Below, in pieces: positions 1 to 64,000 of a DNA stretch of 64,000 nt (its first letter is position 1; every line of letters begins with the position of its first letter). The notes under the pieces were generated by a model. The model did not search any database, was not told the origin of the DNA, and saw nothing but the letters and a program-made list of their open reading frames with translations. This DNA is from Halorubrum sp. CBA1229 (GTDB lineage Archaea > Halobacteriota > Halobacteria > Halobacteriales > Haloferacaceae): the NCBI RefSeq assembly GCF_003721435.2, contig NZ_CP054585.1, positions 1,426,001 to 1,490,000 on the forward strand. Direction: 5' to 3'. Made by a program: the position numbers and the translations under genes.

Positions 1-298
1 GGCCGGCCGCGTACAGCATGATCTCGACGCCCGGGTCGCGCGCGACGGCCTCGCCGCGGGCGACCGCCCGCGCGGCGAGGCGGGTCGCCTCGCGGAGGTG
101 CGCGTCGGAGACGACGAGGTCGGCGTCGAACGCCTGCACGACCGCGCCGGTCTCGGCGCCGATCTCGTCGAGCCGGGAGAGGAAGCCGTCGAGGTCGTCG
201 ATCGCGACCGTTCCGCGCACGAGTCGGTGGGGCGGGGTCGGGGGGTCTGGGAGGGCGTCGTCGCTTCCGCCGGTGCCGAGAGCGTCCTCGCCGCTCAC
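1..298 (-). CDS. cgi121: KEOPS complex subunit Cgi121 (partial, 3' end off the window)
   Basis: This gene runs off the left edge. Translating the minus strand from a GTG at 298 gives a Ser/Pro-rich lead of about 30 residues and then [35 protein letters not shown] and a stretch ending VEIMLYAAG, which matches the N-terminal half of Cgi121. Cgi121 is the KEOPS subunit that helps the complex make t6A in tRNA. Its start codon overlaps the stop codon of hel308 by four bases (GTGA), so the two genes are translationally linked; this pairing is common in haloarchaea. The start could also lie further inside, because the first 30 residues are poorly conserved in kind. Confidence 0.85.
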
Positions 299-2787
299 TC
301 GAAATCACCCAGGCTCGCCTGCCCGTCGCCGCTCTCGTCGCTCGCGGAGCCGGCGGTCGCCGCGGCCGACGCCGACTTGTCCGGCCGCACGTCGTCCATC
401 GACGGGTCCTCGCGGCCGGCGTGCTCGAGGATGCGCTCGGCGGTGCGCTCCCGGCCGCGGAGCGCGCCGAGCACGACTGCCTTGTCGGCCTCGCGGAGGT
501 CCGCGCGGGTCTCGACGCCGGCCTCGTACAGCCGGCGGGCGCGCTTCCGACCGACGTTGCGGACGCCGGCCAGGTCGAGCAGCTCCTCGCGGACGCCGTA
601 CTCGATCCGCTTGCGGGCCTCGCGGACCGCGACGACGACGTCGCCGTCGACGCCCTCCACGTCGCGTGCGAGGGTCTCGGCCGCGCGCAGCAGCCACTCC
701 GCCGTGTCGACTTTCCCGCGGATGTCGCCGGGGCCGACGCCGTACCGCTCCGTGATGCGGTCCTCGTCGACCTCGTTCGCCCAGTCCTCCAGGAGGCGCG
801 CCGTCTTCAGCGACGCGAGCCAGTCCTCGAAGCGCACGTCCTCGTACTCGGAGGGCACGTCGCCGAGGAACTCGCCCTCGCGCTCGTAGCAGAGCTCGGT
901 GTACTCCTCGCGGTCCCCGGACTTCAGGTAGAGCTCGTACATGTCGGGGGTGCGGCTGACGAGGTGGTAGAGGCCGAGCGGGGTGACCTCGGGAGCGGCG
1001 GCGTCTCCGCCGCCGTCGGAATCGCTCGCGGCGTCGGCGTCGCCCTCGGAGTTTGGACCCTCGCTCTCCTCGCCGTCCTCGCCGGCCCGCGTGTACGTCC
1101 CGAACCCTGGCTCGTCGCCGTCGTCGTCGGCGGTCATGACGAATTCGCCGGTGTCGGCCCCGCCCGTCGCCGCGTCGGCGTCCCCGACGGCGCCGCCCCC
1201 GACCGACCGGAGCCCGTCGATCATCTCCGCGGCGCTCATCGGGTCGAGGTAGAGCCGCGAGACGGTGTGGCCGATACCGGTCGCGGTCAGGCTCTCGCTC
1301 CCGCCGTCGCGGTCGCGGTCGACGAAGTCGTTGACGGCGAGGTAGTCGAGGACCGTGTCGGTGACGGCTGCGAGCCGCCCCTCGTCGTCCGTCTGGGTCG
1401 CGTAGAGGGTGTTGTCGAGGAAGGAGAGGAGGCCGTCGCGGGTGGAGGCGAAGCCGGAGGCGACGGTGGCGAGCACGTGGGTCCGGAGCGCGGGCTCGGC
1501 GGCGAGCTTCGAGCGGACCGGCTCGGGGTCGGCCCAGAGGTACCGCTCGAACAGCTCCTCCTTCGTGTCCGCGTCGTTCGCGAGCAGGACCGCCTCGCCG
1601 TAGGGGTCGAGCCCGGGCCGCCCGGCGCGCCCGCACATCTGGTGGACCTCCAGCACGTCGAGGGGTTTCATGCCGCCGAACTCCCCGTCGTAGCGGCGCC
1701 AGTCGCGGACGATCACCCGACGCGCGGGGGTGTTGACGCCGGCGGCGAGGGTTGGTGTCGCCGAGATGCACTTGATGAGGCGGTCGCGGAACGCGTCCTC
1801 GACGAGCGACCGGTGCTCGCTCGCGAGCCCCGCGTGGTGGAACGCCGACCCCTGCGCGACCGCGTCGGCGAGGTCCTCCGAGGTGTCCGTGTCGGAGACG
1901 CCGCGGATCTCCTCGGCGAGCTCGCGGAGGCGGTCGCGCTCGTCGTCGGTGAGCCGCGGGCCGGTGACGTCCGTGAGCTTCCGGGCCGACGACTCGGCGT
2001 TGCGGCGGGAGTTGACGAAGACGAGCGAGGAGCCGCCCTGCCCGTCCTCCTCGGTGTCGAGCGCGTCGGCGACGAGCCGGGCGGTCTGGTCCTCGCCGCG
2101 CTCGACGGGCACCTCCCGCTTGCTCCCGTCGGCGAAGTCGATCGCGTTGCCGAAGTGGACGCCCATCCGGAGGTCGATCGGCCGCCAGTCGGACTCGACC
2201 AGCCCGGCGTCGAGCCAGTCGGCGATGACGTCGGCGTTGCCGACGGTCGCCGAGAGCGCGACCGTCTGGAGCCCGGGGTTCACCTTCCGGAGCTTCGCGA
2301 GGGTGACCTCGAGGGTCGGGCCGCGGTTCGGGTCGTCGACCAGGTGGACCTCGTCGCTCACGACGCAGGTGAGGTCGTCGATCCACGGCGCGCCGTTGCG
2401 GATCAGCGAGTCGACCTTCTCCGAGGTGGCGACGATGATGTCTCGGGTCGCCAGCCACTCGCCGTCGGACTCGTAGTTGCCGGTGGAGACGCCGACCGTG
2501 ACGCCGTGGTCCTCCCAGCGCTCGAACTCGGTCTTCTTCTCGCTGGCGAGCGCGCGCAGCGGGACGATGTACAGCGCCTTGCCGCCGCGCTCGATCGCCG
2601 ACAGCATGGCGAGCTCGGCGATCAGGGTCTTCCCGGAGGCGGTCGGGACCGCGGCGACGAGGCTGTCGCCGTCGACGACGCCGGCCTCGACGGCGGCCGC
2701 TTGGGGCGGGTACAGCTCGGCGACGCCCTCCGCTTCGAGCGCCTCGCCGACGCCCGCGGGGAGCCCGGAGAGCGAACTCGGTTGCAT
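295..2787 (-). CDS. hel308: ATP-dependent DNA helicase Hel308 (Hjm/Ski2 family)
   Basis: An 830-residue superfamily 2 helicase. It has the Q-motif region YPPQ near residue 26, Walker A VPTASGKT at about 47-54, DEVH at 145-148, SATVG motif III, motif [12 protein letters not shown], and a C-terminal helix-hairpin-helix region ([19 protein letters not shown]). Hel308 unwinds lagging-strand forks and takes part in replication-linked recombination. An acidic, low-complexity insert of about 70 residues interrupts the region after the ratchet domain, a haloarchaeal trait. The ATG at 2787 was chosen over the longer frame because homologues begin MQPSSL-like and a TTTAAA box on the minus strand lies 26-32 bp upstream, as expected for a leaderless transcript. 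Confidence 0.95.
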
Positions 2788-2881
2788 TACCGGAGGGTGG
2801 GCCCCGACCCGATTTAAACCGTCGGAACGGGGCGGTGGCGGGGAGCGGGCTCGTCCCATCGCGGCCGACCCGCCGCTTCCG

Positions 2882-3478
2882 CTATAGCTCGCCCTTCGTG
2901 CTCGGCGTGTCGCTGCGGCGCTCGTCGAGCCGCGTCGCGTCGTCGAGCGCCCGCGCGAGCGCCTTAAAAAGGGCCTCCACCTCGTGGTGCGCGTTGTCGC
3001 CCGTCTCGACCGCGGCGTGGAGCGTCAGGCCGGCGTTGTGCGCTAACGACAGCGCGAAGTGGTCGGCCATGACGCTGGTGAACTCCCCGACCGACTCCTG
3101 GGAGAACTCGCCCGAGAAGTCGTAGTACGGGCGCCCGGCCACGTCGACGACGACGCTCGCGACCGCCTCGTCGAGGGGGACCCGTCGGTCGGCGTACCGC
3201 CGGATACCGCGCTTGTCGCCGAGCGCCTCGTCGAACGCCTCGCCGAGGCAGATCGCGACGTCCTCGACCGTGTGGTGGTCGTCGATCTCGGTGTCGCCGT
3301 CGCACCTGACGGTGAGGTCGAAGAGGCCGTGCTTGGCGAACGACGCCAGCATGTGGTCGTAGAAGCCGATCCCCGTGTCGACCTCGCTGTCGCCGTCGCC
3401 GTCGATCGCGAGGGTGAGCTCGATCGTCGTCTCGCTCGTCTCGCGGGTGACCGCGGCCGTCCGGTCGTGATCGCTCAT
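2882..3478 (-). CDS. hisB: imidazoleglycerol-phosphate dehydratase
   Basis: A 198-residue protein of normal length for stand-alone HisB, which dehydrates imidazole glycerol phosphate in histidine synthesis. The sequence shows the duplicated metal-binding signatures: [11 protein letters not shown] with [16 protein letters not shown] in the first half, and [18 protein letters not shown] with [17 protein letters not shown] in the second. The ATG at 3478 gives [23 protein letters not shown], a typical HisB start; the longer open frame reads into a repeat element and is not supported. hisA lies upstream on the same strand but is separated from hisB by repeat element A, so the two are probably not on one simple transcript. 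Confidence 0.95.
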
Positions 3479-3550
3479 ACCGGCCCGTCGCGGCGGATTC
3501 GTAAGTCGGTTGCGGGTGTGGGAGAGAGAGTTCAGTATAAAGGAGAGTTC

Positions 3551-4072
3551 AGTATAAAGGGATGTTGCGGTGGCGCGCGCCTCCGAGCGCCCGCAGGGCG
3601 CGAGGAGCGCGTGCGAGGGAGCCCGCGGCTGCCAAAGGCAGCCGCGACGAGGCTGGGGAGGCGTGAGGCTGCGGTGACGGTGCGGTCGGGCGGGGCTCAA
3701 AGGGGCAGCCGCGAGGGCGAAGCCCGGCGCAGCAAGCACCGCAGCGAGCAACGCGAGCGAGGAGCACAGCAAGCCGCGCGAGTCGTCGCGGCTGGGGCTT
3801 TGGAGTTGTTCTCCGCCGATTTGGTGTCACTTGCTTATAAGTGAGCGGCTGGTGCTTTGGAGTTGTTCTCCGCCGATTTGGTGTCACTTGCTTATAAGTG
3901 AGCGGCTGGTGCTTTTGAGGTATCCACTGACGATCCGCCGTCAACCACGTATATCCGAGCGGCTGGGGCTTTGGACGTGTTCGCCATCGATCCGCAGTCA
4001 GCCGTTTACGGGCAAACGGTCGGTGATTTGGCAGTGTTCACCACCGACCCGATCACGACCGATTATAAACGA
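3551..4072 (+). repeat. Repeat element A: structured core plus five 57-bp tandem units
   Basis: A TATAAA box at 3553 is followed after 19 bp by the element core. Stem 1 is 3581-3607 (CTCC-GA-GCGCCC, loop GCA, GGGCGC-GA-GGAG). Stem 2 is CGCGGCTGCC/GGCAGCCGCG around 3624-3646. Stem 3 pairs CAGCCGCGA (3706-3714) with TCGCGGCTG (3786-3794). The conserved single-strand blocks GAGGCTGGGGAGGCGTGAGG, GGGCGGGGCTCAAAGGGGCAG and GGGGCTTTGGAG are present. The tail has units starting at 3788, 3845, 3902, 3959 and 4016, spaced exactly 57 bp; two are almost identical and several end in TTATAA. The first TATA box sits in a 17-bp tandem duplication (3526-3560). The element lies head-to-head with hisB and separates hisA from hisB. 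No protein-coding sense is apparent. Confidence 0.85.
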
Positions 4073-4098
4073 ACGACGCCGACACCACGTCACGATAT

Positions 4099-4839
4099 TT
4101 AAATCTCGTCCGCTGCGTCCTGCGCCTCTCGCAGCGTGAACTCGCCCTCGTACAGCGCGGTGCCGACGACGACGGCGGCCGCGCCGGCCTCCTTCAGCGC
4201 GACTACGTCGTCGACGCTCGCCACGCCGCCGGACGCGATAACCGGAATATCCACGGCCTCGACGACGCCTTGGACCGCCTCCCGATCGATCCCCTCCAGC
4301 TGCCCCTCGACGTCGACGTTGGTGAAGAGGATCGCGCCCGCGCCCAGTTCCTCGTACCGAACCGCCGCCTCAGCGGGGTCCAGCCCAGTTCCCTCGGTCC
4401 AGCCCGACACGACGACCTCGCCGTCCTTCGCGTCGAGGCTGACGACGACGCTGCCGGGGTGCGTCTCGTCGATTGCGGCGACGATCTCGGGCGTCTCGAC
4501 CGCCGCGGTGCCCAGAATGACGCGGTCGAGCCCCAGATCGAGGAGGTCGCGCGCACCCTCGGCCGTGCGGATGCCGCCCCCCAGTTGGAGGCCGATTTCG
4601 TCGGGAACGCTCTCGACCACCGCCTCGATCGCGTCGGCGTTGACGCGCTCGCCCTCGAACGCGCCGTCGAGGTCGACGAGGTGGAGCGTCCGCGCGCCCG
4701 CGTCGATCCAGCGCTCGGCGGCCTCGACGGGGTCGCCGTACCGCTTGCCCGTGCCCCGCTCGCCGCCGACCAGCTGGACGACCTCGCCGTCCTGTACGTC
4801 GACCGCCGGGACCACCTCGAAGTCGGAAACGCCGCTCAT
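4099..4839 (-). CDS. hisA: 1-(5-phosphoribosyl)-5-[(5-phosphoribosylamino)methylideneamino]imidazole-4-carboxamide isomerase
   Basis: A 246-residue TIM-barrel enzyme of histidine biosynthesis that isomerises ProFAR to PRFAR. The catalytic aspartate near the N-terminus is in VVPAVDVQDG (Asp14) and the second is in VVSLDAKDG; phosphate-binding glycine loops are seen as LGGGIRT and VIASGGV. The start MSGVSDFEV at 4839 has a TTTAAT box on the minus strand about 26 bp upstream, consistent with leaderless transcription. It points towards hisB, but element A of about 520 bp lies in between. HisF is not in the window. Confidence 0.95.
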   Translation of the reverse strand: MSGVSDFEVVPAVDVQDGEVVQLVGGERGTGKRYGDPVEAAERWIDAGARTLHLVDLDGAFEGERVNADAIEAVVESVPDEIGLQLGGGIRTAEGARDLLDLGLDRVILGTAAVETPEIVAAIDETHPGSVVVSLDAKDGEVVVSGWTEGTGLDPAEAAVRYEELGAGAILFTNVDVEGQLEGIDREAVQGVVEAVDIPVIASGGVASVDDVVALKEAGAAAVVVGTALYEGEFTLREAQDAADEI

Positions 4840-4932
4840 ACCCGTCGAGAGTCGCGGGCGGGGATTAAACGGGTCGATTCGCGGGGGCGGCGACCGCGCC
4901 GCGCGAGTCGCCGCGTCGACTCGCCGGACGCC

Positions 4933-5754
4933 TCACTCCACCGAGACGATCAGCGCGGATATCTCCTCGTCGAACGCGGCCGGGTCGGTGGCGAGCGCCT
5001 CGGCGGTCTCCGCGTCGGCGATCGACTCGACGACCGTCTCGCCGTCGACCGCGACCGAGAGGGCGTCGCCGATGACCTCGGTGACCGCCTCCGACGGGAA
5101 CGCCCCGCCGGCCATGAGCACGTCAGTGCCGTCGTGCCAGACGGCGAGCCGCGCGGTGACGCCCACGGTCTCGTCGACCGCGGTCGTCGAGCCGTCCGGG
5201 AGCGGGACCTCCCCGTCGAGCGCGAACTCGCCCTCGAAGCGCCACGCCGTCGCGGTGTGGCCGCCGGTCACGGTCGTGATCCCCTCGTCGACCTCCTCGA
5301 GGTTCTCTATCCCGGCGTTCCGGAGCTGCGCGCGGAACGCGTCGACCGCGGCCGTCTCCACCTCCGTCATCAGCCGATCTCGACCGATCCCGGCCGGGAG
5401 CCCGTCGAGGGCGGGGCGGAGATCGATCCGGGTCGCGAAGAAGGCCACCGGCGACCCGCTCGCGCCGAACGTCTCGTCGAGCGCCTCGGCGACGGAGACG
5501 TACTCGTAAATCAGCGAGCGTTCGAGCGCACGCACTGTCACCGGGCCGTACGCCTGCTCGAAGACCGTGCTCTCCGACTCGTCGAGGAGCCGCCAGCCGT
5601 CGTCGATCCGCTCGCTCGTCACGGTCGGCTCCGGCACCGGCCCGTCGCGGGTACCGAGACAGCCCGCGAGGCCGACGGCCGCGGCGCTCGCGCCCGCGGC
5701 GAGCAGCCGTCGGCGCGTCGTTCCGGCCGCGTCCTCCGTCGACAGTCCGTTCAT
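4933..5754 (-). CDS. Tat-exported haloarchaeal lipoprotein (DUF6517-like)
   Basis: A 273-residue protein with a twin-arginine signal (TTRRRLLAAG) and a lipobox ending LAGC at Cys32, so it should be exported folded and lipid-anchored outside the membrane. The mature part is a single alpha/beta domain without transmembrane segments; it contains GHTATAWRFEGEF and a region on serine/threonine-poor strands that resembles the haloarchaeal DUF6517 lipoproteins. No enzymatic motif is seen and the function is unknown. It is divergent from the ABC importer that begins at 5900 and the two share a 145-bp promoter region. Confidence 0.75.
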   Translation of the reverse strand: MNGLSTEDAAGTTRRRLLAAGASAAAVGLAGCLGTRDGPVPEPTVTSERIDDGWRLLDESESTVFEQAYGPVTVRALERSLIYEYVSVAEALDETFGASGSPVAFFATRIDLRPALDGLPAGIGRDRLMTEVETAAVDAFRAQLRNAGIENLEEVDEGITTVTGGHTATAWRFEGEFALDGEVPLPDGSTTAVDETVGVTARLAVWHDGTDVLMAGGAFPSEAVTEVIGDALSVAVDGETVVESIADAETAEALATDPAAFDEEISALIVSVE

Positions 5755-5899
5755 ACCACACGGAGCGCGCCCCGCGGTAAATCGGTGTCGCCGCGGCTAT
5801 CGGGACCGATATCGCCGGTGTCGGACGGCGGAAGACCGACGGACCGGAGACCGCCACCGACACGGATCGCTTATAACCACCCAGTGTGACAACCGAGTA

Positions 5900-7204
5900 A
5901 TGGCAGACGACACGGACGCGACTACTGACGCGGACGCGACTGCGACCGTCGACGACGAATCGGACGTGCCCGGGGCCCGGCGGCGACCCCGCCCGTCGAC
6001 CCGCCGCCGGTTCCTAGCGCTCGGCGGCGCCGCGGGCGCCCTCGCGCTCGCGGGGTGTAGCGCGGAGCAGACCGGCGACGACGGGAGCGACGGCGGCTCC
6101 GAGGACGGGTCGGACGGGTCCGACGGCGACGATGACGGCTCCGCCGGCGAAGACGGGGAAGACGGCGACGACGCGGAGACGCCCACGCTGACGGTCGCGA
6201 CGTACACCAGCTTCATCGACGCGCCGTCGGTGAGCCCGGGCGAGTGGCTCAAAGAGGAGTTCGAGTCGCGCGTCGACGCCGAGCTGGAGTGGGCGACGCC
6301 CGACAACGAGCTGAACTACTACGTCGAGCGGGCCGCCTCGGGCGTCTCCATCGACGCCGACCTCTACGTCGGCCTCACCACCGAGGACCTCGTGCGCGTC
6401 GACGACCAGCTCGACGACGACCTGTTCGCCGAGCGGGGCGAGGTGGGCGGGTTCGACAACGTCCGTGACGGGCTCCTGTTCGACCCGTTCGACCGGGCGG
6501 TCCCCTTCGACACCGGCTACGTGAGCCTCGTCTACGACGGCACGGCGATCGAGGCGCCGGCGACGTTCGACGGGCTGCTCGCCGACGAGCACAGCGGCGC
6601 GCTCATCGCGCAGAACCCCGGCGGCTCCTCGACGGGGCGCTCGTTCCTGCTGCACACGATCCACCGCTTCGGCGACGGCGGCGTCGCGAGCGACGGGGAC
6701 GGCGAGGCGGTCGAGGGCGGCGACGGCGACCCCGACTACGACTACCTCGACTACTGGGCGGACCTCCAGGCCAACGACGTGCGGGTGCTCGGCTCGTGGG
6801 ACGACGCCTACACCGCCTGGAGCAACGGGGAGGCGCCGATCGTCGTCTCCTACTCGACCGACCAGGTGTTTGCGGCCGACGCGGGCGAGGACCTCGGACA
6901 GCACCAGATCCGCTTCCTGAACGATCAGGCGTACGCGAACCCGGAGGGGATGGCGGTCTTCGCCGACGCCGACGAGCCGGAGCTCGCCCGCGAGTTCATG
7001 TCGTTCATGCTGGAGCCGGACGTGCAGGGCGAGATCGCCCAGCGCAACGTCGCCTTCCCCGCGACCGACACCGCGACGCTCCCCGACGACTACGCCGAGC
7101 TCGCGAAGGAGCCGGCAGAACCGGTGACGTTCACGTACGACGAGCTCCAAGGCTCGGTCAGTGAGTGGATCGACGCCTGGGAGCGGCAGTACGCCGGGAA
7201 CTGA
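5900..7204 (+). CDS. tbpA: thiamine-type ABC transporter, substrate-binding lipoprotein
   Basis: A 434-residue periplasmic-type binding protein with a twin-arginine motif STRRRFLALGG and lipobox LAGC (Cys53), then an acidic Gly/Ser/Asp linker typical of haloarchaeal lipoproteins. The mature domain TLTVATYTSFIDAP, DADLYVGLTTEDLVRVDD, VPFDTGYVSLVYDG and GSWDDAYTAWSNGEAPIVVSYSTDQ fits the thiamine-binding protein (TbpA/ThiB) family. Start ATG at 5900 has CTTATAA 26-30 bp upstream. It leads an operon with the fused permease and ATPase that follow. The substrate is inferred from family likeness; other small cations such as iron(III) cannot be excluded. Confidence 0.85.
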   Translation: MADDTDATTDADATATVDDESDVPGARRRPRPSTRRRFLALGGAAGALALAGCSAEQTGDDGSDGGSEDGSDGSDGDDDGSAGEDGEDGDDAETPTLTVATYTSFIDAPSVSPGEWLKEEFESRVDAELEWATPDNELNYYVERAASGVSIDADLYVGLTTEDLVRVDDQLDDDLFAERGEVGGFDNVRDGLLFDPFDRAVPFDTGYVSLVYDGTAIEAPATFDGLLADEHSGALIAQNPGGSSTGRSFLLHTIHRFGDGGVASDGDGEAVEGGDGDPDYDYLDYWADLQANDVRVLGSWDDAYTAWSNGEAPIVVSYSTDQVFAADAGEDLGQHQIRFLNDQAYANPEGMAVFADADEPELAREFMSFMLEPDVQGEIAQRNVAFPATDTATLPDDYAELAKEPAEPVTFTYDELQGSVSEWIDAWERQYAGN

Positions 7205-7214
7205 GGGCGACCGC

Positions 7215-9032
7215 GTGACGGACCGTCGCAGCGACGGCGACGCGAGTCGCGGCCGCGCCCGCTCGCTCCGCGACCGGCTCGAAGGGCGCCTGCTGACCGC
7301 GCTCGCGGTCCTCACGAGCGTCGTCCTCGTCGTCGTCTTTTATTATCCGGTCGGCACAGTCTTGGTCGAGGCGGTCGTCGTCGACGGCGCCGCCACGCTC
7401 TCCGTGTTCGCCGCGCTGCTGCGCGACCCGTTCTACTTCGGGGAGCTGGCCCGGCTGTTCGCGGGCGAGTCGCCGCTCGCGGTCGCGAACGCGTATCTCG
7501 GCCCCGACCGCCGGCTCGGGATCGTCGGCTTCACCGCGTATCAGGCCGCGCTCTCGACCGTCGCCAGCGTGGCGATCGGACTGCCCGCCGCGTACCTGCT
7601 CGCGCGCTTCGAGTTCCCCGGGCGACGGTCGCTGCGGTCGCTGACGATCGTCCCGTTCGTGCTCCCGTCGATCATGGTCGCGGTCGGCTTCGTCGCCACG
7701 TTCGGCACCAACGGGACCCTGAACGCCGTCCTGTCGGCGCTCGGGCTCCCACGCGTCGACCTGATGTTCACCCTCCAAGCGGTCGTGATCGCGCACGCCT
7801 TCTACAACGCGCCGCTCGTCGCCCGGGTGACGACCGCGGCGTGGGAATCGGTCGACGCGCGCGCGGTCGAGACCGCCCGGAGCCTCGGTGCGGGGCCGGT
7901 CCGGGCGTTCTTCGACGTGGTCGCGCCGCAGGTGTACCCCGCCGTGCTGACGGGGGCGGCGCTGACGTTCGTCTTCACCTTCGGCACCTTCCCCATCGTC
8001 CTCGCGCTCGGCGGGTTCGAGCTCGCGACGGTCGAGGTGTTCGTCTACCGGCTCGTCCGCGACCTGAGCTACGCCGAGGCGGCCGCGCTGGCCATCGTCG
8101 AGCTCGTCATCTCCCTCGGAGTGCTGCTGGCGTACCTGCGCTACGAGGCGCGCAACACCGTCAGCGCGCGGGGCGCTCGCCCCCTCCCGCGCAGGCGCCT
8201 GCTCCCCTCGGCGCCGACCGCTCGTGACCTCCTGCCGCGCGTCGGGCTCGCCGCCTACAGCGTCGCCGTGGCGGTCCTCTTCCTCGCGCCGATCGCCTCG
8301 ATGATCCTCGCGAGCGTCACGGGGGGCGACGGCGCGCTCACGCTGGAGCACTATCGGTTCCTCCTCGACCGCCAGCGCACGGGGGCGGCGTTTCAGGTGC
8401 GTCCGTGGCCCGCGATCCGCAACTCGCTGGCGTTCGCGTCGGCGTCGACGCTGCTCGCCCTGCCGATGGGGGTCGTCGTCGCGGTGCTGACGACCCGGCG
8501 GTACCGCGGCCGGAAGCTGGTCGACGCGGCCGCGATGGCGCCGCTGGCGGTCTCGGGGATCATCGTCGGGCTCGGCCTGCTGCGCGGGCTCGTCTTCGGC
8601 GTCGAGGTGGCGGGCTGGCGGATCGCGGCGACCGGCGCGGTCGCCATCGTGGTCGCGCACGCGGTCGCGGGCTACCCGTTCGTCGTCCGGACTGTCGCGC
8701 CCGGGCTGGAGGGGCTCGACCGCTCGCTGGTCGAGTCGGCTCGGGCGCTCGGCGCGTCGCGGGCGCGGGTGATCCGCGACGTGGAGCTCCCCCTCGTGTG
8801 GCCCGGGGTCGTCGCCGGCGCGGCGTTCGCGTTCGCCATCTCGATCGGCGAGTTCACGGCGACGGTGGTGCTCGCCACCGGCGCCGACGCGTACACGATG
8901 CCGGTCGCCATCGAACGGTTCATCGGGCGTCGGCTCGGACCGGCGACCGCCATGGGCGTCGTCCTCCTCGTCGTTACCGGGCTCAGCTTCGTCGTCATCG
9001 AGCGCCTCGGAGGTGAGACCAGTGGGCTCTGA
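7215..9032 (+). CDS. thiP: thiamine-type ABC transporter, fused two-module permease
   Basis: About 605 residues with roughly twelve transmembrane helices. Two copies of the permease EAA loop are present: VETARSLGAGPVRAFFDVVAP in the first half and VESARALGASRARVIRDVELP in the second, each contacting one ATPase. This is the ThiP architecture, where both membrane subunits are one chain. The GTG at 7215 was chosen because it follows the stop of the binding-protein gene by 10 bp; a GTG at 7161 would overlap that gene by 44 bp. The 3' end overlaps the ATPase gene. Confidence 0.88.
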   Translation: MTDRRSDGDASRGRARSLRDRLEGRLLTALAVLTSVVLVVVFYYPVGTVLVEAVVVDGAATLSVFAALLRDPFYFGELARLFAGESPLAVANAYLGPDRRLGIVGFTAYQAALSTVASVAIGLPAAYLLARFEFPGRRSLRSLTIVPFVLPSIMVAVGFVATFGTNGTLNAVLSALGLPRVDLMFTLQAVVIAHAFYNAPLVARVTTAAWESVDARAVETARSLGAGPVRAFFDVVAPQVYPAVLTGAALTFVFTFGTFPIVLALGGFELATVEVFVYRLVRDLSYAEAAALAIVELVISLGVLLAYLRYEARNTVSARGARPLPRRRLLPSAPTARDLLPRVGLAAYSVAVAVLFLAPIASMILASVTGGDGALTLEHYRFLLDRQRTGAAFQVRPWPAIRNSLAFASASTLLALPMGVVVAVLTTRRYRGRKLVDAAAMAPLAVSGIIVGLGLLRGLVFGVEVAGWRIAATGAVAIVVAHAVAGYPFVVRTVAPGLEGLDRSLVESARALGASRARVIRDVELPLVWPGVVAGAAFAFAISIGEFTATVVLATGADAYTMPVAIERFIGRRLGPATAMGVVLLVVTGLSFVVIERLGGETSGL

Positions 9033-10149
9033 TCCGGAGCGCCGTCCCGCCGGCGGCGAGGCGCCCGCCCCCGACCCGGACCGCCCCCCGGCGGTCGAGC
9101 TCGACGGCGTGACGAAGCGGTACGGCGACACCGCCGCCGTCGACGACGTGAGCCTCCGAGTGCGCGAGGGCGAGTTCTTCACGCTGGTCGGTCCCTCGGG
9201 CTGCGGCAAGACGACGACGCTCCGGCTGATCGCGGGGTTCGAGGAGCCGACCGCGGGGACCGTCCGCTTCTCCGGCGAGTCGGTCGCGGGCGTGCCGCCC
9301 GAGGACCGCGACGTGGGCGTCGTCTTCCAGAACTACGCGCTGTTCCCGCACATGACCGTCGGCGAGAACGTCGGGTACGGGCTCAACTTCGCGGACCCGC
9401 CCGAGGGAATGAGTCGCGACGAGCGCGTCGCGGAGCTGCTGGAGCTGGTCGACCTCCCCGACGCCGCCGACCGCGAGCCCGAGAGCCTCTCCGGCGGGCA
9501 GCAGCAGCGCGTCGCGATGGCTCGCGCGCTCGCGCCCGGTCCCGACCTCCTCCTCTTAGACGAGCCGATGAGCGCGCTCGACGCGCAGCTCCGCGAGCGC
9601 CTCCGGGTGCAGGTCAGGGAGATCCAGTCGGAGCTCTCGATTACGACCGTCTACGTCACCCACGACCAGGAGGAGGCGCTGGCGATCTCCGACCGCGTGG
9701 CGGTGATGCGCGACGGAACACCGGAGCAGATCGCGCCCCCGCGGACCGTCTACCGCGAGCCGGCGACCCGGTTCGTCGCTGAGTTCGTCGGCGACAACAA
9801 CGTGTTCGCGGGCCGGGTCACGGCGATCGAGGGCACCTCCGGGGGATCCACCGCCGCCGTCGACGCCGGCGGCGAGACGCTCCGCGTCAGGGTCGGCGGG
9901 GCCACCGACGTCGCCGTCGGCGACCGCCTCACCTTCTCGGTCCGGCCCGAGTACCTGCGGATCGACGAGGGGGAGAGCCGGCTCGCGGCGACCGTCGCGA
10001 GCGCGGAGTTCCTCGGCGAGACGACGCGCGTGACCCTCGACTGGGGCGGTCGCGACCTCGTCGTCCGGACGCGCGACCCGCTCTCCGGGGAGGTCGTCGT
10101 CGGCTTCGACCCCGAAGACGCGCACGTGATCGACGTCGACGCGGCGTGA
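9022..10149 (+). CDS. ABC transporter ATP-binding protein (thiamine/polyamine/iron type)
   Basis: A 375-residue ATPase that energises the preceding permease. It shows Walker A GPSGCGKTTT, Q-loop VVFQNYALFPHMTV, signature LSGGQQQRVAMARAL, Walker B LLLLDEPMSALD and the switch histidine in YVTHDQEEAL, followed by a C-terminal TOBE domain (FSVRPEYLRI). Such CysA/PotA-like length is longer than bacterial ThiQ. The GTG at 9022 was chosen because GGAGGTGA, a strong Shine-Dalgarno sequence, ends five bases before it; the start overlaps the permease stop by 11 bp. The operon ends here, just before repeat element B. Confidence 0.9.
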   Translation: MGSDPERRPAGGEAPAPDPDRPPAVELDGVTKRYGDTAAVDDVSLRVREGEFFTLVGPSGCGKTTTLRLIAGFEEPTAGTVRFSGESVAGVPPEDRDVGVVFQNYALFPHMTVGENVGYGLNFADPPEGMSRDERVAELLELVDLPDAADREPESLSGGQQQRVAMARALAPGPDLLLLDEPMSALDAQLRERLRVQVREIQSELSITTVYVTHDQEEALAISDRVAVMRDGTPEQIAPPRTVYREPATRFVAEFVGDNNVFAGRVTAIEGTSGGSTAAVDAGGETLRVRVGGATDVAVGDRLTFSVRPEYLRIDEGESRLAATVASAEFLGETTRVTLDWGGRDLVVRTRDPLSGEVVVGFDPEDAHVIDVDAA

Positions 10150-10159
10150 TTGACAACGG

Positions 10160-10692
10160 TTTATAAATAGCACATGCAGTTGGCGCGCGCCTCCGAGTGG
10201 CCGGTAGGCCACGAGGAGCGCCGCGCGAGGGAGTCGCTGGCGGCGCCTGCCGCCAGCGACGAGGCTTGGGGAGGCGTGAGGCTGCGGTGCGGTTGCGGGC
10301 GGGTGGGACTCAAAGGGGCAGCCGGGAGGCGGGCGCAGGCGACGCAAGCACTGGAGGGAGCGAACGAAGTGAGCGACCGAAGCGCGCAGCGAGCGTGCGC
10401 CCGCCTCCCGGCTGGGGCTTTGGAGGTGTTTTCCGTCACCGCGGCTGCAACGACGTACAGCCGAGCGGCTGGGGCTTTGGAGGTGTTTTCCGTCACCGCG
10501 GCTGCAACGACGTACAGCCGAGCGGCTGGGACTTTGGAGGTGTTTTCTGTCACCGCGTCAGCAACGACGTACAGCCGAGCGGCTGGGGCTTTGGCGGTGG
10601 TCACTGTCGATCCGGTCTCACTCAGTTATAAACAAACGCCCAGGACTGTAGAGGAGTTCACCGTGCCGTCAACAACCATGACGCAGTCGTTC
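10160..10692 (+). repeat. Repeat element B: best preserved copy, structured core plus five 57-bp units
   Basis: TTTATAAAT at 10160-10168 is followed by the core at 10182. Stem 1 is CTCC-GA-GTGGCC / GGCCAC-GA-GGAG, stem 2 TCGCTGGCGGC / GCCGCCAGCGA, and stem 3 a perfect 19-bp pair, 10319-10337 with 10396-10414. Compared with element A the stems differ in sequence but still pair. Conserved blocks GGGGAGGCGTGAGGCTGCGG, GGGACTCAAAGGGGCAG and CTGGGGCTTTGGAGGTGTT are intact. Tail units begin at 10408, 10465, 10522, 10579 and 10636, exactly 57 bp apart; the first three are nearly identical and the fifth is degenerate. The element fills the gap between the ABC ATPase gene and the TPR gene. It could be a structured RNA with its own promoter or a non-autonomous mobile element. 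Confidence 0.88.
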
Positions 10693-10739
10693 GGTCGGCG
10701 ACGCAACCCTTACGCGTCGTGACCGTCAAAACCGGGTAT

Positions 10740-11633
10740 ATGACCGACGAACGCGACGGCGACCGCCACGAGTTCTCCGCGGGGCAGGGCGTCGACGCCG
10801 ACTACGAGGAGTTCACCCTCGACCCCGAGGAGATCGACGCCGACCCGAACACGGTCGACCCCGTCGACTCCCGCGTGCTCACCGATATCCTCGACAAGCG
10901 GAACGTCGAGAGCGACGCCATCGACGTGGAGCGCCTGATCGACGTCGGGCTCTCGTATATGGGGATCAACCGCTTCGAGGAGGCGACGGAGACGTTCGAG
11001 CGCGCCGCCCAGTTCGCCGAGGAGGACTCGCTGGAGGCCCAGGAGGCGTGGGTGAACAAGGGCGCGGCGCACGCCGAACTCGAAGAGTACGACCAGGCGA
11101 TCGGCGCCTACGAGGAGGCGCTGCGGATCGACGACTCCTCGGAGCACGCCGCGACCGCCGAGACCAACCTCGCGTACGCGCTCTGGGAGTTCGGCCGCAC
11201 CGAGCAGGCGCTCGAACACGCCGAGCGCGCCGTCGAGACCGACCCGCGCTTCGCCGAGGCGTGGTACAACCGCGGGTTCATGCTGGTCGAGCGCGGGCTC
11301 GCCGAGGACGCCGTCACCTGCTTCGACAACGCGATCCGCCTCGGCTACCGGAGCGCGGGCGTCCTCGAGGAGAAGGCGCGCGCCCTCGAGGAGGCGGGCG
11401 AACACGAGCAGGCCGAGGAGGTCGCCGACCGGGCCGAAGAGATCCGCCGCGAGGCGGAAGGGCAGATGGTCGAGGAACAGACCGGACAGGCGCCCGGACC
11501 GGGCGGTCGCGGCGGGCGGGGCGGCGCCGGAAACCGCGGCGGTCGCGGCGGTCAGCCGGGCGCCGGCGAGCGCGGCGAGCCGGCCGAGTCCCCGGAGCGC
11601 GAGCTGCAGGGCGAGGGGCCCGAGGGCTTCTAG
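10740..11633 (+). CDS. tetratricopeptide-repeat protein with Gly/Arg-rich tail
   Basis: A 297-residue acidic protein. Residues from about 60 to 225 hold four to five TPR motifs (for example AEAWYNRGFMLVERGLAEDAVTCFDNAI, described here only by its family pattern at roughly residues 171-198), which form a protein-binding superhelix. The C-terminus is a low-complexity GGRGGRGGAGNRGGRGG segment resembling RGG boxes of RNA-binding proteins. The ATG at 10740 (MTDERDGD) is preferred to the longer frame from 10719. It is followed without a gap by the DUF424 gene and a small basic/acidic protein gene, a block often kept together in haloarchaea. The partner and function are unknown. Confidence 0.85.
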   Translation: MTDERDGDRHEFSAGQGVDADYEEFTLDPEEIDADPNTVDPVDSRVLTDILDKRNVESDAIDVERLIDVGLSYMGINRFEEATETFERAAQFAEEDSLEAQEAWVNKGAAHAELEEYDQAIGAYEEALRIDDSSEHAATAETNLAYALWEFGRTEQALEHAERAVETDPRFAEAWYNRGFMLVERGLAEDAVTCFDNAIRLGYRSAGVLEEKARALEEAGEHEQAEEVADRAEEIRREAEGQMVEEQTGQAPGPGGRGGRGGAGNRGGRGGQPGAGERGEPAESPERELQGEGPEGF

Positions 11634-11954
11634 ATGGGCTCGCCGGCTCCCGTGATGCTCCTGCGCGAGCGCGAGACCGCGGAGGGGACGCTCGTCTCCG
11701 TCTGCGACGCGGACTGTCTCGGCGAGACGTACGAGGACGGCCCCGTGAGGCTAGCCGTCACTGAGGAGTTCTACGGCGGCGACGACGCCGTCGAGGCGAG
11801 CGCCGAGGAGGTCGTCGCCGGACTCCGCCGCGCGCAGGTCGCGAACATCGTCGGGCGCGAGGCCGTCGGCGTCGCGGTCGAGGCCGGGCTCGTCGACGAG
11901 GAGACGGTGCTGGAGGTCGAGGAGACCCGACACGCACAACTGCTCTGGCTGTGA
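11634..11954 (+). CDS. DUF424 family protein
   Basis: A 106-residue protein, the right size for the archaeal DUF424 family, with the pattern MLLRERETAEGTLVSVCDADCLGETYEDG, EFYGG, and RAQVANIVGREAVGVAVEAGLV seen in pieces along the chain. The function is unknown; the family is archaeal and often near translation or RNA genes. The ATG at 11634 directly follows the TAG of the TPR gene, so the pair should be co-translated; an internal ATG at 11655 (MLLRER) is an alternative start that fits homologues slightly better. Confidence 0.8.
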   Translation: MGSPAPVMLLRERETAEGTLVSVCDADCLGETYEDGPVRLAVTEEFYGGDDAVEASAEEVVAGLRRAQVANIVGREAVGVAVEAGLVDEETVLEVEETRHAQLLWL

Positions 11955-11964
11955 GGACGGGGGT

Positions 11965-12291
11965 ATGAAGCGACTCGGGAGGGCGGAGCTCGCGGAGCTG
12001 TTGGGACCGCACCCGCCGTCGGACGCGTTCTGGAGCCGCGCGATCGACGCCAAACGCGCCGTCATCGGCGTCGCGCCGGAGGTCGTGGGGGAGGAACTGG
12101 ACGCCGAGAACCCGGAGCGCGCCCGCCGGAACCGACGCCGACGCGGCGAGCGCGGCCCGGACGGCCCGCTCTCGACGGGCGACATCGTCGACGTCGGCGA
12201 CCACTCGTTCGTCGTCGTCGCGGTCGAGGAGACGAAGGCGGGGGGGCGCCGGTACCGGCTCGATCTGGTGGAGCCGCGGTCGGACGAGTGA
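11965..12291 (+). CDS. conserved haloarchaeal small protein, function unknown
   Basis: A 108-residue protein starting MKRLGRAELAELLG, only 10 bp after the DUF424 gene, so probably in the same operon. It has a central basic patch (ERARRNRRRRGERG) and ends in a beta-rich part (GDIVDVGDHSFVVVAVEETKAGGRRYRLDLV) that reads like a small barrel. I cannot assign a family with certainty. The basic patch next to acidic ends suggests nucleic-acid contact, but that is only inference. Confidence 0.7.
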   Translation: MKRLGRAELAELLGPHPPSDAFWSRAIDAKRAVIGVAPEVVGEELDAENPERARRNRRRRGERGPDGPLSTGDIVDVGDHSFVVVAVEETKAGGRRYRLDLVEPRSDE

Positions 12292-12313
12292 TCGTTTAAA
12301 AGTAGGGACCGCG

Positions 12314-13423
12314 CTACAGGTCCGCGACGTCCTCGATCGCGTCGGTGAGCTCCTTCACGCTCTCGACCGTGTGCTCGCCCATGTGACCGATGCGGAACGT
12401 CTCCTCGGCGATGTCGCCGTACCCGTTCGAGAAGGCCATGTCGTACTCCTCGCTCACTTCCTCGATCGTCGCGGCGACGTCGATCCCCTGCGTGTTCTCG
12501 ATACAGGCGACCGTCTGCGACTCGTACCCCTCCTCGGGGAACATCGCGAAGTGCTCGTCCGCCCAGTCGTGGACGTACTCCATCATCTCCCGGTGGCGCT
12601 CGTCGCGGGCGCGGTGCCCCTCGTCGAGCATGTGTTTCATCTGCTTGCGGTACGCCAGCATGATCGGGATGGCGGGCGTCGAGTGGGTCTGGCCCTTCCG
12701 GTCGTAGTAGTCGATCGCACGCCGGAAGCCGCCGTACCACGAGGAGTCGCCCTTCTCGACCTCGCGGTCGTAGGCGTCGTCGCTGACGACGCAGACCGCG
12801 AGCCCCGGGGGCATCGCGAACGCCTTCTGCGTGGACGCGAAGATGACGTCGATGTCGTGTTCCTCGATATCGACGTAGTCGCCGCCGAGCGACGAGACGG
12901 CGTCGACGGCGAAGTAGGTGTCCGGGAACTCTGCGATCACGTCGCCCATCTCCTCGATCGGGTTCCGGACGCCGGTCGACGACTCGTTCATCACGCCCGC
13001 GACCATGTCGTACCCCTCGTCGCTGGCTTCGAGCGCCTCGCGGACGTCCTCGGGTTTGACCGCCTCGCCCCACTCGTACTCCAGCCGGGTGACGTCCTTG
13101 CCGAGCCGCTCGGCGACGTTGGCGAACCGCTCGCTGAAGCTCCCGCAGGTCGGCACCAGGACGCGGTCGTCGACGAGGTTGAGCGTCGACGCCTCCCAGA
13201 ACTCCGTGCCGGAGGCCGTGAGGATGATCACGTCGTTGTCGGTGCCGAGGAACTCCTTCGTGTCCTCGACGATGGTCGTGTACAGGTCGGTCATCCGGTC
13301 CATCCGGTGCCCGAACGTCGACTCCGTCATCGCCTCGATGACGTCGTCGCGGACCTCGGTCGGCCCGGGGATGTACAGCGTCTTGTCGTCGTAGTCGTCG
13401 CGGTATTCGCGTTTCTCTGTCAC
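12314..13423 (-). CDS. class V aminotransferase (serine-pyruvate / alanine-glyoxylate type)
   Basis: A 369-residue PLP enzyme of the alanine-glyoxylate/serine-pyruvate aminotransferase group. It begins YIPGPTEVRDDV, has the substrate-region TASGTEFWEAS, the aspartate of the cofactor ring in FAVDAVSSLGG, and the Schiff-base lysine in FASTQKAFAMPPGL. It probably moves amino groups between alanine or serine and glyoxylate or pyruvate; the exact substrate cannot be read from sequence. The GTG at 13423 (VTEKREYRDDY) has AGGTGGAT as a Shine-Dalgarno sequence just upstream; a GTG at 13432 is in the same frame and possible. Confidence 0.88.
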   Translation of the reverse strand: MTEKREYRDDYDDKTLYIPGPTEVRDDVIEAMTESTFGHRMDRMTDLYTTIVEDTKEFLGTDNDVIILTASGTEFWEASTLNLVDDRVLVPTCGSFSERFANVAERLGKDVTRLEYEWGEAVKPEDVREALEASDEGYDMVAGVMNESSTGVRNPIEEMGDVIAEFPDTYFAVDAVSSLGGDYVDIEEHDIDVIFASTQKAFAMPPGLAVCVVSDDAYDREVEKGDSSWYGGFRRAIDYYDRKGQTHSTPAIPIMLAYRKQMKHMLDEGHRARDERHREMMEYVHDWADEHFAMFPEEGYESQTVACIENTQGIDVAATIEEVSEEYDMAFSNGYGDIAEETFRIGHMGEHTVESVKELTDAIEDVADL

Positions 13424-13519
13424 GGGATCCACCTGATGGATCGTATCGGGTCGCGAGACAGTATGTTCCTTGTGATATCCGCGAAAGGGAGAGCGGCGTT
13501 CGGGCGTGGAGGCCGCGCC

Positions 13520-13777
13520 CTAGCGCCAGTGCCAGAAGTCGTTGCCGTCGTCCTCGACGGGGTCGGTGCGCTCCCGGAGGTCGACGACGTCCGCTTCGGT
13601 GGGCTCGCGGTCGTCCGGGAGCCGCTCCATGCAGTCGAAACAGAGGAAGAACTCGGAGCCGTCGGCGAGCTCCAGGGTCATCCCCTGCGTCGACTCGAAC
13701 GCGAAGTTCCACAGGTCGCCGATCCCGCCGGCGATCCTGACGGACCGCTCGCAGACGTGGCACGACTCCGAGGCCAT
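13520..13777 (-). CDS. small zinc-ribbon-like haloarchaeal protein
   Basis: An 85-residue protein with two CxxC knuckles, CHVC at residues 6-9 and CFDC near residue 47, in a layout that should bind one zinc ion. The rest is strongly acidic (PDDREPTEADVVDLRERTD) and ends in FWHWR. The start is the ATG at 13777; the longer open frame upstream reads through repeat element C and is not real. Such proteins are common in haloarchaea and lack a known function; adaptor or nucleic-acid binding roles are plausible. Confidence 0.7.
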   Translation of the reverse strand: MASESCHVCERSVRIAGGIGDLWNFAFESTQGMTLELADGSEFFLCFDCMERLPDDREPTEADVVDLRERTDPVEDDGNDFWHWR

Positions 13778-13811
13778 ACGCGAGGTAGGGGTTCGGGGCG
13801 GTAATGCGTGT

Positions 13812-14164
13812 CGGCGAATACGTTGTCGACGGCAGATGGACTTCGAGTAGCTTCGGGTCTCCGACCGCTTGTTTATAAACGGCCGACTGTGGATCGACGG
13901 TGAACACCTCCAAAGCCCCAGCCGGGAGGACTCGGGGGCCTCGTTGCGGTCCTCGGTCGCTCGCGCTGCTCGCTCCCTGCGGTCCTTACTTCGGCCGCCG
14001 TCGTCCTCCCGGCTGCCCCTTTGAGTCCCGCCCCGCACAGCACCGCAGCCTCACGCCTCCCCAGCCTCGTCGCTGGCGGCTGGCGCCGCCAGCGACTCCC
14101 TCGCGCGGCGCTCCTCGTGGCCTACCGGCCACTCGGAGGCGCGCGCCACCGCTCGTTTATAAAT
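13812..14164 (-). repeat. Repeat element C: structured core plus two 57-bp units, minus orientation
   Basis: Reading the minus strand, TTTATAAAC at 14164-14156 precedes the core. Stem 1 (CTCC-GA-GTGGCC/GGCCAC-GA-GGAG) matches element B, stem 2 is TCGCTGGCGGC/GCCGCCAGCGA with a GCCA loop, and stem 3 pairs CAGCCGGGAGGA with TCCTCCCGGCTG. The block GGGACTCAAAGGGGCAGCC is intact. One good tail unit (13925 to 13869, with TTTATAAAC) is followed by a degenerate one starting with GCGGTCGG at the expected 57-bp distance. The element lies between two divergent genes. A further TTTATAAA at 14190 followed by GTCGGGGCTTTG suggests a stray partial unit on the other strand. Confidence 0.82.
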
Positions 14165-14328
14165 GGCTGTGACGCCCTTCCGCGACCTCTTTATAAACCA
14201 CGTCGCCGTCGTCGGGGCTTTGCCGTCCGTTCCGAGTCGCTGTCGGCGGTTCCTGTGGCCCGTCACGGTCGTGAGCGAATCCTGCCCCGGTGCCGGTCGC
14301 TTATATGTGTACAACGGAAGGTGAAGGT

Positions 14329-14997
14329 ATGAACGAGGACTCTCGCGCGGACCGGCGCTCCCCCGTCGGCGAGCCCGTCGTCCGGGCCGACCCCGAGGTG
14401 ACGGGCGAGCGGGCCGCGGAGGCGGTCGGCTTCGACCCCGACGACCCCGAGAGCGTGGCCGAGGCGGCCGAGACGGTGGCCCGCTTCGCGGCCGGCGACG
14501 TCGGCGACGAGGACAACGTCCTAATGTTGCGCGGGGCGGCCGCCTGCGCGGCCTTGGTCCGCGGCGTCGGCTCGTACAAGGCGGCCGCCGAGCGAGCGGG
14601 CGACGACGTCTCCGTGGCGTTCATCCGCAAGTGGGCCCGCGTCCACGACCTCCCGCAAGCGATCCGCCGGCAGGTCGCGAGCGGCCGGATCGCGCCGAGC
14701 GCGGCGAAACACGTCGCGCGCCTCGGCGGCACCGACCGCTACCTGCTCGCGTGGGCGACCATCGACGGCGACCTCACCGTCCGCGAGGTGCGCTCCATCG
14801 CCTCCGCGGTCAACGACGGGGCCGACGTCGAGAGCGCGGTCCGCGAGGCGGGCGTCGAACTCGGGTTCCTCGGCGTCCGGCTCCCCCTCGACACGTACGT
14901 GGAGCTCCGGCGACGCGCCTCGAACCGGAACGTCGAGCCCGGCGCCCTCGTCACCGAGGCGCTCGACGACTACTTCGCCGCCGACGGCTCCGAGTAG
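14329..14997 (+). CDS. haloarchaeal ParB-like helix-turn-helix protein (DUF7119-like)
   Basis: A 222-residue protein. The middle part, SYKAAAERAGDDVSVAFIRKWARVHDLPQAIRRQVASGRIAPSAAKH in pieces around residues 80-130, has the look of a ParB/KorB-type helix-turn-helix in which the second helix follows 'ASGRIAPSAAKHVARL'. There is no nuclease or ATP motif, and no partner ParA nearby. CTTATATG lies 26 bp before the ATG at 14329, so the message is probably leaderless. Its end overlaps the end of the opposite-strand peptidase gene by 28 bp. DNA binding is likely; the target is unknown. Confidence 0.75.
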   Translation: MNEDSRADRRSPVGEPVVRADPEVTGERAAEAVGFDPDDPESVAEAAETVARFAAGDVGDEDNVLMLRGAAACAALVRGVGSYKAAAERAGDDVSVAFIRKWARVHDLPQAIRRQVASGRIAPSAAKHVARLGGTDRYLLAWATIDGDLTVREVRSIASAVNDGADVESAVREAGVELGFLGVRLPLDTYVELRRRASNRNVEPGALVTEALDDYFAADGSE

Positions 14998-16313
14998 CGC
15001 TCGGCGAACCGACCGACCGCGGCCGCGATCGCCGCCCGCCCCTTCTCGACCTCGTTCCACGCGATCGTCTCGTCCGGGTAGTGCGCCTCCGTGACGGTCC
15101 CCGGCCCCAGCAGCACGGTCGGGATCCCCGCCGCGACGTAGTGCCTGGAGTCGGCGCCGTACGTCGCGCCGGTCGGCTCCGGGTTCGGGAGTCCGGCCTC
15201 GACCAGCCCCGCCCGCGCCGCCTCGACGATCGGCTCGTCGACGGCGACCTCGCTCGCCTCGAACTGCACGGAGAACCGCTCGAACGTCGGCGGGTGCTCG
15301 CGCAGCCACGGGTCCTCGGCGACGACCGCGTCGAGCCGCTCGCGGAACGCCGCCGCCACCTCGTCGACCGTCTCGCCCGGTGCGACGCCGATCCGGAACT
15401 CCGCCGTCAGCGATGCCGGCACGGTCGACGCCCACGACCCGGCGTCGACCGTCCCGCAGACCACCGGCCACGGCACCGGGAACTCGGTGTACAGGGGGTG
15501 CGTCACCGACTCGCCGCGCTCGGTTTCTAGGTCCATGAACGCCTCCCGGATCGCCTCGAACCGCGGGAGGACGTCCTCGCCGCGCCACGGCGTGGCGGCG
15601 TGCGCGCTCCGCCCGGTCAGCTCCAGCCGCGCCATCAGCGACCCCTCGGTGGCGACCACGGGGCGCAGCTCGGTCGGCTCCGCCACGATCGCCGCGTCGC
15701 GCTCGAACGGATACGGGTTCGCGAGCGCCGCGGTCGCCGCGCCGTACCCGCCGTCCTCCTCGCCCGCGACCGCCTCGACGACGACGCGGAGCCCGCCGGC
15801 CGGGAGGTCGAGTTCGCCGGCCGCGACCGACTCCCGGACGTCGAGTGCCGCGCCCGCGCAGGCCGCCACCCCCGACTTCATGTCCGCCGCGCCGCGGGCG
15901 GTGAGGGTGTCGCTTTCGGCGTCGCCGTCGTCGCCCTCGGCGTCGCCGTCCTCGGTTCCCCACGCCGGTTCGAAGGGGTCGCTCGACCACTCCGCGGGCT
16001 CGGCCGGCACCACGTCGATGTGGCCGTTGAGGACGACCGCGGGCGTGGCGTCGCTGACGACGTCGTCCTCGCTCGCCCCGCCGAGTTCGAGCACGCCGCC
16101 GACGCTCCGGCGACCCGCCACGTCCGCTTCGTCGAGATCGTCCGGGAAGGAGGGGTGGTCGGCGAGCAGGTCGGGGTCGGCGTCCCACGCGTACGTCTCG
16201 AAGCCGAGGTCGTCGAGGCGGTCCTCGACGAAGTCGGCCGCGGCCGCCTCCCTCCCGGCGGTGGAGGGGAACCGACAGAGGTCGGCGGCGAACGCGCGCA
16301 TGTCGAAGTCCAT
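14970..16313 (-). CDS. M20 family metallopeptidase (ArgE/DapE/ACY1 type)
   Basis: A 447-residue zinc hydrolase. It has the first metal motif VVLNGHIDVVPAE, ARGAADMKSGV, the catalytic glutamates in EAVAGEEDGG, the dimerisation-domain histidine in GRSAHAATPWRGED and a C-terminal GADSRHY...GPGTVTEAHYPDE. It should cleave an amide from a small N-acyl or dipeptide substrate; specificity is not clear and it is distinct from the arginine-operon hydrolase at 43890. The ATG at 16313 (MDFDMRAFAADL) is preferred over a longer frame. An acidic insert (DGDAEGDDGDAESD) sits after the first metal motif. Confidence 0.85.
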   Translation of the reverse strand: MDFDMRAFAADLCRFPSTAGREAAAADFVEDRLDDLGFETYAWDADPDLLADHPSFPDDLDEADVAGRRSVGGVLELGGASEDDVVSDATPAVVLNGHIDVVPAEPAEWSSDPFEPAWGTEDGDAEGDDGDAESDTLTARGAADMKSGVAACAGAALDVRESVAAGELDLPAGGLRVVVEAVAGEEDGGYGAATAALANPYPFERDAAIVAEPTELRPVVATEGSLMARLELTGRSAHAATPWRGEDVLPRFEAIREAFMDLETERGESVTHPLYTEFPVPWPVVCGTVDAGSWASTVPASLTAEFRIGVAPGETVDEVAAAFRERLDAVVAEDPWLREHPPTFERFSVQFEASEVAVDEPIVEAARAGLVEAGLPNPEPTGATYGADSRHYVAAGIPTVLLGPGTVTEAHYPDETIAWNEVEKGRAAIAAAVGRFAERYSEPSAAK

Positions 16314-16424
16314 GCTCGCGGCGACGCGGGCGGTCCCGAAATCGTTTCGGATCGGCGGAGAATCCCCTCGCCGCACGCGGTTTCTAAACGTTTATCCGTG
16401 GTCTCGCCCTACCGATTCGTGTCT

Positions 16425-16498
16425 GGGCCGGTAGCTCAGTTAGGGAGAGCGTCCGGCTTTTAACCGGACGGTCGGGGGTTCGAATCCCTCCCGGCCCG
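16425..16498 (+). tRNA. tRNA-Lys (anticodon TTT)
   Basis: A 74-nt cloverleaf: acceptor GGGCCGG (16425-16431) pairs with CCGGCCC (16491-16497) and is followed by discriminator G; the D arm is GCTC...GAGC; the anticodon arm is TCCGG-CTTTTAA-CCGGA, giving anticodon TTT for lysine AAA/AAG; the T arm is CGGGGGTTCGAATCCCTC. No intron is present and CCA is not encoded. A TTTATCC box about 35 bp upstream could drive it. Confidence 0.97.
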
Positions 16499-16614
16499 TT
16501 TTCCTGCGACCAACGGGAGCAGTGAAAACGCCAGCGGGATTCGAACCAGGGAGCACGCAGCGCCGAGAGAAGCGAGGCAACCGTGCGAGTGGGGTTCGAA
16601 TCCCTCCCGGCCCG
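16475..16614 (+). repeat. 24-bp repeat of the tRNA-Lys 3' end (attachment-site-like scar)
   Basis: GGGGTTCGAATCCCTC followed by CCGGCCCG, the T-arm and acceptor 3' half of tRNA-Lys at 16475-16498, recurs perfectly at 16591-16614. Between them, 16535-16552 carries a reversed T-arm-like piece (GCGGGATTCGAACCAGG). This is the pattern left when an integrase uses a tRNA 3' end as attachment site. Only about 92 bp separate the copies and no integrase is present, so at most a deleted remnant remains. Confidence 0.7.
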
Positions 16615-16707
16615 CTGTACCGCCGCGAGCAACACCGAGAGCGACGCGGCCGCTCCAAGCCGTCGAAATCGAGGGAAAAAGCGCGTGACGTGTCGCCGAA
16701 ACCGAAC

Positions 16708-17364
16708 TCAGTACCCGAGCTGCTCGCGCACGAGGACGACCGTCGTCCGGCCCTCCTCCGTCTCCTGTCGGTAGATGAGCTGCTTGGCGATCGACGACTC
16801 GACGCCGTACGCCTCCTGGGCGCGCTCGTTCTCCAGCGGGTACGCGACCGACTCCAGTCGGTCGAGGGCGTCGTCGAGGGTCGGGACGATCTTGTTCGCG
16901 CCGCTGACGATGACCACGTTGCCGGCGGCGAACGGGTACGCCCCGATCCGGCTGCCGGAGAGGTCGGCGGCGACGAGCTCGCCCGTCTCCGCGATCGCGT
17001 TGATCCCGCCGAGGAAGTAGTCCGCGGTCTGGGCCTTCCGGCGCGCCGCCTGTCGCTCGGCGTCGTCGTCGATGCTCCAGATCTCGTCCGGGAGGCTCTC
17101 CCACTCGTGGTCGCCCTCGCTCAGGAGCTCGTCGAACCCGATCTCCTCGAGCGTCGTCGAGTGACCGTTCATCACGGACGCGCCCGCGGGGATCTGCGCT
17201 TCGACCGCCGCCAGCGCCTCGTCGGCGGAGTCGACGACGACGACCTCGAACCCGTTGGCTTCGAGGCCCTCGACCGCCGATTCGACGGTCTCGTCGTCGG
17301 GGAGCTGGTCGAGCGCGTCGTCGATCTCGGTGTCGTCCGCGTAGTCCGCTTTCTGTTGTGGCAT
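16708..17364 (-). CDS. LUD-domain protein (LutC/DUF162-like)
   Basis: A 218-residue protein made of one LUD domain: FEVVVVDSADEALAAVEAQIPAGASVMNGHSTTLEEIG at the N-terminal side, then YFLGGINAIAETGELV and GNVVIVSGANKIVPTLDDAL. The LUD domain occurs in LutB and LutC, which take part in lactate oxidation, but here no lutA or lutB partner lies nearby, so this is best called a stand-alone LUD protein. The ATG at 17364 (MPQQKADYADD) was chosen; the longer frame upstream has no support. Confidence 0.8.
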   Translation of the reverse strand: MPQQKADYADDTEIDDALDQLPDDETVESAVEGLEANGFEVVVVDSADEALAAVEAQIPAGASVMNGHSTTLEEIGFDELLSEGDHEWESLPDEIWSIDDDAERQAARRKAQTADYFLGGINAIAETGELVAADLSGSRIGAYPFAAGNVVIVSGANKIVPTLDDALDRLESVAYPLENERAQEAYGVESSIAKQLIYRQETEEGRTTVVLVREQLGY

Positions 17365-17726
17365 GGTGAAGTGACCGCGAATCGGGACCGCGGTGCGCCG
17401 CTCCGTGGATGAGTCCACGCCGAGAGACGCCGGGTCCGTCTCGTGTACGAACCGAGGAGCGGACGACACTTAACGACTCGCGAACACTCGTGTCGGGTGG
17501 TGACACCGGTGTTATCGTCGTGTCGGCGGGGCGACCGCTCGGTTCGTGACGGGTAAGACGAGCTGGTCGATACCGCGATCGACGAGCCGCCGGCTACGCG
17601 AGCGGTCGTCTCGATAAAAATCGCGTGTCGTCGAGGCCCGTGAGGGCGCGCGACGGTCGGTCGGCGGGTCGGTTCGGCGAAGCGACTGCGGTCGGCGTGG
17701 AGTGTGTGGTGTGGCCTACGCGAAGC
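17365..17726. other. intergenic region between the LUD gene and the thermosome gene
   Basis: This 362-bp gap lies downstream of the thermosome gene and upstream of the LUD gene, both on the minus strand. A CACTTAACGAC stretch near 17466 could be part of a distant promoter for the LUD gene. GATAAAAATC at 17612-17621 reads as a T-run on the minus strand about 105 bp after the thermosome stop and may terminate that transcript. I see no gene. Confidence 0.5.
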
Positions 17727-19412
17727 TCACATCGCGCCGCCCATACCGCCCATGCCGCCCATGCCGCCGCCCATGCCGCCGGGCGCGCCGCCGGGGCCGC
17801 CCTCGTCGCCGCCGTCGTCGGTGCCGCCGCCCTTGAGGTCGCCGGCCGCGATGACGTCGTCGATGCGGAGGATCATGACGGCCGCCTCGGTGGCGGACTC
17901 GATGGCCTGGGTCTTGACGCGGAGCGGCTCCACGACGCCCTCGGCCTCCATGTCGATCACGTCGCCCGTGTAGGCGTCGAGACCGGCGCCGAACTCGCCG
18001 CCGTCGTGGCGGGAGCGGAGGTCGACCAGCGAGTCGATGGGGTCGAGGCCCGCGTTCTCGGCGAGGGTGCGCGGGACGACTTCCAGCGCGTCGGCGAACG
18101 CCTCGACGGCGAGCTGCTCGCGGCCGCCGACGGAGTCGGCGAAGTCGCGGAGCTGCAGCGCGAGCTCGGCCTCGGGGGCGCCGCCGCCGGGCAGGACCTG
18201 CCCGTCGAGCAGCGTCGTGCGGACGACGCCGAGCGAGTCCTCGATGGCGCGCTCGACCTCGTCGACGACGTGTTCGGTGCCGCCGCGGAGGATGAGGGTG
18301 ACGGACTTCGCCTGCTCGACGTCCTCGACGAAGATGCGCTCGTCGCCGCCGATGTCCTTCTGGGCCACGGAGCCGGCGAAGCCGAGGTCGTCCGACTCGA
18401 TGTCCTCGAGGTTGGAGACGACGCGGCCGCCGGTCGCGCGGGCGAGACGATTCAGGTCACCGGACTTCGCGCGGCGGACGGCGAGGATGCCCTCCTGCGC
18501 GAGGTAGTGCTGGGCCATGTCGTCGATGCCGTCGCCGACGAAGACGACGTCGGCGCCGATGTTGACGAGGTGGTCGACCATCTCGCGGAGCTGCTCCTCC
18601 TCCTGGTCGAGGAACTGCTGGAGCTGGTCGGGGTCGGTGACGTTGACCTCGGCGTCGATCTCCGTCTCCTTGACCTCGATGGCGCCGTCGAACAGCGCCA
18701 CGTCCGCGTCCTCGACGGCGAAGGGCATGTTCTCGTCGACGCGCTCCTTGTCGACGATGACGCCCTCGACGAGCTCGGACTGGTCGATCGAGCTGCCGAC
18801 GACCTTCTCGACGGAGACGTTCTCCGTATCGATGTCGTCGTCGTCAGCGACTGCGAGCACGGAGTCGACGACGAGCTCGGCGAGGAGGTCCTTGGAGTTC
18901 TCGGCGCCCTTGCCCGTCATCGCCGTCTCGGCGATCTCGACGAGCGTGTCGTAGTCGTCCTCGGAGACCTCGATGGCCTCCTCTTCGAGGATCTCCTTGG
19001 CCTTCTCGGAGGCCTGACGGTACCCCTGCGCGAGGGTCGTCGCGTGGATGTCCTGATCGAGGAGCTCCTCGGCCTGATCGAGGAGCTCACCGGCGACCAC
19101 GACCGCGGAGGTGGTGCCGTCGCCGACCTCCTCCTCCTGCGTCTCGGAGACCTCGACGATCATGTTGGCCGCCGGGTGGTCGATGTCCATCTCCTTCAGG
19201 ATGGTGACGCCGTCGTTCGTGACGACGACGGACCCGCCGGAGTCGACGAGCATCTTGTCCATCCCTTTCGGGCCGAGCGTGGTGCGGACGGACTCCGCGA
19301 CCGCCTTGCCGGCCGTGATATTCATGTTCTGAGCGTCCTTTCCGGAGGTTCGCTGCGACTCCTCAGAAAGTACGATCATGGGCTGATTGCCCATCCGCTG
19401 GCGCTGTGACAT
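17727..19412 (-). CDS. thsA: thermosome subunit (group II chaperonin)
   Basis: A 561-residue chaperonin subunit. It contains the ATP-binding and catalytic signatures [32 protein letters not shown] and [11 protein letters not shown], the [20 protein letters not shown] region and a Gly-Gly-Met-rich C-terminal tail ([17 protein letters not shown]) usual for haloarchaeal CCT proteins. It assembles into a double-ring folding chamber in the cytosol. The paralogue type (alpha, beta or gamma) cannot be decided here, so the symbol is tentative. Its promoter, with a CGAA-containing upstream box, resembles haloarchaeal heat-shock promoters. Confidence 0.95.
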
Positions 19413-19435
19413 TACAACCTTTGATTGTTTGTGAT

Positions 19436-19456
19436 TCTATATAAACCCTTCGTTCG
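19436..19456 (-). promoter_or_regulatory. thermosome promoter, heat-shock type
   Basis: On the minus strand CGAACGAAGGG is followed by TTTATATAG, with the TATA box about 26-34 bp before the thermosome ATG at 19412. CGAA-containing sequence just upstream of TTTATA is known to matter for heat induction of cct1 in Haloferax volcanii; the match here is by eye. A second TTTATATAG occurs at 19521-19529. Confidence 0.6.
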
Positions 19457-19560
19457 GGTCGTGCGAAACCGCAACACGGTGGGGGAGTACCGGCCGGTAT
19501 GGGTTATGTTCACACGGGTGTTTATATAGAACGACAGATTGGGCGATGAGGCGTGGATCG

Positions 19561-19742
19561 TTTATAAATGGATCTGCGGTCGGCGCGTGCCTACGAGCGG
19601 GCCGTCGGCCCGCGAGGAGCACGCGCGACGAGGCTGGGCTTTGGCGGTGTTCACCGTCGATCCAGTATGAGCCGTTTATAAACGAGCGGTTGGGGGTTTG
19701 GAGCGGTCCACCGCCACCACGCTGAACTATAACTGAGTGACG
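19561..19742 (+). repeat. Repeat element D: internally deleted copy
   Basis: TTTATAAAT at 19561 leads into GGCGCGTGCC and stem 1, CTAC-GA-GCGGGCC, loop GTC, GGCCCGC-GA-GGAG, then the core jumps from CGACGAGGCTGGG straight into GCTTTGGCGGTGTTC of the first tail unit. Stem 2, stem 3 and the CTCAAAGGGGC block are missing. The junction is at GGCTGGGG, a word that occurs twice in complete copies, so a deletion between these short repeats explains it. Two tail units follow (19630 and 19686, one base short of 57), with TTTATAAAC at 19676-19684. Confidence 0.8.
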
Positions 19743-19771
19743 ACGTCGACAACCGGGACGCCCTAGTCTGA

Positions 19772-20314
19772 TTACTTCGGTGCGTTGAAGCTCACGTCGT
19801 CGTCGAGCTCGTTCGACATCCGTTCTAAGTACGAGTACACCGCGCCGTGGGGCGCGCCGTCCAGCAGCATCCCGACCGCTCGACGGACCACTTCGAGCTC
19901 CTCGGGCTGGCCGACGGCGCCCACCGTCGAGCCGTAGACGACGACGTTCGCGCCCGACAGCTCCTCTAACAGCTCCCGAGTCCGACCGTTCTCGCCGATG
20001 ATCCGGCCCTTCTTGCGCTGGAGGTCGTTGTCGTTGCGGGTGTGCTCGGACAGATCGATCAGGTCGAGCGTCCGGAGGTCGTGGTCGAGGATCGACATGG
20101 CCGTCTCCGGCGTGAACCCCCGCCCGATCGCCTTGATCACGTCCGGCGCGACCATCGCGGCGACGGGGTCGTCGCGCTCCTCGATGGCGACGCTGCCCGA
20201 CTCCGAGTCCACGTCCAGCCGCACGTTCGCCCGCTCCTCGATCTCCCGCATCGTCTCGCCGCCGGCGCCGATGACGACGCCGATACGGTCCTGCGGAACC
20301 GTCACGTGTTGCAT
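19772..20314 (-). CDS. KH-domain protein, archaeal Pno1/Dim2 homologue
   Basis: A 180-residue protein with two KH domains. The first carries GVVIGAGGETMREIEERANVRLDVD (read as GxxG loop GAGG), the second KKGRIIGENGRTRELLEELSGANVVVYG. Archaeal Pno1 binds the 3' end of 16S rRNA during small-subunit maturation and works with the RIO1 kinase and Nob1. The RIO1 gene lies about 100 bp upstream on the same strand, which supports this role. A TTTTAAGC box on the minus strand about 25 bp before the ATG suggests a separate leaderless transcript. Confidence 0.92.
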   Translation of the reverse strand: MQHVTVPQDRIGVVIGAGGETMREIEERANVRLDVDSESGSVAIEERDDPVAAMVAPDVIKAIGRGFTPETAMSILDHDLRTLDLIDLSEHTRNDNDLQRKKGRIIGENGRTRELLEELSGANVVVYGSTVGAVGQPEELEVVRRAVGMLLDGAPHGAVYSYLERMSNELDDDVSFNAPK

Positions 20315-20416
20315 GCGTCGGAATACCCGGCGAAGCCTTTTAAGCGTGTCCGCCGGCCCCGGGTGTGCGGTCGCGTGACGGGGTCTTCGGCCGCTTGAGA
20401 CCGATATCGTCGCGAT

Positions 20417-21349
20417 TCACTCGTCCGGCTCCCCGCTCGGGTCGGCCTCCGGTTCCGTCACGTACGACCGGAGGTTGTCCGGGTCGACGTCGATCCCCTG
20501 CCGGGTGAAGAATGTCGCCACGTTCTCGCAGTCCCGCTGGAGGAACTCGCCGGCGTTCGGGTGGTGGACCGTCACCGCCTGCCCCAGATCGATGATCACC
20601 AGCTCGCCGTCGTGGATGATCATGTTGTACTCCGAGAGGTCGCCGTGGATCAGGCCGGCGCGGTAGAGCCGGCGCATGTACTCGCGGACGACCTCGTAGG
20701 CGGTCTCCGGGTTCTCCACGTCGACCTCGTTCAGCCGCCGGGCGCGGTCCTCGGCGTGCCCGACGAGCTCCATCACGAGGACGTTCCGCTGGACCGCGAT
20801 CGGCTCGGGGACGCGCACGCCGGCCTTGCGCGCGCGTTCGAGGTTCGCGAACTCCTTGCGGGTCCACGCCAGCACGACCGCCTTCTTGTCGCTCGCGATC
20901 CCCTCGAAGCGCGGGTCGCCCTCGAGGTAGTCACGCATCTGCCGGAAGTTCGAGGAGTTGATCCGGTACACCTTAACGGCGACCTCGCGCTCAGAGTGGG
21001 CGCCCTCGGGGCCGCCCCTCGCGGCCTCGGAGCCGGGCTCCGGGCGCTCGCCCGCCTGCCCGCCGAGCGCCTCGAAGACGCTCGCCTCCTTCCCCGTCGA
21101 CACCGGGCCGCCGAAGGCGTCGACGTAGCCGTCCTGCACGAGCTTGTACACCGCCGCCAGCGTCGCGTCGTCGAACACCGACTCCTGGAGCTTGAACTGC
21201 TCGGTGTCCTTGATCCGCTTGCGGAACTCGTCGAACTCGCGGTCCTGCCGCCGGGCGATCCGGTCGGCCTCCGTGTCGGAGACGTCCAACTGTTCCCACT
21301 CGTCGCCGGGCTGGTCGTCGGGCTCTAGCAGGACGAACTCCTCGCTCAT
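20417..21349 (-). CDS. rio1: RIO1-type serine protein kinase
   Basis: A 310-residue atypical kinase. The nucleotide loop is PVSTGKEASVFEA, the lysine follows in VAVKVYRINSSNFRQM, the catalytic loop is LIHGDLSEYNM, and the metal motif is VIIDLGQAV. RIO1 acts in late maturation of the small ribosomal subunit. A short Gly/Glu/Pro-rich insert (GERPEPGSEAARGGPEGA) sits in the flexible loop after the ATP loop. It is upstream of the Pno1-like gene, its usual neighbour. Confidence 0.94.
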   Translation of the reverse strand: MSEEFVLLEPDDQPGDEWEQLDVSDTEADRIARRQDREFDEFRKRIKDTEQFKLQESVFDDATLAAVYKLVQDGYVDAFGGPVSTGKEASVFEALGGQAGERPEPGSEAARGGPEGAHSEREVAVKVYRINSSNFRQMRDYLEGDPRFEGIASDKKAVVLAWTRKEFANLERARKAGVRVPEPIAVQRNVLVMELVGHAEDRARRLNEVDVENPETAYEVVREYMRRLYRAGLIHGDLSEYNMIIHDGELVIIDLGQAVTVHHPNAGEFLQRDCENVATFFTRQGIDVDPDNLRSYVTEPEADPSGEPDE

Positions 21350-21389
21350 TCGCCTCGGCGTTCGTCGCCGCGAGGGATAAGCGAGGGGG

Positions 21390-21917
21390 TCACAGCACGT
21401 CGAGTGCGTCCTCCACCGGCATGTGGCCGTCCCGGACCGCCTCCAGCACCTCGCGGCGCTCCTCCGCCTCGGGGTCGACCGCGTCCTCGCCGCCGCCGAT
21501 CTCGTCGAGCGTCACCTTCTCCGTCTCGCCGACGAACTCGGGGAAGTCGGTGCCGTCGGCGAGCGCCTTCTCCTTCTTCACCCGATACGACCCGGCGTCC
21601 GTCGTGTACAGATCGCCCGGGTGGAAGAAGTACCAGTCCTCGCGGTCGAACCGCACCGCGATCCGCGCCTTCGCGCCGAAGTTCCGCGCGAAGAACGTCA
21701 GCGCCTCCACCTCCTCGCCGGTGAGGTAGATCGGGTCGCCCGCGCTCGACTTCGCCTCGATGGCGTAGAACGTGTCGCCGTCGCCGGCGAGCACGTCGGG
21801 GAGCTCTCGCTCCGTCGCGGCGCCGCTGGCCGGCGCGCGCATCACGGCGAAGCCGGCCTCGTCCAGCGCGTTCACCAACTCGCGCTCGCGGCGGTCGCCC
21901 TTCCGGTTAGCGGACAC
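21390..21917 (-). CDS. hjc: Holliday junction resolvase Hjc
   Basis: About 175 residues. The N-terminal 120 residues have the archaeal resolvase layout: [13 protein letters not shown] with the first catalytic glutamate, [18 protein letters not shown] with the aspartate and FYAIEAKSS with Glu-x-Lys of the PD-(D/E)XK core. Hjc cuts four-way DNA junctions. The C-terminal 50 acidic residues exceed the usual length and are a haloarchaeal extension. The GTG at 21917 ([12 protein letters not shown]) was chosen since homologues begin there and GGGTGA lies just upstream; GTG at 21929 is an alternative. Confidence 0.9.
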
Positions 21918-22017
21918 GGTCGTCGTCACCCGGTTCGGTCATGCGCGCCGTAGGCGCGAGGCGGTCAAAAGGGCGGCGGGTCGGCGCGGCCCGCTCTCTG
22001 ACTCCGCCCGTCCCGCG

Positions 22018-22389
22018 TCACCCGCGCAGCCGCCACCACAGCGATCGGACCCGATACCCCAGCGAGTTCCGCTCGTACCCGTTCCACCCGCTCATGCCCC
22101 CCGCGAGCGTCGACGCCTCGTAGCCGGCCGCATCGAGCACGCTCGTCGCGCGCTTGGCGACGATACCCATCTTGCAGACGGTCACGACCTCCCGGTCGTC
22201 GGGGAGCTCGTCGAGTCGGCGTCGGAGCGTCGACTCGTCGCCGCCTCGCAGGTCGTCGTACACGGGCACGTTTCGGCTCGCGTCGATTGCGCCGCGCTCG
22301 TAGTCGGACGCGGGCCGGATGTCGAGCAGGAGCGGCTCGTCGTCGGTTCCCAGGCGCTCGTCCAACTCGGCGGGGAGGATGCGACCCAT
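22018..22389 (-). CDS. rhodanese-domain sulfurtransferase
   Basis: A 123-residue single rhodanese domain: LLLDIRPASDYERGAIDASRNVPV at the N-terminus, active-site loop VVTVCKMGIVAKRA with the sulfur-carrying cysteine, and LAGGMSGWNGYERNSL near the C-terminus. It transfers sulfur or senses it; the acceptor is unknown. It is followed on the same strand by no partner within 80 bp. Confidence 0.88.
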   Translation of the reverse strand: MGRILPAELDERLGTDDEPLLLDIRPASDYERGAIDASRNVPVYDDLRGGDESTLRRRLDELPDDREVVTVCKMGIVAKRATSVLDAAGYEASTLAGGMSGWNGYERNSLGYRVRSLWWRLRG

Positions 22390-22494
22390 CGGCGGACGAT
22401 CGGGTTCGCGGGAGAAATCACTGCCGCTCGCGGGCGTCGTCGCCGCGTCGAGGCACCTCCCGTCGCGCTTACTCTCCCAGTCGCTTCCGCGTAC

Positions 22495-23025
22495 TCACTC
22501 CCGAAGCCGCTCCGCGTGCTCCGCGACGACTCGGCCGAGCCGCTCCGTGCGCTCCCGGACGTCGTCGTCGGTGATCCCCGTCTCGCCGACGATGCCCGAG
22601 GCCCCGCGGATCCCGACCTCGTGGGGGGCGGTCCACGCGTGGACGTTCCGGAACGTCGACCGGAGGTGTTCTAAGGTTCCGCCGTAGGAGCCGCCGCCGG
22701 CGGTCGCCAGCAGTCCGACCGCGGTGTCCTCGTACTCCGTCGAGCCGCAGAAGTCGTGGAAGTTCTTGAACGTCGAGGAGAAGGAGCCGCGGTAGACGGG
22801 GGTGCCGGCCAGCACGCCGTCGGCCTCGCGCACCCGCCGCAGCAGCGCCTCGCTGTCGCCCTGCGCGTCCTCGTCCGGGTGGTACAGCGGGAGGTCGACC
22901 GCGCCCAGATCGATCATTCCGGTCTCGGCGCCGGCGTCCGCCGCGGCGCCGAGCGCGACCTCCAGCGCGGTCCGCGTGGTGCTGTTCGTCCGCCGGCTGC
23001 CGGAGACGGCGACGATTCGGGTCAT
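22495..23025 (-). CDS. NADPH-dependent FMN reductase family protein
   Basis: A 176-residue flavodoxin-like protein. VAVSGSRRTNSTTRTAL binds the FMN phosphate, DGVLAGTPVYRGSFSSTFKNFHDF forms the second FMN loop, and GLLATAGGGSYGGTLEHLRSTF the third, as in azoreductase/SsuE-like enzymes. It should reduce FMN, quinones or azo compounds with NAD(P)H. The start MTRIVAVSGS at 23025 is clear. Repeat element E begins about 70 bp upstream. Confidence 0.88.
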   Translation of the reverse strand: MTRIVAVSGSRRTNSTTRTALEVALGAAADAGAETGMIDLGAVDLPLYHPDEDAQGDSEALLRRVREADGVLAGTPVYRGSFSSTFKNFHDFCGSTEYEDTAVGLLATAGGGSYGGTLEHLRSTFRNVHAWTAPHEVGIRGASGIVGETGITDDDVRERTERLGRVVAEHAERLRE

Positions 23026-23094
23026 ACGTCAGGCTCGGCGCCGAACGGCAAAAAACGAGGGCCATCGTCGGTGACCGACCGCGCTGTCTTGTCG

Positions 23095-23462
23095 TCGTTT
23101 ATAAATAATTGACTAGAGACCGTTGGTGACCACCGCCAAAGCCCCAGCCGCTCGGCGATACGTCGTTGATGACGGATCGACAGCGAACACTTACGTCGCC
23201 TGCGCCCGCTTCGCGGCTGCCCCTTTGAGTCCCGCCCAACAGCACCACTGGAAGACGGTCCTGCTCGCTCACTGGGTTCGCTGCGCGGGCTGCGACTTCC
23301 ATGCTCCCGCTCGTTCCACTCGCGGGACCGCAACCGCACCTCACACCTCCCCAGCCTCGTCGGTGGTCCTTCGCTTCGCTCCGGACCACCGACTCCCTCG
23401 CGCGTGCACCTCGCGCCCTGCGGGCGCTCGGCGGCGCGCGCCACCACAGTCCATTTATAAAT
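23095..23462 (-). repeat. Repeat element E: copy with disrupted stem 3, minus orientation
   Basis: On the minus strand TTTATAAAT (23462-23454) precedes GGCGCGCGCC. Stem 1 is GCC-GA-GCGCCC/GGGCGC-GA-GGT, and stem 2 TCGGTGGTCC/GGACCACCGA with a 13-nt loop. A 95-bp unique stretch (about 23240-23330) separates GTGAGGTGCGGT from GGGCGGGACTCAAAGGGGCAG, longer than in other copies. The 5' strand of stem 3 is present (CAGCCGCGAAGCGG) but runs straight into a damaged tail unit, so its partner is lost. Units lie at 23208-23152 and 23151-23095, 57 bp apart, the last ending in TTTATAAA. Confidence 0.8.
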
Positions 23463-23538
23463 CATCACTCTCGGCTCGCCCCCGCAAGGCTCGCGCGCGG
23501 CACCGGGCATTATTGTCCCGGCCGCCGACGGGGTGGAC

Positions 23539-24918
23539 ATGGACAAGATTGCCTTCGGCACGGACGGGTGGCGGGCGACGCTCGACGTCTTCACCGACGA
23601 GCGCGTGCGGATCGTGGGGCAGGCCATCGCCGACCACCTCGACGCGGCGGGCCACGACGAACCGGTCGCGGTCGGCTACGACGCCCGAGAGACCTCGGAG
23701 GGGTTCGCCGAGAGCCTCGCCGAGGTGTTCGCCGGCAACGGCTTCGACGTGGTTCTCCCCGAGCGCGACGCGCCGACGCCCGTGATCGCGTACGCCATCG
23801 TCGACCGCGGGCTCGCCGGCGCCTGCATGGTCACGGCCTCGCACAACCCGCCCGAGTACAACGGCGTGAAGTTCATTCCGAGCGACGGCGCGCCCGCGCT
23901 CCCGGACGTCACGGAGGACGTGGTCGACCGACTCGCCGAGCCCGACCTCCTCCCCGAAGACGAGCGCGGCGAGATCTCCCGCGTCGACCTCGTGAGCGCG
24001 CACGCCGACGCGGCCCACGACCTCGTGGGCGCGGATCTGGAGGGGCTCACGGTCGCGTACGACGCGATGCACGGGAGCGGGCGCGGCGTCACCGACGCGC
24101 TGCTGGAGTCCGCCGGCGCGGAGGTCCGCCGCCTGCGCTGCGAGCGCGACGTGACGTTCGGCGGCGACTCCCCCGAGCCGTCGGCCGAGCACCTCGAGGA
24201 ACTGGCCGCCCGCGTCACCGACCCCGACAGCGACGTCGACCTGGGGATCGCCAACGACGGCGACGCCGACCGGATCGCGGTCGTCACGCCCGAGCGCGGC
24301 GTGCTCGACGCGAACCTCTTCTACGCCGCCTGCTACGACCGGCTGCTGGAGGAGGACTCCGGCCCCGCGGTCCGCACCGTCTCGACGACGTTCCTCGTCG
24401 ACCGAATCGCCGAGGCGCACGGCGAGGAGGTGTACGAGACCCCGGTCGGCTTCAAGTGGGTCGCCGAGGCGATGGGCGAGCACGACGCGCTGTTCGGCGG
24501 CGAGGAGTCGGGCGGGTTCACCCTCCGCGGGCACGTCCGCGAGAAGGACGGCGTGTTGATGTCGCTGCTCGCCGCGGGCACCCACGCCGCGGAGCCGTTC
24601 GACGAGCGGGTGGACCGCCTGCTCGACGAGCACGGGCAGATCGCGGCCGGGAAGGTGTCGCTCGACTGCCCGGACGACCGCAAGGCGGGCGTCCTCGACG
24701 AGCTGGAGGACCACATCCCCGAGTCGGTCCGCGGCTCCCCCGTCGCGAAGGTCGTCACGCTCGACGGGTTCAAGCTCCTCTTGGAGAACGGCTCGTGGCT
24801 GCTCGTGCGCCCGTCCGGCACGGAGCCGAAGCTCCGAGTGTACGCCGAGGCCGACAGCGACGACGCGGTCGACGAGCTGCTCGCCGCGGGCCGGGAGATC
24901 GTCGAGCCGCTGATCTGA
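23539..24918 (+). CDS. phosphohexomutase (phosphomannomutase/phosphoglucosamine mutase)
   Basis: A 459-residue alpha-D-phosphohexomutase. It has FGTDGWRA at the start, the phosphoserine loop ACMVTASHNPPEYNG, the metal loop GIANDGDADRIAVV, the sugar loop GGEESGGF and the phosphate loop RPSGTEPKLRVY. It interconverts the 6- and 1-phosphates of mannose, glucose or glucosamine for sugar-nucleotide synthesis; the substrate cannot be told apart by motif. The ATG at 23539 was preferred to a GTG two codons earlier. A TATTG box lies about 28 bp upstream. Confidence 0.9.
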   Translation: MDKIAFGTDGWRATLDVFTDERVRIVGQAIADHLDAAGHDEPVAVGYDARETSEGFAESLAEVFAGNGFDVVLPERDAPTPVIAYAIVDRGLAGACMVTASHNPPEYNGVKFIPSDGAPALPDVTEDVVDRLAEPDLLPEDERGEISRVDLVSAHADAAHDLVGADLEGLTVAYDAMHGSGRGVTDALLESAGAEVRRLRCERDVTFGGDSPEPSAEHLEELAARVTDPDSDVDLGIANDGDADRIAVVTPERGVLDANLFYAACYDRLLEEDSGPAVRTVSTTFLVDRIAEAHGEEVYETPVGFKWVAEAMGEHDALFGGEESGGFTLRGHVREKDGVLMSLLAAGTHAAEPFDERVDRLLDEHGQIAAGKVSLDCPDDRKAGVLDELEDHIPESVRGSPVAKVVTLDGFKLLLENGSWLLVRPSGTEPKLRVYAEADSDDAVDELLAAGREIVEPLI

Positions 24919-25063
24919 GCGCACCGCCGAGGACGCCCGACCCGGCGCGTCGAATCCCCGCGGCGCCCGGCGAACGACTTTCAGTTCCGCCTTGCATTCG
25001 GCTCGAATATTTATAAATTAACTTCGTATCGTCGCGTGCGGCCGCCCTCCGGCCGCAAGTCCC

Positions 25064-25420
25064 ATGCACGACGAGCCGCCCGCGCCACGGACGACGGAGG
25101 TACCGATCGCCGACTCGACGGCCGAACCGACCGACGACCGCCGCGAGCGCGACGACCGACCGGAACGCGGCGGGGAGGCGCCCGCGACCGAACCTCCCTC
25201 GCCTCGCCCCCGAGACGGAGTGGACCCGCCCGACGGGGAGGCGCCGATCGCGTCGGACGACGATCCCGACCGCGACGGCGACAACCCCGACCGCGACGGC
25301 GACAACCCCGACCGCGACGGCGACGAGGCACCCCTCGCGTACCGGCTCGAACGGCTCCGGCTGTGGCGGACGCTGGCGACGCTCGCGGTCGTCGTCGCCC
25401 GCCTCATCCGGTCGCTTTGA
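25064..25420 (+). CDS. hypothetical acidic protein with DRDGDNP repeats
   Basis: A 118-residue frame, rich in Asp, Arg, Pro and Glu, with three tandem copies of a 21-bp unit coding DPDRDGDN at about residues 67-87. The last 28 residues (YRLERLRLWRTLATLAVVVARLIRSL) form one possible amphipathic or membrane helix. A clear ATATTTATAAATT box is at 25007-25019, about 50 bp before the ATG. The frame fits the gap before pcn and has normal GC at third positions, but I know no homologue; it may be a real haloarchaeal orphan or chance. Confidence 0.45.
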   Translation: MHDEPPAPRTTEVPIADSTAEPTDDRRERDDRPERGGEAPATEPPSPRPRDGVDPPDGEAPIASDDDPDRDGDNPDRDGDNPDRDGDEAPLAYRLERLRLWRTLATLAVVVARLIRSL

Positions 25421-25481
25421 GCGTTTCCGTGCCGGCCCGATTGGGTGCCTTTTTAGGTGATACCGCCCTAGCCGAACGTAT

Positions 25482-26225
25482 ATGTTCAAGGCCATCGTGG
25501 GCGCGTCGACGTTTCAGGACGCGCTCGATTCGGTGAGCGTGCTGGTCGACGAGTGTAAGATCCGCCTGAACGAGGAGGAGCTCTCGATCCGCGCCGTCGA
25601 CCCCGCCAACGTTGGCATGGTCGACCTCACCCTCGAAGCCGCGGCGTTCGAGTCGTACGAGGCCGACGGCGGCGTCATCGGCGTCAACCTCGCGCGCTTG
25701 GAGGACATCGCCGGCATGGCCAACTCCGGCGACCTGATCCACCTCGAACTCGACGAGGAGACCCGCAAGCTCCACATCGAGATCGACGGCCTCTCGTACA
25801 CCCTCGCGCTCATCGACCCCGACTCTATCCGCCAGGAGCCGGACATCCCGGACCTCGACTTGGCCGCCGAGATCGTCGTCGAGGGCGCCCAGATCGACCG
25901 CGGGATCAAGGCCGCCGACATGGTCTCGGACCACATCCGCCTGCGCGTCGACGAGACCGACGAGGCGTTCTTCATCGAGGCCGAGGGCGACACCGACGAC
26001 GTCGACCTCGAACTCACGCGCGAGGACCTCATCGCGCTCACCGCCGGCCCCGCCGACTCGTTGTTCAGCCTCGACTACCTGAAGGACATGAACAAGGCGA
26101 TCCCCGGCGACGCCGAGGTCACCATCGAGCTCGGCGAGGAGTTCCCGGTCAAGCTCCACTACGGGTTCGCAGAAGGGCTCGGAAATGTGACATTCATGCT
26201 AGCCCCCCGCATTCAGAGCGACTGA
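25482..26225 (+). CDS. pcn: DNA polymerase sliding clamp (PCNA)
   Basis: A 247-residue PCNA, the usual archaeal length. It begins [24 protein letters not shown], has the interdomain connector with [14 protein letters not shown], and ends [12 protein letters not shown]. It forms a trimeric ring around DNA and tethers polymerase, FEN1 and ligase. A TTTTTAGG box lies about 29 bp upstream of the ATG. The chain is strongly acidic, as in other halophilic clamps. A histidine kinase gene converges on it. Confidence 0.97.
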
Positions 26226-26274
26226 AGCGCCCGAAAACGACCTTTCCAGTGTAGCTGTCTGACGGCTCTATTCC

Positions 26275-28071
26275 TCACTCTCCGTTCACGATCGGGATCG
26301 ACACCGTCACCGTCGTCCCCCGCGGCTCGCGCTCGGCGTAGTCGACGTCGGCGCCGACCGCCGCGGCGCCCCACGCGACGACCCACAGCCCGAGCCCGGA
26401 GCCGTGTTCGAGCGCCGTCTCCCGCCCGGCCTCGACGGTCTCGATCTCGTGGTCGGGGATCCCCGGACCGTCGTCGGCGACGGTGAGGACGAACCGGTCG
26501 GGCTCCTCCTCGTCGCCCTCGCCGCGCTCCCGTTCGAGCGACACCCGGACCCACGGCCCGCCGTCGTCGCGCTCGACGCCCTCCCCGTCGTGGTGGACCA
26601 CGGCGTTCTCGACGGTGTTCTCGACGACCGCGCGGAGCGCGTCGGCCCTGACGCGGGTGGTCCACTCTTCGGTGTCCCTCTCTGTGCCCCGCCCCACGTC
26701 CAGTTCGACGGTCGCGTCGCCGTCGCGCTCCCGCCCGTCGGCGACGGCGCTCTCGACGAGCTCGTCGACGGCGACCGCGTTCGCCTCCCCGTCGGAGAGG
26801 AGCCGCTCGACGGTGCCCGCCTTCTCGCCGAGCGCGGCCAGCGCGCCCGCCCGGCGCTCGATCGCGTCGGCCATCCGCGCCAGCTCGGGGTCCTCCAATC
26901 GGTCGGCGAGCAGCTCGCCGTAGCCGTGGACGACGCCGGCGTCGTTCCGCAGGTTGTGCCGGAGCACGCGGTTCAACACCTCCAGCTGCTGCCGCCGGCG
27001 CTCCCGCTCCGTCACGTCCGAGAAGACGACCGTGTAGCCCACGCGGGTCCCGCTGGGGTCGGTCAGCGGCGAGGTCGACACCGCGTACGTGCGGCGCCCC
27101 GCGCCGAGTCCGGTGTCGACCTCGACCGTCTCGCGGGTGGTGCCCCCCTCGTCGTCGCCGCTCTCGTTGTCCTTCCCGTCCGCTCCGACCGGGACGTCGA
27201 GGAACGCGTCGAGGGGGCGGTCGCGGGCGGTCTCGGCGTCCGCGCCCAGCAGCGTCTCGGCGGCGGGGTTGAGCCGGACCACGCGTCGGTCCGGTGCGAG
27301 CGCGACGATCGGGTCGGCGAGGTCGTCGATCGCGGTTCGCTCGGCGGCGCGGCTCGTCGTCGGGTTGCGGTCGAACATCTCCGCGCGGTTGAACGCGTAC
27401 GCGTCGAGCAGCACGTGGGGGACGAACATGATCGGCGCGAGCTGGAGCCGCGGCACCGGCCCGATCTGCAGCGTCCACGCGACCAGGGCGAACCCCGGCG
27501 GCAGCGAGCTCAGCGCGACCGCGGCGCTCTCCCGGCGGTACAGCGGGCCGTAGCTGAGCAGGGTGTCGACCAGCAGGAAGACCGCGCTGGCGACGAGCAC
27601 GGTCTCGACGGCGACGACGAGGTACGCCCAGAGGCCGAACGCGTACGAGGCCGTCGCGACGCCGAACGCGGGGTCGATCCCGAACCCGGTCCAGAACGCC
27701 CCGTGGAACGGGTTCGTCGCCAAGAGGGCCGTCGAGAGCAGCCCGAAGCCGACGACGGAGGCGAACAGCCGGCCGCGGACCACGTCGCTCCGGCCCGTGT
27801 ACTCCAGCGCGAAGCCGAGGAAGGCGACGCCGGTCCAGACGATCCCGAGCCACGCCGTCGTCTCCAGCGCGGCCCGGAGCGTCGGGTCCGAGACGAGCAG
27901 CCCGACCCCGTAGGAGAGACACCACGTCGCCTGCGCGGCGAACACGCCGAGAAACCAGTCGACGCCGGGGCGTCCCCGGTGTTCGCGGATCGCCAGCGCG
28001 AGACCGATCGCCCCCGCCCCGCCGGCGAGCGAGCCGCCGGCGGGCCACGCGGGGACGAGGTCGAGGACCAT
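26275..28071 (-). CDS. membrane histidine kinase (7TM sensor, PAS, HATPase)
   Basis: A 598-residue sensor kinase. Residues 1 to about 225 hold seven hydrophobic helices of the HisKA-7TM sensor type, followed by a PAS domain (DPIVALAPDRRVVRLNPAAETLLG), then the phosphorylated histidine in LRHNLRNDAGVVHGYGE and the ATPase boxes VENTVENAVVHHD, LTVADDGPGIPD and GSGLGLWVV. It should autophosphorylate in response to an unknown signal. No response regulator is encoded next to it. The ATG at 28071 begins MVLDLVPAWPAGG. Confidence 0.88.
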   Translation of the reverse strand: MVLDLVPAWPAGGSLAGGAGAIGLALAIREHRGRPGVDWFLGVFAAQATWCLSYGVGLLVSDPTLRAALETTAWLGIVWTGVAFLGFALEYTGRSDVVRGRLFASVVGFGLLSTALLATNPFHGAFWTGFGIDPAFGVATASYAFGLWAYLVVAVETVLVASAVFLLVDTLLSYGPLYRRESAAVALSSLPPGFALVAWTLQIGPVPRLQLAPIMFVPHVLLDAYAFNRAEMFDRNPTTSRAAERTAIDDLADPIVALAPDRRVVRLNPAAETLLGADAETARDRPLDAFLDVPVGADGKDNESGDDEGGTTRETVEVDTGLGAGRRTYAVSTSPLTDPSGTRVGYTVVFSDVTERERRRQQLEVLNRVLRHNLRNDAGVVHGYGELLADRLEDPELARMADAIERRAGALAALGEKAGTVERLLSDGEANAVAVDELVESAVADGRERDGDATVELDVGRGTERDTEEWTTRVRADALRAVVENTVENAVVHHDGEGVERDDGGPWVRVSLERERGEGDEEEPDRFVLTVADDGPGIPDHEIETVEAGRETALEHGSGLGLWVVAWGAAAVGADVDYAEREPRGTTVTVSIPIVNGE

Positions 28072-28147
28072 GCGTGGGGGACGACGGCGACGGCCGGCGT
28101 AAAACTGTCGTGCGGCCGCGGTCCGAGTCGCCCCCGCCTCGGCGCGG

Positions 28148-29554
28148 TCATCCGGTCCGGCGCCCGAACGCCGCCGCGACGGGGACGAGGAGCAGCGCGC
28201 CGACGAGGAACGGCGACGCGACGGCGACCGTGTAGAGGACGGCCATCAGCGGCGGCCCCACCGTTCGACCGAGGCTCGACGCGCCCTGCGTGACGCCGAA
28301 GGCGGCCCCCTGTTCCGCGTCGTCGGCCGACGTCGAGACGAGCGTCGCCAGCGAGACGTTGACGAGGGCGTTCCCCAGCGAGAGCGCCGCGAGCGCGACG
28401 AGCAGCGCGACCAGCGGGAGCGTGAGCCACGCCGGCCCGCCGAGCGCGACGTCGCCGGCCGCCCGGTCGACGAGTCCGGTGGCGGGGATCGCGACGAGCG
28501 CGGCCGCGAGAACGACCGATCCGACGGCGACGAGCGTTCGCGAGGGGACGATCCGCGAGAGCCGTCCGACGAGCACCCCCTGGTTCACCGCCCCGAGGAC
28601 GCCGACGTAGGTGAGCAGGAACGCGGCGGCCGTCGCGTCGTAGCCGAACGCGTCGGCGACGTACGGGATGAACATCACCTGCACGCCCGCGAACGCGACG
28701 GCGACGACGAAGTACGCGACCGTCAGCGGTCGGAGCGCGACCGAGGAGAGCGCGTCGCGGAACTGGCCGATCGCGGTGGTGCGGCGGCGGCCCTCCGCGC
28801 CTGCCGCGCCCGCCGCCGGCCGCGTCCGGTTCGGTTCCTCGAGGAAGACGAACCCGACGCCCACCGCGAGGAAGCTCATCCCCGCCGCCGCGAAGCTCGG
28901 CAGCGAGTACGCCGTCGCCGGGATGAACGCCGGGAAGAGAGCGCCTGCGCGGGCCACGACGGGATCGGCCGCGAGCAGGCCACCGATCGCCGGGCCGAAG
29001 ACGAAGCCCAGCGCGAAGGAGGCGCCGACGAGCCCGAGCGCGCCCGCGCGTCGGTCTCGGGGCGTGATGTCGGCGACGTACGCCTGCGCCGCGGCGATGT
29101 TGCCGCCCATCGCCCCGGCGAGCGTCCGGGAGCCGAACAGCGTCGCCAGCGCGGCGACGGTGCCGAAGCGCGCCCCCGACTCCCCGGCGTAGCCGAACGT
29201 CACCCACGCGACGCCGGCGGTCGCGAGCGACGCGAGCAGGACGGGCCGGCGCCCGATCCGGTCCGAGAGCCGGCCGAGCGTGGGCGCCGCGAGGAACTGC
29301 GCGAGCGAGTACGACGCCGCGAGCAGGCCGATGAAGGCGTCGCTGACGCCGAACGACCGCACGTAGAAGGGGAGGATGGGGATCACGATCCCGAAGCCGA
29401 CCAGGTCGATGAACACGACGCCGATCACGACCGCGAGCGCGCGCCGCGGGTTGGCGACGGCGGGTGGTCGCTGCCCCTCGTCGTCGCCGCGGTCGGCGAC
29501 GAGCGTCTCCACCTCGTCCCCGCTCGCCGCCGCGCCGGCCTCCGGGTGTGTCAC
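28148..29554 (-). CDS. MFS transporter (DHA1/TetA-like)
   Basis: A 468-residue protein with twelve predicted helices. The motif LGRLSDRIGRRPVLL between helices 2 and 3 is the MFS signature, and IPILPFYVRSFGVSDAFIGLL in helix 1-2 and FGSRTLAGAMGGNIAAAQAYVADIT near helix 4-5 fit drug/proton antiporters such as TetA. The substrate is unknown. The start is a GTG at 29554 with CTTAAG about 26 bp upstream; the first 40 residues are acidic and cytosolic. Confidence 0.85.
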   Translation of the reverse strand: MTHPEAGAAASGDEVETLVADRGDDEGQRPPAVANPRRALAVVIGVVFIDLVGFGIVIPILPFYVRSFGVSDAFIGLLAASYSLAQFLAAPTLGRLSDRIGRRPVLLASLATAGVAWVTFGYAGESGARFGTVAALATLFGSRTLAGAMGGNIAAAQAYVADITPRDRRAGALGLVGASFALGFVFGPAIGGLLAADPVVARAGALFPAFIPATAYSLPSFAAAGMSFLAVGVGFVFLEEPNRTRPAAGAAGAEGRRRTTAIGQFRDALSSVALRPLTVAYFVVAVAFAGVQVMFIPYVADAFGYDATAAAFLLTYVGVLGAVNQGVLVGRLSRIVPSRTLVAVGSVVLAAALVAIPATGLVDRAAGDVALGGPAWLTLPLVALLVALAALSLGNALVNVSLATLVSTSADDAEQGAAFGVTQGASSLGRTVGPPLMAVLYTVAVASPFLVGALLLVPVAAAFGRRTG

Positions 29555-29626
29555 GGTCGAGAGAGGCCGCGCGCGAACTTAAGAAGGCGGCCGCGGTACG
29601 TCGCCGCGGCCGGCGGCGACTCTGAC

Positions 29627-30220
29627 TTATAAATGCCGCTCGATGACGCGCTTCGCGGCCTGCCCCTTCTCCTTCCAGCCGTACCCCTCGTCGTACACGT
29701 GGCGCTTCGCGTCGACGAGCTCCTCGGGCGTCGACTCCTCGAAGCCGCCGCGGTCCCACGCGCCGGACTCGCGCAGCCACTCGACGACGTTCTCGCGGGT
29801 CTCGGGCCACGAGAGCCCGACCATCTCGTACCACGCGACCATCGCGAAGACGGCGTTGTCGTGGCAGCCGGGGACGGAGCCGTGCTCGTAGACGGTCCGC
29901 ATGGGGTCGCGGGTCGGCTCCGAGACGAGCTCCTTGAACTCCGCGGCGGTGAGCAGCCGGAGCCGACCGTTCTCCTCGACGACGCGCTGCTCGCGCTCCA
30001 AGGCGTCGAGCGCGGCCTTACGGAGCCCGCCCCACTCGCCGTGGACCGCCTCGCGGAGCGTGGACTCGGCCATCCCGTCGGGCTCGGCGGTGAGGACCGT
30101 CAGGAGGTCCGTGTACGCCTTCTCGATGGTCGGCCAGCTCACGCCCTCGAAGTCGCAGTCGGCGTCGTGGAGGCTGTTGGTCGTCCGACAGCCGGGACAC
30201 GGGTAGCGGAACGTCGGCAC
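29627..30220 (-). CDS. conserved haloarchaeal zinc-finger protein, function unknown
   Basis: A 197-residue protein starting [24 protein letters not shown], a CxxC...HxxxC cluster near residues 8-24 that should hold zinc. The middle has a winged-helix-like part ([26 protein letters not shown]) and the end an alpha-helical domain with [24 protein letters not shown] know similar proteins only from haloarchaea. The GTG at 30220 was chosen because the conserved sequence begins there; the frame upstream overlaps mdh. It ends with a rare TTA leucine codon within TTATAAATG. Confidence 0.75.
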
Positions 30221-30371
30221 TGGGTGGGAGTGTGCGGCCGCGGGAGTTAGGGTTTTCGCGACGCCCGGCGGGGGCGGAGCGCCGGGCGACCCCGGAGCCG
30301 CTCGGAATAGCCACGATCGATCACCCGCTTCCGAAACGTTTACTCGCCGGCCGGACGCGATTTCAGACGGT

Positions 30372-31286
30372 ATGACAAAAGTCAGCGTCATCGGTGCGGC
30401 GGGGACCGTCGGGGCCGCGGCCGGCTACAACCTCGCGTTGCGCGACGTGGTCGACGAGCTCGTCTTCGTCGACATCCCGGACCAGCGCGAGACGACGATC
30501 GGGCAGGCGGCCGACACCAACCACGGCATCGCCTACGACTCGAACACGACCGTCCGGCAGGGCGAGTACGCGGACACCGCCGGCTCGGACGTCGTCGTGA
30601 TCACGGCCGGGATCCCGCGGAAGGAGGGCCAGACCCGGATCGATCTGGCGGGCGACAACGCGCCCATCATGGAGGACATCGGCTCGTCGCTGGCCGAGCA
30701 CAACGACGACTTCGTCACCGTCACCACCTCGAACCCGGTCGACCTGCTGAACCGCCACCTGTACGAGGCGGGCGACCGCGACCGCGGTCAGGTGGTCGGC
30801 TTCGGCGGGCGGCTCGACTCCGCGCGCTTCCGCTACGTCCTCTCCGAGCGCTTCGACGCGCCCGTGCAGAACGTCGAGGCGACGATCCTCGGCGAGCACG
30901 GCGACGCGCAGGCGCCCGTCTTCTCGAAGGTGCGCGTGGACGGCCGCGACCCCGAGTTCGACGCCGACGAGAAAGAGCAGATCCTGGCGGACCTCCAGGA
31001 GTCCGCGATGGACGTGATCAGCCGCAAGGGCGCCACGCAGTGGGGCCCGGCCACCGGCGTCGCGCACACGGTCGAGGCGATCCTGAACGACACCGGCGAG
31101 GTGCTCCCCTGTTCGGTCGTGCTCGACGGCGAGTTCGGCTACGACGACACCGCGCTCGGCGTGCCCGCGAAGCTCGGTTCGAACGGCGTCGAGGAGGTCG
31201 TCGAGTGGGACCTCGACGAGTACGAGGCCGAGCTGCTCGACGAGGCCGCCGAGAAGCTCTCCGAGCAGTACGAGAAGATCGCGTAA
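30372..31286 (+). CDS. mdh: malate dehydrogenase
   Basis: A 304-residue NAD-binding LDH-like malate dehydrogenase. It shows the Rossmann loop [20 protein letters not shown], the substrate arginine motif [17 protein letters not shown], the second arginine in [11 protein letters not shown] and the catalytic histidine in ILGEHGDAQ. The extra arginine in the mobile loop favours malate/oxaloacetate over lactate. Haloarchaeal Mdh is tetrameric and acidic, as here. A TTTACTCG box is about 28 bp upstream. Confidence 0.96.
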
Positions 31287-31385
31287 CAGCCGAGTCGACC
31301 CCCTCGGTTGCCGAGGCCGACGCGATCTCGATACTCCGTTTTTTGCGTGATGCTGGCCGGAGCTTGCGACAGCGCCGAACGCTTA

Positions 31386-31762
31386 TTTATAAGTAAAGCT
31401 GTGCGGTGGCGCGTGCCACCGAGCGCCCACCGGGCGCGAGGTGCACGCGCGAGGGACGCGGTGAGCGCTCGAAGAGCGCGAACCGCGAGGCTGGGGAGGT
31501 GTGAGGCTGCGGTCGCGGTGGGGGCGGGACTCAAAGGGGCGGTCGCGAGGGCGAAGCACGCCGCAGCAAGCACCGCAGCGAGCGATAGCGAGCGAGGAGC
31601 GCAGCAAGGCGCGCGAGACGTCGCGGCCGGGGCTTTGGAGGTGTTCGTCCTCGCTCCGTCAGCGGCTGCGTATACCCGAGCGGCCGGGGCTTTGGAGGTG
31701 TTTACCGGCGATCCGCAGCTGTCCGCCTATAAACAACCGACTCGGAGTTCTCACTCCGCTTA
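31386..31762 (+). repeat. Repeat element F: structured core plus two full 57-bp units
   Basis: TTTATAAG at 31386 is followed by GGCGCGTGCC. Stem 1 is CACC-GA-GCGCCC, loop ACC, GGGCGC-GA-GGTG; compared with element A the outer CTCC/GGAG has changed to CACC/GGTG on both sides. Stem 2 is GCGGT...ACCGC with an inner GCGCT/AGCGC. Stem 3 pairs CGGTCGCGA with TCGCGGCCG, where one A-T has become G-C and one C-G has become T-G. Tail units start at 31623 and 31680, with a partial third at 31737. The element lies between mdh and a small membrane protein gene. Confidence 0.85.
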
Positions 31763-31963
31763 TTCGCCGTCGGCGTTCGCGAAGAACTCCACGTCGCCGG
31801 CGATGACCGCGCTCGCGACCACGCCGCCGCCGACCAGCAGCGCGACGACGAGCGTCGTCAGCGTCACCGAGAGTGCGTCACCGCCGACCGCGACGCCGAC
31901 GAACGCGCCGACGGAGCCGCCGACGCCGCCGGCGATGACCGCGAGCGTCTGTGCCTCGCTCAT
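31760..31963 (-). CDS. small two-helix membrane protein
   Basis: A 67-residue protein, MSEAQTLAVIAGGVGG at the start, with two hydrophobic helices rich in Gly, Ala and Val (GGVGGSVGAFVGVAVGG and LTTLVVALLVGGGVVASAV) and an acidic end. CTTATTATCC on the minus strand lies 26 bp before the ATG, which supports a real leaderless gene. I recognise no family. Its 3' end abuts repeat element F. Confidence 0.65.
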   Translation of the reverse strand: MSEAQTLAVIAGGVGGSVGAFVGVAVGGDALSVTLTTLVVALLVGGGVVASAVIAGDVEFFANADGE

Positions 31964-32081
31964 AGGTGTCGGTTTCCCAACACGGATAATAAGCGTTCGC
32001 GTCGGGCTCTCACGGGTGATAACGGGACGAGCGGTCGTCGACGCGCCTCTCAACCGTCGGCGGCGCACCTCTCGACCGCCG

Positions 32082-33032
32082 TCAGCGCGGATAGCGTCGG
32101 CCGAGGTCGACGCCGTGGCCGCCGTCCTCCGCTTCGGTTGCGTCGTCGCTCTCCGCGCTCTCGTCTCCGGTGTCCTCCGCCGTCTCCTCGCCCGGACTCA
32201 CGCTCCCGGTCCGGTAGCCGGCCATGTCGAGGGTGACGTAGTCGAAGCCGAGGTCGGTGAGGTGTTCGTGGACGGCGTCGGCGAACGCCGGGTCGAGCGC
32301 GCGCTCCAGCTCGTCAGGGGCGATCTCGACGCGCGCGAGCCCGTCGTGGTCGCGGACGCGGAACCCCTCGAACCCCCACTCGCGGAGCACCCGCTCGGCT
32401 TTCTCCACGCGTGTCAGCCGCTCCTCCGTCACCTCTAGGCCGGTCGGGATCCGCGAGGAGAGACACGCCATCGACGGCTTGTCGGCGACCGAGAGGTCGT
32501 ACGCCTCGGCGATCTCGCGGACCTCGCCCTTCGAGATCCCGGCGTCCAGCAGCGGCGAGGACACGTCCAGCTCCTCGACCGCGCGCAGGCCGGGGCGGTG
32601 CCCCTCGCCGGGGTCGTCGGCGTTCGTCCCGTCGCAGACGGTGCCGATGCCGAGCTCTTGGGCGGTCTCGTACATCCGGCCGAGCCGCATGGTCCGGCAG
32701 TGGTAACACCGGTCGCCGTCGTTGGCGACGAAGTTCGGGTCGTCGAGCTCGGAGAACGTCACGGTCTCGTGGCGGATCCCGATCTCGCCGGCGACCCGCT
32801 TCGCGTCGTCGAGCTCCGCGGCCGGTAGCGTCTCGCTCCGCGCCGTGCACGCGACCGCGTCGTCGCCGAGGGCGTCGCGCGCGATCGCGGCGACGACCGC
32901 GGAGTCGACGCCGCCGGAGAAGGCGACGAGGACGCCGTCGCGCTCGCCGAGGGCGTCGCGGGCGGCCGCCGCCTTCGCCGCCGTCTCCGGGTCGAGGGCG
33001 TCCCGGTCGGCGGCGAGGGTGTGGTGACTCAT
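32082..33032 (-). CDS. larE: ATP-dependent sacrificial sulfur transferase LarE
   Basis: A 316-residue PP-loop enzyme. The pyrophosphate loop is VAFSGGVDSAVVA, followed by TARSETLPAAELDDAKRVA and the cysteine-containing DRCYHCRTMRL. The motif DKPSMACLSSRIPTG carries the cysteine that in LarE proteins donates its sulfur. LarE builds the pincer nickel cofactor of lactate racemase, but larB and larC are not in the window, so the true product here is open. A haloarchaeal acidic tail of about 45 residues is added. The ATG at 33032 (MSHHTLAADRD) was chosen over a longer frame. Confidence 0.87.
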   Translation of the reverse strand: MSHHTLAADRDALDPETAAKAAAARDALGERDGVLVAFSGGVDSAVVAAIARDALGDDAVACTARSETLPAAELDDAKRVAGEIGIRHETVTFSELDDPNFVANDGDRCYHCRTMRLGRMYETAQELGIGTVCDGTNADDPGEGHRPGLRAVEELDVSSPLLDAGISKGEVREIAEAYDLSVADKPSMACLSSRIPTGLEVTEERLTRVEKAERVLREWGFEGFRVRDHDGLARVEIAPDELERALDPAFADAVHEHLTDLGFDYVTLDMAGYRTGSVSPGEETAEDTGDESAESDDATEAEDGGHGVDLGRRYPR

Positions 33033-33159
33033 GCCCCCGCGTTCGCGGGCGGCGGGAAAAAGCGCGTCGGCCGCGGCGAGCGCGAGGAATCCGGCGTCGC
33101 ACCTCATTTCGACCGCGACCCCCCATCCTTTTGCGCGTTGCCGCGATAGCGCCGAGTAG

Positions 33160-35169
33160 ATGGAGCTGGAGGCGATCCCCGGCGTCGGAGCGAAGACGGC
33201 CGCCGCGTTGCGCGAGCTCGACGACCCGGCCGCGACCGTCGAGTCCGGCGACGTCGCCGCGATCGCCCGCGCGCCCGGTGTCAACGAGGCCCGCGCGGCC
33301 CGCATCGCCCGCGGCGCGATCCGCCGCCGACATGGCGACGACGGCCGCGTGCTGGCGACCGACCGCGCCCGCGAGGTGTACCGGGAGGCGATCGACCTGC
33401 TGCGCGAGCGCACGGTCACCGACTACGCCGCCAAGCGGCTGGAGACCTTCTATCCGAGCGCCTCCGCCTCTCGGATCGCGGAGGCACAGTCGTTCGTCGA
33501 GTCGGCGATCGAGCGCGACCCCGACCCCGCGGTCCGCGAGGCGCTCGCGGGCGTCGAACCCCTCACCGATCCGCCGACGGTCCGCGTGCGCGACCGCTGT
33601 CTCGCGACCGCCGACGCCGAGACGCTCGCGCGGGCCGAGGCCGCCGTCCCGGAGCTCTCGGTCGAGACGGTCGAGGACGCCCGCGACGTCTCCGAGCTCG
33701 CCCGCTCGTACGCGACCGTGATCGTCTTAGACGAGGAGTTCGCCGGGCTCGACGTCGAGGGCGACGTCCACGTCCGACCGGACGCCCTCGACGAGCCCGC
33801 CGAGACCGTCCCGGAGCGCCTGCTCGCGTTCTTCGCCGCGAACCGCGAGCGGCTGGAGGCGGCCGCGGCGGTCCACGAGGCGGCCGCGGCGGCGGGCGAC
33901 CCCGTCGCCGACGGCGACCCCGCCGCGGACCCCGACCGCCTCCGCGACGCGCTCGCGCGGCTCGACGACGACGGGACGATCGTCGGCGACGAGGAGCTGA
34001 CCCGCCTGACCGCCGCCGTCGACGACCTCGACGCCGCGGTGTCGACCGCGGAGTCGGTCGCCGACGACCGCCTCCGGGAGGCGATCCGCGAGCGCGACGT
34101 GACCATCGAGGGGACCGACTTCCTCTCCTTAGTCGAGCAGGGCGCCCGCGTCGACTCCCTCTTAGACCGCGAGCTCGCCGACGAGTACGACGAGGCGATG
34201 GCCCGCGCCCGCGAGCACCTCGCCGACGCACTTCGCTTGGAGCCCGAGGAGGCGGAGCTCGCCGACCGCGTCTTCGGCGGCGACCCCTCGTTCCCGGTCG
34301 ACCACGACGAGGGCGCCGTCTCGCGGCTCAAGACCGAGATCTCGGCCGCGCGCGACCGGCGGGCCGCCCGGCTGAAGGCCGAGCTCGCGAGCGACCTCGG
34401 CGACCTCCGCGAGCCGGTGGAGACGCTCGTCCGGGACGCCCTCGAACTCGACGTGGAGCTCGCGATCGCGCGGTTCGCCGACGACTTCGACTGCGTCATG
34501 CCCGAGGTGGTCGACCCCGGATCGCCCGACTCGGGCTTCCGCATCGAGGGCGGGCGCTCTCCCCTCCTCGACGTCGACTTCGCCGACGCCGAGCCGGTCG
34601 ACTACGCCGTCTCCGGCGCGACGCTGCTCTCCGGCGTCAACTCCGGCGGGAAGACCTCGACGCTCGATCTGGTCGCCTTGGTCGTCGTGCTCGCGCAGAT
34701 GGGGATGCCCGTCCCCGCCGCGTCGGCGACGGTCGAACGCTTCGAGGAGGTCCACTACTACGCCAAATCGCAGGGCACCCTCGACGCGGGCGCGTTCGAG
34801 GCGACCCTCCGCGACTTCGGCGACCTCGTCGAGGGCGCGGACGGTCGGCTCGTGTTGGTCGACGAGCTGGAGTCTATCACCGAGCCCGGCGCCTCCGCGA
34901 AGATCATCGCGGGCATCCTCGAGGCGCTCGACGGGCAGGACGCGACGGCAGTCTTCGTCTCCCACCTCGCCCGCGAGATCCGCGACGCGGCCGACTTCGA
35001 CGTCGCCGTCGACGGCATCGAGGCCGAGGGGCTCGTCGACGGCGAGCTGCGGGTGAACCGGTCGCCGCGGAAGGGTCACCTCGCGCGGTCGACGCCGGAG
35101 CTCATCGTCGAGAAGCTCGCCGGCGACCGCGACACGGAGTTCTACGGGGACTTACTGGAGAAGTTCTGA
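33160..35169 (+). CDS. MutS-family ATPase with N-terminal helix-hairpin-helix
   Basis: A 669-residue protein. The first 60 residues are a helix-hairpin-helix (AIPGVGAKTAAALRELDD, APGVNEARAARIARG); a long acidic coiled middle follows; the C-terminal third is a MutS ATPase with Walker A LLSGVNSGGKTSTL, Walker B VLVDELESITEPG and VFVSHLAREI. It lacks the mismatch-binding Phe-x-Glu domain I of MutS1, so it belongs to the archaeal MutS-like group (near MutS5/MutS2) and not to classical mismatch repair. A nuclease Smr domain is absent. It lies divergent from larE. Confidence 0.85.
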   Translation: MELEAIPGVGAKTAAALRELDDPAATVESGDVAAIARAPGVNEARAARIARGAIRRRHGDDGRVLATDRAREVYREAIDLLRERTVTDYAAKRLETFYPSASASRIAEAQSFVESAIERDPDPAVREALAGVEPLTDPPTVRVRDRCLATADAETLARAEAAVPELSVETVEDARDVSELARSYATVIVLDEEFAGLDVEGDVHVRPDALDEPAETVPERLLAFFAANRERLEAAAAVHEAAAAAGDPVADGDPAADPDRLRDALARLDDDGTIVGDEELTRLTAAVDDLDAAVSTAESVADDRLREAIRERDVTIEGTDFLSLVEQGARVDSLLDRELADEYDEAMARAREHLADALRLEPEEAELADRVFGGDPSFPVDHDEGAVSRLKTEISAARDRRAARLKAELASDLGDLREPVETLVRDALELDVELAIARFADDFDCVMPEVVDPGSPDSGFRIEGGRSPLLDVDFADAEPVDYAVSGATLLSGVNSGGKTSTLDLVALVVVLAQMGMPVPAASATVERFEEVHYYAKSQGTLDAGAFEATLRDFGDLVEGADGRLVLVDELESITEPGASAKIIAGILEALDGQDATAVFVSHLAREIRDAADFDVAVDGIEAEGLVDGELRVNRSPRKGHLARSTPELIVEKLAGDRDTEFYGDLLEKF

Positions 35170-35215
35170 GACGGGGGCGCCCCGTCGGCGGCTCTCCCGG
35201 TCCCAGCCGCCGCCC

Positions 35216-35596
35216 TCAGTCGGCGTCGCGCTCGGCCGTGACCGTGATCTCGACGTCGAGCGGCGCGGGGAGCCGCGACACCTCCACGCAGGTCCGCGCC
35301 GGGTACGGCTCCGAGAGGAACGCCCGGTACGCCTCGTTGACCGCGTCGTAGTCGTCCATGTCGGTGAGGTAGACGGTCGCCGACACGATCGCGTCCGGGC
35401 TCGTCCCGGCCGCCTCCAGTATCGCGGCGACGTTTTCGAGCGTCTGCGTCGTCTGTGCGGCCACGGAGTCGGGCGCCTCGCCGGTGTCGGGGTCTACGCC
35501 CGTCTTCCCCGAGACGTGGACCGTGTCACCCGAGACGATCCCCTGCGAGTACGGTCCGAGGGCCTCCGGCACGTCGTCTGTCGTTATCTCTCGCAT
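35216..35596 (-). CDS. ridA: RidA family enamine/imine deaminase
   Basis: A 126-residue protein of the YjgF/YER057c/UK114 family. Markers are ALGPYSQGIVSGDTVHVSGKTGVDP, QTTQTLENVAAILEAAG, and the C-terminal PARTCVEVSRLPAP, whose arginine is the one that binds the carboxylate of the imine substrate. RidA hydrolyses reactive 2-aminoacrylate and similar imines formed by PLP enzymes. It stands alone between two convergent/divergent genes. Confidence 0.93.
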   Translation of the reverse strand: MREITTDDVPEALGPYSQGIVSGDTVHVSGKTGVDPDTGEAPDSVAAQTTQTLENVAAILEAAGTSPDAIVSATVYLTDMDDYDAVNEAYRAFLSEPYPARTCVEVSRLPAPLDVEITVTAERDAD

Positions 35597-35701
35597 CGCT
35601 CGGAGCGACGGCGTGCCGGGGTATCAAGGTGCGGGTCGCTCACGGGCGCGGGTCGCCTCGACACGTACCACGAGCAGGACGCCCCGCGCGGCCGACGCCC
35701 C

Positions 35702-38653
35702 TCAGTCGTCGTCCGCGGCCGCGGGCTTCCGGCGGTCGTCGCGCGGCCCCGTGATGTCGACGTCGGGGAGCAGGTCGCGCAGGTACCGCCCGGTGTGCGA
35801 ATCCTCCTCGCGGGCGACTTCCTCCGGCGTCCCGCTGGCGACGAGCTCGCCGCCGCCCTCGCCGCCCTCGGGGCCGAGGTCGACGATGCGGTCGGCGTTC
35901 TTCACCAAGTCGAGCTCGTGCTCGATGACGACCACGGTGTTGCCGCCGTCGACGAGGCGGTGGAGCACGTCGATCAGCTTGCGCTCGTCCTCCTTGTGGA
36001 GCCCCGTCGTCGGCTCGTCGAGCAGGTAGAGGGTGTCGCCCGTCGCCTTCTTCCCGAGCTCCTCGGCGAGCTTCACGCGCTGGGCCTCGCCGCCGGAGAG
36101 CGTGGTGGAAGGCTGGCCGAGCTCCATGTAGCCGAGCCCCACATCCTTTAAGAGCTTCAGGCGGCGCTGGAGCCCCTGGTGGCTCTCGAAGAAGTCGTAC
36201 GCCTCGTCGACGCTCATGTCGAGCACGTCCGAGATGGTCGCGCCCTTATAAGTGACGTCGAGCGTCTCGTCGTTGTACCGGGCCCCGCCGCACTGCTCGC
36301 AGGGGACGTACACGTCCGAGAGGAAGTTCATCTCGATCTTCACGGTCCCCTGCCCGCCGCACTCCTCGCAGCGCCCGCCCTTCACGTTGAACGAGAAGCG
36401 GCCCTTCTCGTAGCCGCGGCGCTTCGCGAGCTTGGTCTCCGCGAACAGCTCGCGGACGTAGTCGAACACGTCCGTGTACGTCGCGGGGTTCGACCGGGGC
36501 GTCCGGCCGATCGGCGACTGGTCGATGAGTCGCACCGTCTCGATCCCCTCGGTCCCCTCGATCGCGTCGTGCTCGCCGGGGTCGACCGAGGTGTTGTCGT
36601 TCATCTTCCGGGCGAGGCCCTTATAAAGAACGTCGTGGACCAGCGTCGACTTCCCGGAGCCGGAGACGCCCGTGACGGTCGTCAGCGTGCCGAGGGGGAT
36701 CGACACGTCGAGGTCCGTGAGGTTGTGCTGGCGGGCGCCCCGCACCGTCAGCTCGCCGTCCGGCTCGCGGCGCTCCTCGGGGACCGGGATCTCCCTGCGG
36801 CCCGCGAGGTAGTCGGCGGTTACCGACTCGTCGGCCGCGACGATGTCGTCGAAGTCGCCCTGCGCGACCACCTCGCCGCCGCGCTTGCCGGGGCCGGGTC
36901 CCATGTCGATGATCTCGTCGGCCCGGCGCATCGTCTCCTCGTCGTGCTCGACGACGACGAGGGTGTTGCCGAGGTCCCGAAGTCCGGTGAGCGTGTCGAG
37001 CAGACGGTCGTTGTCGCGCTGGTGGAGCCCGATCGACGGCTCGTCGAGCACGTACAGCACGCCGACGAGCCCGGAGCCGACCTGGGTCGCGAGCCGGATG
37101 CGCTGGCTCTCGCCGCCCGAGAGCGTCGACGCCTCGCGGTCGAGCGTGAGGTACTCTAAGCCGACCTCCTCCATGAAGCCGAGCCGCGCGCGGATCTCTT
37201 TTAAAATCTCCTCGGCGATCGTCGTGTCGCGCTCACCGAGCCGCGCCTCCATCCCCTCGAAGTGCGCGCGGGCGTCGGCGATCGACATCCGGTTCACCTC
37301 GGTGATCGGCGTGCCGTCGACGAGGACGTGCCGCGACTGCTCTTTGAGGCGGGTGCCCTCGCACTCCGGGCACGTGGTGACGGCCATGAACTCCTCGATG
37401 TGGTCGCGGGCGCGCTCGGAGTCGGTCTCGACGTGACGGCGCTCCAGGTTCGGGATGACGCCCTCGAACCGCTCCGTCTTCTCGCGGGTGCCGTTCTTGG
37501 TGGTCCACTCGAAGTGGACGAGGTCGTCGGTGCCGTAGAGGAACTGCCGCCGAATCGCCTCGTCGAGCTCCTCGAAGGGCGTCTCCAGCGAGACGCCGAA
37601 GTGGTCGGCGACGTTGTCGAGCTGGCGGGAGTAGTAGGTGCGGTCGTAGCTCCACGGCTCGAACACGTGCTTGAGCGGTTTGGAGGGGTCAGAGATTACG
37701 AGGTCCTCGTCGACCTCCTTGGTGGAGCCGATCCCCTCGCACTCGGAACAGGCGCCGTACGGGCTGTTGAAGGAGAACGAGCGCGTCTCGATCTCGGAGA
37801 ACTGGAAGTCGGAGTTGGGGTTGCCGAGCTCCTCGGAGAACTCCACTATCAGTCGGTCGTCGCCGTCGGCGTCCTCAGCGAGCGACCCGGTCGATCGGGT
37901 GTTGGAGGCGAACGGGACGTCTTCGGGCGGGTCCGGGACGATCAGCTTGAGCGCGCCGCCGGCCTCCTCCAAGGCGGTCTCGACGGAGTCGGTGATCCGC
38001 GAGCGGGCGTCGGGCGAGACGGTCACGCGGTCGACGATCACGTCGATCGTGTGGTCGTAGTTCTGGTCGAGCTCGGGGTCGTCGAGCGTCAGGTCGACGG
38101 GCTCGCCGTCGACCTCGACGCGGGCGTACCCGTCCGAGACCAGCTCCTCGAACAGCTCCTCGAAGGCGCCCTTCTGGTCGCGCACGACCGGCGCGGCGAT
38201 CTTCGCGCGGGTCCCCTCGGGCAGTTCGAGGATCTGTTTCACCATGTCCTGGGCGGACTGCTCGCCCACCTCCTCGCCGGTGACGGGGTCGTACTGGGTA
38301 CCGATCCGGGCGTACAGCAGCCGGAGGTAGTCGTGTAGCTCGGTGACGGTTCCCACGGTCGAGCGGGGGTTGTTCGCGGCGTTCTTCTGGTCGATGGAGA
38401 TCGCGGGCGAGAGCCCCTCGACGGCCTCCACCTGCGGCTTGTCCATCTGCCCGAGGAAGTTACGGGCGTACGCCGACAGCGACTCGATGTACCGGCGCTG
38501 CCCCTCGGCGTACACCGTGTCGAACGCGAGCGACGACTTCCCCGACCCGGAGAGCCCGGTGACGACGGTGAACTCCTCGCGCGGGATCCGGACGTCGAGG
38601 TCCTTGAGGTTGTGTTCCTCGGCGCCGCGGACCTCGATGTAGTCCTTGCTCAT
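35702..38653 (-). CDS. uvrA: excinuclease ABC subunit A
   Basis: A 983-residue UvrA, near the usual bacterial length. There are two ABC ATPase modules: Walker [14 protein letters not shown] near residue 34 and [13 protein letters not shown] near 660, with signatures [13 protein letters not shown] and [13 protein letters not shown]. Zinc modules are seen as CSECEGIGS...CPECEGTRL and CEECGGQG...CEQCGG. UvrA finds helix distortions and loads UvrB for nucleotide excision repair. uvrB and uvrC are not in the window. The system is of bacterial origin but general in haloarchaea. Confidence 0.97.
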
Positions 38654-38763
38654 TTCGTCCGCTCATAGCGTGCGCGCGCGGGAATACTCGTCGGTCCCCC
38701 GGGGGAATCACCGCCGCCGGTCGTCCGATCCCCTCAGCGCCGTTCCCTCAGCGCCCGATCCCT

Positions 38764-40995
38764 TCAGCGCCCGATGACCTTCGAGGGCGGTGAGAGGTTC
38801 CGACGCCCGCCGAACGTGACGAGGAACAGGAGGCCGACGCCGACCCCGTACGCCGCCATCAGCGGGAGCGTCGCGAGGAGCATCGTGATCACGTCCGCGG
38901 GGGTGAACACGGCGGCGAACAGCATGATCCCGACGGTGACTTCGCGCCAGCGGGTCCGGAACACGTCGTACGGGACGCCGGCGTTGTTCAGGAGGACCAT
39001 GGCGATCGGGATGTCCGCGAGGAACCCGAGCCCGATCGTCGTGTAGATGACGAGCCAGAGGAAGTCGCTCACCTGGTAGGTGATGATCATGTCCGCGAGC
39101 CGCGCGTCGGTCACGAGCCAGCCGATGAGCCCCGGCGCGACGTAGGCGTAGCCGAGCGCGAAGCCGCCGATCAGCCCGCCGAACAGCGCGCCCGTCCAGA
39201 GGTACACCTGGGTGACCCGCCCGGCGACGAAGCCGCGCTCGCGCAGGGCCGGCCACGCGTAGTAGAGCACGACCGGGAACACCGCGACGATCCCGAGCAG
39301 GATCGAGAACTTCACCATGAAGATCAGCGCCTCGACGGGGTGGAGCGTGATGATGTTAATCCCGCCCTCGATCTCCGCCGGGACGCGCCGTTCGAGGTCG
39401 TTTCGCACCGTCGCCAGCCCCCCGAGGTACAGCCACGTGAACGCGGCCGCCATCACGGCGCCGAAGACGGCGACGAGCCGGAACGACCGCGACCGCAGCG
39501 AGTCGAAGATGAACTTGACGTCCGTGTAGTAGCCGCCGATGTCGTCCTCGGCCGCCTCCTCCTCGCCGTCGGTGAGCTCGGAGAGGAACGTCGAGCTCGC
39601 GCGGGAGGTCCGGTCCTGCATCGTGCCCATCAGTCCGCCCTGGTCGCCCGCGCCGCCGGACCCGCTCGCGCCCGCGTCACCGGTTCCGTCGCCGTCCTCG
39701 CTTCCGTCCGCTCCGCCGCCGCCCTCGTTCACCTCGTCGAAGCGGTCGAGGATCGCCTGCGCCCGTTCCGGATCGTCGTCGTCGATCGCGGCCTGCGCGA
39801 GCGCGAGCGACTCCTCCTCGCCCATCTCCGCGAAGGCGTCGTCGGGGGCGGCCCGCACGCCGGCGGCGTCGAGCTCGCTCACGTCGATGGCCGCCGGGTC
39901 GCCGTACTGGTACCCCGCGCTCGTCGTGTCGAGGTCGGCGTAAACGGCCCACAGCGTCGCGACGGCGACGAACGCCAGCGCCCACACGGCGGCGTATATC
40001 CCGGCGGCGGTCGCGGGGTCGACGCCCAGGCCGGCGCCCGGCTCGAGGAACCGCCAGTCGCTGTTGGCCAGCCGGAGGAGGTCGTTGAACGCGGTCCGGC
40101 CGCCGTACTCGTAGAAGGCGTACACGAGCCCGCCGCCGAGGACGGCCGCGCCGCCGACGACGTTCCAGTGGTTCCGGACCGCGCCGAGCACGTCGATGCG
40201 GTCGGAGCTCCGCTGGGCCGTCACGACGAGCTTCGCGAGGTAGAGGCTGAAGCCGTACAAGGCGATCAGCGGGAACGCCCACATCAGCTGTGTGAACGGG
40301 TCCGGCGGCGAGAACACCGCGCCGAAGACGAAGATGGCGACGACCGCGTAGCGCCACTTGTCGCGGAACGTCTCGTACTGAACGATTCCCGAGTACGAGA
40401 GCCCGGTGATGAGGAGGGGCATCTGCCCGGCGAGCCCGAAGGAAAGCGAGAGGAAGACGATGAACTCCGTCCACATGACGATGGAGTAGGTGGGCTGGAT
40501 CCCGGCCTCCAGCCCGAAGCCGGCCAGGAAGGAGAACATGATCGGGAAGAACGCGTAGATCCCGTAGCCGACGCCGACGGTGAACAGGCCGCCGCCGAGG
40601 AGTCCGACCCCCGCGAGCTTCCAGCGCGGGATCGGCGACTGCGGCCACGCGCCGCGGGCGCGGAGCTCGTCGCGCGAGACGTAGATCAGGGGCGGAATCG
40701 CGACGATCGCGCCGACGATCAGCCCGATCTTCGCCTGCAGGAGGATCACCTCGAACGGGGTGGTCGCGATGACGTCGGCCTCGGCGGCGACCGCGGGAGA
40801 CATGTTCGACTTCGTGACGGTGTAGAGGAACTCCCAGACGTACATACGGAGCGCCCAGAACGTCGCGAGGAATCCCAGCAGGAAGACGACGAACACCTTT
40901 TGGAGGTCTTTCTGGATCGACCGGAGGAACGCCTTCGCCGACTCGCGTCCCTCCGCGAGCGACTGCTGGGTATCCTCGTCGAGGGCACTCGCCAT
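38764..40995 (-). CDS. tatCt: twin-arginine translocase TatC, tandem double form (TatCt)
   Basis: A 743-residue membrane protein made of two TatC domains in one chain, the haloarchaea-specific TatCt. Domain 1 covers about residues 20-270 and domain 2 about residues 490-740; each has six helices (for example FAFPIMFSFLAGFGLEAGIQPTY-like region in domain 1 and ALRERGFVAGRVTQVYLWTG in domain 2). Between them lie two more helices and an acidic Gly/Asp-rich linker (VNEGGGGADGSEDGDGTGD). TatC recognises twin-arginine signals at the membrane. The ATG at 40995 gives MASALDEDTQQSL. It is divergent from tatC, with only 122 bp between. Confidence 0.93.
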   Translation of the reverse strand: MASALDEDTQQSLAEGRESAKAFLRSIQKDLQKVFVVFLLGFLATFWALRMYVWEFLYTVTKSNMSPAVAAEADVIATTPFEVILLQAKIGLIVGAIVAIPPLIYVSRDELRARGAWPQSPIPRWKLAGVGLLGGGLFTVGVGYGIYAFFPIMFSFLAGFGLEAGIQPTYSIVMWTEFIVFLSLSFGLAGQMPLLITGLSYSGIVQYETFRDKWRYAVVAIFVFGAVFSPPDPFTQLMWAFPLIALYGFSLYLAKLVVTAQRSSDRIDVLGAVRNHWNVVGGAAVLGGGLVYAFYEYGGRTAFNDLLRLANSDWRFLEPGAGLGVDPATAAGIYAAVWALAFVAVATLWAVYADLDTTSAGYQYGDPAAIDVSELDAAGVRAAPDDAFAEMGEEESLALAQAAIDDDDPERAQAILDRFDEVNEGGGGADGSEDGDGTGDAGASGSGGAGDQGGLMGTMQDRTSRASSTFLSELTDGEEEAAEDDIGGYYTDVKFIFDSLRSRSFRLVAVFGAVMAAAFTWLYLGGLATVRNDLERRVPAEIEGGINIITLHPVEALIFMVKFSILLGIVAVFPVVLYYAWPALRERGFVAGRVTQVYLWTGALFGGLIGGFALGYAYVAPGLIGWLVTDARLADMIITYQVSDFLWLVIYTTIGLGFLADIPIAMVLLNNAGVPYDVFRTRWREVTVGIMLFAAVFTPADVITMLLATLPLMAAYGVGVGLLFLVTFGGRRNLSPPSKVIGR

Positions 40996-41117
40996 AGGGG
41001 AGTGGAAGTCCGTCCCCGTTATCAACCTTTTCTACCCGTCGCGTGCGGTGTGGCACCCGGTTCCTCTCGGCTCTATCCGAAAAGGCCTATAGTCGCCCGG
41101 TTGCGAACGTGAAGTGA
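40996..41117. promoter_or_regulatory. divergent promoter region of tatCt and tatC
   Basis: This 122-bp region drives both Tat genes. On the minus strand GGTTGATAACGG at 41016-41027 lies about 26 bp before the tatCt start; on the plus strand GGCCTATAGTCG at 41083-41094 lies about 28 bp before the tatC start. Both transcripts appear leaderless, so the two receptors could be expressed together. Confidence 0.55.
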
Positions 41118-42254
41118 ATGGACGACTCGGACCGGTCCCGCGACGAGCCATCGGCCCCCGAGGACGACTCGGTCGCCGACGACGCCGCCAGCGACGGCGG
41201 CGGCACCGACGCGGATGGGGACGAGCCGGACTCCGTCGGCACCGACTCCGTCGACTCCGAGGTGTCGCCGGAGGTCACGCCCGAAGTCGGCGACGTCGCC
41301 GACGACGAGGCCGCCGAGGCTTCTTCCGCGGACGACGGCGGGGACGGCGACGCGGACGACGATCCGAGGGTACCGGACGACAGCGACCCGAGCGCACCGG
41401 CCGAGGGCGAGTCGACCGAGAGCCTCGGCGACGGCGGGACGCCGGCGACGGCCGAGGACGCGGCCGCCGGAACCGTCGAGGACGCGACGATCGCGGACGA
41501 CGGCACGACCGACGACTCCTTCGAGGGGTTAGAGGCGCCCGAGTCGGACGAGGAGATGCCGCTCGCGGCCCACATCGAGGAGATGATGCGGCGGCTCGCG
41601 GTCGTCTTCCTCTTCGGCGGGCTCGCGACGCTCGTCGTGGTGACGGAGTCGACGGAGCTGATCAACTACTTCTGGAGCTACCACATCCCCGAGCCGACGA
41701 TGAATCGCCCGCGGCTGTACGGGCCCCTCGAGCTCCCGCTCACCCGGCTGAAGGTCGCCGGGCTCGCGGGCGTCGTCGTGGGACTCCCGGCGTTCGTCTA
41801 CCAGACCTACCGGTTCATGAAGCCCGGGCTCTACGAGAACGAGCGGCGCTACTACCTCGCGGCGGTCCCGACGAGCCTCGTGCTCGGCGGCATCGGCATC
41901 GCGTTCGCCCACTTCCTCGTGTTGCCCGCGATCTTCTCGTACTTCACCACCTACACCTCCGACGCCGCGACGATCGCCTTCGGGCTCGCGGAGACGTTCA
42001 ACCTGATCGTCATCATGCTCGCGTTCATGGCGATCGTCTTCCAGATCCCGCTGTTCATCATGCTCGCGATCATGATGAACCTCGTCACCCGCCAGTGGCT
42101 GGAGGCGAAGCGCCTGCTGTTCTGGGGGGCGTTCCTCGGGATCGCGTTCCTCTTCAGCCCCGACCCGACCGGGATGGCGCCCATCATCGTGACGCTCACG
42201 ATGATCGTCCTGTACGAGGGGACGCTGGCGATCCTGCGCTGGACCGGGAACTAG
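41118..42254 (+). CDS. tatC: twin-arginine translocase TatC, single form (TatCo)
   Basis: A 378-residue protein. The first 140 residues are an acidic, unstructured Asp/Glu/Ser/Gly extension; then follows a TatC core starting MPLAAHIEEMMRRLAVVFLF, with the conserved PLELPLTRLKVAGLAGVV, KPGLYENERRYYL and PLFIMLAIMMNLVTRQWLEAKR and six helices. It docks twin-arginine precursors, which in haloarchaea include most secreted proteins; two are encoded in this window. The long acidic tail should lie in the cytosol and is longer than in most TatC proteins. Confidence 0.93.
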   Translation: MDDSDRSRDEPSAPEDDSVADDAASDGGGTDADGDEPDSVGTDSVDSEVSPEVTPEVGDVADDEAAEASSADDGGDGDADDDPRVPDDSDPSAPAEGESTESLGDGGTPATAEDAAAGTVEDATIADDGTTDDSFEGLEAPESDEEMPLAAHIEEMMRRLAVVFLFGGLATLVVVTESTELINYFWSYHIPEPTMNRPRLYGPLELPLTRLKVAGLAGVVVGLPAFVYQTYRFMKPGLYENERRYYLAAVPTSLVLGGIGIAFAHFLVLPAIFSYFTTYTSDAATIAFGLAETFNLIVIMLAFMAIVFQIPLFIMLAIMMNLVTRQWLEAKRLLFWGAFLGIAFLFSPDPTGMAPIIVTLTMIVLYEGTLAILRWTGN

Positions 42255-42270
42255 ATCCGGTCTCCGTCGG

Positions 42271-42690
42271 TTGTTTATAAGTGGTCGACCGCGGAGTGCC
42301 GGTGAACGCTTCCGAAGCCCCAGCCGCTCGTTTATAAACCGTTGCCGGTGGATCCGCGACGGACTCCGCCAAATCCCCAGCCGCTCGTTTATAAATAGTT
42401 GACCGCGGATCGGCGACGAACCCCTCCAAAGCCCCAGTCGCGAGGGCGACGTACGCTCGCTGTGCTCCTCGGTCGCTCACTGCGTTCGCTCCCTGCGGTG
42501 CTTGCGTCGCCTACGTCGCCCTCGCGACTGCCCCTTTGAGTCCCACCCGGACCGCACCGCAACCGCACCTCACACCTCCCCAGCCTCGTCGGCCTCCCTT
42601 CGGTCGGCCGACTCCCTCGCGCGTGCGACTCGCGGCCTCCGCTTCGCTCCGGCCGCTCGCAGGCACGCGCCGCCGCGCCGCCGATACGCA
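42271..42690 (-). repeat. Repeat element G: structured core plus three 57-bp units, minus orientation
   Basis: Reading the minus strand from 42690, GGCGCGTGCC leads to stem 1 (GC-GA-GCGGCC, 13-nt loop, GGCCGC-GA-GT), stem 2 (GTCGGCC/GGCCGAC), the GAGGCTGGGGAGGTGTGAGG block, GGGACTCAAAGGGGCAG, and stem 3, a perfect 19-bp pair of 42512-42530 with 42435-42453 (CAGTCGCGAGGGCGACGTA-type). In stem 3 the fourth pair is T-A where A and B have C-G. Tail units begin at 42441, 42384 and 42327, exactly 57 bp apart, each with TTTATAAA. The usual TATA box before the core is degenerate here. Confidence 0.85.
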
Positions 42691-42718
42691 TTAGTCCGGA
42701 GGGAGCGATCGGCTCGGG

Positions 42719-42874
42719 ATGGTCCTCGGTCTCGTCGTTCCGGCCGCGATCTCGTTCGTGTTCGCCGCGATCGCGGCGTACGTGGGTGCCCTCCGCGCGC
42801 TGGAGGTGTATTTCGACCCGAATCAGGACAGCGTCTTTCTTATGGACGACCGCGAGCCGCCGAACCGTCGGTGA
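42719..42874 (+). CDS. small single-helix membrane protein
   Basis: A 51-residue frame starting MVLGLVVPAAISFVFAAIAA. Residues 2-24 form one hydrophobic helix; the rest (VYFDPNQDSVFLMDDREPPNRR) is polar and acidic. CGCATTAG about 28 bp before the ATG may serve as promoter, and GGAGGGAG lies 20 bp before it. No family is recognised. It is convergent with argF and ends 40 bp before it. Confidence 0.5.
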   Translation: MVLGLVVPAAISFVFAAIAAYVGALRALEVYFDPNQDSVFLMDDREPPNRR

Positions 42875-42913
42875 GGTCGCGGCGGTTCCGGATCGGTCCC
42901 GCCCGCGGCGCCC

Positions 42914-43813
42914 TCACGCCCCGCCGAGCAGTTCGACGAGCAGCGCGTTCTGCGCGTGCATCCGGTTTTCGGCCTGGTCCCAGACGAGGGCGCGGTCGGA
43001 TTCGAGTACGTCGTCGGTGACCTCCTCGCCGCGGTGCGCGGGCAGGCAGTGCATCACCTTCGCGTCGGTGCCGGCGAGCAGGTCCGCGTTCACCTGAAAC
43101 CCGTCGAAGGCGGCGAGCTTCTCCTCGCGCTGGTCTTCCTGCCCCATCGAGATCCACACGTCGGTGTAGACGACGTCGGCGCCCTCGATCGCGGTCTCCG
43201 GGTCCGTGGTCGGCGCCACGTCCGCGCCGAACTCGGCGGCGCGGTCGAAGACGGCGGGGTCCATCCCGTAGTCGGCGGGGGTGGCGACCTGCACGTCGAC
43301 GCCGGCCATCGCCGCGCCGACGACGAACGACTGCCCGACGTTGTTGCCGTCGCCGACCCACGCGACCGTGGCGTCCTCGCCGACCGTCTCGCGGATGGTG
43401 AGCAGGTCGGCGAGCGTCTGACAGGGGTGCGCCTCGTCGGTGAGCCCGTTGATGACGGGGCAGTCGGCGTACTCGGCGAGCGTCTCGACGTCGGCGTGGT
43501 CGAACAGGCGAGCCATCACCCCGTCGACGTATCGGCCGAGCACGCGCGCGGTGTCCTTCAGCGGCTCGCCGTGCCCGAGCTGGATGTCGTCCGGCCCGAG
43601 GAACATCGCGTGGCCGCCGAGCCGCGTCATCCCCGTCTCGAAGGAGACCCGGGTGCGCGTCGAGGGCTTCTCGAAGATCATCCCGAGCGTCGCGTCGCTC
43701 AGTCGGGGGTCGGTCTCGCCCGCCTTCATCGCGGCGGCGCGGTCGAGCAGCGCGTCCAGTTCGGCGGGCGTCACGTCGTCGATGTCGAGGAAGTCGTCGG
43801 TGGCGAGTGGCAT
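42914..43813 (-). CDS. argF: ornithine carbamoyltransferase
   Basis: A 299-residue enzyme that makes citrulline from ornithine and carbamoyl phosphate. The carbamoyl-phosphate loop is FEKPSTRTRVSFE, HPCQTLADL binds carbamoyl phosphate, and the ornithine loop is MHCLPAHRGEEV. It is the last gene of the arginine operon on the minus strand, 76 bp after argE, the largest gap in the operon, so an extra promoter is possible. The start MPLATDDFLDIDD is clear. Confidence 0.96.
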   Translation of the reverse strand: MPLATDDFLDIDDVTPAELDALLDRAAAMKAGETDPRLSDATLGMIFEKPSTRTRVSFETGMTRLGGHAMFLGPDDIQLGHGEPLKDTARVLGRYVDGVMARLFDHADVETLAEYADCPVINGLTDEAHPCQTLADLLTIRETVGEDATVAWVGDGNNVGQSFVVGAAMAGVDVQVATPADYGMDPAVFDRAAEFGADVAPTTDPETAIEGADVVYTDVWISMGQEDQREEKLAAFDGFQVNADLLAGTDAKVMHCLPAHRGEEVTDDVLESDRALVWDQAENRMHAQNALLVELLGGA

Positions 43814-43889
43814 CGTGTGTGGTGTGTTGGTGTGGTTCGTGGTGTCGTTCGAAAACAGATGCGTTGCGGGTCGGTGACGGGACGGGACG

Positions 43890-45077
43890 CTACAGTCGCT
43901 CGCGACAGACGTCGGTCAGGACGCTCACGGCGCGGTCCAGCTCGGAGAGCGGGAGCCGCTCGTCGGGCGCGTGGTCCAGATCGGAGTTCCCGGGGCCGTA
44001 GGTGACCATCGGGCAGTCCCACGCGGCCGCGAAGAGGTTCATGTCGCTCGTTCCGGTCTTCCGGAGCAGGCGCACGTCGCCGCCGGCGCCGCGGATCGCG
44101 ACGCGGAACGCCCGCGCCAGGCCGGTCCGGGGGCTCTCCATCACGGGGGGCATCGGGTCGCCCCAGTGCACCGACCCGGTCGAGAGCTCCGCCTCCGCGA
44201 GCTCGTGGATCTCGTCGACCGGGCGAGACGGCGGGACCCGCAGCTGGACGTCCATCGTCGTCTCCACGGCGAGCCCGTCGTCGCTCAGCCCGCCGTCGAT
44301 CGAGATGGGCTTCGTCGTCACCTGGTCGAACACCGCGGTCTCCGGGTCCTCGGGGGTGAACGCCTCCTCGACGCCGTGCCACCAGTCGATCGCGTGCTGG
44401 ATCGCGTTCGGCTCCGGCCGCGAGGAGTGGCCCGACTCGCTCGTGTTCACGTACGTCCCCTCCAGCAGGCCGCGGTAGCCGAGGGTGATCCCGGTCCAGC
44501 CGGAGGGCTCGCCGTTGATCACCGCGTCCGGCGCGTCGCGGTCGCCGATGAGGTGGCGCGCGCCGCCGGAGTCGACCTCCTCGCGGACGACGCCCGCGAA
44601 GGAGACGCCCGTCTTCACCGCCGCGACCGCCATCGAGACCAGCGGTCCCGTCGCGTCGACCGCCCCGCGACCCCACAGCACGGGCTCGCCGGGCTCGCCG
44701 ACGCGGACGTCGGACGGTTCGGGCAGCTCTCCCTCGGGGGGCGCCGACCGCACCTCGACCGGGATGTCGCCCGGGACCGTGTCGACGTGCGAGGTCAGGA
44801 GGACGGCGTCGTCGGCCGGCGCGCGGACGTTCCCGACCTCGTCGACCCACGCCTCCCGGCCGTTCGCCTCGAAGAAGTCGACGAGCCGCTCGGCCGCCCG
44901 CTCCTCCTCGCCCGACGGCGAGGGGATCGACACCATGTCGTACAGCAGCTTCCGGGCGGGCGTGTCGCAGGCCGCGGGGTAGCCGCCGCCGGCGACGACA
45001 TCGCCAGCGGACTGCTCGGCCGCCGCGTCCTCGGCCTCCGGCTCCGCGTCGCTCTCGCGTCCCTTCCCGGTCGCCAT
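43890..45077 (-). CDS. argE: [LysW]-ornithine/lysine hydrolase (M20 family)
   Basis: A 395-residue M20 zinc hydrolase. Metal and catalytic motifs are LLTSHVDTVPGD, GRGAVDATGPLV, REEVDSGGARHL and the dimer-domain ESGHSSRPEPNA, with TGTSDMN near the end. By its place in the operon it frees ornithine (or lysine) from the LysW carrier, the LysK/ArgE step. The ATG shares its A with the argD stop (TGATG). The first 35 residues are an acidic extension (AEPEAEDAAAEQSAGD) not found in Thermus LysK. Confidence 0.92.
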   Translation of the reverse strand: MATGKGRESDAEPEAEDAAAEQSAGDVVAGGGYPAACDTPARKLLYDMVSIPSPSGEEERAAERLVDFFEANGREAWVDEVGNVRAPADDAVLLTSHVDTVPGDIPVEVRSAPPEGELPEPSDVRVGEPGEPVLWGRGAVDATGPLVSMAVAAVKTGVSFAGVVREEVDSGGARHLIGDRDAPDAVINGEPSGWTGITLGYRGLLEGTYVNTSESGHSSRPEPNAIQHAIDWWHGVEEAFTPEDPETAVFDQVTTKPISIDGGLSDDGLAVETTMDVQLRVPPSRPVDEIHELAEAELSTGSVHWGDPMPPVMESPRTGLARAFRVAIRGAGGDVRLLRKTGTSDMNLFAAAWDCPMVTYGPGNSDLDHAPDERLPLSELDRAVSVLTDVCRERL

Positions 45078-46204
45078 CACCCGATCACCTCCGCGAGGGC
45101 GTCGACGACCCTATCGGCGTGCTCGCGCTCTATCGTCAGCGGCGGGAGCAGGCGCAGCACGGTCCGACCCGCCGGCAGCGCGAGGATCTGGTGGTCGATC
45201 GCGAGGTCGCGCAGCAGGCGGTTCGAGCCGCGCTTCACCTCGACCCCGATCATCAGGCCGTCGCCGCGCACGTCGCGGACGTCGTCGCCGAGGCGCTCCT
45301 CGATCTGCCCGCGGAGGTACGCGCCGACCTCGGCGGCGTGGCTCGGGAGCCCCTCGCGCTCGATGACGTCGAGCGTGGCGCCCGCGGCAGCCGACACCAC
45401 GGGACCCCCCGAGAACGTCGAGCCGTGATTGCCGGCGTCCTCGGCGATCCAGTCGCGACACAGCGTCGCGCCGATCGGGAGCCCGCTGCCGAGCCCCTTC
45501 GCGGTCGTGAGGACGTCCGGGACCACGTCGTGCTTGTCGGCCGCCCACAGCGACCCCGTGCGGCCGAGCCCGGTCTGGATCTCGTCCAGTATCATCGCCG
45601 CGCCCGACGTCGCCGTCGCGACGCGAACCGCCTGCAGGTACTCGGTGTCGACGGGGTTGATCCCGCCCTCGCCCTGCAAGGGTTCGAGGATCACCGCCGC
45701 GGTCTCGTCGTCGACGGCCTCGCGCATCGCGTCGGCGTCGCCGTACTCGACGAACTCCACGCCGCCCGCGAGCGGCTCGAACCCCTCCTTGTACTTCTGC
45801 TTCCAAGTGGTCGCGAGCGCGCCCATCGTCCGGCCGTGGAACCCCTGCGTCGTCGCGACGATCTTCTCGCGGCCCGTCGCGTGCCGGGCGAACTTCAGCG
45901 CGGCCTCGTTGGCCTCCGTGCCGGAGTTACAGAGCCAGACGTTGTCGACGTCGACCGGGCCGGCCTCGGAGAGCCGCTCGTACAGCGCCGTCCGCGCCGC
46001 GTGCGGGTACGACGCCTGCACGTACATGAGCTCCTCCAGCTGGCTCGTCGCGGCGTCGACGACCTCGGGGTGACAGTGGCCGACGGGCGTGCAGGCGTAG
46101 CTCGCGCCGAAGTCGAGGTATCCGGTCCCGTTGGTGTCCGTGACGTGGACGCCGTCACCGGAGGCGATCTCGATCGGCTTCTCGGAGAAGACGAAGCCGC
46201 TCAC
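45077..46204 (-). CDS. argD: [LysW]-aminoadipate/glutamate semialdehyde aminotransferase
   Basis: A 375-residue class III PLP aminotransferase. LCNSGTEANEAALKFAR, HGRTMGALATTW, ILDEIQTGLGRTG with the cofactor aspartate, and the Schiff-base lysine in LTTAKGLGSGLP are all present. It converts the carrier-bound semialdehyde to the amine, giving LysW-ornithine. The GTG start at 46204 overlaps the argB stop by four bases. In haloarchaea lysine is usually made by the diaminopimelate route, so arginine is the likely product. Confidence 0.93.
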   Translation of the reverse strand: MSGFVFSEKPIEIASGDGVHVTDTNGTGYLDFGASYACTPVGHCHPEVVDAATSQLEELMYVQASYPHAARTALYERLSEAGPVDVDNVWLCNSGTEANEAALKFARHATGREKIVATTQGFHGRTMGALATTWKQKYKEGFEPLAGGVEFVEYGDADAMREAVDDETAAVILEPLQGEGGINPVDTEYLQAVRVATATSGAAMILDEIQTGLGRTGSLWAADKHDVVPDVLTTAKGLGSGLPIGATLCRDWIAEDAGNHGSTFSGGPVVSAAAGATLDVIEREGLPSHAAEVGAYLRGQIEERLGDDVRDVRGDGLMIGVEVKRGSNRLLRDLAIDHQILALPAGRTVLRLLPPLTIEREHADRVVDALAEVIG

Positions 46205-47091
46205 GCCGTCTCACCTCCGGTCTCGGCCTGTTCTGCAACTGCAGAGCGCATCATGGTCGTCCCCTCGCCGCCGAGCGCGGCGACGATGGGGTCGCCGACG
46301 TTGGCGTCGGCGACGACGACGCGCCCGGAGCCGCCCGAGAGCGCCTCTTTCGCGGCCATCACCTTCTTGCCCATGAACCCCTCGGCGGCGTCCTCGACCG
46401 CCGCGAGCCCGTCGGGCGTCGCCGCCGACTCGATGCGCGTGTCGGGGTCGTCCGGGTCGGCGTAGACGCCCGCCACGTCCGTGAGGAGGACGAGGTCGGC
46501 GCCGAGCGCGCCGGCGACCGCGGCGGCCGCCCGGTCGGCGTCCGCGTTGACCGGCGTGACGCCGCCGTCGCTCTCCTTCCCCTCCATGGGGGGCGAGACG
46601 ACGGGCGTGTAGCCGTCGTCGAGCAGCCCGGAGAGGAGGTCGGCGTTCACCGATTCGATCCGCCCGGAGTGCTCGCCGCGGCGGATCTTCTTCTTCCCGT
46701 CCTCGACCACGCGGACCGCCGACTTGCGGGGCCCCGAGAGGAGCCCGCCGTCGACGCCCGAGAGGCCGACCGCGTCGACGCCGGCCTCGCGGAACAGCGC
46801 CGTCAGCTCGGTGTTGAGCTTGCCGGCCATCGCCATCGTGAACGCCTCCATCGCCTCGGCGTCGGTGAACCGCCCCGTGACGCCGGAGGCGGACTCGACG
46901 TACTCCGGCTCCATGCCGAGCCGCTCGATCGTCTCGTCGACGACAGTCGAGCCGCCGTGGACGACGACGACCTCGCGCCCATCGGCGACGAGGCGAGCGA
47001 CGTCGCCGACCGCGCCGGCCGGGTCGACCGCCTTCGCGCCGCCGATCTTGACGACGACCGGGGGCTCGTCGGCGGGCTCGTCTCCGCTCAT
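46201..47091 (-). CDS. argB: [LysW]-aminoadipate/glutamate kinase
   Basis: A 296-residue amino-acid kinase. It begins VVVKIGGAKAVDP, has VVVHGGSTVVDETIERLG, GLSGVDGGLL and NADADRAAAAVAGALGADLVLLTDVAGVY. It phosphorylates the side-chain carboxyl of the LysW-bound acceptor. The ATG at 47091 overlaps the argC stop (ATGA); the longer open frame that runs into argC is not a fusion because homologues start MSGDEP-like at 47091. Confidence 0.94.
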   Translation of the reverse strand: MSGDEPADEPPVVVKIGGAKAVDPAGAVGDVARLVADGREVVVVHGGSTVVDETIERLGMEPEYVESASGVTGRFTDAEAMEAFTMAMAGKLNTELTALFREAGVDAVGLSGVDGGLLSGPRKSAVRVVEDGKKKIRRGEHSGRIESVNADLLSGLLDDGYTPVVSPPMEGKESDGGVTPVNADADRAAAAVAGALGADLVLLTDVAGVYADPDDPDTRIESAATPDGLAAVEDAAEGFMGKKVMAAKEALSGGSGRVVVADANVGDPIVAALGGEGTTMMRSAVAEQAETGGETA

Positions 47092-48167
47092 GGCGATCCC
47101 ACCGGGTGGAGTCCCTGGAATTCGAGCCCGGCGGTCTCGGGCAGCCCGAGCGCGACGTTCGCCGCGTGGACCGCCTGTCCGGCCGATCCCTTGGTCATGT
47201 TGTCGATGGCCGAGAAGACGACCACCCGGCGGTTGCCGGGGTCGAGCTCGAAGCCGACCTCGCCGTGGTTCGTGCCGGCGACCGACTTCGGCTCGGGGTA
47301 GCGGTAGACGCCGCCCCCGCCGGAGACGATCCGCATGAACGGCTCGTCGGCGTACGCGCCGCGGTACGCTTTCCACAGGTCCCCCTTCGAGACGGGCTCG
47401 TCGGGGAAGACGTGGCAGGTCGCGCTCGCGCCGCGCACCATGTCGACCGCGTGCACCGTGAAGGAGACGTCGAGCCCGAGGTACGCCTCGATCTCCGCCT
47501 CGTGGCGGTGCCCGGTCGGGGCGTACGGGCGCACGACGCCGGAGCGCTCCGGGTGCGAGGAGGCCGCGCCGCCGCCGGCGCCGCCCTCCGAGGAGCCGAC
47601 CTTCACGTCGACGACGACCTCGCCCGCGTCGGGGCCGAGCGCGCCGGCGTCGACCAGGGGTTTCAGCCCGAGGATCGTCGCCGTCGCGTTGCAGCCGCCG
47701 CCGGCGATCAGGTCGGCGCCGGGGAGGTTCTCGCGGTTGATCTCGGGGAGCGCGTACTCCGCGCGCTCCAAGTACTCCGGCGACTCGTGGCCGTCGTACC
47801 ACTCGTCGTAGGCGTCGGCCTCGGGCAGCCGGAAGTCCGCCGAGAGGTCGACGACCGTGTCGGCGACCTCGAAGTACTCGTCGACCCGCCCCATCGAGAC
47901 GCCGTGCGGCGTCGCCGAGAAGAGGACGTCGACAGACTCCAGGTCGTCGGGGTCGGAGAAGCGCAGGTCGAGCCCGCGCAGGTTCGGGTGCGACCGGCCG
48001 ACCGTCATGTTGTCGGCCGACCGCGACGTGGCCTGCACCACGTCGAACGCGGGGTGACCGGCGAGGATCCGCAACAGTTCGCCGCCGGTGAAGCCGGTGC
48101 CGCCGACGACGCTGGCGGTGTACGTCTCCGCGGGCGTCGCGTCGTCGCCCGTGTCGTCGGCGCTCAT
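47088..48167 (-). CDS. argC: [LysW]-aminoadipyl/glutamyl phosphate reductase
   Basis: A 359-residue NADPH-dependent reductase. ASVVGGTGFTGGELLRIL is the nucleotide loop, ATPHGVSMG follows, the catalytic cysteine is in IAGGGCNATATIL and the histidine in HRHEAEIEAYL. It turns the acyl phosphate on the carrier into the semialdehyde. Start ATG 48167 overlaps the argX stop by four bases, so argX-argC-argB-argD-argE are all coupled. Confidence 0.94.
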   Translation of the reverse strand: MSADDTGDDATPAETYTASVVGGTGFTGGELLRILAGHPAFDVVQATSRSADNMTVGRSHPNLRGLDLRFSDPDDLESVDVLFSATPHGVSMGRVDEYFEVADTVVDLSADFRLPEADAYDEWYDGHESPEYLERAEYALPEINRENLPGADLIAGGGCNATATILGLKPLVDAGALGPDAGEVVVDVKVGSSEGGAGGGAASSHPERSGVVRPYAPTGHRHEAEIEAYLGLDVSFTVHAVDMVRGASATCHVFPDEPVSKGDLWKAYRGAYADEPFMRIVSGGGGVYRYPEPKSVAGTNHGEVGFELDPGNRRVVVFSAIDNMTKGSAGQAVHAANVALGLPETAGLEFQGLHPVGSP

Positions 48168-49051
48168 GTGTGCGCCTCCGCGGCGTCGTCAGCGTTCTCC
48201 ACCTTCGCCTCCAGCCAGTCGACGACCCTCGCCGGAACGTCGACATCGGTGGCCGAGTCGAGCGCCTTGAACTCGACCGTGTGGTTCACCTCGTGGACGG
48301 TGTACTCGCCGGAGTCGGTGCCGCCCACCTCCATCAGGTCGACGCCGAGCATGCCGCCGCCGACCGCGTCGGAGGCGCGCTCGACCAGCTCTCTCGCCCG
48401 GTCGTCGAGCTCGAACGACTCCGTCTCGCCGCCCTTCGCGGCGTTCGTGAGCCAGTGGTCGGACGAGCGCGTCATCGCGGCGATCGGCTCGCCGTCGACC
48501 GCCAGCGCGCGGATGTCGCGGCCGGGCTTGTCGACGAACTCCTGCACGTAGAACACCTTGTGCTCGTAGTGGCCGAGCGTCTCCTTGTGCTCTAAGATCG
48601 CCTCGGCTGCGTCCCGGGTGTCGATCTTCGCCATCAGCCGACCCCACGAGCCGACGACCGGCTTGAGCACGCAGGGGTAGCCGAACGACTCGATCGCCTC
48701 CAGCGCGGCCTCCTTGGTGAACGAGACCTCGGTCGCCGGGGTCGGAATGTCGGCGTTCGCGAGCGCGAGCGAGTTCTTCGCCTTGTCGGCGCAGACGTCG
48801 CCCGTCTCCGGGGCGTTCACCACCGGAACGCCGTAGCTGTCGAGGAACCGCGTCGCGTACAGCGACCGGCTCGTCGACAGGCAGCGGTCGACGACGAGAT
48901 CGAGGTCCTCGACGTCCGCCGTCGTCGACTCCAGGCCGAACCGCTCCTTGCGGACGTCGATCTTCTCGACCTCGTGGCCGCGGTCGCGGAGCTCGTTGAG
49001 CAGGAGCTTCTCGTCTTTCCGGATCCGGGAGTAGAGGATCCCTACGTGCAT
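48164..49051 (-). CDS. argX: glutamate/aminoadipate-[LysW] ligase (ArgX/LysX, ATP-grasp)
   Basis: A 295-residue ATP-grasp ligase of the RimK/LysX group. It starts MHVGILYSRIRKDEKLLL, has VVNAPETGDVCADKAKNSLAL, the ATP-binding YPCVLKPVVGSWGRLM and the metal-binding EVNHTVEFKAL near the C-terminus. It joins the alpha-amino group of glutamate to the C-terminal Glu of LysW. The NHTVEFK-type motif near the metal site is the segment that separates glutamate-specific ArgX from aminoadipate-specific LysX, but I cannot settle it by eye. lysW lies 41 bp upstream. Confidence 0.93.
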   Translation of the reverse strand: MHVGILYSRIRKDEKLLLNELRDRGHEVEKIDVRKERFGLESTTADVEDLDLVVDRCLSTSRSLYATRFLDSYGVPVVNAPETGDVCADKAKNSLALANADIPTPATEVSFTKEAALEAIESFGYPCVLKPVVGSWGRLMAKIDTRDAAEAILEHKETLGHYEHKVFYVQEFVDKPGRDIRALAVDGEPIAAMTRSSDHWLTNAAKGGETESFELDDRARELVERASDAVGGGMLGVDLMEVGGTDSGEYTVHEVNHTVEFKALDSATDVDVPARVVDWLEAKVENADDAAEAHT

Positions 49052-49092
49052 GTCGACCACTCGCGAGTCGCGGTCGTGGCGGTGGTCGCCAT

Positions 49093-49281
49093 CTACTCGC
49101 CCCAGTCCTCCTCGAGCTCGGGCGCCTCCTCCAGCGTGACGGGGTCCAGCGAGATGACCTCCAGCTCGGTCCCGGTGACCGGGCTGTCGATGATCTCGCC
49201 GACCTCGACGTCGGCCGGAAGCTCGATCTCCTCGCCCGTGATCGGGTCCTCTGCCAGCAGCGTGTCGGTGTCGCTCGTCAT
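49093..49281 (-). CDS. lysW: LysW/ArgW amino-group carrier protein lacking zinc cysteines
   Basis: A 62-residue acidic protein ending EEAPELEEDWGE; the C-terminal EDWGE is the signature of LysW, whose last glutamate carries the growing substrate. Its position directly before argX confirms the identity. In known LysW proteins two CPxCG knuckles bind zinc; here they read DPITG (residues 12-16) and SPVTG (33-37), so all four cysteines are gone while Gly and Pro remain. The ATG at 49281 has CTTTATGA 27-35 bp upstream on the minus strand; the longer frame is not supported. Confidence 0.9.
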   Translation of the reverse strand: MTSDTDTLLAEDPITGEEIELPADVEVGEIIDSPVTGTELEVISLDPVTLEEAPELEEDWGE

Positions 49282-49335
49282 CGTACCAAGCACTCGGCCA
49301 CGAACGGTCATAAAGGCTTCGAACTTGTTGGGTAG

Positions 49336-49349
49336 TTTACATAAAACGG
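49336..49349 (-). promoter_or_regulatory. candidate operator upstream of lysW operon
   Basis: CCGTTTTATGTAAA on the minus strand lies about 20 bp upstream of the TATA box of lysW. Nearly the same word, CCGTTTTTATGCAAT, lies about 15 bp upstream of the argG TATA box. The shared placement suggests a regulator binding site common to both arginine operons. This is inferred from two sites only. Confidence 0.4.
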
Positions 49350-49546
49350 ATCGGCCGCTAACGGAAGCAGTTCGACGAAATCGCGCCGTATCGAGATCGG
49401 ATGTCAGATCCCGGTAGTAATTGTGTCCCCCTTACGGGGACGGTCGTCGACGTCGGTCGGGCCGACGTCGATCGGGTCGACATCGACCGGACCGACGTCG
49501 GTTCGACCGGTGCCGATCGAGCGGGCGACCGCCGCGCGGTCGCGGC

Positions 49547-51070
49547 TCAGACATAGCTCTCGACCTCCGCGTCCAGCGCCTCGCTCGCGGCGGCGAGCGC
49601 GTCGCGCGCCGCCGTCAGCGCCTCGTCGTCCTCGCCGATCCGGGCCTCGACGGCGTCGAGCTCGCCGGCGACCGCCTCGGGGGCCGGTCCCCCGGCGGAG
49701 TCGCGGCTCGCCACGCTGGCGGCCGGATCGAGCGCCGACTCTACGTCTCCGCGGCTCACGTACGCGGAGAGGGGCTCGCCCGTCACGTTCCGAGCGGCCT
49801 CGTCAACTTTTGCGGCCGCCGCGGCCGGCGAATCGTCGTCCTCGACCGCCTCCGCGGCCGTCGCGACGATCTCGTGGGCCGTCCGGAAGGGCATCCCGCC
49901 CATCGCGAGCAGGTCGGCGACGCCCGTCGCCGTCGAGAACCCGTCGCCCGCGGCGGCCGCAAGCGTCGCCTCGTCCCAGTCGGCGGTCGCGACCGCGCCG
50001 GCGGCGACCTCGGTCGCCTCCCGCACGTCGCCCGCGATCTCGAACACGCCCGCGTGGGCGCGCTGGAGGTCGCGGTTGTACGCGCGGGGGAGCCCCTTGA
50101 GCAGACTCAGCGTGCCCGTCGCCTCGCCGATCGCGTCGCCGGCGACGCCGCGGGTCAGCTCCAGCGTGTCCGGGTTCTTCTTCTGGGGCATGATCGAGGA
50201 GGTGGAGGCGTACGCGTCCGACAGCTCCACGAACCCCTTGTTCGAGAAGAGGATGAGGTCCTCCGCGAGCCCCGACAGCGTCGTCGCGAGCGTGGCGCAC
50301 GCGGTCGCGCCCTCCGCGAGGAAGTCGCGCGCCGACGCCGCGTCCGTCGAGTTCCGGACCGTCCCGTCGAACCCGAGCAGCGCCGCGGTGCGGTCGCGGT
50401 CGATGTCGAACGGCGTCCCCGCGAACGCGGCCGCGCCGAGCGGCGACCGGTTGACCCGGTCGTACGCGTCGAGCAGGCGCTCCGTGTCGCGGGCGACTCC
50501 GCCCTCGTACGACAGCAGGTAGTGCGCGACCGTCGTCGGCTGAGCCGGCTGGAGGTGCGTGTAGCCGGGCATCACGGTCTCCGTGTGCTCGCTTGCGACC
50601 TCCACGAGCGCCTCGCGGAGTGCAACCGTGGCCTCGGCGGCCGCGAGCAGGTCCTCGCGCAGCCGGTACCGGATGCAGGTCGCCACCTCGTCGTTGCGCG
50701 AGCGGGCGGTGTGCATCCGCCCGCCGTCCGGACCGATCCGGTCGATGACGGCCGTCTCGATCGCCTCGTGGACGTCCTCGCCGTCGGACAGGTCGCCGTG
50801 GCCGGCGGCCTCCACGTCGTCGAGCGCCGCGAGGATCTCGCCCGCGACCGCGCCGTCGACGATCCCCCGTTCGGCGAGCATCACCGTGTGCGCGCGGTCG
50901 ACCGCGAGGTCGGCCTCGAAGATGGCCGCGTCGGCCGCGAGGCTCGACAGGAACTCGCGGGCGGGGCCCCCGCTGAAGCGATCGCGGCGCACGGCGGTGC
51001 CGCTCTCAGCGGGCTCGTCGCCCGCGCTCGCATCGGCGTCCGCCCCCGTACCGGGGTCGTCGTCGGTCAT
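49547..51070 (-). CDS. argH: argininosuccinate lyase
   Basis: A 507-residue member of the fumarase/aspartase superfamily; it splits argininosuccinate into arginine and fumarate. Seen are MHTARSRNDEVAT, GYTHLQPAQPTTVAHYLL and the signature SSIMPQKKNPDTLEL. It begins directly after the argG stop with no gap. The N-terminus carries an acidic extension (DDDPGTGADADASAGDEPAE). It converges with nothing: the following lysW operon is on the same strand, 265 bp further. Confidence 0.96.
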   Translation of the reverse strand: MTDDDPGTGADADASAGDEPAESGTAVRRDRFSGGPAREFLSSLAADAAIFEADLAVDRAHTVMLAERGIVDGAVAGEILAALDDVEAAGHGDLSDGEDVHEAIETAVIDRIGPDGGRMHTARSRNDEVATCIRYRLREDLLAAAEATVALREALVEVASEHTETVMPGYTHLQPAQPTTVAHYLLSYEGGVARDTERLLDAYDRVNRSPLGAAAFAGTPFDIDRDRTAALLGFDGTVRNSTDAASARDFLAEGATACATLATTLSGLAEDLILFSNKGFVELSDAYASTSSIMPQKKNPDTLELTRGVAGDAIGEATGTLSLLKGLPRAYNRDLQRAHAGVFEIAGDVREATEVAAGAVATADWDEATLAAAAGDGFSTATGVADLLAMGGMPFRTAHEIVATAAEAVEDDDSPAAAAAKVDEAARNVTGEPLSAYVSRGDVESALDPAASVASRDSAGGPAPEAVAGELDAVEARIGEDDEALTAARDALAAASEALDAEVESYV

Positions 51071-52306
51071 CTACTCCTCGTCGGTCTCGTCGTCGGTTCC
51101 GCTCCCGTCCGTGGCCAGTTCGGGCTTCGACACCGCCGCCTTCACGTCGTTGGCGAGGCGCTCCTGGAGCCCGTGGTACTTCGCGACGCCCGTGGCGTCC
51201 TCCTGCGCGATGCCGGCGACGTCCTCGGTGTTGAACGAGGCCATCTCCTCGGAGTAGACGGCGTACTCGGAGTCGCGGGCGACGACGCGGCAGTTCCCGC
51301 CGGAGACCTTCACGGTCGCCGTGCCGGTCACCACGTCCTGCGTCTCGTCGACGAACGCGTTCAGCGCGTCGACGACGGGGGCGAACACGAGCCCCTGGTA
51401 CGCCTTCTCGGACCACTCCTGCTCGATCCCCTTCTTGAACGAGCGCTCGTTCTTGGTCAAGACGAGGTCCTCGAGCGCCTGGTGGGCCGTCAGCAGGACG
51501 GTCGCGGCCGGGTGCTCGTAGTTCTCGCGGACCTTCAGCCCGAGCATGCGGTCCTCCATCACGTCCGTGCGACCGATGCCGTAGCCGCCGGCGTACTCGT
51601 TGAGGTGCTGGATGAGCGGGACGGGGTCCATCGCCTCGCCGTCGACGGCGACCGGGACGCCCTCCTCGAAGGTCACCTCGATGGTGGTCTCGCCCTCGGG
51701 CTCGGCGGTCCACTCGTAGATGTCCTCCGGCGGCTCGTAGTTCGGGTCCTCCAGCTTGCCGCCCTCGACCGCGCGCGACCAGATGTTCTCGTCGATGGAC
51801 CAGACGCCGCCGTCGCCGGCCTCGACGGGCAGGTCCTTCTCGGCGGCGTAGTCGATCTCCCACTCGCGGGTGAGCCCGAGCTCGCGGACGGGCGCGATGA
51901 CTTCGAGGTCGGAGCCGCGCCAGACGGCCTCGAACCGGAGCTGGTCGTTCCCCTTCCCCGTGCAGCCGTGCGCGATGGCGTCACAGCCCTGCTCCTCGGC
52001 GACGCCGAGGATCGCCTCGGCGATGACGGGGCGCGCGAGCGCGGTCCCGAGCGGGTAGCCCTGGTACGTCGCGTTCGTCTTCACCGCGTCGAAACACAGC
52101 TCCGCGAACTCCGCTTTCGCGTCGACGACGTGGAGGTCGAGCCCGAGGGCGTCGGCGGTCTCCTCCGCCTCGTCGAACTCCTCGGTCGGCTGCCCGACGT
52201 CGACGTTGACGCCGATGACCTCGTCGTAGCCGTACTCCTCTTTCAACAGCGGCACGCAGACTGTGGTGTCGAGTCCCCCACTGAACGCGAGTGCAACGGT
52301 TGCCAT
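51071..52306 (-). CDS. argG: argininosuccinate synthase
   Basis: A 411-residue enzyme that joins citrulline and aspartate with ATP. The pyrophosphate loop is VALAFSGGLDTTVCV, then AIAHGCTGKGNDQLRFE, and YEPPEDIYEWT. The ATG at 52306 has TGAATTTAAGG about 26 bp upstream on the minus strand. It heads the argGH operon. The C-terminal 20 residues are an acidic tail. Confidence 0.96.
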   Translation of the reverse strand: MATVALAFSGGLDTTVCVPLLKEEYGYDEVIGVNVDVGQPTEEFDEAEETADALGLDLHVVDAKAEFAELCFDAVKTNATYQGYPLGTALARPVIAEAILGVAEEQGCDAIAHGCTGKGNDQLRFEAVWRGSDLEVIAPVRELGLTREWEIDYAAEKDLPVEAGDGGVWSIDENIWSRAVEGGKLEDPNYEPPEDIYEWTAEPEGETTIEVTFEEGVPVAVDGEAMDPVPLIQHLNEYAGGYGIGRTDVMEDRMLGLKVRENYEHPAATVLLTAHQALEDLVLTKNERSFKKGIEQEWSEKAYQGLVFAPVVDALNAFVDETQDVVTGTATVKVSGGNCRVVARDSEYAVYSEEMASFNTEDVAGIAQEDATGVAKYHGLQERLANDVKAAVSKPELATDGSGTDDETDEE

Positions 52307-52683
52307 TACCGGTGTAAAATGGACTCTACCCCTTAAATTCACCGCTTTAGATATTGCATAAAAACGGCGGCGGCGACGCTCGCGGAGGACGTAGCTGTCA
52401 CTCTACGAGACGAAACGGCGCGAACGCGACGAGGGAATGAAGATTACTGGCCCGAGGGGGCCCGTCGTCGCGCCGCGCCGGAAGCCGGTCGCGGCGGTCG
52501 GACGCCTCGTCGCGGTCGCGGGGCTCGTCGGCCTCGGAAAAGGGCGGCGTCGAGACGAGCCTCCGCGTTCATCACCTGTACCTACCCGAGTTTCGGTATA
52601 AAAACATTCCGCAACGGCGCTGTGACCCCCTCTCGATTCCGCGTTTTACCGGATGATCGGTTATAAGCGATCGTCGGCGTCGC
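52307..52683. other. argG upstream region with possible leader ORF
   Basis: The gap between argG and hemL holds the argG TATA box (52329-52340), the arg motif at 52353-52367 (ATTGCATAAAAACGG) and, on the minus strand, a 42-codon frame at 52572-52444 with GGTATAAAAAC 25-33 bp before its ATG. That frame has 12 arginines among 42 codons and ends 138 bp before argG. A plus-strand frame of 54 codons (from 52438) overlaps it. GATCGGTTATAAGCGATC at 52659-52676, a near-palindrome just past the hemL stop, may be a transcription end or a promoter. Confidence 0.5.
52353..52367 (-). promoter_or_regulatory. candidate operator upstream of argG
   Basis: CCGTTTTTATGCAAT on the minus strand sits about 15 bp upstream of the argG TATA box and matches a word at the same relative place before lysW (CCGTTTTATGTAAA), apart from one extra T and a C/T change. 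It is a candidate site for an arginine-responsive regulator. Confidence 0.4.
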
Positions 52684-54021
52684 TCAGATCGCTTCCCGAT
52701 ACGCCTCCAGCGTCCGCTCAACGTCCTCCTCCGTGTGCGCGTACGAGGTGAACTGGCACTCGAACTGGTTCGCGGTGAGGAACACGCCCCGCTCTTTCAT
52801 CTCCTGCCAGAACACCCGCTCCCAGCGGTCGGTGGCGGCGTCGGCGACGTCGGCGCCCGTCTTCGGACAGCTGTCGTACCGGGCGCAGTCGGGGTCCTGC
52901 CGACAGCCGCCGGCGCAGCAGGCGTCCGAGTCGTCGGGCGCGTCACGCGTGAAGACCGTCTTGAACATCGAGTCGGTGCCGACGACGGTGTACTCCGGCG
53001 CGCGCTCCGCGCAGATCTCGGCCATCCCCTCGCGGAGCTTCCGCCCGAGACGGTTGACGTGCTCGTACACGTCGTTCTCGGCGGCGTACTCCAGTCCGGC
53101 CTTCCCGGCCGCCATCGTCACCGGGTGTCCCGAGAAGGTGCCGGACTGGAACACGTCGCCGGCGGGCGTGAACTCCTCGATGATATCCGCCCGCCCGCCG
53201 ATCGCGCCGACCGGGAACCCGCCGCCGATGATCTTCCCGAAGGTGGTGACGTCGGGCGTGACGCCGAACTTCGACTGCGCGCAGCCGAGGCCGCCGACGC
53301 GGAACCCGGTGATCACCTCGTCGAAGACCAGGAGGGCGCCGTGGTCGTCACACAGCTCCCGGAGCGTCTCGTGGTAGCCGTCCACGGGCATCACGATCCC
53401 CATGTTGGCGAGGATCGGCTCGACGAGGACGGCGGCGATCTCGTCGCCGTGCTCCTCGAACACCGCTTTTGCGGCCTCCGGGTCGTTGAACGGGATCGGG
53501 AGGGTGTGCTCGGCGAACTCCTCGGGGATCCCGGCCGTCGACGGGTGCGCGTCCCCCGGCGACCCCTCGACGAGCGTCGACTCCTGCGCGCCGTGGTAAC
53601 CCCCCTGCATGACGACGATCTTGTCGCGGTCGGTGTGACCGCGCGCCAGCCGCACCGCGGACACAGTCGCCTCCGTCCCCGAGTTGACGAACCGGATCGA
53701 CTCGACGCTCGGGACGTGGCGCGCCACGAACTCGGCGTACTCGACCTCGATCTCGGTCGGCGCGCCGTACATCGGCCCCTCCGCGACGTGCGACTGGACC
53801 GCCGCCTCGACCGGGTCGGGCAGGTCGTGGCCGTACAGCAGCGGGCCGTACCCCATCACCCAGTCGACGTACCGGTTGCCGTCGGCGTCGATGACGTGGC
53901 CGCCGTCCCCGCGCTCGACGAAGAAGGGGTGCGGCATCGTCGCCCGGACGGAGGAGTTGACCCCGCCGGGCATCACCGACAGCGCGCGGTCGTACAGCCC
54001 GCGGGAGCGCTCGTGGTTCAT
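52684..54021 (-). CDS. hemL: glutamate-1-semialdehyde 2,1-aminomutase
   Basis: A 445-residue class III PLP enzyme that makes 5-aminolevulinate for tetrapyrroles. [52 protein letters not shown] and the Schiff-base lysine in [16 protein letters not shown] fit the family. Residues 366-387 form an insert with five cysteines (Cys368, 369, 373, 379, 385; [14 protein letters not shown]...SCPKTG) that bacterial HemL lacks; it could bind metal. The start [13 protein letters not shown] at 54021 is the natural one. Confidence 0.95.
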
Positions 54022-54213
54022 GCCCAGCGGTTGGGCCGGAGGGGTGAAAGTAGTTGCCGACCGGCGGCGAGACCGTCGTCTGATCGCCGGGGTTCGCTCC
54101 GGGTCCTGTGCCGACGAGCACTGCGGCTCGGCGCCGCGGCGTCACGGAAAAATCTCGCGTCGAGATCGGTCGTCCGGTGCTCCGAGAGCTCGGTCGTCGG
54201 TGCCCGCGCCGAC

Positions 54214-55932
54214 TTACACGGCCTCCGGGCCGGTCGTGCCGGTGCGGACCTGCAGCGCGTCCTCGACCGGCATGATGAACACCTTGCCGTCGCCGGGCTC
54301 GCCGGTCTTCGCGGCGTCGGCGATCGCGTCCGCGACCTCGTCGGCCGGGATGTCGGCGACGACGACCTCGACTTTCACCTTCTGGTGGAGGTCGACCGTG
54401 AACTCCTCGCCGCGCCACTGGCCCTTCTTCGCGGGCTGGCTCCCGCGGCCGGAGACGTTCGTCACGGTGAGCGAGGGCGCGTTGATCTCCGCGAGCGACT
54501 GCTTGATGGCCCCGAGCTTGTCGGGGCGGACGACCGCGGTGACCATCTTGATCTGCGAGCCCGCCTCCTCGCCGCCGTCGGCGCGCGGGGAGCCCTCGGT
54601 GGTGTCGACGACGGACGGACCGCCGTCGGTCGCGACGCGGTCGCCGCCGAACTCGGGGTAGGTCTCGACGCCGTGCTCGGAGATGTCGAGGCCCTCCTGT
54701 TCGTGCTCCGCGGTGACGCGCGCCTCGCCGCTCACCTTGAGGACGTACCAGACGGCCGCGGTCGCGGTGAGCGTCCAGCCGCCGATGATGACGACGCCGG
54801 TCAGCTGGGCGATGAAGTGGGCACCGATACTGCTACTCAGAGCGCCCGGGGCGGCGACGAACGGGAACAGCAGCGTCCCCAGCACGCCGGCACTGCCGTG
54901 GACCGGGAACACCGCGCAGACGTCGTCGATCTTGAGCGTGTCCGAGACGAACTCGAAGACGATCGGGAGCTGCGCGCCGGCGAGGCCGCCGACGACTAAG
55001 GCGCCCCACCACGCCGTGGTGTCCGGAATCGCGGTGATGCCGACCAGTCCGGCGAGCAGGCCGTTGGCGACGTAGAGCGTGTCGACCTTGCCGGTCTTCA
55101 GCCACACGACGAGGGCGGCGCCGATCCCGCCGGCCGCCATCGCGATCGTCGTCCCCATCGCGACGAGGTTGACGGTCAGCGTGTTGAACATCCCGCCGCT
55201 GACCACGGAGGCCGTCCCGACGTTGAAGCCGTACCAGCCGAACGCCAGGATGAGCGTCCCGAGGACGGCGAAGGTCAGCGAGTGGCCGGGGATGACGTTC
55301 GTCGAGCCGTCCTCCGCGTAGCGGTCCATCCGCGGACCGAGGACGGCGGCCGCGGTGAGCCCCGCGATGCCGCCCATGCCGTGGACGATCATCCCGCCGG
55401 CGAAGTCGTGGAACGCGGTGCCGGTCAGCTGCGCGACGAGCCCGTCGCCCGAGGCCGACCAGGTGAACGCGATGACCATCGGGTAGATCACGGCGGCCAG
55501 CAGGAACGTGTAGGTGACGTACGCGCGGAGCTTCGCGCGGCCGGCGACAGCGCCGGACACGATGGTCGCGGCCGTCATGGCGAACACTGCGCCGTAGAGC
55601 CAGTTGACGTACGGGCCGACCGCGCCGGACTCGACGGCGAGCTCGCCGCCGGAGAACAGCGTCCCGGCCGCGGAGACGGGGCCGCCGGAGCCGCTCATCA
55701 CGCTGGTGAACGCCGTCCCGATCAGGAAGAACACCGTCACTCCGACGCTCCACGTCAGGAGGTTCTTCGTCAGCTGGTTGGCGACGTTCTTCGAGCGCAC
55801 CTGCCCGGCTTCGAGCATGGCGAAGCCCGCGTGCATGAAGAAAATCAGGAACGTCACCATGAGGATCCACGTCCCGTTCATCGCGGACGCGAACGTGCTC
55901 GGATCGACCGTCGCGACGAGGCCGGTCGTCAC
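54214..55932 (-). CDS. ammonium transporter fused to a PII signal protein (Amt-GlnK)
   Basis: A 572-residue chain. Residues 1 to about 410 are an Amt channel with eleven helices and the twin pore histidines ([18 protein letters not shown] and [12 protein letters not shown]). After an acidic linker, residues from about 455 to the end are a PII protein: [20 protein letters not shown]-loop [31 protein letters not shown] and [22 protein letters not shown] normally plugs the Amt pore when nitrogen is plentiful; here it is covalently attached. The T-loop has Trp and Phe at the two tyrosine places, so uridylylation is not possible. The start is a GTG at 55932. Confidence 0.92.
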
Positions 55933-56439
55933 GCTCCGACCACCTCAACTAAACATACGTCCTTCGAATCGCGCATTTCGTTCGTGTTCATGTGCTGAAT
56001 CACGTTTCGACAGCGGGGAACAAGAATATATAAACGTTAGAGTTGAGTTTCACAAAAAGTAGATTTGATAATACCGCGGATGTCCGATATAAGGACGGAT
56101 ACATGGTGTATAAGGACATATTTCTGAGGAAGATTCCGCAATCCTTGCGATCAAACCGGACGGACGTTTTGTAAGTAAGCTGTCAGTATCTCCCGGATCG
56201 ACCGATCTCGGGTCGCGCGGCGCCGGGCGCGGTGGCTGCTGGCGAATTTTGCCACGCCTGTTAGCGGCCGGATCCCGCGTTGCGGCGGTATACGGCCGAG
56301 ATCGGCCGTTCTCGGCTTTCCGGGAGAAAATTTACGTTCGTCAACCGGATCTGCGGTCCCGGACGCGATCCGGGCGTCGAGCCGCTCGTTCGCGTTCGGA
56401 TCGGAAGTCGACGGCGTCGATTACGGGGGCCCGACCCGG
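55933..56439. other. long AT-richer regulatory region upstream of the Amt-PII gene
   Basis: This 507-bp gap separates the Amt-PII start from the 3' end of radA and is much richer in A and T than its surroundings between 55960 and 56190. GTTTATATATT on the minus strand (56035-56025) is the likely Amt promoter with a leader of about 70 bases. Further upstream TATAAGGAC occurs twice, at 56088 and 56109, 21 bp apart, each in GTCC/GGAC surroundings, and GGAAGATTCC at 56129-56138 is a perfect palindrome. These may bind a nitrogen regulator. No gene is evident; the frame at 56249-56575 is a shadow. Confidence 0.5.
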
Positions 56440-57471
56440 CTACTCCGGCTTCAGTCCCTCGCCCTGCACGCGCATCACGGCCTCGCCGTCGGCGAGGTTC
56501 GGTGCGTCGACGAGCCGGACGATCCGCTTGTCGCCCTTCGACTTCCGGAGGTACATCCGGAAGGTGGAGGCGTGACCGAGGATGTTGCCGCCGATCGCCT
56601 GGGTCGGGTCGCCGAAGTAGGAGTCGGGGTTCGACGCGACCTGGTTGGTGACGAGGATGGCGGTGTTGAACAGGTCGCCGATCCGCATCAGGTCGTGGAG
56701 GTGCTTGTTGAGCTTCTGTTGCCGGTCAGCGAGTTCGCCCCGGCCGACGTACTCGGCGCGGAAGTGGGCGGTCAGCGAGTCCACGCAGACGATCCGGATG
56801 GGCCACTCGCTCTCCTCGTGTTCGCCCGCCAGCTCCTTCGCCTTCTCCGCGAGCAGGATCTGGTGGTTGGAGTTAAACGCCTTCGCGACGTGGATCTGGT
56901 CTAAGAACGCCGCAACGAGCTCCTCCATCGCCTCCTCGTCGCTCGGAGTGCCCTCGATCTCGCGCCGCTCCATCTCGTCGGCGAGGATCTCGTCGTCCAG
57001 CCCGCGGACCATGTCGTCGATCCGCTCCGGGCGGAACGTGTCCTCGGAGTCGACGAAGATGCAGCCGCCCTCCAGCCCGCCGTTCTCCTCCGAGAGCTGG
57101 ACGTTGACGGCCATCTGGTGGGTCACCTGCGACTTCCCGGACCCGAACTCGCCGTACACCTCGGTGATCGACTGCGTCTCGATGCCGCCGCCGAGCAGGT
57201 CGTCGACCTCGTCGATCTGCCAGGAGAGCTTCCCGATCTCCTCGCGGCGCTCGAGCACGGTCGCGCCCGTCTCGAAGCCGCCGACGTCGGCGGCCTCGCG
57301 GGCGGCGTTGATGATGTCGCTGGCGGACGACTCGCCGATGTCCGCGGTGTTCGACATCTCGCCGGGACTGGCGACGGCGATCGACTGGTAGCTCTCGAAC
57401 CCGTTCTCGACGAGCTTGTCCGCGGTCGCTGGGCCGACTCCGGGGAGGTCCTCGAGTTCGTCTTCAGGCAT
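56440..57471 (-). CDS. radA: DNA repair and recombination protein RadA
   Basis: A 343-residue RecA/Rad51-family recombinase. An N-terminal helix-hairpin-helix ([17 protein letters not shown]) precedes the ATPase core with Walker A GEFGSGKS (107-114), Walker [17 protein letters not shown] and [13 protein letters not shown] at the end. It forms filaments on single-stranded DNA for strand exchange. There is no intein. The ATG at 57471 has CTTTATACC about 25-30 bp upstream on the minus strand. Confidence 0.97.
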
Positions 57472-57623
57472 GTACACGACCCTTGTTCGCCATCCGGTAT
57501 AAAGACTGGTTTACACCCGAGTGAAAGTGAAACGGGGCCCGCGACGCGCTCAGCAGTGCGTCGGCTCCGTATATAAGCGTCCGCGTCGAAACGCCCCGCC
57601 GTTCCGCCGGCGAAACTGGTCCG

Positions 57624-58124
57624 TCAGAACCCCACGCGACGGACGTACTCCAGGTCGCGGATCTCGACGAGCAGCTCCCCCGCCAGCTCCGCGTCGGTGA
57701 TCACGTACAGCTTCGGGTCGTCGGTGAACTCGGGGTCCTCGCTCAGCACCTGCCGGATCGAGACCCCGTGATCGGCCAAGATCCCGGTCACCTCGGCGAC
57801 GATCCCGGCCTCGTCGGCGGCGGCGACCTCGATAGTGAGGACCGTGAGATCGAGGACCGGCGCCAGGTCCATGAGGCTCGGCACCGACGAGATGTTGGTG
57901 AAGATGCGCTTCAGCTCGGGGTCCTCCAGGATGGCGTCCGTCGTCGAGTCGACCACCCGCCGGTCGACGTCGAGCTCGCGCGCGATTCCGGTGTAGGGGA
58001 TCTCGATCCCGCCGGAGACGACGCGGCCCTCCTCGTTGACGGAGAAGCCGCGCTCTAAGAACAGCCGGATGACGGCCTGCTGGCTCGGTGACCCCTCGAA
58101 CTTCTCGAGGATCTCGTCGAACAT
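57624..58124 (-). CDS. HTH and ACT domain regulator of amino-acid metabolism
   Basis: A 166-residue protein. Residues 1-70 are a helix-turn-helix (SQQAVIRLFLERGFSV, YTGIARELDVDRRVVDSTTDAIL) and residues 90-166 an ACT domain (LTIEVAAADEAGIVAEVTGILADHGVSIRQVL) that should bind an amino acid. It belongs to the archaeal family near COG2061, predicted regulators of homoserine dehydrogenase and related genes. Target genes are not visible. It lies 150 bp upstream of radA on the same strand. Confidence 0.87.
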   Translation of the reverse strand: MFDEILEKFEGSPSQQAVIRLFLERGFSVNEEGRVVSGGIEIPYTGIARELDVDRRVVDSTTDAILEDPELKRIFTNISSVPSLMDLAPVLDLTVLTIEVAAADEAGIVAEVTGILADHGVSIRQVLSEDPEFTDDPKLYVITDAELAGELLVEIRDLEYVRRVGF

Positions 58125-58213
58125 TCGTTACTACTGGCGGTGACGGCCTGTCGGTATAAATGACGGTGCGTCGCGCCGGGGGACGAGGCGAACTCGCGCG
58201 CGGCCGAGCGGCC

Positions 58214-58693
58214 TCAGTCCGCCAGCCCGACGTACGCCCCGCCGAGCACGGCTCCGTACGCGAGGTGGCCGATGGCGCTCAGCGCGCTGACGTTGGGAAG
58301 CGGCGGGTTCGCGGGGGAACCGACCGCGGAGAGCCAGATCGGCATCACGATCACGGCGAGCCCGACCCAGACGGCCAGCCCGTAGGCCGCGCCGGCGCCG
58401 AGGGCCGCGCCCGTGTTCTCGCCGATCGAGGGCTTCAGTCCGACGAGCGCGGCGAAGCCGACGCCGAGGACCGCCCCGTGGGCCATGTGGATCACCCAGC
58501 CGACGAACGGCGCCGCCGGCGGCGCGAGCCCGTACATCGACGGGATCACGACCCCCAAAAGCGGGGCGGGGATCACGTACGTCATCACGAGTCCGAAGAC
58601 GACGCCGCCGGCGAGCCCGCCGGCCACGCCCGCCTTCCAGTCGCCCGTCTCGGTCGATACCTCGTTCGCCGCGGTCGCGGTTTCGGTCGCCAT
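58214..58693 (-). CDS. haloarchaeal integral membrane protein, function unknown
   Basis: A 159-residue protein with four hydrophobic helices: AGVAGGLAGGVVFGLVMTYV, PFVGWVIHMAHGAVLGVGFAAL, ALGAGAAYGLAVWVGLAVIV and ALSAIGHLAYGAVLGGAYVG. Two GxxG-rich helices with HxxxG (IHMAHGAVLG, IGHLAYGAVLG) repeat, so it may be a two-fold duplicated fold. CATATATTACC on the minus strand lies about 30 bp before the ATG at 58693. Relatives are often annotated as histidine kinase by mistake; there is no kinase domain. Confidence 0.75.
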   Translation of the reverse strand: MATETATAANEVSTETGDWKAGVAGGLAGGVVFGLVMTYVIPAPLLGVVIPSMYGLAPPAAPFVGWVIHMAHGAVLGVGFAALVGLKPSIGENTGAALGAGAAYGLAVWVGLAVIVMPIWLSAVGSPANPPLPNVSALSAIGHLAYGAVLGGAYVGLAD

Positions 58694-58882
58694 GACGCTT
58701 CGTTCATCGCGCAAAAACAGGTAATATATGCTGGTATAATGCACCGGCGACGCACGAACCCCGTGCTTATATATGCGTATTGAAACGAGTTAGACGGCCC
58801 GAACCGTCGGCTCGCCGCCTCACCGAACCACTTCCGCCGCGGCACCCCACCCCTTTTAGCCGATGGCGACGAACCACGGCCC

Positions 58883-61114
58883 GTGTCAGAGTCGCCGCAT
58901 CTGCGGTTCTTCCCGTACGAGGAGCCGTATCCGAACCAGCGCGAGGCGATGGACAGGATCGCCAACGCGCTGGACCGCGGGCAGGACGTGCTGTTCGAGG
59001 GCGCGCCCGGGACCGGGAAGACCCTCTCCGCGCTCGTGCCCGCCCTGGAGCACGCCCGCGAGCACGACCGCACGGTCGTGATCACGACCAACGTCCACCA
59101 GCAGATGCGGCAGTTCGTCGAGGACGCCCGCGCGATCACCCGCGAAGAGCCCATCCGCGCGGTCGTCTTCAAAGGCAAATCGTCGATGTGCCACATCGAC
59201 GTCGACTACCAGGAGTGTCAGACCCTCCGGGACACCACCCGCGAGCTGGTCGAGACGGAGAGCGAGGTCCGCGAGCTGGAGGCCCGCCAGCGCGAGCTGC
59301 TCGCCGAGAGCCGCGAGGGCGACGCCGGGGCAGCCGAGGCCCGCGAGGCGATCATGGACGAGCTCGACGAGCTGGAGGCGGAGATCGACGAGTACGAGGC
59401 CGCGAACGTCTGCGCCCACTACCGGAACAACCTCGTTGAGGACACCGACGAGTTCTTCGGGTGGCTGTTCGAGGACGTCCGCACCCCCGAGGACGTGTAC
59501 GCGTACGCGGACGAGCGCGAGCTCTGCGGCTACGAGCTGCTCAAGGAGGGGATGGAAGGGGTCGACCTGGTCGTCTGCAACTACCACCACCTCCTCGATC
59601 CGAACATCCGCGAGCAGTTCTTCCGGTGGATCGACCGCGACCCCGCCGAGATAATCACCGTCTTCGACGAGGCGCACAACGTCGAGGACGCCGCCCGCGA
59701 CCACGCCACCCGCACCCTCACGGAGACCACGCTCGACGCCGCCGTCGAGGAGCTCGCGGACAGCGACGACTCCCGCGCCGAGGCGGCCGGGAACGTCGTC
59801 CGCGCGTTCCGCGACGCCCTGGTCGAGACGTACGACGACGCGCTCGGGTTCGGCGAGCGCGAGTCGATCGGCGAGAACTGGGAGGACGTCTCGATCGCCA
59901 ACGACGACCGGCGGGACGACCTCACGCTCGCGTTCCTCCGCAACTACGAGGGAAAGGGGATCGACACGGAGACGGAGTTGGCGGTCCAGCTCGGACAGGC
60001 GTTGGACGAGGAGTACGAGCGCCGCTACCGCGACGGCGAGACGACCACCCGGACCGAGTGTCAGACCCTGCAGGTCGCCCGGTTCGTCTCGACGTGGATG
60101 GACGAGGGCACCGAGCTCGGCCAGTACCCGGTGGTCTCCGTGCGCCGCGACGGCGCGACCGACGAGGTGTACGGCCGCGCGGAGCTGTACACCTGCATCC
60201 CCCGTCGGGTGACCGAGGAGCTGTTCGGCGAGGTCGCCGCCTCGGTGCTGATGAGCGCCACGCTCCGCCCCTTCGACGTCACGAAGGACGTGCTCGGGCT
60301 GGAGGACGTGGCGGCGCTCGCGTACGAGATGGCCTACCCCGAGGAGAACCGCCGGACGTTCGCGGTCGACACGCCGCCGCTGTTCGCCTCCGAGCGCAAC
60401 GACCCGGAGACCCAGGAGACGGTGGCGTCGCTGCTGCGCGACGCGATCCGCTTCACCCCGGGCAACACGCTCGCCTTCTTCCCCTCGTACGCCGAGGCCG
60501 AGCGCTACCACGAGCGGCTCGGCGGAGCGGCGGGCGGCGGCGCCGGCGCGAGCGGCCACACCGGCGCGGGCGGCGGGCTCGCGGCCGCCGACCTCGGCTC
60601 CCTCTACCTCGACGGCCCCGGCCAGGACGAGGAGGACCTGCGCCGGACGTTCGTCGAGAGCGATGACGCCACGCTGTTCACCTCGCTGTGGGGCACGCTC
60701 GCGGAGGGCGTGAGCTTCGACGCCGACGACGCCCGGACGGTGGTGGTCGTCGGCGTCCCCTACCCGCACCTCTCCGACCGGATGGAAGCGGTCCAGGACG
60801 CGTACGACCGGGCGTTCGCCGACCGCGACCGCGCCCGCGACCCCGGGTGGGCGTACGCCGTCGAGATCCCGACGATCCGCAAAACGCGGCAGGCGCTCGG
60901 GCGCGTGGTCCGCGGCCCGGACGATTTCGGCGTCCGGATCCTCGCGGACCGCCGGTACACGACGGCCGACATGGGGAAGTACTCGGTCCGCGGCGCGTTC
61001 CCGCCGGAGGAGCGCGAGGAGCTGCTCGACGTCGACCCCGAGAAGCTGAAGTTCGCGATGCTGAACTTCTACGGCGACCACGACGCGTACGACGGAGCGC
61101 CGCCGGAGCCGTGA
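58883..61114 (+). CDS. XPD/Rad3-type iron-sulfur DNA helicase
   Basis: A 743-residue superfamily 2 helicase. Walker A is FEGAPGTGKTLSA (40-47), DEAH is at 262-265 (TVFDEAHNVED), and motif VI is QALGRVVRGPDDFG. Cys103, Cys112, Cys177 and Cys215 in SMCHID, QECQTL, NVCAHY and ELCGYE are spaced like the XPD 4Fe-4S ligands. XPD unwinds 5' to 3' in repair. The start is a GTG at 58883 (VSESPHLRFFPYEEPYPNQREAM in homologue style) with CTTTTAGCC about 26 bp upstream. A Gly/Ala insert (GGAAGGGAGASGHTGAGGG) lies in the C-terminal domain. Confidence 0.9.
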   Translation: MSESPHLRFFPYEEPYPNQREAMDRIANALDRGQDVLFEGAPGTGKTLSALVPALEHAREHDRTVVITTNVHQQMRQFVEDARAITREEPIRAVVFKGKSSMCHIDVDYQECQTLRDTTRELVETESEVRELEARQRELLAESREGDAGAAEAREAIMDELDELEAEIDEYEAANVCAHYRNNLVEDTDEFFGWLFEDVRTPEDVYAYADERELCGYELLKEGMEGVDLVVCNYHHLLDPNIREQFFRWIDRDPAEIITVFDEAHNVEDAARDHATRTLTETTLDAAVEELADSDDSRAEAAGNVVRAFRDALVETYDDALGFGERESIGENWEDVSIANDDRRDDLTLAFLRNYEGKGIDTETELAVQLGQALDEEYERRYRDGETTTRTECQTLQVARFVSTWMDEGTELGQYPVVSVRRDGATDEVYGRAELYTCIPRRVTEELFGEVAASVLMSATLRPFDVTKDVLGLEDVAALAYEMAYPEENRRTFAVDTPPLFASERNDPETQETVASLLRDAIRFTPGNTLAFFPSYAEAERYHERLGGAAGGGAGASGHTGAGGGLAAADLGSLYLDGPGQDEEDLRRTFVESDDATLFTSLWGTLAEGVSFDADDARTVVVVGVPYPHLSDRMEAVQDAYDRAFADRDRARDPGWAYAVEIPTIRKTRQALGRVVRGPDDFGVRILADRRYTTADMGKYSVRGAFPPEEREELLDVDPEKLKFAMLNFYGDHDAYDGAPPEP

Positions 61115-61188
61115 AGCGGGGCGATTGCCGGCCGTCGGCCGGCGTCGCTAGCGTCGGCGGCGTCGCCGGCGTCGTCGACTCGCCGGCC

Positions 61189-61548
61189 CTACCCCGGCAT
61201 CGTCGAGAGCAGCACCGTGACCCCAACTAGCACGATCCCGAGCAGCATCGTGATCACGGCGTGGATCACGGTCATCCCGACCACGAGCCGCCGGGGCTGG
61301 TCGTAGCTCCACGCGAACATCGCGCCGTCGACGAGGAGCGCGGCCGGGACGAGCAGTGCCTCGGAGACGGCGAACGCACCGCCGACGACGCCGATCACCG
61401 CGGGGAGCGGCCCGACGTAGAGGGCGCGGCGCGGGTCGACGTCGCCGAGGACGTTCCGGGCGGCGAGGTGTGCGGTCACGGAGAGGAACAGCGCGAACAG
61501 GACCGTCGTCCCCAGCACCGTGATCGGCGTCACCGTCTGTAGGAGCAT
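61189..61548 (-). CDS. haloarchaeal four-helix membrane protein, function unknown
   Basis: A 119-residue protein starting MLLQTVTPITVLGTTVLFAL with four hydrophobic segments covering most of its length (about residues 8-28, 45-65, 67-80 and 92-115) and short charged loops (RNVLGDVDPRR, SYDQPRR). It has no known motif. It converges with the XPD-type gene and lies downstream of tbp on the same strand. Confidence 0.72.
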   Translation of the reverse strand: MLLQTVTPITVLGTTVLFALFLSVTAHLAARNVLGDVDPRRALYVGPLPAVIGVVGGAFAVSEALLVPAALLVDGAMFAWSYDQPRRLVVGMTVIHAVITMLLGIVLVGVTVLLSTMPG

Positions 61549-61644
61549 ACCCGGGCTACGGGACGGCGGGTAAAAGTGATCGCGGGATCGGTCCGCGCGA
61601 GCGGTCCGAAACCGAGATACGTCGGCCCGGGAGGCGTCGCCCGC

Positions 61645-62202
61645 CTACGCGAGCAGCCCGAGGCCGTCCAGTTCCTCGACGATCACGTCGACGGCGGCCG
61701 CCGCGTCGTCCGGGCTCGTCCCGCCCGTGACGACGAGCTTCCCGCTGCCGAACAAAAGCGCCACCACGTCCGGCTCGTCGAGCCGGTAGACGAGCCCGGG
61801 GAACTGCTCCGGCTCGTACTCGATGTGTTCGAGCCCGAGCCCGATCGCGATCGCGTTGAGGTTGAGGCTCTCGCCGAGGTCGGCGGACGTGACGATGTTC
61901 TGGACCGTTACCTCGGGCTCGTCGATCGGGATGTCGAGCGCGCGGAGCTCGTCGAACACGATGGCGAGGCTCTCGTGGACGGCGTCGATCGAGTTCGCGC
62001 CCGTGCACACGATCTTTCCGGACCGGAAGATCAGCGCGGCCGATTTCGGGTCCGTGGTGCGGTAGACGAGCCCGGGGAACTGCTCGGGGTCGTAGTCGGC
62101 GCCCTCCAGATCCATCGCGACGCTCTGGAGATCGAGCTCTTGCCCGATCCCCGTGGAGGCAACGACGTTCTCTATTGTGATCGTCTCCTTCGGATCGGCC
62201 AT
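61645..62202 (-). CDS. tbp: TATA-box-binding protein
   Basis: A 185-residue TBP made of two imperfect repeats: IENVVASTGIGQELDLQSVAMDL...YDPEQFPGLVYR...ALIFRSGKIVCTGA, then VQNIVTSADLGESLNLNAIAIGL...YEPEQFPGLVYR...ALLFGSGKLVVTGG (segments, shown by their key residues). It binds the TATA box for archaeal RNA polymerase with TFB. The ATG at 62202 gives MADPKETITIENV. Its own promoter on the minus strand is CCTTTTTAAATG, about 26-33 bp upstream. Confidence 0.97.
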   Translation of the reverse strand: MADPKETITIENVVASTGIGQELDLQSVAMDLEGADYDPEQFPGLVYRTTDPKSAALIFRSGKIVCTGANSIDAVHESLAIVFDELRALDIPIDEPEVTVQNIVTSADLGESLNLNAIAIGLGLEHIEYEPEQFPGLVYRLDEPDVVALLFGSGKLVVTGGTSPDDAAAAVDVIVEELDGLGLLA

Positions 62203-62225
62203 TACTACTAACACGATCGGTTGAA

Positions 62226-62239
62226 TCATTTAAAAAGGT
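62226..62239. promoter_or_regulatory. shared promoter between tbp and trmG10
   Basis: CATTTAAAAAGG at 62227-62238 is correctly placed for tbp on the minus strand. The same AT-rich box lies about 55-60 bp before the trmG10 start at 62290 on the plus strand and could serve both ways. TBP would be able to bind its own promoter here. Confidence 0.5.
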
Positions 62240-62289
62240 GCGTGGTCGGAACCGCTATCCTCTTGCGAGCGGCCGCCCGACTCCGGGGC

Positions 62290-63384
62290 GTGTACTGGCT
62301 CGAACTCGCCGGGGAGACGGACGCGTTCGCCGCCCGCGAGGCCGCGACTGCGGCGACCGGCGTGGAGCTGCTCGCGCCCGGAATCGCGAGCGCCGGCAGC
62401 GTCGGACTCGGTCGTGACGGAGAGTCGGGACCCGACCGCGCCGCGGTCCGCCGACTCGCCTACACGCGCGCCGCCCACGAGGCGCTCGCCCGCACGGACG
62501 CCGACGTTGACGCCGCCGTCGCCGCGCTCGACGCCGCCCCGCTCGACCGCTCGGGCACGGTCGCGGTGCGGGCCCGCAACGTCCGGAACACCGCGGCCGT
62601 CTCGACGACCGACGCCGAGCGCGCCCTCGGGGGCGTCCTCGTCGACCGCGGCTTCGACGTCGACCTCGACGACCCCGACCACGTGCTGCGCGCGCTGTTC
62701 GCCGCGGGCGAGCGCGCCGCCCACGACGCCGTCCCCGGCGCCGACGGCGAGGACGCGTCGGTCTGCGCGCTCGGTTGGGTCGCCGCCGAGGCCGCCCGCG
62801 ACTTCGCCCCGAAGCCGACCGACCGGCCATTCTTCCAGCCGGGGAGCATGGCTCCCGCCGACGCCCGCGCGTACGCCAACCTCGCGGGCGCCGCCCCGGG
62901 ACGCACCCTGCTCGACCCGATGTGCGGCACCGGCGGGCTCCCCCTCGAGGCCGGGCTCGTCGGCGCTGACGTCGTCGCCTGCGACGCCCAGCGGAAGATG
63001 GTCCGCGGGACGCGGGAGAACCTCGGTGAGTACCTTGGCCGCGCTTCCGACGGGCCCGAGGCCCCCGAGAACGACGGGAGCGCCCCCGACTGGCACGTCG
63101 CCCGCGGCGACGCCACGGCGCTCCCGCTGCGCGACGACGCGGTCGACGGCGTCGCCTTCGACGCCCCGTACGGCCGCCAGTCGAAGATCGCCACCCACGA
63201 GCTCGCCGACCTCGTCTCGGGCGCGCTCGCCGAGGCCGCCCGGGTCGCGCCACGCACCGTCGTCGTCGCCGACCGCGACTGGCGCGGGCCGGCGCGCGAG
63301 GCGGGCTGGGCGGTCGACGCCGCCTTCGAGCGCCGGGTCCACCGGTCGCTCACCCGACACGTGCTGGTGCTCGACCGCGAGTGA
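62290..63384 (+). CDS. trmG10: tRNA (guanine(10)-N2)-dimethyltransferase
   Basis: A 364-residue SAM-dependent enzyme with an N-terminal THUMP part and a Rossmann methyltransferase: RTLLDPMCGTGGLPLEAGL binds SAM, DVVACDAQRKMVRGTRENL follows, and the catalytic VAFDAPYGRQSK motif corresponds to the (N/D)PPY box of the Trm-G10 family. The middle FQPGSMAPADARAYANLAGA is typical. It methylates G10 in tRNA. The GTG at 62290 (VYWLELAGETDAFAAREA) matches the usual N-terminus; the longer frame overlaps the tbp promoter. Confidence 0.88.
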   Translation: MYWLELAGETDAFAAREAATAATGVELLAPGIASAGSVGLGRDGESGPDRAAVRRLAYTRAAHEALARTDADVDAAVAALDAAPLDRSGTVAVRARNVRNTAAVSTTDAERALGGVLVDRGFDVDLDDPDHVLRALFAAGERAAHDAVPGADGEDASVCALGWVAAEAARDFAPKPTDRPFFQPGSMAPADARAYANLAGAAPGRTLLDPMCGTGGLPLEAGLVGADVVACDAQRKMVRGTRENLGEYLGRASDGPEAPENDGSAPDWHVARGDATALPLRDDAVDGVAFDAPYGRQSKIATHELADLVSGALAEAARVAPRTVVVADRDWRGPAREAGWAVDAAFERRVHRSLTRHVLVLDRE

Positions 63385-63552
63385 GCGCGTCCGACCCCGA
63401 CCTGTGACCGCCGCGATAACGCCGCGTTCGCACCGTCCCGAGAGTGAACGACCGGTCGGTGATACTCGGCATCTGAGCGTCGCAACCGACAAGTTTCAGT
63501 TTCACCGCCCTTGCGGGCAACGGTTAAGTGGACGGCCTGTCGTGATGTGTGC

Positions 63553-64000
63553 ATGACCGGGGACGCCGGCGACGACATGCTCTCGTGGGACGAGTCGGTG
63601 TTCCGCGACGAGTCGGTGTTCGAGATCGACCACGTCCCCGAGACGTTCCGCCACCGCGAGAGCCAACTGGAGAGCTTGAAGTACGCGCTCCGGCCCGCGG
63701 TGCGGGGTTCACGCCCGCTCAACACGATGGTGCGCGGCCCGCCCGGGACCGGGAAGACCACCGCGGTCCAGAAGCTGTTCGCCGAACTCGGCGCCCGCAC
63801 CGACGTCCGGACGGTCCGGGTCAACTGCCAGGTGGACTCGACGCGGTACGCCGTCTTCTCGCGGCTGTTCGAGGGTATCTTCGACTACGAGCCGCCCTCC
63901 TCCGGGATCTCCTTCAAGAAGCTGTTCGGCCAGATCACCGACCGGCTCGTCGAGGAGGACGACGTGCTCGTCGTCGCCTTAGACGACGTGAACTACCTCT
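63553..64000 (+). CDS. Orc1/Cdc6-type replication initiator (partial, 3' end off the window)
   Basis: This gene runs off the right edge; 149 codons are present. The start MTGDAGDDMLSWDESVF is followed by FEIDHVPETFRHRESQLESL, Walker A MVRGPPGTGKTTAVQKLF and the Walker B segment VLVVALDDVNYL. This is the AAA+ part of an Orc1/Cdc6 protein that binds replication origins. CGGTTAAG about 26 bp before the ATG suggests leaderless transcription. I do not see clear origin-recognition boxes in the 168 bp upstream, so an origin here is not supported. Confidence 0.92.
   Translation, partial: MTGDAGDDMLSWDESVFRDESVFEIDHVPETFRHRESQLESLKYALRPAVRGSRPLNTMVRGPPGTGKTTAVQKLFAELGARTDVRTVRVNCQVDSTRYAVFSRLFEGIFDYEPPSSGISFKKLFGQITDRLVEEDDVLVVALDDVNYL

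Follow-up and report, generated by a model that had tools for sequence, protein, structure and literature searches.

REP and BIME sequences of bacteria are short, palindromic and intergenic, occur in dozens to hundreds of copies and are mosaic. The element described here shares these properties, which also apply to the bacterial BOX and RUP repeats (PMC3049150). However, the sequence of the element is unrelated to all of these repeats, its multi-hairpin fold is much longer, and its conserved motifs are rich in G tracts. Haloquadratum offers the closest comparison that we found, namely its palindrome-associated transposable elements (PATEs) and its small mobile repeats (PMC3119063). Like the PATEs of Haloquadratum walsbyi, the element is non-coding, is present in many copies in a haloarchaeon and has palindromes near its ends, and in both cases no terminal inverted repeats are seen, the core can be deleted and small hairpin inserts are nested within. 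In contrast to PATEs, which are defined by a link to an IS200/IS605 transposase, the element showed no such link at the loci examined, and it differs further in being a two-module composite with strand-asymmetric covariation, a TATA-like box at a fixed place and an order-wide distribution. The SMR-A repeats of Haloquadratum insert into PATE palindromes (PMC3119063) and resemble not the element but the double-hairpin inserts nested in it, which measure about 55-80 nt compared to about 110 nt for SMR-A. The omega-RNAs of haloarchaeal IS200/IS605 elements (RF02656, RF02657; PMC12558985) are comparable as structured RNAs of a haloarchaeal mobile element, but the present element has no Rfam match and is unattached to tnpB. 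The literature that we searched held no description of it.

The interval 10182-10414 of the window (the whole 64,000-nt stretch of DNA that was analysed) had been marked in the initial annotation as the core of an element with compensating base changes. The interval does correspond to one copy, copy B at 10182-10422, but the element is larger and runs from a TATA-like box at 10160 to tandem units that end at about 10600. The window comes from an archaeon that groups with Halorubrum: in an exact-pattern scan of named genomes, Halorubrum records were listed for almost all of the stretches, at least 120 in number. Copy B lies between a gene for an ABC-transporter ATPase (stop at 10149) and a gene for a TPR protein (start at about 10719). 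Pattern searches with the motif GGNACTCAAAGGGGCAG, allowing up to two mismatches, gave about 98 copies (61 forward, 37 reverse) on the 3.2-Mb chromosome that carries the window, and the copies were intergenic and gene-free. The copies in the window are as follows:

3553-4070, plus strand: copy A, with four tandem units
10182-10422, plus strand: copy B, with stem 2 at 10233-10260 and the arms of stem 3 at 10311-10337 and 10396-10422
13866-14163, minus strand: copy C, inverted relative to copy B, with its 5′ 90 nt 98% identical to copy B
19561-19720, plus strand: copy D, a remnant in which stem 1 is followed by GAGGCTGGG fused to CTTTGGCGGTG, with stems 2 and 3 gone
23136-23461, minus strand: copy E, with an insert of about 80 nt ahead of module II and stem 3 truncated or broken
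31386-31706, plus strand: copy F
42312-42690, minus strand: copy G, with tandem units

The fusion point in copy D was the common GGCTGGG.

We narrowly favour the reading that this is an interspersed haloarchaeal element, non-autonomous and present in many copies, which carries a folded nucleic acid specific to one strand. This nucleic acid is most likely an RNA that is started near the element's own TATA-like box. The folded nucleic acid would be made as a transcript or be exposed as a single strand, the element would be moved by machinery supplied in trans, and the fold would be what this machinery or the host recognises; no dedicated service to the adjoining genes would be involved. The reading is supported by the copy number, the absence of copies from the second replicon, the covariation, the strand asymmetry of module II, the TATA-like box at a fixed distance, the separable modules, the occupied and unoccupied sites and the variable orientation to flanking genes; intergenic placement and exchange of hairpins among copies were observed as well.

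When copies were placed side by side, the order from 5′ to 3′ was a TATA-like box, GGTGGCGCG, stem 1 with hairpin 1 (hp1), GAGGGA, stem 2 (hp2), GAGGCTGGGGAGGNGTGAGG, a G-rich linker ending in GGGYGGGACTC, and stem 3, which starts with CAAAG-GGG-CAG and ends with CTG-GGG-CTTTG. Stem 3 is followed by zero to four additional units reading CGGCTGGGGCTTTGGAGG, usually at a spacing of 57 nt. In copy B the parts are located as follows:

10160-10169, plus strand: TATA-like box, at a fixed distance upstream of the element start
10182-10232, plus strand: stem 1 and hp1 of module I, with the P1 arms at 10183-10194 and 10215-10226 and the apical hp1 at 10197-10212, based on covarying pairs at E<=0.05
10233-10260, plus strand: stem 2 (hp2) of module I, based on covarying pairs
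10261-10281, plus strand: conserved GAGGCTTGGGGAGGCGTGAGG 3′ of stem 2, a motif found in 52 of 52 Halorubrum genomes
10301-10319, plus strand: GGGTGGGACTCAAAGGGGC, the 5′ side of module II, with GGG tracts that may join the GGG/GGG bubble
10311-10422, plus strand: stem 3 (P3) of module II, CAAAG-GGG-CAGCCGGGAGGCGGGCGCA / TGCGCCCGCCTCCCGGCTG-GGG-CTTTG with a conserved inner loop, based on covarying pairs and on a closing pair that switches from C-G to G-C across genera
10409-10599, plus strand: 57-nt tandem units, in each of which the 3′ side of stem 3 (CGGCTGGGGCTTTGG) comes first; TRF period 57, 3.4 copies

The P1 arms are separated from hp1 by tandem G.A mismatches. Over 187 copies, a TATA-like motif started 15-19 nt upstream of GGTGGCG 140 times, compared to 0-12 times per 5-nt bin farther upstream. 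The usual spacing from the TATA box to the transcription start in archaea is about 25-30 nt, and thus a start would fall within the 5′ arm of stem 1, which counts against the favoured reading. Some hairpins (hp1 in L004, L020 and L197, hp2 elsewhere) formed perfect palindromes with TTATAA at the centre, and the TATA-like boxes at the element's two ends have these same letters.

A protein-coding element was rejected because the lengths of the hairpins, linker and stem 3 were spread over all residues modulo 3. The 57-nt tandem unit gave 193 matches genome-wide, and its spacing was a multiple of three in 147 of 158 cases (57, 54, 51 or 48), reading roughly AGALEVFTADPPSTIYKRA. Despite these lengths, coding by the tandem units was not accepted, since the best frame was interrupted by a stop in 33 of 147, and the codon positions were equally variable, with no codon-position signal.

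Two separable modules make up the composite core, and each of them also occurs alone. Module I, consisting of P1, hp1, hp2 and GAGGCTGGGGAGG, was represented by its motif in all 52 Halorubrum genomes, at 9-195 per genome, and a control search with the reversed pattern gave 0-2 matches. Module II (GGGACTSAAAGGGGC-stem-GGGGCTTTS), searched as GGGACTGAAAGGGGC, was found in 172 of 323 genomes and in 55 of the 88 genera of the order, including 48 of the 52 Halorubrum genomes. Module I occurred without module II in four genomes (G130, G139, G145 and G153), which gave no match to the module II motif; the majority of elements read there stop after GAGGCTGGGGAGGNGTGAGG, and some repeat GAGGCTGGGGAGGNGTGAGG every 16 nt. 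Conversely, many other genera had module II without module I, and a distant match to module II was located within an unannotated gap of the Haloarcula marismortui plasmid pNG500. At one site in the genome G113 (L188), module I and the tandem units were kept and stem 3 was absent. As a separate observation, three loci (L329 and L333 in G139, L334 in G145) contained GAGGCTGGGGAGGTGT in G-rich tandem arrays with a period of 16 or 32, and these genomes gave no module II match. An origin from a virus or plasmid was considered and rejected: phage records gave no match, and matches on six plasmids were partial. Seven viral contigs contained the motif.

The initial annotation had quoted base-paired strings from several copies and held that both sides of three stems change together. 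All of these strings were located at copies in the window. Copy A has CGCGGCTGCC/GGCAGCCGCG and CAGCCGCGA/TCGCGGCTG at about 3624-3800, stem 2 is alike in copies B and C (the stems of C lie on the minus strand at 13910-14163), and copy E has TCGGTGGTCC/GGACCACCGA as stem 2 at 23360-23392. Copy F (31386-31640) has CGGTCGCGA/TCGCGGCCG and CACC/GGTG in stem 1, and copy G (42426-42690, minus strand) has CAGTCGCGAGG/CCTCGCGACTG and GTCGGCC/GGCCGAC. The quoted switches were also present, namely A-T to G-C at pair 2, C-G to T-A or T-G at pair 4, and CTCC/GGAG to CACC/GGTG.

Both the pairing and the double changes were far beyond chance. In a set of 19 intact copies, pairing was possible for 97.4% of the stem cells, compared to 87.4% when partners were shuffled and 33-44% when the arms were slid, and both sides had changed in 115 cells, compared to 32 after shuffling and at most 11 after sliding. 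The consensus fold of these copies had 65 pairs, of which 32 showed at least one double change. The inner stretches of stem 3 kept their pairing too, and the 207 copies of hp2 comprised 157 distinct sequences that were 98% Watson-Crick paired. For a tree-aware covariation test, which we re-implemented ourselves on the model of R-scape, 147 distinct Halorubrum copies were trimmed to 94 aligned columns and a tree was built; APC-corrected G statistics were then compared with those of 300 alignments made by re-dealing the same substitutions along the tree. On these trimmed columns, ten of 4,186 column pairs were significant at E<=0.05, all ten were proposed base pairs, and they were distributed over P1, hp1, hp2 and P3. 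The concern that a large alignment might contain no significantly covarying pairs can thus be set aside. The pair that closes stem 3 switched between C-G and G-C across genera, being C...G in 213 of 218 Halorubrum copies and G...C in all 29 copies from other genera in which the 3′ side could be read.

Covariation by itself may be read in two ways, since double changes could also arise from the copying of DNA. According to one alternative, these are palindromic repeats at the DNA level, similar to REP/BIME, in which the arms are kept matched by template switching or by gene conversion between copies. On this view RNA plays no part, and the covariation would arise without a transcript being under selection. 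Several observations agree with this. Evolution through G.U in an RNA should favour transitions, but among nearest alleles the transition:transversion ratio of pair swaps was 45:39 for stem 3 and 5:6 for stem 2, similar to that of single mutations (23:16 and 29:16, respectively). On single branches of the tree, 213 double changes led from one Watson-Crick pair to another, more than the one-sided changes to a mismatch (about 173). At orthologous sites one hairpin could be replaced as a block with the remainder unchanged (L130 compared to L018), and mismatches in stem 2 were symmetric (7 G.T and 6 A.C). The pattern in stem 2 and hp1 is what template switching from arm to arm or gene conversion between copies would leave.

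Stem 3 behaved differently from stem 2. Its distinct 13-bp stems contained 68 G.T compared to 23 A.C mismatches (p=2.5e-6), or 43 compared to 18 when pair 4 was left out (p=0.002), counted, as throughout except in the tree-aware test, with related copies treated as independent. One-sided changes inferred on the tree were 59 to G.U and 30 to A.C. The excess of G.T over A.C suggests that one strand, either RNA or single-stranded DNA, is under selection, and the asymmetry fits single-stranded DNA equally well as RNA. Selection on a single strand explains both this asymmetry and the conserved mismatches of stem 3. Together with conservation of the motifs between stems and the continued pairing of the inner part of stem 3, these argue against repeats matched at the DNA level. 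We regard the DNA-level account as possible but rather doubtful. The proposal that selection on structure best explains the double changes stands as regards conservation of the structure, but not as regards selection being the sole driver of every compensating change. Our conclusion is that selection acts on the fold, with module II as the clearest case, and that many of the double changes probably come from gene conversion or template switching. Recent inverted duplication within each copy is refuted for stem 3 by the conserved mismatches and the strand asymmetry. For stem 2 and hp1 the case against it is weaker, given the block replacement, the palindromes, the symmetric mismatches of stem 2 and the ratio of the pair swaps, and in stem 2 the arms may have been copied from a template. 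The hundreds of natural variants constitute a test set for whether compensating changes originate from selection on RNA or from the copying of palindrome arms.

In a more specific version of a transcribed element, it would be a SINE-like archaeal RNA in which module II forms a three-tetrad G-quadruplex set into a hairpin, and it would spread by copying of this RNA or of the matching single strand. The GGG/GGG bubble of stem 3 and the upstream GGGYGGG would provide the four GGG tracts, and such a fold would be favoured by the K+-rich cytoplasm of haloarchaea. GGGnGGGACT was present in 194 of 227 Halorubrum copies, and GGGn preceded GGGACT in 25 of 32 copies from other genera, compared to a background of 1.9% for GGG. 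The bubble was kept in 213 of 218 copies, and of the 109 copies with a stem that extends to pair 20, 97 had G.G there. No mention of such an element was seen in the archaeal quadruplex papers that were searched by keyword. As a reading of the sequence, we consider the quadruplex version unlikely.

Many copies were at orthologous positions across species, and sites occupied in one genome and unoccupied in another were also found. Examples are L118 compared to window 13477-13526 (left flank 96% identical), L122 compared to window 52613-52694, L027 compared to L056, and copies E and G compared to G113. The unoccupied sites could be losses rather than gains. Terminal inverted repeats, target-site duplications and exact boundaries were not found, the intergenic flanks being too diverged to align even between genomes of about 90% identity (91% for the nearest relative). 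Neither an autonomous partner nor coding capacity nor a transposase was found. In a comparison with G113 (about 91%), which is the nearest of the relatives that have a long assembly, synteny was broken at 3521/4100, 10386/10648 and 13831/14167, which correspond to copies A, B and C and are all three breaks of the local rearrangement. Copies B and C are inverted relative to each other and flank a 3.2-kb segment, with 90 nt in common at 98% identity, and breaks at these copies are expected if inverted copies recombine. Since the element marks inversion breakpoints, it probably shapes haloarchaeal chromosomes.

The placement of the copies may instead suggest a service to the host, with the element kept at gene ends as a bidirectional transcription stop, an mRNA 3′-end stabiliser or a chromosome-organising site. 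With flanking genes called by us from codon-position GC, the arrangements were +E+ 19, -E- 28, +E- 31 and -E+ 10, so that convergent gaps were the commonest and divergent gaps the rarest. The element was also confined to the chromosome, as the motif GGNACTCAAAGGGGCAG gave no copies on the 364-kb second replicon (G000 C2), where we calculated that about 10 would be expected from its length, and the orthologous placement of many copies across species points in the same direction. However, insertion followed by selection against damage to promoters gives a convergent bias too, and neither the range of 9-195 copies among related genomes nor sites that are occupied in one species and empty in another fit a host function well. 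We find a host-serving site improbable. A role as a cis-regulator of adjoining genes was rejected, since the orientation relative to the flanking genes was inconsistent.

The likeness to the PATEs of Haloquadratum raised the alternative that the element is what remains of an IS200/IS605 transposon, with TnpA as the enzyme that moves it and possibly with a guide-RNA scaffold on board. The palindromes near the ends, the lack of terminal inverted repeats, the core deletions and the nested hairpin inserts would all fit (PMC3119063). However, the element motifs were found at none of 30 IS200/IS605 TnpA loci, and they were tied to none of 16 TnpB loci, where one had a separate element about 1 kb away and another a lone match to the tandem unit. 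An IS200/IS605 partner was rejected because the ends were not common to any of these loci. Furthermore, TnpA (Y1_Tnp) was not found in the element-rich genomes G105, G119, G123 and G133, which have about 70-100 copies. A known RNA family, including the omega-RNAs, was also rejected, given that no Rfam covariance model matched even though Rfam includes haloarchaeal omega-RNA families: at gathering scores the window gave only tRNA, at E up to 1 the element gave one chance match at 0.7, and the element was unmatched at six loci from other genera. A PATE-like origin is thus very unlikely. Returning to the favoured reading of an element moved in trans, it has no family in Rfam despite reaching about 195 copies per genome, occurring in all Halorubrum genomes examined and having relatives in more than half of the genomes sampled from the order. 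Were it transcribed, it would rank among the more numerous structured RNA families of any archaeon.

Other repeats were associated with the element. Double-hairpin inserts of about 55-80 nt were nested in hairpins of many copies (L016, L023, L195, L202, L207-L210 and others), an example being GAGGGACC..GGTCCCTC TGGCAG CCGGCGG..CCGCCGG CGACA. A common block of about 80 nt (GGAAGTCGCAGCCCGCG...AGCAGGACCGTCTTCC) was located between the modules or in stem 3, in copy E (window 23240-23335) and in L190, L191, L198 and L199, and it was also present in L221 and L230 from other genera; this block looks like a separate repeat in its own right. Finally, in L212, near position 1497, the inner loop of stem 3 was inverted relative to the other copies, as if by recombination between the arms.
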